This document shows, piece by piece, positions 1 through 21,667 of a DNA stretch of 21,667 nt. Positions within the stretch are counted from its first letter, which is position 1, and the number at the start of each line of letters is the position of its first letter. The translations under genes and the position numbers were made by a program. The stretch covers positions 1 to 21,667 of the IMG/VR virus record IMGVR_UViG_3300027752_000130; one strand, 5' to 3'. Under the pieces are notes generated by a model. It made no database searches, was not told the DNA's origin, and worked only from the letters and a program-made list of their open reading frames with translations. This DNA comes from a virus.

Positions 1-2
1 CT

Positions 3-635
3 AAAGAAGAGGACTTACTTACAAATCAAAACTACATAAGAAACGGAACAGTTATTGATAAGCTAATGAAGTCTTTAATAGTAGATAAGACTATTAACTA
101 TAAAGATATTTTAATAGGAGATAAAAACGCTTTAATGTTTGCAGCAAGAATACTTTCTTACGGTAAAGATTATGAGTTTATGTATGACGGAATAGAACAA
201 AAAGCTGATCTTTCTACACTCCCTTTAAAGTACTTAGATGAAGAAACTGTTCAGAGCAGAGCTAATGAATTTAACTTTAAATTACCAGCAACAGAGAACG
301 TTGTAACATATAAGTTACTAACGCACGGTGATGAAGGTATTATAGATAACGAAATAGCAGGACTTAAGAAAATACATAAGGGTACTTCTCCTGAATCAAC
401 TACTAGACTTAAAAGAATGATCACTTCAGTAAACGGAAGTAGAGAAGTAAAAGATATTAGAGAGTTTGTAGATAACTATTTACTAGCTAAAGATGCAAGA
501 GCTTTAAGAGCAGAATACCAAAGAATACAACCAGATATAATTATGAAGGTCGAAGTTAGGAATCAGGCCGGCGGTGAGGAGGACGTCGATATTCCTATTA
601 GCCTTAACTTTTTTTGGCCTGACGCAGGATTATAG
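3..635 (+). CDS. Baseplate hub protein, T4 gp26-like (5' end outside window)
   Basis: The frame is open from base 3, so the gene begins before the window; the first in-window ATG (66) lies inside it and is probably not the start. Visible sequence includes a segment reading YIRNGTVIDKL, then ILIGDKNALMFAARILSYG, which I recognise from the T4-type gp26/baseplate family of myoviruses. The C-terminus ends in NFFWPDAGL, a hydrophobic Phe-Phe-Trp-Pro ending I associate with the same family. In T4 such proteins help assemble the central hub of the baseplate. It sits directly before a gp51-like frame and a tape-measure gene, as expected for a hub-assembly cluster. A short GC-rich patch (about 565-590) and a run of seven T (609-615) lie near its end, where the next reading frame overlaps. 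Family assignment is by recall, not alignment. Confidence 0.65.
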   Translation, partial: KEEDLLTNQNYIRNGTVIDKLMKSLIVDKTINYKDILIGDKNALMFAARILSYGKDYEFMYDGIEQKADLSTLPLKYLDEETVQSRANEFNFKLPATENVVTYKLLTHGDEGIIDNEIAGLKKIHKGTSPESTTRLKRMITSVNGSREVKDIREFVDNYLLAKDARALRAEYQRIQPDIIMKVEVRNQAGGEEDVDIPISLNFFWPDAGL

Positions 636-861
636 GATAGGATTATTTTCTCAAATACATGAGATAGTGTACTTTGGTAATGGAGGGTATGATTGGGCTA
701 CTGTATATAATATGCCTATTTGGTTAAGACTTTTTACTTTCAAAAAGATTCAAGACTACATGACAAAACAATCAGAAGTTAATCAACCACCGGAACCTAA
801 GAAAAATAGAACAGTAGGACCAGCTATTAAGCCAGGATACTCAACAAAAGCTTCGAAATAA
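574..861 (+). CDS. Small baseplate hub assembly protein, gp51-like, overlapping the preceding gene in the +1 frame
   Basis: The recognisable part begins around base 625 (DYRIGLFSQIHEIVYFG) and continues NGGYDWATVYNMPIWLRLF, resembling the short T4-type hub assembly proteins (gp51 and relatives) with their conserved GGY/F...YNMPIWLR core. The C-terminus is polar, Pro/Lys rich. The start is unclear. GTG 574 gives 95 aa, but its first 17 or so codons are read out of frame from conserved gp26 sequence and look like shadow translation. The next in-frame start, GTG 667, would remove part of the conserved core. The alternative is a fusion with the upstream protein by +1 slippage in the T run at 609-615. 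A hairpin at 846-871 overlaps the stop codon. Being a real coding frame is well supported; the start and the exact family are not. Confidence 0.6.
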   Translation: MRRTSIFLLALTFFGLTQDYRIGLFSQIHEIVYFGNGGYDWATVYNMPIWLRLFTFKKIQDYMTKQSEVNQPPEPKKNRTVGPAIKPGYSTKASK

Positions 862-871
862 AGAAGCTTTT
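846..871 (+). terminator. Hairpin overlapping the stop codon, possible weak terminator
   Basis: A perfect 9-bp inverted repeat, AAAAGCTTC at 846-854 and GAAGCTTTT at 863-871, closes an 8-nt loop. The right arm ends in four T but no longer U-tract follows, so termination may be partial. The stop codon of the gp51-like frame (859-861) lies in the loop, and a candidate late promoter motif follows at once. This fits a boundary between two transcription units. Confidence 0.5.
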
Positions 872-872
872 G

Positions 873-881
873 CTATTTATA
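873..881 (+). promoter_or_regulatory. Candidate late promoter motif CTATTTATA before the tape-measure gene
   Basis: CTATTTATA begins 26 nt upstream of the tape-measure ATG. The same 9-mer occurs at 3312 (before the next structural gene) and at 19927 (before the structured-RNA region). It reads as the reverse complement of the T4 late-promoter core TATAAATA followed by G, so orientation and role are uncertain. Position in gene gaps is the main support. Confidence 0.4.
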
Positions 882-898
882 TTATATAACAATAGAAC

Positions 899-3307
899 AT
901 GGCTGACGAACAAAAGGAACAACCTAAATTTATAAAACCTGATTTAGCAACACTTAGGGACGAATCTCAAGGTATATTTGAGAGTTTGAATGATATCTCT
1001 AAACTTATCAACGACTCTACAAAGAAGCTTACAGATAGTACCAAAGATAACGCTCAAGGTATGAAGGTTAACTTCAAAGACGCTATCGATATGGCCGGCA
1101 AGCTCAGAGGCTTTACAGCAGCTGACTTAAAAGACCGTAATGCTACGAAGAAAATGGCGACAATGGTTGCCAAAGCAGAAAAAAATATAGTAGCATTAAA
1201 GACTCAACAAAGAAGATTAACTTTAAGAGCAGCAGCTGCAACTGGGGAAGAAAGAGAGAGATTAAAAGGTATTGTAGAACTACAAAATGAAGCAGTAGTA
1301 TCAATACAAGCTCAAGTAGACGCAACTAAAGGACTAAGCAAAGAACTACAAAACATAGATAAATCAGTATCCTTCTTTGATAATATGTCTGAGTTTACTA
1401 AACAAATTCCCGGACTAAATAAAGTACTCCCTGAATTCGCTAAAGCAGCAAAAGCTGCAAGAGATGCAGGAGGTGGAGCTAAAGGTCTATTATCTGGAGG
1501 TAAACAATTAGTAGGTGTATTCGGAAAAGCTGCTCTAGCTTTTGGGGTAAACAAAATAGTTGAGGGTATAAAGCTAGGTCAAACAAGAGTTACAGAATTC
1601 TCTAGAAGCCTTAACATATCGAGAGCCGAAGCACAAAAACTTAACAATCAATTTGTTGACAACGGTATTGCGAGTCAATTTAAAGTAAGTGAATTAATAG
1701 AGTACCAAAATTCAACAGTCTCCTCCCTAGGTGCATCAGTAAAATTTAATAAAGAAAACGCTATAGCATTTGCAACAATGCAGCAAAGACTGGGTTTATC
1801 TGCAGATGAAGCTACTAAACTTACTTTTTTAGCATCGGCTACAGGTAAAAGCGTTAAAGACCAAAACGAAGCTATAGTTGGCCAAGTTCAGGCAATGAAC
1901 GTTAATAATAAAACAGGGATTAAGTACCAACAGGTAATGAAGGATATTTCCGAAGCTGGGAATGCCACAGCATTAACAATCGGTAAATTCCCTGGAGGAA
2001 TGGCTAAAGCAGCATTTAATGCTAGAAAATTAGGTCTTACATTAGCACAGGTAGGGAGAATTAGTGAGAATAATTTAGATTTTGAATCTTCTATTGCTAA
2101 TGAAATGGAAGCAGAACTTTTACTCGGTAAAGATTTACAATTAGATAAGCTAAGATTAGCCTCTATGAACGGTAATCAAGCAGAAGTAGCAGCTGAGATA
2201 GCTAGGATTACAAAGGAAGCAGGAGATTTTAATGAAATGAATGTTTACCAGCAACAAGCTTTAGCAAAAGCTATGGGTATGACTAGAGAAGAACTAGCAG
2301 ATTCTATAGTAAAAGAAAAAGCACTGAAAGCGCTTGGAGTAGACAAAGGAAAAGATATGACTACTCAGCTAAAAACTAAAATTAAAACAGCGCTAGCCAT
2401 TAAAGATGAAGCCGAGAGAGAAAAAGCACTAGCAGGAATAAGAGCTGTTTCTGGAGGAACTGAATTAATAAGACAGCAGGAGAATAAGTCTTTGCAAGAA
2501 AAAGCAGCAAAAGCTCAATCTGATATGACTGAGAGTATGACTAAATTTGCTACAGCATTAGACCCAATTGGAAAAGCTTTTACCTGGATATCTGAAAATG
2601 CACAAACAATCGTTATAGCATTAACAGCAATAGGTGGTCTATCTCTGTTCGGCAAATTCAGTAAACTTGCTAAAACATTTAAATCATTAGGCACAGGAGC
2701 TAAGTCAATGATGAGCATCTTAAAAGGAGGTGGCACTGCTGCAAAAGCAGCTAAAGCAGGAGCAAAAGGCGGTGGAGCTATTATGAAAGCTGGCGGTAAA
2801 ATGGTATACGGTGCAGCTGCTAAATCAGCAGTAAAGGCAGGAACCGGTTCAATAGCCAAAACAGCAGGTAAAATAGGAGCAAAAGCAGTTGGTAAATCAC
2901 TTCTTAAGAAGATACCGATAATCGGAGCATTGGCCGGAATAGGTTTTGCTATAAGTAGAGCAGCAAAAGGAGATTATGCAGGTGCAGCAATGGAATTAGC
3001 CTCTGGTGCAGCTAGTATTATACCAGGATTTGGTACAGCAGCTTCAGTTGCGTTAGATGCAGGTTTAGCAGCTAGAGATATATCACAGGCTAGATCACGT
3101 TCATCAGACAGTATGGATGTGGACGATTTTACAATTAGATCCAATCCTAAGGATACAATTACCATGGCTGGAGGAACAAAATTAGGAGGAAATGTAGAGG
3201 AACTACTTATGGAATTAATTGGCATAGTTAAACAAGGAGGTAATGTTTACCTAGATGGTAGCAAGGTCGGTGAAACTTTAGTCTTAAGTTCTAAATTAAG
3301 TACATAG
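899..3307 (+). CDS. Tail tape-measure / baseplate hub protein (gp29 role)
   Basis: At 802 aa, this is the second longest protein here and has the layout of a tape measure: a polar, helix-rich N-terminal two thirds with many Lys/Glu/Ala residues, then a hydrophobic span near residues 555-600 (ENAQTIVIALTAIGGLSLFG), then an Ala/Gly/Lys-rich stretch and a second hydrophobic region (IPIIGALAGIGFAISRA). Tape-measure proteins set tail length, fill the tail tube before ejection and attach to the baseplate hub. The segments ELLLGKDLQLDKLRLA and YQQQALAKAMGMTREEL recur in tape-measure proteins of marine T4-like phages as I recall them. Context agrees: it follows hub-assembly genes and precedes tube/baseplate genes. 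No Shine-Dalgarno sequence precedes the ATG; the leader is A/T rich. Equivalence with T4 gp29 is by role rather than by clear sequence identity. Confidence 0.75.
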   Translation: MADEQKEQPKFIKPDLATLRDESQGIFESLNDISKLINDSTKKLTDSTKDNAQGMKVNFKDAIDMAGKLRGFTAADLKDRNATKKMATMVAKAEKNIVALKTQQRRLTLRAAAATGEERERLKGIVELQNEAVVSIQAQVDATKGLSKELQNIDKSVSFFDNMSEFTKQIPGLNKVLPEFAKAAKAARDAGGGAKGLLSGGKQLVGVFGKAALAFGVNKIVEGIKLGQTRVTEFSRSLNISRAEAQKLNNQFVDNGIASQFKVSELIEYQNSTVSSLGASVKFNKENAIAFATMQQRLGLSADEATKLTFLASATGKSVKDQNEAIVGQVQAMNVNNKTGIKYQQVMKDISEAGNATALTIGKFPGGMAKAAFNARKLGLTLAQVGRISENNLDFESSIANEMEAELLLGKDLQLDKLRLASMNGNQAEVAAEIARITKEAGDFNEMNVYQQQALAKAMGMTREELADSIVKEKALKALGVDKGKDMTTQLKTKIKTALAIKDEAEREKALAGIRAVSGGTELIRQQENKSLQEKAAKAQSDMTESMTKFATALDPIGKAFTWISENAQTIVIALTAIGGLSLFGKFSKLAKTFKSLGTGAKSMMSILKGGGTAAKAAKAGAKGGGAIMKAGGKMVYGAAAKSAVKAGTGSIAKTAGKIGAKAVGKSLLKKIPIIGALAGIGFAISRAAKGDYAGAAMELASGAASIIPGFGTAASVALDAGLAARDISQARSRSSDSMDVDDFTIRSNPKDTITMAGGTKLGGNVEELLMELIGIVKQGGNVYLDGSKVGETLVLSSKLST

Positions 3308-3311
3308 TAAA

Positions 3312-3320
3312 CTATTTATA
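3312..3320 (+). promoter_or_regulatory. Candidate late promoter motif CTATTTATA
   Basis: Same 9-mer as at 873, here in the 34-base gap between the tape-measure stop and the next ATG (3342). The distance from motif to ATG (21 nt between) resembles that at 873 (17 nt), as expected of a promoter giving a short leader. Confidence 0.4.
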
Positions 3321-3341
3321 ATAACACTAAATACTATAATA

Positions 3342-3578
3342 ATGTCAATATTAAAAAATTTAAAGAATTCAGTACACGGATTAAAAGGAGAAACTCCAGC
3401 ACAAAGAGATGCTGCTAAAAAAACATCTACCTTACATTTTCAATCATCTATAACAGATAACCCTGATATTTTAGCAGGTCAATCTGAGTTAAGTTTGAAA
3501 GGAAAGAAACCCGCTAATAACTATCTAGATAATCTTCCGGAAGTAGGTATTGATCAAAGAGCACAAGATTTAACTTAA
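3342..3578 (+). CDS. Small structural-module protein of unknown function
   Basis: A 78-aa protein rich in Lys, Ser and Asn, with no transmembrane segment, signal peptide or motif I recognise. It begins MSILKNLKNSVHGLKG and ends in an acidic stretch, DNLPEVGIDQRAQDLT. The gene lies alone between the tape-measure gene and the gp48/54-like gene, with its own upstream CTATTTATA motif and a 15-base gap to the next start. Codon use matches its neighbours. Its place suggests a minor virion component or tail-assembly helper, but nothing in the sequence shows this directly. The reading frame itself is credible because it fills an otherwise empty gap in a tightly packed late operon. Confidence 0.6.
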   Translation: MSILKNLKNSVHGLKGETPAQRDAAKKTSTLHFQSSITDNPDILAGQSELSLKGKKPANNYLDNLPEVGIDQRAQDLT

Positions 3579-3593
3579 TAAAACATATTCCAT

Positions 3594-5153
3594 ATGCCAT
3601 TAATAGATCTACAGACTAACTTAAGAGATCTTAAGTATGGCGACTTCGGTGTAGAAGCTCCTTTAGTTACTAAGGATATAAACAACCCACCAAGTCGTAA
3701 CACTCTTGCTATGGAAGTAACTCGTAGAACCGATGATTTAAAGAGAATCACAAAGCTACTTACTACTCCACCAGGAGTTAAACATATAATAAATCAAACA
3801 GCACTAAATGTAGTAGAAAAAAGCATACAGTCAAAATCTGCAGGAAAGACTGGTATAGGTAAACTGCTTTCTGGAGGATGGTCCTCAGCTAAGTCAATTG
3901 CTTCTATGGTTGCTCAAGTACCCGTTAATGGTACAGGTACACATTTTGTTGAAGGATTTATGGGCAAAAGAGGTTATTTACCTAAAGTACAAGGTCATGT
4001 AGCATCTTTAAATGGAGAGGTGATAAACACCAAGATAGAAGGAGCTGAAAGACAGGAAGAACGAGGCGCTCTTCTAACTAAGTTCGATACATTCGGAACA
4101 CAAACAGCTAACATCTCCATAACCGATGGAGGTGAAACTACTTTACAGCAAGCTAAAAAATCTAGAAAACAGAAAAGACAGGAATCACTAGACGCAGCAA
4201 CACCAACAAAACCAGAAGATCTCGATACAGAGTATTATGCATCAGGAGTCGGCACTGAACCTGTAGGATTTAAAGCAGTTGAACTAGCACAAAATACAAG
4301 AGTTGAAGGACTTTATACACGTATAGGTCAAGGATTTGAAAAAATAAATAGTGAAATAGAAATAGAGTCACCAAAGGATGAAAATGGAGATTCGTATAAA
4401 CTAAACCCAACAGATAGAATAACTGCTAAATTTCCAAAAAGTGGCTCTATAGGAATAATAGACGCACTAGATACTGGAGCAATAGAAGAGAAAACAAAAG
4501 AAGCTTTTAAAGATTTAATTGACTTTAATTTTAAAATAATAACACCTCAATCAGCTCAAGATGAAGTTCCTGACGTAACAATACTCCCTTTTAGAGCTTA
4601 CCTAACTAGTTTCAATGATGCTTACACAGGAACTTGGGATTCTTTTAAGTATATAGGTCGAGCAGAAGATTTTAGATCTTACAAGGGGTTTAATAGGAGT
4701 ATAAATTTCGGATTTAAAGTTGCCGCTAGTTCAGTAGATGAATTAAAGCCATTATATGCTAAGCTTAACCTTCTAGCTGGTGTAACAGCACCTACATATT
4801 CAGCAAAAAACTTTATGAGAGGTAATTTTGCAGCAGTTACTATAGGAGGGTACCTAATACAAGAACCAGGAGTAATAGAGCAAGTCACTTTTGACTGGTC
4901 TACAGACTACACTTGGCATACATCTACTTACAGTACAAATGATTCGGGTGATCTTGAACGTCAAACTGACCTAGATAAAGGAATAGAGGATATACCAGAA
5001 GTACCAACTATCTTAGATGTAAGTATAACGTTTTCTCCTACCCACACTTTAGCACCGCAATTTGGCAATAAGTTTATAGGGAGAAAGAATAGACTTTCAA
5101 AACCAACAACTGGGTTAGATGAAGTAACAGTAACAGCAAACAGCAAACAGTAA
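3594..5153 (+). CDS. Baseplate tail-tube junction protein, gp48/gp54-like
   Basis: A 519-aa protein. The C-terminal 200 residues carry an FRAYLTSF segment, a WDSFKYIGR segment, then a domain with INFGFKVAASSVDELKPLYAKL, MRGNFAAVTIGGYLIQEPG and a final EVPTILDVSITFSPTH strand. This layout, a tube-like beta domain ending in a conserved strand, is what I recall for T4 gp48/gp54-type proteins, which cap the baseplate and start the tail tube. The N-terminal half is less conserved; residues about 190-210 are a charged linker (KKSRKQKRQE). It is followed after 2 bases by the LysM-like wedge gene, again a baseplate context. It could instead be another tube-fold baseplate protein, so the gp48/54 label is tentative. 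Confidence 0.55.
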   Translation: MPLIDLQTNLRDLKYGDFGVEAPLVTKDINNPPSRNTLAMEVTRRTDDLKRITKLLTTPPGVKHIINQTALNVVEKSIQSKSAGKTGIGKLLSGGWSSAKSIASMVAQVPVNGTGTHFVEGFMGKRGYLPKVQGHVASLNGEVINTKIEGAERQEERGALLTKFDTFGTQTANISITDGGETTLQQAKKSRKQKRQESLDAATPTKPEDLDTEYYASGVGTEPVGFKAVELAQNTRVEGLYTRIGQGFEKINSEIEIESPKDENGDSYKLNPTDRITAKFPKSGSIGIIDALDTGAIEEKTKEAFKDLIDFNFKIITPQSAQDEVPDVTILPFRAYLTSFNDAYTGTWDSFKYIGRAEDFRSYKGFNRSINFGFKVAASSVDELKPLYAKLNLLAGVTAPTYSAKNFMRGNFAAVTIGGYLIQEPGVIEQVTFDWSTDYTWHTSTYSTNDSGDLERQTDLDKGIEDIPEVPTILDVSITFSPTHTLAPQFGNKFIGRKNRLSKPTTGLDEVTVTANSKQ

Positions 5154-5155
5154 CG

Positions 5156-5458
5156 ATGAATAGATATAAAGACATTTTATTAAAACAGTCTAAGAGCGGC
5201 ATAAGATACAGGAAGAACACTATCTTCCCAGTAATTAAACCATCTTATTCTGATATATACGTTATATCGACCTCAGGAGACAGATATGATACGTTAGCAT
5301 TAGAGTACTACAAAGACCCTCAACTATGGTGGGTAATTGCATCTATCAACAGTAGTAAAAAAGATTCACTAGTAGTAGAACCAGGTAGACAGTTAAGAAT
5401 ACCTTCCGATATACAGGCGATAAAAGACGAGTATAGAGAACTTAATAAAAATAGGTAA
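5156..5458 (+). CDS. Baseplate wedge protein with LysM-like fold, gp53-like
   Basis: A 100-aa protein whose residues about 33-85 form a LysM-like module: SDIYVISTSGDRYDTLALEYY, then DPQLWWVIASIN, then VEPGRQLRIPS. Short LysM-like proteins of this kind (T4 gp53, tail protein X) join wedges of the baseplate in contractile tails; here the module is structural and does not imply secretion, and there is no signal peptide. The start ATG lies 2 bases after the previous stop, and the TAA stop shares its last A with the next ATG (5458), so it is translationally coupled on both sides. The Trp-Trp pair and the Gly-Arg-x-Leu-Arg-Ile-Pro ending are the most typical residues. Confidence 0.75.
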   Translation: MNRYKDILLKQSKSGIRYRKNTIFPVIKPSYSDIYVISTSGDRYDTLALEYYKDPQLWWVIASINSSKKDSLVVEPGRQLRIPSDIQAIKDEYRELNKNR

Positions 5459-8292
5459 TGGCAAAAACTTTCGGTGTACCATTAAATGATAACGTAACAT
5501 ACCAACTGAAGTACCGCAAAATGGCACTTACAGATGAGAATGGAGCACAAGATATTTTAAGAAGTTCTTTTTTGAACAACCAAACCTCGTATATCAGGCT
5601 AGTATCAGGAGTTAACAGCTTACCTGCTTCAGAAGAAGCATACCTTAACAGTGTAATAGCAGCACAAAGAAGTCCATCATATAAGGATGATATTAAAAAC
5701 TACTATGATCAAAAAGGGAAAGATAGTGTATTAGCACAGATGAATATTTTATCTGGAGGAACCGTATACAATAAAATACAGAGCTTAGAATCAGGCAAAC
5801 TACAGGAATTTAGAAAAACCGGATTGGACATAAGTAGGACTACAGAAATTCCAACCAGAAGTTCTTATGAATTTAGTGAAGTAGGTGGATATGTACCAAT
5901 GATGGGGATATCTGATTTTACTATAATATCTAAAAGCCAGTATGGTACACTCAGGGAAGCAGAAATAAAAATAAAAGCTTGGTCAGTAGAACAATTAGAT
6001 ATAATAGAAAAACTATACTTCAAACCAGGTTTTACGATGCTGGTAGAGTGGGGAAATAGTGTTTACCTTGATTATAACGGTCAAATGGAAAATGATGTCG
6101 GATCTATTACTACGGATTTCTTAAAGGCAACTAAGACCATAAAACAGTTAACAGCTGAGGTAAAAAAGAAAAAAAAAGACTCTGGTAATAACTACGATGC
6201 AATGATTGGCAAGGTTATTAACTTCAGCTGGGATTACGGTACAGATGGAAGTTACGATTGTTCAGTTAAAATAATGAGCAAAGGAGAAGTTATAGAGTCT
6301 GTAAAGTCTACGTTCTATACCGGGTACGATGACCAGAAAGGTCACAGAAAATATGTAGAAGGAAATTCATCGGAGTCATCCGGAAAAGCAAAAAAAGATG
6401 ATCACGATCTTCTTCTAGAAGTATTTAAAGCTCTTACTAATACTTCTAAACTAGAAGAATACCTAAAGAAACTATACCCTAAAGATAATAGTATTAAAGT
6501 ATATAAATCAGGTCTAGCTTCTGCAGCAGATACAACAGAAGATAATAGTACAGATCATCAATACTTTATTACTGTTAGAGACTTACTTTACATTCTTAAT
6601 ACCCAAATTTTAGAAAGAGACGATTCTGGAGCAGATGATACAAGGTTTAACCTCGATGTAGAGACACAAAAGTATATTACATTCCCCGGTCACGTATCAG
6701 GTGATCCGTATATCTGCGGTATACCTTACCGTTCGGGTAATATAAAGTTTAAAGAAGGTATTATGCCTTCTGTTAAAGAATTTACTGGGTCAGGGTATAA
6801 ATCTAACGCTAAGATTCCTAAAGAATTAAATGATGCTAAAGGTCTTAAAGCAGAATCTCCTTTAAATATATTAATTAACTTATCATACTTACAGGGAATT
6901 CAAAGGTCGTCATTAGAGAACCTAAAAAATAACGATACCGAAACTTCTATATTTCAATTAGTTAAAACAGTACTGCGGGATGTGAGTACTAGCTTAGGGA
7001 GTGTAAATAGTTTAGATTTACACTTAGAGAAGGACAGCAATGAATGGATCGTAATAGATAGGAAACTATATAATCCAATTAAGGTAGATGATAAACTACC
7101 AACAATTGATATAATAGGACTAGGGTCCTTAGTGACATCCTACGGACTTTCTAGTAAGATCTCAGGAAACATGGCATCTATGTTAGCAATCGCTGCATCA
7201 GCAGGTGATTCAAAACTATCAGGACAAGATAATTTGGTTCAGTTCAATAATGGAGCTATTGATAGATGGGGTAGTAGTAAGACCACTGAAAAAAAAGATA
7301 ACAAAGAATTCCCTAAGGATAGCCTAAGAAATTCAGAAACACGACAAAAAAACAAAATTAAAATCGCTAAAGCATATTATAACTATGCTACAGTTAAAGC
7401 TAACGATAATAGTAATTTTGGTTCAATAGCTATATCTCATAGAGAGGCAATGCAATTCTGCCTTGAAATGCATCAACTTAAAAGTAGAGTAGAACAAAAA
7501 CCTAATTCTACTAATATATTACTTCCTATTGAAATGAACTTAACAATGCAAGGTATTGCAGGATTGAGAATAGGAGAAGCTTTTAGTGTAACTGATGATA
7601 TTCTTCCAAAAAGATATAGAGAAAGAGTTGGATTTGTAATTACAGGAGTCTCTCATAAAATTGGTTCAGACAACAGATGGGCTGTAGATTTAAAAACCAA
7701 CATGTTTATGTTACCGGTTAGAGATGTCGCTGTAGATGTAAACGCTCTAGTGGATTTAACCGTTCAACCAGAACCACCAGGATATAATGATCCAGTAGTT
7801 ATATCGACCGGTGAAACTCCAAATGCAGATCAACTGAGAACAGTAATTAAATCAGCTGGTTTTTCTGAAAAAGGAACAGAGTTAGCTAATGGAGGAGATA
7901 TAACTGCAGATACTTTGAAGATAGGTACTGCCTTGATAAACACAGTGAAATCAGAAGCACCCGGTATTAAGTTAAGATTTACTTCCGGTAATGATAAATT
8001 TCACCAGAATATAACAGCATACACAAGTAGACATAAGGCTGGTAGAGCATTAGACTTTACAATTGTACCTTATTCAGTTAGTAATTACAAGAAAGTATTA
8101 GCAATATTACAAGGATTTGCAGCAGGCGGTAGCGGCTCTGTTAGATTTTTAGATGAATATAAAAAGATGACCGTAAAAGCTTCAGGAGTACATTTCCACT
8201 TCTCTTGGGGACAAGGTTCTGAAGGTAATGCAGAATTGGCACAATCAAGAAAATTAGCATTGGCAGGAAAAATTAAAACTTATACAGCATAA
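5458..8292 (+). CDS. Baseplate hub protein with C-terminal M15-type peptidase domain
   Basis: A 944-aa protein. The N-terminal part includes a beta-rich region (GISDFTIISKSQYGTLREAE, then KLYFKPGFTMLVEWGNSVY) typical of T4-like hub proteins with the gp27 role. A later hub segment ends near GFVITGVSHKIGSDNRWAVDL. After a linker (about residues 760-785) comes a domain matching M15-type D-Ala-D-Ala or endopeptidases: SRHKAGRALDF at 857-867 and GVHFHFSWG at 910-918, giving likely zinc ligands H859, D866 and H914. Such a domain would cut cell-wall peptide bonds during penetration, the job done in T4 by the lysozyme domain of gp5. It overlaps the preceding stop by one base; the next gene starts 2 bases after its stop. 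Hub role: inferred from position and partial recall. Peptidase motif: seen directly. Confidence 0.75.
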   Translation: MAKTFGVPLNDNVTYQLKYRKMALTDENGAQDILRSSFLNNQTSYIRLVSGVNSLPASEEAYLNSVIAAQRSPSYKDDIKNYYDQKGKDSVLAQMNILSGGTVYNKIQSLESGKLQEFRKTGLDISRTTEIPTRSSYEFSEVGGYVPMMGISDFTIISKSQYGTLREAEIKIKAWSVEQLDIIEKLYFKPGFTMLVEWGNSVYLDYNGQMENDVGSITTDFLKATKTIKQLTAEVKKKKKDSGNNYDAMIGKVINFSWDYGTDGSYDCSVKIMSKGEVIESVKSTFYTGYDDQKGHRKYVEGNSSESSGKAKKDDHDLLLEVFKALTNTSKLEEYLKKLYPKDNSIKVYKSGLASAADTTEDNSTDHQYFITVRDLLYILNTQILERDDSGADDTRFNLDVETQKYITFPGHVSGDPYICGIPYRSGNIKFKEGIMPSVKEFTGSGYKSNAKIPKELNDAKGLKAESPLNILINLSYLQGIQRSSLENLKNNDTETSIFQLVKTVLRDVSTSLGSVNSLDLHLEKDSNEWIVIDRKLYNPIKVDDKLPTIDIIGLGSLVTSYGLSSKISGNMASMLAIAASAGDSKLSGQDNLVQFNNGAIDRWGSSKTTEKKDNKEFPKDSLRNSETRQKNKIKIAKAYYNYATVKANDNSNFGSIAISHREAMQFCLEMHQLKSRVEQKPNSTNILLPIEMNLTMQGIAGLRIGEAFSVTDDILPKRYRERVGFVITGVSHKIGSDNRWAVDLKTNMFMLPVRDVAVDVNALVDLTVQPEPPGYNDPVVISTGETPNADQLRTVIKSAGFSEKGTELANGGDITADTLKIGTALINTVKSEAPGIKLRFTSGNDKFHQNITAYTSRHKAGRALDFTIVPYSVSNYKKVLAILQGFAAGGSGSVRFLDEYKKMTVKASGVHFHFSWGQGSEGNAELAQSRKLALAGKIKTYTA

Positions 8293-8293
8293 T

Positions 8294-9271
8294 ATGTGGT
8301 TACCAGCGTTTAAAGTAATTAAAGGATTATTCGCTCTATTAGGGCAATTTACAGTAGCTGCAGATGGAGCTCCTTATGAGGGGCCTTATTATCAAACACC
8401 TCAAGGAAAAACATTTACAGGTAAAGGTCCTACAGAGTCATCACAGGAAATAGAAAAAGTACCAGATCACGAACATGATGAAGAGTTTGCTGGAGAAGGT
8501 AGTACATTCACAGCTGAAAGTTCATACCCCACTCCACAGGATTATAAAACAGGTTACTTTAAGAGATACTTTATACATGATACGAGAAACGGTGAAGTGA
8601 CAGAAGTGTTAAAAAAGAACTACGACTTATCTAAAACGTTTCTCTATATAAAAACCGGTGAAGTAAACTGGGTAGTAGAGAAACCAGTAAAAGATATTTT
8701 TAATCAAGGGTACAACTTTAAAGGAGCAGCATCACGTAATAGAGAAAACATACTTAAATTATCACTACAGGTTCCTAATGTAGATGACTACATAACCGAT
8801 TACGGTAAATTCGCAGACATAGAGTCAGATGTTGAAGGGTATGCATTTGAAGAATTACCACCAAAAGAACAAACAAGAATTATAAAGAAACAAACTCCAA
8901 CAGTTCAACAGCATCCAATTAAGAATGTAAAGCCAAGGTTTAAGCCTAAGAAAGAAAAAACCTTAAAGATAAAAAATAACTTATACACCTCTGGTGGTAG
9001 GTTTAAAGTCAAAGGCTCTACTCAATTCTATAAAGGGTTTTACCATGTACATCCAACTAAAGGAGCAATGGAAGGAGCAGTACATACAGACGAACCTCAC
9101 AGACAGTTAATACCATATAACGGTTCTACCCAGACTCCTCCCTCTGGAGGAAGTACATATTCCGGCGGTGGCGGCGGAGGTGGAGGCGGGTCTCAATACT
9201 TTGACGAAGCAAATAACAACTCAGGTAATAGCTCCCCTAATAATTATATTTCAAGAAATAACAACTATTAG
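8294..9271 (+). CDS. Virion structural protein with glycine-rich C-terminus
   Basis: A 325-aa protein. The first 24 residues are hydrophobic (MWLPAFKVIKGLFALLGQF) but I do not regard them as a proven signal peptide. A segment PYEGPYYQTPQGKTFTGKGP near the N-terminus and FYKGFYHVHPTKGAMEGAVH near residues 250-270 are motifs I have seen in virion proteins near baseplate genes of marine phages, function unknown. The middle is charged, with a Lys-rich linker (about residues 205-230). The C-terminus has nine consecutive glycines within a Gly/Ser-rich stretch (about residues 284-304), then an Asn/Ser-rich tail. It is the last gene of the structural block, 2 bases after the hub gene. A role in the baseplate or host contact is plausible but unproven. 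Confidence 0.6.
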   Translation: MWLPAFKVIKGLFALLGQFTVAADGAPYEGPYYQTPQGKTFTGKGPTESSQEIEKVPDHEHDEEFAGEGSTFTAESSYPTPQDYKTGYFKRYFIHDTRNGEVTEVLKKNYDLSKTFLYIKTGEVNWVVEKPVKDIFNQGYNFKGAASRNRENILKLSLQVPNVDDYITDYGKFADIESDVEGYAFEELPPKEQTRIIKKQTPTVQQHPIKNVKPRFKPKKEKTLKIKNNLYTSGGRFKVKGSTQFYKGFYHVHPTKGAMEGAVHTDEPHRQLIPYNGSTQTPPSGGSTYSGGGGGGGGGSQYFDEANNNSGNSSPNNYISRNNNY

Positions 9272-9306
9272 TTTGTAGCTTAGCTTATTTTTCATATATT
9301 ATATAA
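9272..9306 (+). promoter_or_regulatory. Promoter-like motif, TTTG-N19-TATATT, before the polymerase gene
   Basis: TTTG at 9272-9275 is followed after 19 nt by TATATTATATAA from 9295, with TTTTTCA directly before it. The same arrangement occurs before four other gene starts (11109, 14118, 18333, 21142). A TTTG/TTG element about 20 nt upstream of the second box resembles the -33 element of Bacteroidota promoters. It marks the switch from structural to replication genes. Confidence 0.6.
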
Positions 9307-9316
9307 AAGGTTATAA

Positions 9317-10642
9317 ATGTTTTATATAGTAGAAGAAGAATCAAAACTTAAATTATTAGAAAAGCTAATAAGCACAGGCTGCTATGTTGATATTATTAGC
9401 TCTAATGATAACTACCACCCTAAGTTAACTTTTACTGTAGCAATATATATCAAATGTTTAGACAATTCCAATGGATATATAATACCAATTAAACATGATG
9501 AGGGTATAAATGTAGATAAAAATCGTGTTATAGACATTCTAAAAAACTCCAATAAAGTATATACATTAGATAAGAAAAAATTGCTCTACCATATTAATAT
9601 ACCTGGAGTAATAGATGTATCACTCTTATATTCAATGGTGAAATACCAAAGACTGGAATTCGTAAGAGAGTCCAGCACATTAAACTACTTTTATAGGTTA
9701 CATAGACTAAATAAGAATATAAATCAAATCATTCCGATTTCGAAGTTATACGAAAGCTGTGAAAACCTATTTAATAAAGTACAACACGTAATAGACTATA
9801 CAATCCCAGATGGTTTTGAATTCTATAACCATACAGCAATATCAGTATTTTACCTTATAGAGCAAAACGGGTTAGGGATTAAACATGATTCTTTTATAGA
9901 AAACTTTAATCCACGTGAACCTCAATATAATATACAGGATAACAAAATATTAACTTACTACAACCTATATAATGCTACTTCTAGACCTACTAATGCTTTT
10001 AATTCTGTTAACTTCGCTGCTATACCTAAGAGTGCACAACACAGAGAATGTTTCATTCCAACCCAAGACTATTTTGTTGAGTTCGATTTTGATGGTTATC
10101 ACCTTAGGTTACTTTGTGATCAGATTAAGTACACACTTACCAGTGAATCTGCTCATAAACAATTAGCAAAACATTACTTTGGTACTGAGGATATTACAGA
10201 TGAACAGTATTTAGAAGCCAAACAGATTAACTTTCAAGCTATATACGGAAAGATACCCGAAGAACATAAAGACCTCAAAATATTTAAATTAATACAGGAA
10301 TTTATTGATAATATGTGGTCAGTCTATAAAGAGACAGGAATTGTATGTAATCCACAGTCTGGGAAACCCTTCACAAGTAACCTTAAAGAAATGCATCCAG
10401 CTAAATTAATGAATTATATGATGCAATCGTTGGAGACCTCAAATAATATTCTTATATTAAAAGATATCCTTAAATACTTAGTAGGTAAGAAAACTAAGTT
10501 AGTCCTATATACATATGATGCATTGCTTTTCGATTTTAGTAAAGAAGATGGCAAAGACACATTAGAAGGTATTAAGAAAATACTAGAAAAAGATAATAAA
10601 TACCCAGTAAAATTTAAATACAGTAAAGATTTAGGTTTATAA
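9317..10642 (+). CDS. Family A DNA polymerase, compact and divergent
   Basis: A 441-aa protein with the polymerase core motifs of family A in order. Motif A is FDFDGYHLRLL (residues 256-266; D257 matches Klenow D705). Motif B is KQINFQAIYG (302-311; K302, F306 and Y310 match K758, F762 and Y766). Motif C is TYDALLFD (399-406; D401 matches D882). A segment FNSVNFAAIPKSAQHRECF (228-246) fits the stretch before motif A. Three usual residues differ: Glu710 is His262, His881 is Tyr400 and Glu883 is Ala402; Arg754 may be Tyr298. The first 200 residues look like a decayed 3'-5' exonuclease domain: VDIIS at 24-28, DKKKLLYHI, then VIDVSLLY. The two catalytic aspartates are kept, so activity is plausible. 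T4-like phages usually replicate with family B gp43, so this may be an accessory enzyme. The start ATG has AAAGG 7 nt upstream. Confidence 0.8.
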   Translation: MFYIVEEESKLKLLEKLISTGCYVDIISSNDNYHPKLTFTVAIYIKCLDNSNGYIIPIKHDEGINVDKNRVIDILKNSNKVYTLDKKKLLYHINIPGVIDVSLLYSMVKYQRLEFVRESSTLNYFYRLHRLNKNINQIIPISKLYESCENLFNKVQHVIDYTIPDGFEFYNHTAISVFYLIEQNGLGIKHDSFIENFNPREPQYNIQDNKILTYYNLYNATSRPTNAFNSVNFAAIPKSAQHRECFIPTQDYFVEFDFDGYHLRLLCDQIKYTLTSESAHKQLAKHYFGTEDITDEQYLEAKQINFQAIYGKIPEEHKDLKIFKLIQEFIDNMWSVYKETGIVCNPQSGKPFTSNLKEMHPAKLMNYMMQSLETSNNILILKDILKYLVGKKTKLVLYTYDALLFDFSKEDGKDTLEGIKKILEKDNKYPVKFKYSKDLGL

Positions 10643-10652
10643 AACAATTTAA

Positions 10653-10660
10653 TATTTATA
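10653..10660 (+). promoter_or_regulatory. TATTTATA sequence 4 nt before a start codon
   Basis: TATTTATA shares eight bases with the CTATTTATA motif seen at 873, 3312 and 19927 but is preceded by A rather than C and lies very close to the ATG at 10665. In so AT-rich a gap it may be chance. Confidence 0.2.
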
Positions 10661-10664
10661 TAAA

Positions 10665-11120
10665 ATGCAATTAGTTACAGCACCAACGTTCGATTACGAT
10701 CTCGACGCAACCTATTACACCGATGATATGAGCAATAAATTGTTTTGTACATTTTCTACACAAGAAACACTAGAAGATGTACTTACTTCCATTCAGGAGA
10801 AATATAAAATAGTATACAGTAAAATATTTGTACTTTATTCAAAAAGTCAAAACGAATATATTTGTACCTATAATGTAGATTTTGGAAATGTTTCAAATTT
10901 TTTAGATAATACTATTCTAGTACATAGAAAAAAAGAAACGAATACTCTCTACACAATTAACGCTCTAAATACCCTAATTAAAGATCTTAACGACGGTAAA
11001 TTGGATTCTTCCTATAGAGTTAACTGGTCAGATTTTAAAAACTGCATACTATTAACAAAGGGTTCTGAATTACGAAGGATAAATACTAAACTTTTTAACA
11101 TAATAGAGTTGGAGAGTTAA
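10665..11120 (+). CDS. Conserved phage protein of unknown function next to gp32
   Basis: A 151-aa soluble protein with no membrane segment. The C-terminal third, NTLYTINALNTLIKDLNDG, then YRVNWSDFKNCILLTK, then LRRINTKLFNIIEL, resembles small uncharacterised proteins I recall beside gp32 or DNA-replication genes of marine T4-like phages. I cannot name a function. It lies between the family A polymerase and gp32. T4 encodes gp59 and gp33 near gp32, but I see no sequence basis to equate them. The 51 bases after its stop contain a promoter-like motif serving gp32. Confidence 0.6.
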   Translation: MQLVTAPTFDYDLDATYYTDDMSNKLFCTFSTQETLEDVLTSIQEKYKIVYSKIFVLYSKSQNEYICTYNVDFGNVSNFLDNTILVHRKKETNTLYTINALNTLIKDLNDGKLDSSYRVNWSDFKNCILLTKGSELRRINTKLFNIIELES

Positions 11121-11144
11121 TATATTTTTCGTATATTAATAATA
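11108..11144 (+). promoter_or_regulatory. Promoter-like motif before gp32
   Basis: GTTG at 11108-11111 (inside the end of the preceding gene), 20 nt, then TATATTAATAATAA from 11132, with TTTTTCG immediately before. The match to the copies at 18332 and 21141 is close: TTTCGTATATTAATA is shared by all three. It lies 27 nt upstream of the gp32 ATG, giving this highly expressed gene its own start site. Confidence 0.65.
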
Positions 11145-11171
11145 AGTTACAAATTAATAAAAATAAGTTAT

Positions 11172-11978
11172 ATGGATTTAAATGCAATCAAGGCTAAGCT
11201 AGATGCCTTAAACAACAACGGTCAGGTAGGAGAAAAAACTGACTATTCTAAGATTTTTTGGAAACCCGAACTAGGTAAACAGACTGTACGTATTGTACCC
11301 TCTGCTTTTGACCCTGCTTTTCCTTTTAAAGAGTTAAAGTTTCATTATGGAATTGGAAAATTCCCGATGGTTGCTTTATCTAACTTTGGTAAACAGGATC
11401 CTATTGAGGAATTTGTTAAGGAATTAAGAAAAACTAATGACAAAGACAATTGGTCTTTATCTGGTAAAATTAACCCTAAAACTAGAGTCTTTGCTCCTGT
11501 AGTAATAAGAGGAGAGGAAGATAAAGGAGTTAGATTATGGGGATTTGGTGTTACTATTTACAAAGCTCTTTTAGCTTTAGCTGAAGATGAGGATGTAGGT
11601 GATTTTACAGATGTAATTAACGGATGGGATTTAGTTGTAGAACAACAACAAGGAAATCCTTACCCAACTACAACTGTAAGAATTAAACCAAAACAAACAC
11701 CATTATCAGATAATAACACTTTAGTAGATTCATGGTTAAAAACACAACCAAATCCTGTAGACGTACATACTCAATATGATTACGATTATATTAAGAAACA
11801 ACTACAGAATTATCTAAACCCAGGATCAGCAGATGAGAGTACTACCGGTACTCCAGGAGGAACAGATAAAACTATGCCAGAAAGCTTAGGTCAACAAAAA
11901 ACTGACTTTACTTTGGAAACAGCTACGGCTGGCAACAAAGACACAGTTAATAAATTTGATGACTTATTCAACGAATAG
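11172..11978 (+). CDS. 32: Single-stranded DNA-binding protein, gp32-like
   Basis: A 268-aa protein with the gp32 layout. There is a basic N-terminus, MDLNAIKAKLDAL, for cooperative binding; then an OB-fold core with YSKIFWKPELGKQTVRIVPS near residue 25 and LKFHYGIG near 55; and an acidic C-terminal tail ending NKFDDLFNE that in T4 recruits recombination and replication partners. It coats single-stranded DNA at forks and in recombination. T4 gp32 holds zinc with one His and three Cys; this protein contains no cysteine, so the zinc module is absent. It has its own promoter motif and is followed 2 bases after its stop by uvsX, which acts with it in T4. The A/T-rich leader has no Shine-Dalgarno sequence. 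Confidence 0.88.
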   Translation: MDLNAIKAKLDALNNNGQVGEKTDYSKIFWKPELGKQTVRIVPSAFDPAFPFKELKFHYGIGKFPMVALSNFGKQDPIEEFVKELRKTNDKDNWSLSGKINPKTRVFAPVVIRGEEDKGVRLWGFGVTIYKALLALAEDEDVGDFTDVINGWDLVVEQQQGNPYPTTTVRIKPKQTPLSDNNTLVDSWLKTQPNPVDVHTQYDYDYIKKQLQNYLNPGSADESTTGTPGGTDKTMPESLGQQKTDFTLETATAGNKDTVNKFDDLFNE

Positions 11979-11980
11979 AT

Positions 11981-13054
11981 ATGGCAAAAAAGAAAGAGGA
12001 AGTACAAGCAAAGGCGACTGCTAGTGTGCAGAAGTCATTTAATTTAGGTAATTTCAAGAAGAAAAAAGGATATTCCTCTTCTTCTGTAAAGTTCAAAGAG
12101 CAGGGGTGGATTCCCCTCTCTAAGGCTTTTCAAGAAATTACTTCTCTACCGGGAATACCGACAGGTCATATTACCTTATTAAGAGGTCACAGTGATACTG
12201 GAAAAACAACAGCTTTACTAGAAGCAGCTGTAAACGCTCAAAAGATGGGAATTTTACCTGTCTTTGTAATTTCAGAGATGAAATGGTCATGGGAACATGC
12301 TAAAGAAATGGGCTTACAGTTTGATGAAGTAAAAGATGCTAACGGTACCGTAGTAGATTACGAAGGGCATTTCCTTTATGCTGATAGAGGTTCATTAAAC
12401 ACTATTGAAGAAGTAGCAGTCTATATGGCTGATTTAATGGACGAACAGGCAAAAGGAAACTTACCTTATGATATGTGTTTCTTTTGGGATTCAATTGGTT
12501 CTATACCTTGCGACCTATCAGTACGTTCTAATAAGAACAATAATGAATGGAATGCAGGAGCAATGTCTACTCAATTCGGTAATAACTTGAATCAAAAGAT
12601 TCTTTTATCAAGAAAAGAGAACTCACCTTATACTAATACGTTAGTTGCTATTAATAAGGTATGGACTATGAAACCGGAACACCCTATGGGTCAACCTAAA
12701 TTACAGAACAAAGGAGGAATGTCAATGTGGTACGATGCTACATTAGTTGTTACCTTTGGTAATATTACTAATCCTGGAACCTCTAAAATTAAAGCTGTTA
12801 AGAACGGACTTCAAGTGGAATTTGCTAAAAGAACTAATATTCAGATAGAAAAGAACCATATCGGAGGAGTACAGTCAAGAGGTAGAGTAGTTATGACATC
12901 TCATGGATTTATCGAAGATGATAAGAAAGCTATTGATAAGTATAGAGATGCTCATAAAGAACACTGGTTAAAACTAGTTGGTTCTGTAGACTTTGATCTA
13001 ATCGAAGAAGGAGATTTAGAAGAAACACCAATATCTCCTAATTTACTAGATTAA
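11981..13054 (+). CDS. uvsX: RecA-like recombinase UvsX
   Basis: A 357-aa RecA-fold ATPase. The Walker A motif is GHSDTGKT at residues 69-76, a catalytic-type Glu lies in FVISEMKW near residue 99, and Walker B is MCFFWDSIG with D170. The first 40 residues are Lys/Ser rich and unlike the core. UvsX forms filaments on single-stranded DNA and drives strand invasion and recombination-dependent replication with gp32. The C-terminus is acidic (DFDLIEEGDLEETP). The gene starts 2 bases after the gp32 stop, and its TAA shares the last A with the ATG of the exonuclease gene, so gp32, uvsX and the nuclease form a coupled operon. RecA itself is unlikely given the phage context and the short core. Confidence 0.85.
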   Translation: MAKKKEEVQAKATASVQKSFNLGNFKKKKGYSSSSVKFKEQGWIPLSKAFQEITSLPGIPTGHITLLRGHSDTGKTTALLEAAVNAQKMGILPVFVISEMKWSWEHAKEMGLQFDEVKDANGTVVDYEGHFLYADRGSLNTIEEVAVYMADLMDEQAKGNLPYDMCFFWDSIGSIPCDLSVRSNKNNNEWNAGAMSTQFGNNLNQKILLSRKENSPYTNTLVAINKVWTMKPEHPMGQPKLQNKGGMSMWYDATLVVTFGNITNPGTSKIKAVKNGLQVEFAKRTNIQIEKNHIGGVQSRGRVVMTSHGFIEDDKKAIDKYRDAHKEHWLKLVGSVDFDLIEEGDLEETPISPNLLD

Positions 13055-14088
13055 TGGCATACGAAAATATACTCAATAACTTAAAAGAGACCCCACCCCG
13101 TGAGTTGAACGACCATATCTTGGTCATAGATGCTATGAATATGTTAATTCGTAGCTTTTCACTCCTAAAAGCGATGAACCCTTCAGGCTCCCACATTGGT
13201 GGCATTGTCGGGTTCCTCCGCTCCTTAGGGTATGTGACTCGAATATTTGATCCAACAAGGGTAATAATAGTGTGGGACGGAAAAGGTGGATCAGCAAATC
13301 GAAAGAATGTAGATCCTAACTATAAAGCTCAAAGAGCTACAAGTAGAATAACTCATTGGGGTTTATATGATACTAAAGAGCAGGAAATGGAAGCTCTAAT
13401 AGGTCAATTGCAAAGAGTACAGGATTATTTGGAATGTCTTCCAATGCAATCTATGATGTTAGAGAAATTAGAAGCAGATGATATAATAGCATACTTAGCT
13501 AAGAAATCATCAGTATCAGACGTCAAAAAATGCACTATTGTATCTTCAGATAAAGATTTCTTACAGTTAGTGGACGATACCGTTGAGGTATATGCACCAA
13601 TAAAGAAGAAAACCTTTACAGAATCTAATATAAATGCTGAACTACAGGTTCTTCCGGAAAATTATAATGTAGTCAAAGCATTACTGGGAGATAACTCCGA
13701 TAATTTAGCAGGTGTTAAAGGATTAGGGATAAAGACTATATTATCAGAATTTCCTGACCTTATAGATAAACCAGGTACTACTTTACAGTATGTTTACGAT
13801 ATATGTGAAGCTAAATTAGAAGAAAAGAAAGTTAAAAAGATCTTTCCTAAGATTATTACTCAATGGGATAGAGTTGAAACTAATTTTCAATTAATGGACT
13901 TACATATTACTGCTTTAGATGAAAAAGAGAAGAAGTACGTTAACGATGTAATTAAAGAACCAATAGCTGACTTACAGACAGGTGCTTTTTTACGAATGTT
14001 AGAATTAGACGGCATCGAGGGTATTACTAAAAATACCGAAGCATGGCTAGAGAACTACAGAGGCTTAACTGCCTTCAAAAAGAAGTAG
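13054..14088 (+). CDS. rnh: 5'-3' exonuclease / RNase H of the FEN family
   Basis: A 344-aa FEN-type nuclease like T4 RNase H, which removes RNA primers and flaps. The acidic metal-binding residues are all visible: D26 (VIDAMNML), D75 (VWDGKGG), E140, D142 and D143 (EADDIIAYLA), D166 and D168 (SSDKDF), and D213 and D216 (GDNSDNL). The helix-hairpin-helix follows as GVKGLGIKT at 220-228. A basic stretch KAQRATSR at 91-98 fits the helical arch. The C-terminal 100 residues are poorly conserved. The start ATG overlaps the uvsX stop by one base. Codons in the first 60 residues use more G and C (for example CTC CGC TCC near 13216) than the flanking genes. Confidence 0.85.
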   Translation: MAYENILNNLKETPPRELNDHILVIDAMNMLIRSFSLLKAMNPSGSHIGGIVGFLRSLGYVTRIFDPTRVIIVWDGKGGSANRKNVDPNYKAQRATSRITHWGLYDTKEQEMEALIGQLQRVQDYLECLPMQSMMLEKLEADDIIAYLAKKSSVSDVKKCTIVSSDKDFLQLVDDTVEVYAPIKKKTFTESNINAELQVLPENYNVVKALLGDNSDNLAGVKGLGIKTILSEFPDLIDKPGTTLQYVYDICEAKLEEKKVKKIFPKIITQWDRVETNFQLMDLHITALDEKEKKYVNDVIKEPIADLQTGAFLRMLELDGIEGITKNTEAWLENYRGLTAFKKK

Positions 14089-14116
14089 GGTAAGGTTAAA
14101 GATAAAGCATTTTTTA

Positions 14117-14153
14117 GTTGCTTCTTACGTTAAATTTCATTATATTTAAATAA
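14117..14153 (+). promoter_or_regulatory. Promoter-like motif before the helicase gene, divergent copy
   Basis: GTTG at 14117-14120, 20 nt, then TATATTTAAATAAA from 14141, with TTTCAT before it. This is the most divergent of the five copies but keeps the TTG spacing. It lies in the 79-base gap before the helicase ATG. Confidence 0.45.
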
Positions 14154-14167
14154 ATAAAGGTTACAAT

Positions 14168-15526
14168 ATGACACTAAAAGGTTTACAGCAGTACGGAAAA
14201 GGTTTTCAATTAAAAGTTTTAGGCTCACTACTAACAGATAAATCGTTCCTACTACAGATACGAGATGTTTTAAAAGAAGAGTATTTTGACGCAGATTCAC
14301 ATAAGTGGATTATAACTCAAATTATTTCTTACTTTGATAAGTATCATACTACTGTTACTATGGACGTTTTAAAGGTGGAGCTACAGAAATTAGAAAACGA
14401 AATTTTGCAGGTAGCATTAAAAGAAGAGTTACGAAACTCATACCAAGCTTCTCAAGATGATTTAGAATATGTGCAAGAAGAGTTTTTAGGATTCTGTAAG
14501 AATCAGGAAATGAAGCATGCCATACTAAGCTCAGCCGACTTATTAAAAGACGGAGATTTCGACGGTATTCGTAATATGGTAGAATCAGCTATGAAAGCTG
14601 GAATGGATAAGAATATAGGTCACGAGTTTAATAAGGATGTAGAATCTAGATATAGAACAGACTATAGACCAACTATTCCAACACCTTGGCCAGTTTTAAA
14701 CGAAAGTATTCAAGGAGGATTCGGCCCAGGAGATTTAGCAATAGTATTCGGTAACCCTGGAGGAGGTAAAAGTTGGACTTGTGTAGCAATGGCAGCACAT
14801 GCTGTAAAGCTAGGATTTAATGTTAATTATTATACTTTAGAATTAGGTGAAGACTATGTAGGAAAACGTTTCGACTGTTACTTTACTGGTTATTCAATTG
14901 ATGAAGTAAATAATCATAGAGACGAAGTACAAAAACATGTAGATAGCCTTAAGGGTAAGTTGATTATTAAAGAATACGCACCAAAAGGAGCTACAGTAAA
15001 CACAGTTAAGTCACATATACAGAAATGTATTGATATGGATCATAAACCAGACCTTATTGTTATAGATTACGTAGATTATTTAAGAGCTCCTTCTAAAGGA
15101 AAGTTTTCTGAACGTAAAGATGAAATTGATGATGTGTTTATTGCTACTAAAGGACTAGCAAAAGAGTTTAAAATCCCAGTGATAACACCCTCACAGGTAA
15201 ACAGAATGGGAGCTAAAGACTCAGTCATTGAAGGAGATAAAGCAGCAGGATCATACGATAAGATGATGGTAGCAGATATGTGTTTTTCTTTATCTAGAAT
15301 GAAAGAAGATAAAGTTCTAGGTACAGGGAGATGGCATATTATGAAGAACAGGTACGGTATGGATGGTATGACTTATAATTTAAAAATGGACACTAATAAT
15401 GGACATATAGATTTTGAAGGTCAAGCAGATATGGAGGATTTAATACCGAATGAAAACGGAGTTACAACTACCCATAAAGAGTTAGCAAAAAAGTTTTTTA
15501 GTGTTGAGCGTTTAGATACTGCATAA
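14168..15526 (+). CDS. 41: Replicative DNA helicase, DnaB-like (gp41)
   Basis: A 452-aa DnaB-family helicase. The N-terminal 140 residues are helical, like the primase-binding domain. The RecA-like motor begins TPWPVLNESIQGGFGPGDL (172-190), with Walker A GNPGGGKS at 195-202 and Walker B PDLIVIDYVDYL with D300. A Gln/Arg-containing SQVNRMG motif and FSLSRMKED follow as expected. As the fork helicase it would form a hexamer on the lagging strand and bind primase. The start is supported by AAAGG 8 nt upstream, similar to the polymerase gene at 9317; most other genes lack this. It follows a gap holding a promoter motif and precedes a long hairpin. Confidence 0.88.
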   Translation: MTLKGLQQYGKGFQLKVLGSLLTDKSFLLQIRDVLKEEYFDADSHKWIITQIISYFDKYHTTVTMDVLKVELQKLENEILQVALKEELRNSYQASQDDLEYVQEEFLGFCKNQEMKHAILSSADLLKDGDFDGIRNMVESAMKAGMDKNIGHEFNKDVESRYRTDYRPTIPTPWPVLNESIQGGFGPGDLAIVFGNPGGGKSWTCVAMAAHAVKLGFNVNYYTLELGEDYVGKRFDCYFTGYSIDEVNNHRDEVQKHVDSLKGKLIIKEYAPKGATVNTVKSHIQKCIDMDHKPDLIVIDYVDYLRAPSKGKFSERKDEIDDVFIATKGLAKEFKIPVITPSQVNRMGAKDSVIEGDKAAGSYDKMMVADMCFSLSRMKEDKVLGTGRWHIMKNRYGMDGMTYNLKMDTNNGHIDFEGQADMEDLIPNENGVTTTHKELAKKFFSVERLDTA

Positions 15527-15531
15527 CGCCA

Positions 15532-15539
15532 TATTTATA
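15532..15539 (+). promoter_or_regulatory. TATTTATA sequence after the helicase gene
   Basis: TATTTATA, preceded by CA rather than CTA-type context, 77 nt before the nrdB ATG and 2 nt before a long hairpin. It matches the 8-base core of the candidate late motif. Weak on its own. Confidence 0.2.
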
Positions 15540-15541
15540 AT

Positions 15542-15582
15542 GGTATCCTCAAGAGAAAGCTAAAAACGCTCTTGGGGATATC
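15542..15582 (+). terminator. 14-bp hairpin between helicase and nrdB, possible terminator or processing site
   Basis: Bases 15542-15555 (GGTATCCTCAAGAG) pair with 15569-15582 (CTCTTGGGGATATC): 14 bp with two G-U pairs (549-575 and 543-581) and a 13-nt loop. The G-U pairs hold on the + strand only, supporting a + strand transcript. No U-tract follows, so it does not look like a standard intrinsic terminator; RNA processing or protection of the nrdB message is equally possible. It is by far the strongest simple hairpin in the replication module. Confidence 0.5.
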
Positions 15583-15615
15583 TTGTCTAAATTAATTATT
15601 AATATATAAAGATAT

Positions 15616-16593
15616 ATGAGTTTAAAAGATGAAAGAGTGGTATATAAACCATTCGAATACCCACAAGCATTTGATTACTGGTTAAAACAACAACAAGCAC
15701 ATTGGTTACATACAGAAGTACCGATGGCACAAGATGTTACGGATTGGAAATCAAATTTAAAACCACATGAAAAGAACTTAATAGGTGGGATACTAAAAGG
15801 ATTTGCTCAAACAGAAACCGTAGTAAATGATTACTGGACTAATTTAGTTACAAGTTGGTTTAGAAAACCTGAAATTATTATGATGGGGGTAACCTTTGGT
15901 TCATTCGAAACTATACATGCTGAAGCTTACTCTTTATTGAATGAAGAATTAGGATTAGATGATTTTGCTGAATTTTTAGAAGATGAAGCTACGATGGCAA
16001 AAATTGAAAATCTAATGCAAGTAAGAGATTCACATGATGGAACACCTGATTGGCATTCTAGAGCTGTATCATTAGCTATCTTTTCAGCATTTACAGAAGG
16101 AGTAAATCTTTTTAGTTCTTTTGCAGTTCTTTTGTCATTTAAGATGAGAAACTTACTAAAGGGTGTTGGTCAAATAGTGGAATGGTCAGTACGAGATGAA
16201 TCCTTACACAGTAATGCAGGATGTTGGTTATTCAGAACTCTTATGGATGAACATCCAGAATTAAAAACTGATAAATTAGAAGCAGATATTAGAGAAGCAG
16301 CTACAGCAGCAATTACTTTAGAATTTGGTTTTATAGATAAGGTTTTTGAACAAGGAGATTTAGAGAATTTATCTAAAGAGGATTTAAAGAACTTTATACG
16401 TCATAGAGTTAACACAAAAATGGGTGATTTAGGTCTTGCACCTTTAATACCATCTGAACAAATAGATAAAGGAGCATTAAAGACAATGAAATGGTTTGAC
16501 GCAGTAATTGCAGGAAAACAGCAAACAGATTTCTTTGCTAGTAGAGTGACAAACTATAGTAAAGGTACAATGGACTGGTCAACAGCATTTTAA
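15616..16593 (+). CDS. nrdB: Ribonucleotide reductase class I small subunit
   Basis: A 325-aa radical-generating subunit. Metal ligands align as E67 (QTETVV), E98 and H101 (FETIHAEAY), E161 (FTEGVN), and E195 and H198 (RDESLHSN), with Y105 at the usual radical-tyrosine position. The first ligand is Glu where E. coli NrdB has Asp84, at the same spacing of 31 residues from the next ligand. Glu at this site together with a Tyr is, from memory, the pattern of class Id subunits of Flavobacterium, which use a dimanganese centre. No N-terminal ATP-cone is present. It works with NrdA, encoded 21 bases downstream, to make deoxyribonucleotides for phage replication. Enzyme class is certain; the subclass needs an alignment. 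Confidence 0.92.
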   Translation: MSLKDERVVYKPFEYPQAFDYWLKQQQAHWLHTEVPMAQDVTDWKSNLKPHEKNLIGGILKGFAQTETVVNDYWTNLVTSWFRKPEIIMMGVTFGSFETIHAEAYSLLNEELGLDDFAEFLEDEATMAKIENLMQVRDSHDGTPDWHSRAVSLAIFSAFTEGVNLFSSFAVLLSFKMRNLLKGVGQIVEWSVRDESLHSNAGCWLFRTLMDEHPELKTDKLEADIREAATAAITLEFGFIDKVFEQGDLENLSKEDLKNFIRHRVNTKMGDLGLAPLIPSEQIDKGALKTMKWFDAVIAGKQQTDFFASRVTNYSKGTMDWSTAF

Positions 16594-16614
16594 TAAATAA
16601 CACAAAGCGGACAT

Positions 16615-18330
16615 ATGAGCATAACAGTAGATACCTCGGCGTGGGAGTCAGGTAAAGATTATCCTGAATGGATGAATGATATTTCAATAGCAACAATTTC
16701 TAAAGGTTACTTACTACCTGATGAAACCCCTAAGAAAGCATATAGGCGAGTCGCTTCAACAATAGCAAAAAGATTAGATAGACCTGATTTAGAGAATAAG
16801 TTTTTTAGGTATATGTGGAAAGGCTGGTTAAACCTTGCATCTCCGGTTTTATCTAATACAGGTACGGATAAAGGTTTACCAATCTCTTGCTTTGGAATAG
16901 ATACACCAGACTCTATAAGAGGAATAGGACTTACAAATGCTGAATTAATGAGACTAACTTCTTTAGGAGGAGGAGTAGGAATCGGATTATCTAAGGTTAG
17001 AGGTCGAGGAGAAAAAATAGGGAAAGAAAGCTTAGGTCAATCAGAAGGTGTTATACCATGGGCTAAGATTTATGATTCAACTATTATTGCAACAAATCAA
17101 GGAGCAGTAAGAAGAGGAGCAGCTTCTGTAAACCTAGACATAAATCACCCAGATATTGAAGAATTCTTACAAATTAGAAGACCTAAAGGAGACCCTAATA
17201 GACAGTGTCTAAACCTTCATCAATGCGTTGTAGTGGATGATATCTTTATGCAAAAATTAGAGCATAGAGACGTTGATGCTATGGGTACGTGGGTAACTAT
17301 ACTGAAGTCGCGTATGGAAACAGGAGAACCTTATATAATGTTTAAGGACACTGTTAATAATGCTAACCCACCAGCATATAAAAGGAATAACTTAGATGTT
17401 TCTATGACTAATATATGTTCAGAAATTACTCTACATACTGATGAAGAGCATAGTTTTATATGCTGCTTATCTTCTTTAAATTTAACTAAATATCACGAAT
17501 GGAAGAATAGTGATTTAGTAGAAACTGCAATTTACTTTTTAGACGGAGTACTGGAAGAATTTTTAGCTAAAACTTCCGGTAGAGATTCATTAATTAGAGC
17601 TCATAGGTCTGCTAAAAAAGGAAGAGCATTAGGATTAGGAGTATTGGGATGGCATACTTTCCTGCAGAACGAAAGATTACCTTTTGATTCAATAGCAGCA
17701 ACCTCTTATACTCATCAGATATTTTCTGACATTAAGCAAAAAGCTGAAAATGCTTCAAGGAAGTTAGCAGATGAGTACGGAGAACCACTCTGGTGTAAAG
17801 GCACTGGTATGAGAAACAGTCATTTGTTAGCAATAGCACCAACCGTTTCAAACTCAACAATTTCAGGCGGAGTATCTGCAGGAATAGAACCTGTACCCGC
17901 TAATTCATATACTTTTAATTCAGCAAAAGGAACTTTTATAAGAAAGAACCCAGCTTTAGAAACATATTTAAGTGAAAAAGGACACAATACAGAAGAAGTA
18001 TGGGACCAAATCATGATAGATAGAGGAAGTATTGCTAACTTACCAGAAGAAATAATGCCATCAGAAGATAAACCTATTTTCTTAACTTTTGCAGAAATTA
18101 ACCAGTTAAAATTAGTTGAGCAAGCAGCTGCAAGACAGAAGTATATTGATCAAACTCAATCACTTAACTTAGCCTTTGATCCAACAGACAATCCTAAGTT
18201 TATCAATGAAGTGCATCAAACTGCATGGAGACTGGGAGTAAAGACGTTATACTACCTTAGAACAGATTCAGTAATAAACGGAGATATAGGGAGTAGAACA
18301 TCAACAGATTGTCTAAGTTGTGATGGATAA
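16615..18330 (+). CDS. nrdA: Ribonucleotide reductase class I large (catalytic) subunit
   Basis: A 571-aa catalytic subunit. Visible active-site residues: C92 (PISCFG) and C283 (FICCLSSLNL) as the redox pair, N266, C268 and E270 (TNICSE) with C268 as the thiyl-radical cysteine, and Y546/Y547 (TLYYLRT) on the radical path. The C-terminus ends CLSCDG, with C566 and C569 as the pair that passes electrons from thioredoxin. It is much shorter than E. coli NrdA (about 760 aa) because the N-terminal ATP-cone is missing, so the usual dATP overall inhibition is probably absent. It follows nrdB closely, and a thioredoxin gene that could reduce it lies 170 bases downstream. Confidence 0.92.
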   Translation: MSITVDTSAWESGKDYPEWMNDISIATISKGYLLPDETPKKAYRRVASTIAKRLDRPDLENKFFRYMWKGWLNLASPVLSNTGTDKGLPISCFGIDTPDSIRGIGLTNAELMRLTSLGGGVGIGLSKVRGRGEKIGKESLGQSEGVIPWAKIYDSTIIATNQGAVRRGAASVNLDINHPDIEEFLQIRRPKGDPNRQCLNLHQCVVVDDIFMQKLEHRDVDAMGTWVTILKSRMETGEPYIMFKDTVNNANPPAYKRNNLDVSMTNICSEITLHTDEEHSFICCLSSLNLTKYHEWKNSDLVETAIYFLDGVLEEFLAKTSGRDSLIRAHRSAKKGRALGLGVLGWHTFLQNERLPFDSIAATSYTHQIFSDIKQKAENASRKLADEYGEPLWCKGTGMRNSHLLAIAPTVSNSTISGGVSAGIEPVPANSYTFNSAKGTFIRKNPALETYLSEKGHNTEEVWDQIMIDRGSIANLPEEIMPSEDKPIFLTFAEINQLKLVEQAAARQKYIDQTQSLNLAFDPTDNPKFINEVHQTAWRLGVKTLYYLRTDSVINGDIGSRTSTDCLSCDG

Positions 18331-18331
18331 A

Positions 18332-18368
18332 GTTGTTTCCTATGTATATTTTTCGTATATTAATATAA
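18332..18368 (+). promoter_or_regulatory. Promoter-like motif before the 39-aa gene and thioredoxin
   Basis: GTTG at 18332-18335, 20 nt, then TATATTAATATAA from 18356, with TTTTTCG before it. It lies directly after the nrdA stop and 10 nt before the next ATG. It is nearly identical to the copies at 11108 and 21141. Confidence 0.65.
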
Positions 18369-18378
18369 AATAAACAAT

Positions 18379-18498
18379 ATGTCTAAAAACTCAGCAAAAC
18401 AAAGAATTCAACAATTAAAAGAATGGTTAGCAGTTACTAAGAAGAGTAGCGGCGCACCAGTTAGGAACAATTTTACTAAACCTAAATTTAAAAGATAA
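18379..18498 (+). CDS. 39-aa basic protein, unknown function
   Basis: A short open frame starting MSKNSAKQRIQQLKEWL and ending NNFTKPKFKR. It is strongly basic, with a likely amphipathic helix in the first 20 residues and a disordered basic tail. It is credible as a gene because it starts 10 nt after a promoter-like motif, fills the whole gap between nrdA and thioredoxin, and ends one base before the thioredoxin ATG. It could bind nucleic acid or a partner protein; nothing shows which. Confidence 0.55.
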   Translation: MSKNSAKQRIQQLKEWLAVTKKSSGAPVRNNFTKPKFKR

Positions 18499-18499
18499 A

Positions 18500-18757
18500 A
18501 TGACTAAAGCAATTAAATTTTATGCTAATTGGTGCGGACCTTGTAAGGTTTATAATAAATCCTGGGGCAAAGTAGCAGAAAAACTTGGAGATAGTGTTGA
18601 ATTTGTAGAAGTAGATATTGAAAACGATACTACTGGAATCGCTGCAGAGTATAAAATTAGGTCAATCCCTTTTACAGTTATTGTTAAAGAGAATGAAACT
18701 ATAACTAGATCAGGAGTAATAAGAGAGACCGAATTAGAAGAATTAATATTAAATTAA
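18500..18757 (+). CDS. trxA: Thioredoxin
   Basis: An 85-aa thioredoxin fold with the classic WCGPC site (W11, C12, C15) and the cis-proline P57 in RSIPFT. It is shorter than E. coli TrxA (about 108 aa), as is usual for phage thioredoxins/glutaredoxins. Encoded just after nrdB and nrdA, it most likely supplies electrons to ribonucleotide reductase through the C-terminal CLSC pair of NrdA. In T7 thioredoxin serves as a polymerase processivity factor, but here there is no evidence of that. It starts one base after the stop of the 39-aa gene. Confidence 0.88.
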   Translation: MTKAIKFYANWCGPCKVYNKSWGKVAEKLGDSVEFVEVDIENDTTGIAAEYKIRSIPFTVIVKENETITRSGVIRETELEELILN

Positions 18758-18768
18758 AACAAAAATAA

Positions 18769-19068
18769 ATGTTACGAAAACCAGATTCAATTTCAGCTAA
18801 TGATACTGTAATAACAGATCCAGCATTAGAACCATTCTTTGTATCAAGATCACAAACCGGAGGTTATACCTTATATGAGAGAGTTATTAAAGGTGATAAC
18901 GATACAGAGTACATTAAAACAGTATGTTACCCTTCAAACTTTGGAAATGCTCTAAAAAAAGCAGCAGAAGAAATACTTAATGCAGGAAAAGACTACTCTA
19001 CAATTAAAGAGTATGTAACAACCTATAGAGAAATTCAAGAGAGAATTACATCAGTAATGGAACAATAA
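18769..19068 (+). CDS. Conserved phage protein of unknown function
   Basis: A 99-aa protein with ITDPALEPFFVSRSQTGGYTL, then a CYPSNFGNALKKAAEEIL stretch and a helical C-terminus ending in YSTIKEYVTTYREIQERI. I recall similar small proteins in marine phages, among DNA-metabolism genes, without a function. The pattern (a short beta part ending at a conserved Tyr, then helices) suggests a small alpha/beta domain. It follows thioredoxin by 11 bases, in the same operon, and is followed by a 50-base gap before queC. Confidence 0.6.
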   Translation: MLRKPDSISANDTVITDPALEPFFVSRSQTGGYTLYERVIKGDNDTEYIKTVCYPSNFGNALKKAAEEILNAGKDYSTIKEYVTTYREIQERITSVMEQ

Positions 19069-19118
19069 AACGTCCGCCTATACGTTATCAATACCTGGCA
19101 AATTAAAAATAGAAAATC

Positions 19119-19919
19119 ATGGCAAAACATGTAGTTGTAAGTCTTAGTGGAGGGATGGACTCCTCAACATTATTACTAAGAGCATTAAAAGAGTATGATA
19201 CCGTAACTGGTATATCATTCGATTATGGTCAAAAGCATAGAGTAGAGCTAGAAAGAGCTCAACAGTTAATTAACTATCTTGCTGATAATGGTCACAAAGT
19301 AAATTATCGTCAAATTCAACTAAACGGATTAGTAGACCTATTAGACTCAGCTCTAGTAGAAGGAGGAGATGATGTACCTGAAGGTCATTATGAAAATGAT
19401 AATATGAAAGAAACAGTTGTGCCTAATAGGAATAAGATGTTTGCTTCTATTACTCAAGCAGTCGCTTTATCTATAGCTAATAAATCAGAAGAAACTTGTG
19501 ATATTGCTTTAGGTATTCATGCTGGAGATCATGCAGTATACCCAGACTGTAGACAGGAGTTTAGAGATGCAGATGATGCTGCTTTTAGAGAAGGAAATTG
19601 GGATGCAGATAGAGTAGGGTACTTTACTCCTTATTTAGATACTGATAAATTTGGAATCTTACAAGATGGAGAAATACTTTGCGCTAAATTAAAAATCGAC
19701 TTTAATGAAGTTTATAAGAGAACGAATACATCATATAAGCCTTATCCTTCGGGAAATAGCGATTATAAGTCTGCTTCTAGTGTTGAGAGGATTGAGGCTT
19801 TTATTGCTCTTGGCAGAAAAGATCCCGTACAGTATGAGGATGAAACTGGAGAAGTGGATTACGAGGTAGCAGAGTCGCATGTAAAACAAATACTTGCAGA
19901 TCATGTTGGTCCATGTTAG
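19119..19919 (+). CDS. queC: QueC-like 7-cyano-7-deazaguanine synthase lacking the zinc cysteines
   Basis: A 266-aa PP-loop ATPase. The ATP site is SLSGGMDSS (8-16), followed by ISFDYGQKHRVEL (32-44) and VVPNRNKMF (100-108), all typical of QueC, which makes preQ0 from carboxy-deazaguanine with ATP and ammonia. Near the C-terminus, standard QueC has four cysteines holding zinc; the aligned stretch TNTSYKPYPSG then NSDYKSASSVER keeps the flanking TxxSY and VER sequence but replaces the cysteines by S205, D215, S218 and S221. The protein is somewhat longer than bacterial QueC (about 230 aa). Phages use preQ0 to make deazaguanine DNA, or feed tRNA modification. A QueD-like gene lies at 21451; QueE and GTP cyclohydrolase are not in the window. 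Confidence 0.85.
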   Translation: MAKHVVVSLSGGMDSSTLLLRALKEYDTVTGISFDYGQKHRVELERAQQLINYLADNGHKVNYRQIQLNGLVDLLDSALVEGGDDVPEGHYENDNMKETVVPNRNKMFASITQAVALSIANKSEETCDIALGIHAGDHAVYPDCRQEFRDADDAAFREGNWDADRVGYFTPYLDTDKFGILQDGEILCAKLKIDFNEVYKRTNTSYKPYPSGNSDYKSASSVERIEAFIALGRKDPVQYEDETGEVDYEVAESHVKQILADHVGPC

Positions 19920-19926
19920 TAGTAAG

Positions 19927-19935
19927 CTATTTATA
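19927..19935 (+). promoter_or_regulatory. Candidate late promoter motif CTATTTATA before the structured RNA region
   Basis: Exact match to the 9-mers at 873 and 3312, placed 8 bases after the queC stop and before about 480 bases without a protein gene. If it is a promoter, it could start transcription of the structured RNA and the tRNA. Confidence 0.35.
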
Positions 19936-19972
19936 TGCTATTCACAATAATTTTTAAATATAGTATTAAGTA

Positions 19973-20082
19973 ATGAGCACTGAAAGATCAAACAACGGAA
20001 ACACCCAATTAAACTCGGAAAGAGGTAACCATAACCAAAGGGTTAGCAGGTACGTTATGCTGGGTAAATCCAGAAAAGTAAT
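19973..20082 (+). other. 5' part of the gene-poor region, simple hairpins only
   Basis: I see only small hairpins: TAACC-AAAG-GGTTA (20032-20045) and CTGGG-TAAA-TCCAG (20060-20073, closing pair G-U). The second ACCCAAT copy in the region (20003-20009) could pair with ATTGGG at 20197-20202 in competition with the core. A 48-codon frame (19973-20116) exists but looks non-coding. It may be the 5' domain of the RNA that follows. Confidence 0.3.
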
Positions 20083-20393
20083 CTGGGACAATTCTAGACG
20101 GAATCGAACCATTTAAGTAACAACAGTACTTATCACGCTACCCATAAGAACAGCGTCCCAGGGTAAGTCTTTTGTAGGAGAGACAGTAAAGCTGTAATTG
20201 GGAAGTAGAGAGAATTAATTAGCGAAAAAAGGTTTGTAGTAGCTAGGCGTCTCTAATTGCACCCAATCAGAAACCTTGAAAGACCCGAAATGTCTCTCTT
20301 ATTAAAAATAACTAACTCGTAAGAGTAGTAAACCAAATATCAATGCAGAGATATCCTTGGTACGCTGACAATGTTCGGGAGTTGTTTAGTTAT
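20083..20393 (+). ncRNA. Candidate structured noncoding RNA with two predicted pseudoknots
   Basis: This stretch carries no credible protein gene, looks richer in G+C than the surrounding genes, and has many complementary segments. A 7-bp helix pairs 20083-20089 with 20155-20161. A 10-bp helix pairs 20176-20185 with 20291-20300. Inside it 20197-20202 pairs with 20262-20267 (ATTGGG/CCCAAT), and the enclosed AAGGTTT (20229-20235) pairs with AAACCTT (20271-20277) outside that helix: a pseudoknot. An 8-bp helix pairs 20308-20315 with 20386-20393 and encloses CTC-GTAA-GAG and a 10-bp hairpin at 20332-20361. CCCGAA (20284-20289) pairs with TTCGGG (20374-20379), linking the two domains. The tRNA-Gln starts 8 bases later, so RNase P could free the 3' end. 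Large phage RNAs such as GOLLD and ROOL also lie near tRNAs; I cannot match it to a named family. Confidence 0.5.
20084..20159 (-). other. tRNA-Asn-like (GUU) element on the minus strand, degenerate or coincidental
   Basis: Read on the minus strand there is a perfect 5-bp anticodon-type stem AAGTA/TACTT with loop CTGTTGT, giving U33 and anticodon GUU. A D-like arm has a GGG-containing loop, GGTTCGATTCC resembles a T arm, and the ends pair (GGGAC/GTCCC). The total span, 76 nt, is right for a tRNA. But the TTCGATT loop is out of register with the acceptor stem, and the in-register T stem is weak with a poor T loop. It may be a decayed tRNA gene, or part of the + strand RNA whose helices look the same from both strands. 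Confidence 0.25.
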
Positions 20394-20401
20394 ATTTTAC
20401 C

Positions 20402-20474
20402 TGTCTTATGGTGTAATTGGTAACACGTCTGTTTTTGGTACAGAAGAGTTCAGGTTCGAGACCTGATGAGACAA
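20402..20474 (+). tRNA. tRNA-Gln (anticodon UUG)
   Basis: A full cloverleaf: acceptor TGTCTTA/TGAGACA (7 bp, one G-U), D arm GTGT/ACAC with loop AATTGGTA, anticodon stem TCTGT/ACAGA with loop TTTTGGT (U33, anticodon UUG, reads CAA), and T arm CAGG-TTCGAGA-CCTG. The discriminator is A. The 3' CCA is not encoded, so host CCA-adding enzyme is needed. CAA is the common glutamine codon in these AT-rich genes, so the tRNA would help late translation. It lies directly after the candidate RNA and 13 bases before the next gene. Confidence 0.93.
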
Positions 20475-20487
20475 CAAATAATAAGTT

Positions 20488-21153
20488 ATGAATAAAGAAC
20501 AAATCACAGTTATATTTTGTATACCAGGAAATTCTTTTTCCGGCAACTTCTTAAAAGCTTGGACGAACCTTTTTGTATGGTGTATTAATAATAATGTTAA
20601 TCCTATACTAAGCAACCATTATGATTCAAATGTGTATTATGCCAGGCAAAAATGCTTAACACCAGATGTGAGTAAAGGTATATACCAAAAACCCTTTGGC
20701 GGTACAGTTGATTATGACTACATTATGTGGATTGACTCAGATATGTTCTTTTCTCCAAAGCAATTCGAAGAGTTAATGGATATGGATAAAGACATAGCAT
20801 CTGGTATTTATAAAATGCAAGATCAAGTAGGTTACGCTACTGTAGAAAAGTATAATAATCAAGAGTTTATAGAGAATAGTAAGTTTACATTTTTAAATGA
20901 TGAAATACTCTCAAAAAAACCGGATATATTCCCAGTAGAGTACACTGGTTTTGGTTGGATGCTTATTAAGAAAGGAGTTATAGAGAGTATGGAATATCCC
21001 TGGTTTAGACCAGAGTGGATGAATTTCGGAAACGACATAAAAGATTTTACTTCAGAAGATGTAGGTTTCTGTATAAATGCTATCAAAAAAGGGTATAAAA
21101 TTTACGTAAACCAAAAAATACGTGTTGGACATGAAAAAAGTTTGATAATATAA
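20488..21153 (+). CDS. GT-A fold glycosyltransferase
   Basis: A 221-aa protein with the features of a small GT-A nucleotide-sugar transferase: start ITVIFCIPGNSFSG as the first strand, DYIMWIDSDMFF with the metal-binding DSD at 83-85, DIASGIYKM near 102-110, TGFGWMLIKKGV at 153-164, and TSEDVGFC at 188-195 with an acidic pair in the acceptor region, then GH at 214-215. Related phage enzymes are common in T4-like genomes. Targets could be DNA bases, virion proteins or host surface sugars; the sequence does not say. It lies 13 bases after a tRNA and is followed after about 60 bases by a membrane protein and QueD. DNA modification is one possible link with the QueC/QueD genes, as inference only. 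Confidence 0.75.
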   Translation: MNKEQITVIFCIPGNSFSGNFLKAWTNLFVWCINNNVNPILSNHYDSNVYYARQKCLTPDVSKGIYQKPFGGTVDYDYIMWIDSDMFFSPKQFEELMDMDKDIASGIYKMQDQVGYATVEKYNNQEFIENSKFTFLNDEILSKKPDIFPVEYTGFGWMLIKKGVIESMEYPWFRPEWMNFGNDIKDFTSEDVGFCINAIKKGYKIYVNQKIRVGHEKSLII

Positions 21154-21176
21154 ATAAATTTCGTATATTAATATAA
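21141..21176 (+). promoter_or_regulatory. Promoter-like motif before the membrane-protein and queD genes
   Basis: TTTG at 21141-21144, 19 nt, then TATATTAATATAA from 21164, with AATTTCG before it. It overlaps the end of the glycosyltransferase gene and stands 40 nt before the ATG at 21217. Confidence 0.6.
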
Positions 21177-21216
21177 GAATGATAATAGTGTCACAGCACC
21201 ACTTTAAAAACACGAT

Positions 21217-21441
21217 ATGGCAAATTACAAAAAAAAGGTTACTAAGGACTCTTCTACGCAAGAGGTTCTAACTAAGGCAACAGGACAAAAGATTCCTGAT
21301 CCAAAATTACATCAACAAATTTCATTCATCAAATCAGGTATCCGTATACTAGGTTACGCTGCATTATGGTGGAGTATTGATATAGCAGCTATTTTGCTAA
21401 TATTATCGGAAGTAGTTGGTATTAAAGAAGAATTAGTTTAA
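21217..21441 (+). CDS. Small membrane protein, one transmembrane helix
   Basis: A 74-aa protein: a basic, polar N-terminus (MANYKKKVTKDSSTQEV), then residues about 42-66 (GIRILGYAALWWSIDIAAILLI) hydrophobic enough for one transmembrane helix, ending in a short acidic tail (GIKEELV). The positive-inside rule suggests the N-terminus faces the cytoplasm. I know no function. It shares a promoter-like motif with the QueD-like gene, whose ATG is 9 bases after its stop. Confidence 0.6.
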   Translation: MANYKKKVTKDSSTQEVLTKATGQKIPDPKLHQQISFIKSGIRILGYAALWWSIDIAAILLILSEVVGIKEELV

Positions 21442-21450
21442 ATTAAAGTT

Positions 21451-21667
21451 ATGGGAAAATTTCAATCAAGTAAAGTCTTTGACGGGTTTAGTACAGTATT
21501 CCGTCAATGGAAAGCAGAAACAACACACTGTAGGTATGTACATGGATACGGTATATCATTTAAAATCTATTTTGAAGGAAAATTAGACGAGAGAAACTGG
21601 GTCTGGGACTTCGGAGGCATGAAAAGAGCAAAAACCAAGATAGACGGAAAGTCTCCTAAAGAGTGGA
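21451..21667 (+). CDS. queD: QueD-like 6-carboxy-tetrahydropterin synthase (3' end outside window)
   Basis: The first 72 residues of a protein of the QueD / 6-pyruvoyl-tetrahydropterin synthase family, cut by the window end. The core THCRYVHGYGISFKIYFEG matches the family's C-x3-HGH-x region; the catalytic-type cysteine is C27, and WVWDFGGMK at 50-58 fits the segment before the substrate pocket. Usual zinc ligands are three His; here H31 is kept, the HGH second His is Y33, and the usual His of the F-x-A-x-H motif appears replaced by F17 (FSTVF). QueD makes carboxy-tetrahydropterin in the route to preQ0, one step before QueE and two before QueC (19119). It has no Shine-Dalgarno sequence; ATG 21451 lies 9 bases after the previous stop. 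Confidence 0.78.
   Translation, partial: MGKFQSSKVFDGFSTVFRQWKAETTHCRYVHGYGISFKIYFEGKLDERNWVWDFGGMKRAKTKIDGKSPKEW

Follow-up and report, generated by a model that had tools for sequence, protein, structure and literature searches.

The window analysed here, which is the whole of IMG/VR record IMGVR_UViG_3300027752_000130 (21,667 bases), is part of a phage genome whose replication genes are T4-like. One of its genes encodes a compact family A DNA polymerase with unusual motifs, and the question raised by the locus is what such an enzyme does in such a phage. A first-pass annotation of the sequence had proposed that it could be an accessory polymerase, for repair or for modified bases, or else a replacement for the T4 polymerase gp43. 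We combined homology searches, alignments, a phylogenetic tree, a structure model and comparisons of gene neighbourhoods to weigh these proposals.

Family membership and fold of the compact polymerase

The polymerase ORF has an ATG start, is intact and encodes 441 amino acids. Its position and its domains are as follows:

9317..10642, plus strand: compact family A DNA polymerase (divPolA1), assigned from Pfam, alignments, an AlphaFold2 model and PMC11348598
Residues about 1-160 of the polymerase: 3'-5' exonuclease-like domain, predicted to be inactive
Residues about 160-205: short thumb region
Residues about 205-441: palm and fingers

The protein matches the Pfam family DNA_pol_A (PF00476) with E=3.5e-9 and 36.5 bits, above the curated cut-off of 34.3 bits. 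In a tblastn search against 50,697 phage records, it aligned over its full length of 441 aa, at 59% identity, with gp001 of Flavobacterium phage immuto; weaker matches were found in the uncultured 484-kb phage LR756508 and in Microcystis phage Mel-JY01, and all other matches were weak. Immuto gp001 is included in a family of polymerases that was recently named divPolA1 (Virol J 2024, 21:200; PMC11348598). The main text of that study reports divPolA1 from 14 phages, each of which also has a regular polymerase of family A, B or C, and predicts that the protein has an inactive exonuclease and a shortened thumb. The window polymerase resembles the divPolA1 proteins, as described there, in length, in its operon, in the loss of exonuclease residues and in the short thumb, and most of its long relatives share the presence of a companion polymerase; our sequences are new and come from uncultured viruses. 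We conclude that the window polymerase is a member of the published divPolA1 family and not a new kind of enzyme. To the known family we add a fixed residue signature that includes replacement of R754 of E. coli Pol I by Tyr, a constant partner protein and a third clade.

Hundreds of homologues keep the length and motifs of the polymerase, and the dN/dS of the gene is 0.08-0.18, with purifying selection acting more strongly on the polymerase domain than on the N-terminal region; hence, the ORF is not a chance one. These dN/dS values, together with the invariant catalytic residues, also rule out a decayed pseudogene. In a tree of family A enzymes, the compact polymerases form one clade with 100/100 support, apart from the regular PolA proteins of the immuto gp199 type, and the separate, fully supported branches rule out a recent duplication of the regular PolA. 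The gene family occurs on hundreds of phage contigs, marine as well as freshwater, and a cultivated pair, immuto and Flavobacterium sp. LMO8, exists. The third divPolA1 clade, with 12 contigs, is marine; contig CALBOT010000124.1 and our records L365-L376 belong to it. One copy from this clade lies in a metagenome-assembled genome named Candidatus Nitrosopelagicus, on a contig that is probably viral and mis-binned. We found no closer kin of the LR756508 version of the polymerase in our search of viral contigs.

An AlphaFold2 model of the polymerase (mean pLDDT 91.9) gave the Klenow fragment as its best Foldseek match (E=5.6e-18). Superposition on Pol I large fragments covers about 410 of the 441 residues, the N-terminal domain included, at Z scores of 25-27, so that the likeness to Klenow-type enzymes runs along the whole length. 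The N-terminal ~200 residues adopt the 3'-5' exonuclease fold without retaining its catalytic acids, which bears out the earlier impression of a decayed exonuclease ahead of the core. There is no conserved acid in the inferred exo I motif (residues 24-28), and K88, at the D424 position of the inferred exo II motif, is freely variable among homologues; the exo III position is uncertain, with a conserved E146 nearby. From the third exonuclease helix to R223 there are roughly 80 residues, as against 167 in E. coli, a comparison made by length and not by coordinates. The model thus suggests a truncated thumb, in line with divPolA1.

A fixed signature at the nucleotide site

Two alignments, one profile-profile and one multiple, the latter including 14 further family A enzymes (from E. 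coli, T7 and other phages, with immuto gp199 among them), gave the residue assignments; numbering follows the E. coli K-12 record. The motifs are:

10085..10102, plus strand: motif A, D257-F-D-G-Y-H262; retains D705, with His in place of E710
10208..10249, plus strand: motif B / O helix, Y298...K302...F306...Y310-G311; retains K758, F762 and Y766, with Tyr in place of R754
10514..10522, plus strand: motif C, Y400-D401-A402; retains D882, with Tyr in place of H881 and Ala in place of E883

In E. coli Pol I numbering, D257, H262, K302, F306 and Y310 correspond to D705, E710, K758, F762 and Y766, and Y400, D401 and A402 to H881, D882 and E883. The family A assignment with catalytic aspartates D257 and D401, proposed from the sequence at the outset, is upheld by the Pfam score, the alignments and the fold, and both alignments agree on His, Tyr and Ala at the E710, H881 and E883 positions. 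The first-pass annotation was therefore right about these three altered residues, but it missed a fourth, Y298 in place of R754, and it gave weight to a change at E883 that is not special. R754 of Pol I is the arginine that holds the triphosphate. Both E710 and R754 are kept in all 14 compared enzymes and in the divPolA2 protein of the barbavirus type (AUR84708). That protein is likewise a compact second family A polymerase without an exonuclease and with H881 replaced (by Phe), but it differs in these two retained residues, in an unrelated N-terminal domain and in not being part of a replication operon. Relative to E. coli Klenow, the window enzyme shares the overall fold, exonuclease-like domain included, and keeps D705, K758, F762, Y766, R668, Q849 and D882, whereas E710, R754, H881 and E883 are replaced and the exonuclease acids are lost.

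We counted conservation over 221 unique full-length homologues, with identities down to about 26-28%. R223, Y298, K302, F306, Y310, Y400 and D401 are identical in every one, and D257 and H262 in 220, the remaining sequence having a gap. Position 402 is Ala in 182 and Ser in 39. The E883 position is occupied by Ser, Ala or Gln in regular polymerases from several other phages, and the active polymerase of Thermus phage Tt72 has Ser (PMC9324360); since this site varies among ordinary phage enzymes, its change to Ala or Ser means little. Mutants of the Tt72 polymerase allow the sites to be compared: alanine at the D705 or D882 equivalent left 4% activity, whereas alanine at the E710 or E883 equivalent left 35% or 76%, respectively (PMC9324360). 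Thus, divPolA1 alters the more dispensable sites and keeps the indispensable ones. The His/Tyr/Tyr residues are as fixed as the catalytic set beside them, and hence form a signature; judged by these residues, divPolA1 is probably catalytically active, its nucleotide site having been remodelled. The main text of PMC11348598 states neither the E710H/R754Y/H881Y signature nor the constant partner, and the literature that we searched contained no report of divPolA1 biochemistry.

Two other readings of the active site have to be set against this one. The protein might be catalytically dead, a polymerase-like structure that tethers gp32, the helicase or the template. Around the nucleotide, four residues of Pol I (E710, R754, H881 and E883) are changed and the exonuclease is dead, and the joint loss of R754 and E710 could cripple catalysis; however, the metal-binding aspartates and the Lys, Phe and Tyr of the fingers are invariant, and a scaffold would not need them. 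We regard a dead protein as quite unlikely. Alternatively, the enzyme might be tolerant of RNA, or a maker of primers, with the change of the steric-gate Glu to His allowing it to accept ribonucleotides. E710 with F762 is a known steric gate (PMC9324360), and the family has His almost without exception at a position that is Glu in the divPolA2 protein and in every one of the 14 compared family A enzymes. On the other side, F762 and Y766 are kept, histidine is itself bulky, and a DnaG-type primase is encoded separately in immuto, so that we rate RNA tolerance as unlikely too, if slightly less so than a dead scaffold. Our own reading, from alignment and model, is of a Klenow-like enzyme that appears to have lost its proofreading residues, part of its thumb and the usual residues for the incoming nucleotide, while keeping the metal aspartates and the Lys and Tyr of the fingers.

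The replication operon and a constant partner protein

The polymerase gene is followed by genes for a small partner protein, a gp32-like protein, a recombinase, a 5'-3' exonuclease, a helicase and a ribonucleotide reductase, in that order. Those that belong with it in one operon are:

10665..11120, plus strand: small partner protein of 151 aa with the motif HxKxxxNTxYTxNxLN, always downstream of the polymerase
11172..11978, plus strand: gp32-like single-strand DNA-binding protein (Pfam gp32, E=1.1e-9)
11981..13054, plus strand: UvsX/RecA-type recombinase (PHROG UvsX, E=4.5e-16)
13054..14088, plus strand: stand-alone 5'-3' exonuclease (Pfam 5_3_exonuc_N, E=8e-33)
14168..15526, plus strand: gp41/DnaB-type replicative helicase (PHROG DnaB-like helicase, E=1.6e-78; match to T4 gp41, E=7e-27)

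An operon of polymerase, partner, gp32, recombinase, exonuclease and helicase is common to the window, immuto, Mel-JY01 and LR756508. The 5'-3' exonuclease is present as a single copy in 12 of the 13 relatives tested. On the 5' side of the polymerase lie genes that carry tail and baseplate annotation in the immuto genome. A protein encoded at 8294-9271 (plus strand) has a long glycine-rich C-terminal stretch and no assigned function; it shares 30% identity with its immuto counterpart over half its length, the values for neighbouring genes being far higher. The window also holds a tRNA-Gln gene with anticodon ttg (20402-20475, plus strand).

The small partner is a constant companion of the polymerase. 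Among the 50,697 phage records, it occurs in the same six as the compact polymerase (E < 1e-20). On contigs, the partner follows all 273 polymerases with at least 1.5 kb of downstream sequence, and a polymerase precedes all 289 partners with at least 1.5 kb upstream; with duplicates removed, the count is 188 of 188 for polymerases followed by 2.4 kb or more. The partner is kept despite intervening genes in LR756508 and in the third clade, where 1-1.8 kb separate it from the polymerase. Shared descent could explain part of this linkage, and we used the operon recombinase as a control for shared lineage. With the window protein as query, the recombinase was not found in Mel-JY01 or LR756508, where the same search finds both polymerase and partner. 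Since the regular polymerase is swapped as well, the pair of polymerase and partner is more constant than its surroundings. The partner is probably a dedicated subunit of the polymerase, physical contact being suggested by the linkage, and perhaps makes up for the short thumb.

The HxKxxxNTxYTxNxLN motif of the partner is very conserved. Searches of Pfam and PHROG assigned the protein to no named family and no usable PHROG, and the PDB held no sequence relative. Its structure model is poor (pLDDT 62.6) and gave no Foldseek match below E=0.2. The T4 replication proteins compared with it, gp33, gp45, gp59, gp62, RegA and others, gave no match and were rejected as identities for it. The partner gene and the fixed His/Tyr/Tyr substitutions are concrete targets for further work.

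The window further carries a QueC-like gene of the 7-deazaguanine pathway (19119-19919, plus strand), and the first-pass annotation had connected the polymerase with such bases. Were divPolA1 adapted to copy or insert modified 7-deazaguanine nucleotides, the occurrence of QueC in this window and in each of the five relatives tested from its clade would make sense, but the polymerase is present without any QueC match in LR756508 and in the complete genome of Mel-JY01, and in six further contigs of the Mel-JY01 clade QueC is absent or a fragment below the family cut-off. Moreover, the modification of immuto is assigned to DpdA, an enzyme that exchanges bases on finished DNA, after synthesis. A role in copying or inserting modified bases is thus highly improbable.

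Companion polymerases and the role of divPolA1

We examined 13 long relatives from the clade of the window. The compact polymerase is present in all 13 and a full-length PolA in 10, immuto among them, the three without one being shorter fragments; a family B polymerase was found in none of them. In immuto, the second, full-length family A polymerase is gp199 (777 aa). Enzymes of the gp199 type share their family and their genomes with divPolA1, but they are 777-792 aa long, have intact exonuclease acids, keep E710 and R754, have Leu at 762 and form a separate branch. By contrast, in the Mel-JY01 clade a PolB, without any other PolA match, occurs in six of eight long contigs and in Mel-JY01 itself, and LR756508 has PolB pieces and a PolC beside divPolA1. 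In the 12 incomplete contigs of the third marine clade, we saw no regular polymerase, and in the window, a 21.7-kb fragment, the phage's own companion polymerase is not seen. The companion polymerase is therefore of family A in the clade of the window phage and of family B in another clade. These results speak against a replacement of gp43 in this phage clade and for an accessory polymerase, the compact gene lying in a replication operon of phages whose relatives carry a second, full-length enzyme.

We propose, as an explanation that is on balance probable, that divPolA1 serves as an accessory polymerase, catalytically active but without proofreading, which has its own dedicated partner and would carry out short synthesis beside a full-length polymerase for bulk synthesis (of family A in the clade of the window). 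It would work with the gp32-like protein, the helicase and the stand-alone 5'-3' exonuclease of the phage, filling the gaps left when the exonuclease takes off RNA primers, as in Okazaki fragment maturation, or else repair gaps. The 5'-3' exonuclease is a candidate functional partner for primer removal, and the two genes together would amount to a split Pol I; since this exonuclease is common in phages, its presence supports the idea weakly. The 151-aa downstream protein would be the dedicated subunit, perhaps compensating for the short thumb.

A central role in the replisome, a ribonucleotide-tolerant enzyme and a dead scaffold are possible alternatives, in falling order. In the first of these, divPolA1 would be a central component, for example a lagging-strand or primer-extending enzyme, and the swappable regular polymerase would be the less essential one. 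DivPolA1, partner, gp32, exonuclease and helicase are indeed constant while the family of the regular polymerase and the recombinase change, and the authors of PMC11348598 make a similar point in its main text, noting the conserved replication context of divPolA1 and describing what the regular polymerases do as less obvious, a view compatible with a central role of divPolA1. However, lack of proofreading and a short thumb fit short synthesis better than the copying of a 160-kb genome, and the regular enzymes, such as immuto gp199, retain their exonuclease motifs. We therefore hold a central role to be rather unlikely. More speculatively, and with a similarly low expectation, divPolA1 and the 151-aa protein might form a two-subunit polymerase with new active-site chemistry, in which the His steric gate and the Tyr in place of the triphosphate-binding Arg alter nucleotide use (of ribonucleotides or on a damaged template), the partner replaces the thumb, and the module stays conserved while the main polymerase is swapped among families A, B and C. 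The divPolA1 family may help to explain how phages can exchange their main polymerase between unrelated families while the rest of the replication operon is retained.

The companion genes themselves show some irregularities. LR756508 (our record L115, 484 kb) seems to have polymerases of three types: divPolA1, a family B enzyme in two ORFs about 4-6 kb apart (260623-261162 and 266583-266900), and a PolC-type alpha subunit (47415-48068). A family B polymerase at 53555-55532 (minus strand) of contig G015 (from L244) is likewise split, into frames of 610 and 306 aa. The Leu of immuto gp199 (37898-40231 of L082) aligns with F762 of the E. coli enzyme, a residue considered in studies of phage replication style. 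Contig G001 (from L038, 167,696 bases) carries two full-length PolA genes at its ends (1101-2327 and 166339-167562), which are 92% identical in amino acids and 87% in nucleotides and reflect either a duplication or a composite assembly.

Follow-up and report, generated by a model that had tools for sequence, protein, structure and literature searches.

We analysed a 21,667-base virus fragment (21.7 kb, hereafter the window), in which a predicted queC gene is followed by a queD of the 6-pyruvoyl tetrahydropterin synthase family, cut by the window end (Table 1). For the QueC protein, the Pfam family PF06508 (QueC) gave a match of 8e-37 over residues 5-229, with 127.2 bits against a gathering score of 22 bits, and PHROG 1550 (phrog_1550, QueC-like) matched at 2.8e-43. 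The NCBIfam equivalog TIGR00364 scored it at 123.9 bits, under the cut-off of 150.3; a cysteine-bearing relative (L168) also fell under the same cut-off (141.3 vs 150.3 bits).

Table 1. Features of the window, with positions counted from its first base
Feature	Positions	Strand	Details
Thioredoxin-like gene, two ORFs upstream of queC	18500..18757	+	PF00085 5.1e-15
queC, predicted zinc-less 7-cyano-7-deazaguanine (preQ0) synthase	19119..19919	+	266 aa
ATP-binding loop SGGMDS, intact	19146..19163	+	residues 10-15; translation
YGQKHRVE (YxQxHxxE motif), intact	19224..19247	+	residues 36-43; translation
VPNRN (VPxRN motif), intact	19419..19433	+	residues 101-105; translation
YPDC motif, intact	19539..19550	+	residues 141-144; translation
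Former zinc site: Ser205, Asp215, Ser218 and Ser221 replace four Cys; Tyr206 retained	19731..19781	+	alignment; codons 19731-19733 (Ser205), 19761-19763 (Asp215), 19770-19772 (Ser218), 19779-19781 (Ser221)
tRNA-Gln (TTG anticodon), between queC and next gene	20402-20475
221-aa protein	20488-21153		PHROG 1574, weak glycosyltransferase match
queD (6-pyruvoyl tetrahydropterin synthase family), cut by window end	21451..21666	+	PF01242 5.4e-07, residues 12-66

A thioredoxin-domain gene (gp022) is also found upstream of queC in the Flavobacterium phage vB_FspM_immuto (complete, 160 kb; hereafter immuto), and we know of no link between such a gene and queC. Downstream of its queC, immuto has four similarly placed tRNA genes, Gln among them.

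The preliminary description of this gene, made from the sequence alone, considered the ATP site intact, and SGGMDS is indeed present. Across 58 aligned QueC the invariant residues were S10, G11, G12, D14 and S15 of the ATP loop, Y36, H40 and E43 of the second motif, R104 and N105 of the third, and Y141, P142 and D143 of the fourth. The available portion of PMC13329287 lists YxQxHxxE, VPxRN and YPDC as QueC motifs, and identifies its motif-less clusters as other enzymes, LarE and GMP synthase. It also gives as essential the E. coli QueC residues Y35, R99, Y131 and Y189, which correspond to Y36, R104, Y141 and Y206 of the window QueC, the last pair being matched by motif.

For the zinc site, we considered 261 QueC representatives (75% identity): 192 with four cysteines, 68 zinc-less and one lacking the second cysteine only. 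The four residues shown essential in E. coli were unchanged in 68/68 zinc-less representatives. The window QueC lacks the motif C(x)8CxxCxxC, which PMC13329287 names as a hallmark of QueC; it reads S-D-S-S at the positions that read C-C-C-C in the 192 zinc-type representatives. The loss of all four zinc cysteines, as originally described, is thus borne out by the alignment, and so is the retention of the sequence around them, both the Tyr that follows the first position and the Arg of V-E-R being unchanged. The site lies inside TNTSYKP...SDYKSASSVERIEAF; the stretch originally delimited (19731-19803) stops in the codon after Phe228.

We rejected a takeover of the site by alternative cysteines, since none substitute in the 100 aligned phage-clade sequences. 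In these, the YPDC cysteine (Cys144) is the sole invariant cysteine of the window QueC, the others being variable (Cys127 in 50/100, Cys188 in 81/100, Cys266 in 2). A metal might still be bound through Asp215 together with the serines, the backbone or a partner protein, given that hard metals accept Asp and Ser as ligands and that an acidic or amide residue occurs in nearly all replacement types. We give this a small chance, because the replacements vary by lineage and are mostly Ser or Thr, which are poor zinc ligands, and because no invariant His or other Cys adjoins the former site in the sequence of the aligned zinc-less QueC.

S-D-S-S was present in 80/80 of the closest IMG/VR loci (the best 80 of at least 599 matching stretches) and in 40 further phage loci; the other 40 loci of that further set, which were found with a mycobacteriophage QueC, had four cysteines. 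The sharing of S-D-S-S across phage loci is far beyond chance. When 99 distinct relatives were aligned with the window QueC, residues 202-206 and 214-229 were the least variable, with 0.2% and 2.4% non-majority residues, and the remaining blocks of QueC had 14-31%. Ser205, Ser218, Ser220 and Ser221 were Ser in 100/100 of these phage-clade sequences, in spite of the use of both the TCN and the AGY codon families at the site, which points to purifying selection on the new residues. For this reason we rejected random decay of the zinc site, against which the preliminary description had also argued: nowhere in the protein is conservation stronger than at the replaced site. That description had counted it as a refutation if a group of phage QueC shared the change and yet worked in the ordinary way. 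Such a clade does exist as far as the change is concerned, with S-D-S-S throughout; its ordinary activity we infer from the evidence below.

Within this clade, a near relative (L006) encodes a QueC 99.6% identical to that of the window from DNA that is 83-87% identical, and the QueC of immuto (gp028) is 70% identical and has the S-D-S-S site. One phage QueC (L324:2983-3786) is an apparent natural mosaic, the first ~200 residues of which are planctomycete/archaeal-like and the C-terminal end of phage type (SDYKSASSVER).

The neighbours of queC were considered next to those of its relatives. In the window queC has queD as its neighbour, and folE, dpdA and queF were not seen within this 21.7-kb fragment; the near relative L006 runs on past queC into full queD and queE. 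In immuto the set of FolE, QueD, QueE, QueC and DpdA is complete, and is annotated as QueC (KNV73_gp028), QueD (gp216), QueE (gp214), FolE (gp210), DpdA (gp206) and, in addition, QueF (gp202). Pfam confirmed the PTPS (PF01242), the GTP cyclohydrolase I (PF01227) and the QueF_N plus QueF domains of a bimodular QueF (PF14819+PF14489); it gave Radical_SAM only for QueE and no match for DpdA. Among 120 phage-clade loci searched with tblastn, we found dpdA in 89, queD in 80, queE in 78, folE in 64 and queF in 29, counts that are lower bounds because many of the fetched stretches are short. At least one of queD, queE, folE, dpdA and queF was present in 110/120 loci, and queD, queE, folE and dpdA were all present in 51/120. 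The QueF of immuto and of these 29 loci would be of use only if the QueC supplied the nitrile preQ0.

We also searched the window QueC against 84,980 species genomes and took the best 80 of 359 relatives. Of these 80, 73 were zinc-less, 6 had four cysteines and 1 was too short, being cut off (L174). The zinc-less ones comprised 17 of type 1 (S-D-S-S), 55 of type 2 (S-x-[ST]-D) and one G-H-T-D (L157). Nine zinc-less loci (L100-L107 and L173) resembled phage contigs binned in MAGs, and we excluded them from the cellular count. Type 1 was carried by Cysteiniphilum, Facilibium and relatives, and type 2 by Poseidoniales, Pirellulaceae/Mariniblastus and Neomarinimicrobiota (Marinimicrobia). The Cysteiniphilum/Facilibium QueC are 53-54% identical to that of the window; the Cysteiniphilum gene adjoins queD and queE amid enolase, ispD and an mscS-type channel, and is chromosomal, outside any prophage.

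Sixteen whole genomes were considered, 15 with a zinc-less QueC and one (L168) with the cysteines. Each of the 16 had one QueC above 119 bits, with every other match below 30 bits, so that the zinc-less QueC was the only one in 15/15 zinc-less genomes. QueD was found in 16/16 (15/15 zinc-less) and TGT in 15/16 (14/15 zinc-less), being absent only from the small MAG of L171. As for the wider groups, 15 of the 32 genomes in the order of Cysteiniphilum had a QueC, zinc-less in 13 and with cysteines in 2. In the phylum of Poseidonia 55/60 genomes matched, of which 9 were zinc-less, 30 had cysteines on inspection, 1 was a fragment and 15 were uninspected. All the 30 loci opened in the planctomycete phylum carried cysteines, as did the lower-scoring fetched ones, many of which are paralogue-like; zinc-less QueC is hence a minority in that phylum. 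One Poseidoniales zinc-less QueC of 386 aa (L117:4992-6149) carries a fused methionine-sulfoxide reductase B domain at its C-terminus (PF01641, residues 267-381; TIGR00357, 172 bits), an extension that is shared by several Poseidoniia proteins. One MAG (G256, loci L469 and L475) holds a cysteine-bearing QueC together with a phage-type zinc-less one, the latter probably on a phage contig binned with its host.

These data bear on a partial reaction, in which QueC would halt at 7-amido-7-deazaguanine (ADG) and the phage DNA would receive dADG. In fact, dADG is known as a phage base and QueC passes through ADG on its way to preQ0, according to the available parts of PMC13329287 and PMC6884629. Against a halt at ADG, the zinc-less QueC occurs together with QueF, the reductase of the nitrile preQ0, in immuto and in 29/120 loci, every substrate-pocket residue shown to be essential is retained, and the zinc-less QueC is the sole QueC in cells that keep TGT. 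Moreover, the dADG phage CP220 of Campylobacter carries a QueC with the complete set of four cysteines, so that zinc loss and ADG do not go together. We give the partial reaction a very slim chance.

Zinc-less QueC of two other types were found in phages. The QueC of Cellulophaga phage phiSM, used as a query, gave 80 fetched loci, 40 of them with four cysteines, 33 of type 3 (D-x-N-[ST]) and 7 without the second cysteine only. These seven (L190, L191, L193, L194, L195, L197 and L198) have an inserted loop (SSEQGTEEDPF-like) before CPAC. Phage QueC without the second cysteine only may possibly be an intermediate toward zinc loss. Type 4 ([AS]-[TV]-[DN]-[STN]) was found in phages of Rhizobium, Achromobacter, Microcystis, Dinoroseobacter, Pseudomonas and Acinetobacter. 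One of them, Pseudomonas phage Iggy, has queE, queD, folE and dpdA near its queC; its host Pseudomonas, which has a QueC, could supply preQ0 itself, and this weakens Iggy as evidence. Going by the title of a 2023 work by Olsen, the DNA of the Iggy lineage reportedly contains dPreQ0.

The rows for the trees were clustered by identity, certain chosen rows being retained in every case, and the zinc columns were excluded throughout. The tree of 77 rows requires three changes of zinc state, and on these rows we rejected one origin for all the zinc-less QueC (AU p 1e-53). A single loss for types 1 and 2 was compatible with the data (AU p 0.40); in the careful tree, three cysteine-bearing rows (L168, L175 and L176) are placed within types 1 and 2, so several losses or a regain are possible there. 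Grouping types 3 and 4 in a single clade gave p 0.73 on the 77 rows, the constrained tree being better than the free one, whereas on a denser set of 40 rows the starred branches force two changes, with a borderline rejection (AU p 0.047). Two of the three losses are thus firm and the third is borderline. Judged by these trees, zinc was lost at least twice, with four residue solutions, and the losses probably number three or more.

The AlphaFold2 model of the window QueC, made from the alignment of 58 sequences, had a pLDDT of 93.6 and a pTM of 0.92; for residues 201-240 the block means were 93-98. The closest solved structure was B. subtilis QueC (3bl5; Z 19.5, rmsd 2.7 over 190 residues), to which residues 2-234 of the model were aligned, so the former zinc region falls within the aligned QueC fold. 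Erwinia QueC (2pg3) followed at Z 18.4, and Cap9 of type IV CBASS (9nto) lay between the two at Z 18.8. The new structural solution proposed in the preliminary description agrees with this, the predicted fold spanning the region with high confidence and the site being strongly conserved; Ser205, Asp215, Ser218 and Ser221 would there form a hydrogen-bond network.

The same description had also suggested a changed reaction, by analogy with QatC and type IV CBASS, and on this point our results speak otherwise. A changed reaction is unlikely because all the residues essential in E. coli are present in 68/68 zinc-less representatives, the gene travels with queD, queE, folE, dpdA and queF, and in cells it is the sole QueC; the analogy does not hold either, as the published QatC and Cap9 retain the zinc cysteines. 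We considered, in particular, a protein-modifying relative of the QatC/Cap9 kind or an anti-defence decoy. Qat and type IV CBASS do employ the QueC fold, for the deazaguanylation of proteins, and in VIA-align Cap9 is close to our model, tied within 1 with QueC. Nevertheless, the top structural match is B. subtilis QueC, the motifs YxQxHxxE, VPxRN and YPDC are present in the window QueC and absent from QatC, PADLOC found no defence partner among the five neighbouring proteins scanned, and the gene context is that of preQ0 and DNA modification. A changed role of this kind has, in our judgement, a very slight chance.

We therefore consider that the window gene very probably encodes a working zinc-independent preQ0 synthase, in which a polar network replaces the structural zinc and keeps Tyr206 placed; activity, product, hydrogen-bond network and absence of metal are our reading of the sequence, its conservation, the gene context and the predicted fold. 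FolE, QueD and QueE of the phage would make 7-carboxy-7-deazaguanine, which the zinc-less QueC would convert into the amide and then into preQ0 in two ATP-dependent steps, like ordinary QueC. DpdA would insert the resulting base in the phage DNA, and where a phage QueF is present preQ0 would probably be reduced to preQ1 first. The small C-terminal subdomain, which would bring the essential Tyr206 beside the active site and is normally tied by the Cys4 zinc, may here be held by the polar network of Ser205, Asp215, Ser218, Ser220 and Ser221, with the near-invariant Tyr-Lys between them. According to the available portion of PMC13329287, QueC requires zinc to function, which counts against zinc-free activity. 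Zinc seems to be replaceable all the same, since the residues that bind it are gone and yet the other evidence fits the usual QueC job. More generally, it is likely that catalysis can do without the Cys4 zinc, a structural staple that would have disappeared on at least three occasions, with different polar networks (S-D-S-S, S-x-[ST]-D, D-x-N-[ST] or [AS]-[TV]-[DN]-[STN]) in its stead. The entire preQ0 supply of Cysteiniphilum and relatives, Poseidoniales, some planctomycetes and Marinimicrobia would then come from a metal-free enzyme.

As for the reason of the loss, zinc scarcity or a fast phage takeover could have favoured it, as for DksA2/FolE2, and this would be compatible with a zinc-independent synthase. 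Other zinc proteins are known to have zinc-free paralogues that Zur controls (PMC8000910, in the part available), three losses are seen on the trees and many carriers are marine plankton, going by the record labels. On the other hand, zinc-less QueC also occurs in wastewater Pseudomonas phages and in phages of Rhizobium, and the immuto pathway retains GTP cyclohydrolase I (PF01227) and QueD (PF01242). Both families are zinc-dependent, and with both kept in the pathway little zinc would be saved. Zinc sparing is thus a plausible but weak reason, and we regard it as rather doubtful.

In the available portions of the open-licence PubMed Central literature, including PMC13329287, PMC6884629, PMC13279940, PMC6103462, PMC8000910, PMC11008142 and PMC11945000, we found no description of a zinc-free preQ0 synthase and no activity measurement for a zinc-less QueC. 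PMC6884629 groups phage QueC, and the word cysteine is absent from its main text as available. The zinc motif is in use as a defining feature of QueC. With natural zinc-free members at hand in phages and in cultured bacteria, what the zinc does becomes directly testable. The set would represent a convergent replacement of a metal by a polar network in a catalytic subdomain and would give phage DNA modification a metal-independent part. In marine archaea, planctomycetes and phages, genuine preQ0 synthases will probably be overlooked if annotation relies on the cysteine motif or on the equivalog cut-off.

Compared with canonical QueC (E. coli, B. subtilis 3bl5, Erwinia 2pg3), the window QueC has the same fold, ATP loop, YxQxHxxE, VPxRN and YPDC motifs, Tyr after the first zinc position and pathway neighbours, but the four zinc cysteines are replaced and the identity to the solved chains is about 27-30%. 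The immuto QueC shares the site of the window QueC, with a longer loop between positions 1 and 2, and is annotated as a QueC with the complete preQ0/DpdA/QueF set and no remark on the missing cysteines. The Cysteiniphilum/Facilibium QueC have the same Ser-Asp-Ser-Ser site and adjoin queD and queE; unlike that of the window, they are cellular and the sole QueC, presumably serving tRNA queuosine. QatC and Cap9 share the QueC fold and the ATP loop, but they act on protein N-termini and keep the zinc cysteines, so zinc loss is not a mark of those defence enzymes. Precisely, QatC (Qat defence) has lost the substrate motifs, has N- and C-terminal extensions and retains zinc, whereas the window QueC keeps the motifs and has lost zinc; Cap9 is about 185 aa long, with a zinc motif and a CD-NTase neighbour, whereas the window QueC has 266 aa and no zinc motif. 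A parallel in kind is that of DksA2/FolE2, zinc-free versions of zinc proteins doing the same job; these, however, are second copies under Zur control, whereas the zinc-less QueC is the only copy.

Follow-up and report, generated by a model that had tools for sequence, protein, structure and literature searches.

The gap between queC and tRNA-Gln in the viral DNA analysed here (the window, the whole stretch and record of 21,667 bases) holds M1, a pseudoknotted RNA of roughly 120 bases that belongs to a new RNA family; what is new is the family itself, which is absent from the databases searched. M1 combines a knotted core with nearly invariant joining strands, usually occurs once per genome across phages of diverse hosts, and is absent from Rfam. 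The record carries T4-like replication and recombination genes (a UvsX-like recombinase, a DnaB-like helicase and ribonucleotide reductase), and the features around and within M1 are collected in Table 1.

Table 1. Features of the queC to tRNA-Gln region, in window positions (paired strands separated by a slash)
Feature	Positions	Strand	Basis or remark
queC	19119-19919		upstream of the 47-aa gene
Small protein gene, 47 aa	19973-20116	+	18 homologues without frameshift; third-position excess; outside the RNA
M2 hairpin	20126-20169	+	helices 20128-20134/20162-20168 and 20135-20139/20152-20156; just 5' of M1
M1 core pseudoknotted RNA	20177-20299	+	covariance model; covariation on 27 and 63 sequences; gap-free anchored test
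P1	20178-20185/20291-20298		outer helix, encloses the pseudoknot
J1/2	20185-20191		AGTAAAG (family AGURAAG); first A paired in the window copy
P2	20192-20202/20262-20270		UA bulge at 20195-20196
P4	20220-20223/20242-20245		closes the loop GAAAAAAGGTTTGTAGTA
P3 pseudoknot	20229-20235/20271-20277		crosses P2, directly after it
J3/1	20278-20290		GAAAGACCCGAAA
Spacer, M1 to tRNA	20301-20400	+	blastn against all fetched loci: no relatives; helices there unsupported
tRNA-Gln, anticodon TTG	20402-20475	+	ARAGORN; Rfam RF00005; downstream of M1, same strand

Limits, architecture and conservation of M1

A sequence-only reading had proposed a pseudoknotted RNA between queC and tRNA-Gln, and the RNA and both flanking genes are found, but the limits given for it (20083-20393) and several of its pairings are wrong. 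That reading also took the RNA for a possible new or diverged class of phage RNA, and here it has good support: the pairs covary, the RNA is widely distributed, and no Rfam 15 family matches. The 7-bp crossing pairing that it described (AAGGTTT with AAACCTT) is present in the sequence, covaries, is conserved in relatives and corresponds to P3. The second crossing pairing, of 6 bp (CCCGAA at 20284-20289 with TTCGGG at 20374-20379), is likewise complementary, but its 3' side lies in the relative-less spacer and the helix has no support in relatives; a partner at 20374-20379 is impossible in most tRNA-flanked relatives because the next tRNA begins 4–11 nt past P1. The statement that the region holds no credible protein gene is wrong at its 5' end; the non-coding part is about 20117-20401 and ends at the tRNA-Gln start. 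The proposed RNA began within the upstream small gene, so that its first 34 nt (20083-20116) are the coding 3' end of a conserved ORF. This ORF is kept without frameshift in 18 related phage loci with differences concentrated at the third codon position (253 versus 161 and 124); its unannotated product, encoded between queC and the tRNA region, ends in ..GKSRKVIWDNSRRNRTI and has no match in PHROGs. A late promoter had also been placed before the RNA, but the one exact TATAAATA in the sequence shortly upstream (19928-19935) lies on the minus strand, and no sigma-70-like site was found on the plus strand upstream of the RNA. As to the dense long-range helices on which the proposal leaned, the single-sequence fold only modestly beats shuffles (z of -1.8 for 19920-20405 and -2.0 for 20083-20393), and its long-range helix from 20151 competes with the conserved local hairpin M2. 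The case for an RNA thus rests on comparison.

We define the M1 family by P1, the strand AGURAAG, P2, a P4 loop with bases that pair as P3 right after P2, and GAAAGACCCGAA. All of these are found in the window copy, which matches the covariance model at 20175-20300 with 98.4 bits while being part of its training set. An inner helix (20209-20212/20251-20254) has apparent support in close relatives by reading of the sequences and was left out of the pair counts. In most copies P1 (window 20177-20185 and 20291-20299) covaries yet is biased, with a purine-rich 5' strand and a pyrimidine-rich 3' strand, and a T run often follows it on the 3' side.

Helices P1 to P4 are supported by covariation in relatives. 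In a MAFFT alignment of 27 long-type sequences standard pairs fill 94.6% of cells, compared with 76.2% after shuffling and 36–52% when the strands are slid, both members change in 17 of 24 pairs, and the covariation score reaches 0.565 versus 0.209; kinship inflates such counts, yet the slid controls retain kinship and score far lower. For 63 diverse sequences the corresponding values are 89.0% versus 70.6% shuffled, 18 of 24 pairs, and 0.448 versus 0.174. None of 500 shuffles equalled the percentages or scores in either alignment. A gap-free test anchored on the conserved words alone finds the P2 triplet paired in each of the 112 copies; its third position shows four types of pair, and GC/AU and UA/AU/CG make up most of the outer P3 pairs. 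The covariance model, which was built without the pseudoknot, matches phages outside its training set, among them (E values in brackets) Pseudomonas Astolliot (8e-17), Klebsiella RaK2 (2.6e-16), Erwinia pEp_SNUABM_01 (2e-15), Klebsiella KP12 and Erwinia Hena1 (both 4e-14), Xanthomonas XaC1 (9e-13) and Pectobacterium PM2 (4e-9). An origin of the pairings by chance, in a spacer that is coding or has no function, would agree with a single-sequence z of only about -2 and with the 34 coding nucleotides at the start of the reported region, and it may hold for 20301-20400; for 20177-20299 it is ruled out by the covariation and the distant model matches, and we give this explanation almost no weight.

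Distribution and tRNA context

Scans of IMG/VR with patterns taken from the core yield about 110 distinct canonical phage copies, and relatives of the queC locus carry short RNAs upstream of tRNAs that share the M1 core. Hosts of the large phages that bear M1 include Bacteroidota, Gammaproteobacteria, Rhizobium and Listeria. A tRNA lies within 300 nt of 81 of the 110 canonical copies, always on the strand of M1 (58 of 58 upstream and 70 of 70 downstream tRNAs), with usual gaps of 3–4 nt on the 5' side and 5–7 nt on the 3' side; in PM2, a T4 relative, M1 stands at the start of the tRNA cluster. For about a quarter of the canonical copies, some of them on loci that are short fragments, no tRNA was detected within 300 nt, and in XaC1, KP12 and RHph_N28_1 M1 is distant from the annotated tRNAs; co-processing with tRNAs is therefore not the sole route. 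Of 21 matching records 19 carry a single copy, and the two additional matches are weak (E about 0.02); a second search gave a single copy in each of 13 records. RaK2 stands twice among the 21 under two names, one record (L311) is common to both searches and some records are incomplete.

Bacterial chromosomes are nearly without M1 in the samples searched. Among the matches listed from a GTDB pattern scan none has a convincing second conserved strand, and one of 395 Bacteroidota genomes has a weak, divergent M1-like match (locus L447, about 1450-1640, E 1.5e-4) that may belong to a mobile element.

To judge from its strand, its spacing and its single copy, M1 would come from the tRNA operon and be freed by the enzymes that trim the neighbouring tRNAs. 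We give about an even chance to our preferred reading, in which M1, once released from a tRNA operon, persists as a stable RNA of the phage and acts in trans. M1 would be transcribed with the tRNA operon, and the flanking tRNAs would be cut off it by RNase P together with host tRNA 3'-end processing, putative 3' release by RNase P at the tRNA being a plausible step. P1, P2 and P3 would meet in a compact core, and the conserved joining strands at this three-helix meeting point may be the working part that acts in trans. The target is probably a component of the machinery for translation or RNA processing; the argument, a weak one, is that certain phage tmRNAs contain the M1 core as well, after the tag frame. 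The role of non-tRNA stable RNAs in phage tRNA clusters is an old question that now becomes testable in the culturable phages RaK2, PM2 and Hena1.

The same context would suit a cis-acting insulator or stability element, for processing or protection of the neighbouring tRNAs or tmRNA, with no separate function in trans: M1 shares the strand of the tRNAs in every case and fits closely between them, and the module occurs inside tmRNAs and beside other RNA modules. A generic insulator, however, would not need a nearly invariant junction, more than one per array would be expected, and M1 also occurs away from annotated tRNAs, so that we consider such an element unlikely. A riboswitch-like, ligand-binding regulator of the operon is improbable. 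H-type pseudoknots with conserved joining strands are common in riboswitches, but the neighbouring genes vary between phages, M1 often sits between two tRNAs and not in a leader, and no Rfam riboswitch matches it.

Subtypes, permuted copies and neighbouring RNA modules

A scan on the P4 loop and P3 that is blind to the joining strands recovers 80 distinct copies, of which 35 are canonical, 38 permuted and 7 unclear. Other subtypes have joining strands of the form GAAAUACCCAUU, hairpin-AAUACCC, or hairpin-ACAGACC with AGGAGCG; the joining strands of the window copy are one subtype among several. Since the blind scan revealed these others, the way in which the first set was collected explains part of the invariance of GAAAGACCCGAA within it. 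In permuted copies the order of parts is P4 with the first strand of P3, the second strands of P2 and P3, J3/1, a closed P1 hairpin, J1/2 and the first strand of P2. Carriers include the crAss-like phage phi14:2, Rhizobium RHph_N28_1 and Listeria cka15, among others. In ten permuted copies, with segments set by hand, P2 strands form on average 7.6 bp with their own partner versus 3.5 bp with that of another copy, and none of 20000 random pairings did as well. Expression of the cka15 relative was considered and finds no support in one published study (PMC12282133): the most transcribed non-coding stretch located there, 26,236-26,727, is not the M1-like site at about 30.5 kb.

A permuted pseudoknot of M1 type also lies inside phage tmRNAs, after the tag frame (L115 2752-3221, L453 2315-2722, L492 2867-3324, L530 8946-9385 and L449). 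In a 382-kb phage (L468, 3112-3203, minus strand) a skipping-rope RNA (RF02924) is nested in J3/1 of a permuted M1.

The main and strongest rival to a trans-acting RNA sees in M1 a self-cleaving ribozyme of a new class, predicted to cut tRNA-array transcripts and to split some phage tmRNAs in two, with its catalytic site where AGURAAG and GAAAGACCCGAA form the junction of P1, P2 and P3. A compact conserved junction, a pseudoknot and natural circular permutation, the traits of M1 that favour this idea, are typical of self-cleaving ribozymes, and circular permutation is more usual in ribozymes than in trans-acting RNAs, which counts against the trans reading. Conserved positions together with pseudoknots or junctions have served as a criterion for ribozymes (PMC10085705), P1 begins about 3 nt past the upstream tRNA, and the theta (HDV-like) ribozymes of gut phages provide a tRNA-adjacent precedent (PMC10879173). 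These usually lie within +/-1 nt of the tRNA end (PMC10879173), whereas the distances of M1 to tRNAs are close and not exact; in addition M1 is single in each record even in arrays of many tRNAs, its junction sequence is not fixed across subtypes, and no Rfam ribozyme family matches it. We regard self-cleavage as possible but doubtful, and are equally tentative about the wider proposal that M1 and its permuted relatives form a new class of natural ribozyme, with self-cleavage or some other catalytic activity, that shapes tRNA-array and tmRNA transcripts in virulent phages of very different hosts. The conserved core, predicted to lie at the three-helix junction, and the natural permutation make M1 a good candidate for a catalytic RNA or one with specific binding.

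M2, the hairpin next to M1 in the window, is found near letter-identical in about 20 other phage contigs, where it adjoins tRNAs, other small hairpins or M1, and compensatory pair types occur at seven positions of its helices. Several kinds of small structured RNA thus share phage tRNA arrays, and M1 is the one with the widest distribution in this analysis.

Further RNA-like modules were observed in phage tRNA arrays beside M2 or M1: a hairpin GAGG..AGTTGCAAA..CCTC, an element ACCTCGATGTTAACC..ACAGAGGT and an element GGATAT..AAGGATTG..GGTCGCCT, with positions at L434 11862-11933, L441 12991-13110, L098 4087 (a minus-strand match) and L032 5049-5100. Separately, tRNA-Leu genes with inserts of about 37–69 nt after position 37 occur at L008 4801-4912, L010 4971-5083 and L045 4877-5021; ARAGORN misses them by default and finds them only with introns allowed, and the inserts are far shorter than usual group I introns.

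Comparison with known RNAs

In the window, the tRNA alone passes the Rfam 15 gathering scores, and even up to an E of 10 no credible match covers M1 or M2; a set of nine loci, most with relatives, likewise gives nothing credible up to an E of 1. ARAGORN and Rfam together find tRNA-Gln alone in the window and no tmRNA. A search with four core strings across 5.4 million open-access papers returned a single paper, an unrelated one, subscription journals and preprints lying outside its scope. The idea that GAAAGACCC mimics 23S rRNA 2057-2065 was dropped, the likeness being within chance.

Some permuted relatives of M1 lie within phage tmRNAs (RF00023), downstream of the tag frame, whereas the window M1 has neither a tRNA-like domain nor a tag frame of its own. 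Skipping-rope RNA is likewise small and structured and once lies within J3/1 of a permuted M1; as a general partner it was rejected, with M1 at 0 of 31 other skipping-rope loci and skipping-rope RNA in 1 of 40 records searched, and RF02924 has no match in the window. The stable RNAs C and D of T4 (species 1 and 2) are small RNAs of a phage tRNA cluster, a setting that M1 has in the T4 relative PM2, but the core words are absent from them by eye, and homology was rejected, the model finding nothing in T4.

Theta ribozymes share with M1 a small size, a pseudoknot and a position beside phage tRNAs on the same strand. HDV-like RNAs form a nested double pseudoknot with P2 as the outermost helix, cleavage 5' of P1 and a catalytic C in J4/2. 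In M1, by contrast, the outer P1 encloses the pseudoknot and the order of helices differs, and no Rfam HDV model matches in the window up to an E of 10.

Finally, GOLLD and ROOL are structured phage RNAs of unknown function that often lie by tRNA islands (PMC12286853), and the resemblance in context drawn in the sequence-only reading is a fair one. M1 itself is neither: both are far larger, the mismatch in size and pairings noted in that reading stands, and the window has no match to RF02032 (GOLLD) or to the Rfam ROOL model. What M1 has in common with them is that of a structured RNA near tRNAs, and in L311 a single tRNA array carries both GOLLD (6014-6428) and M1 (9237-9362).
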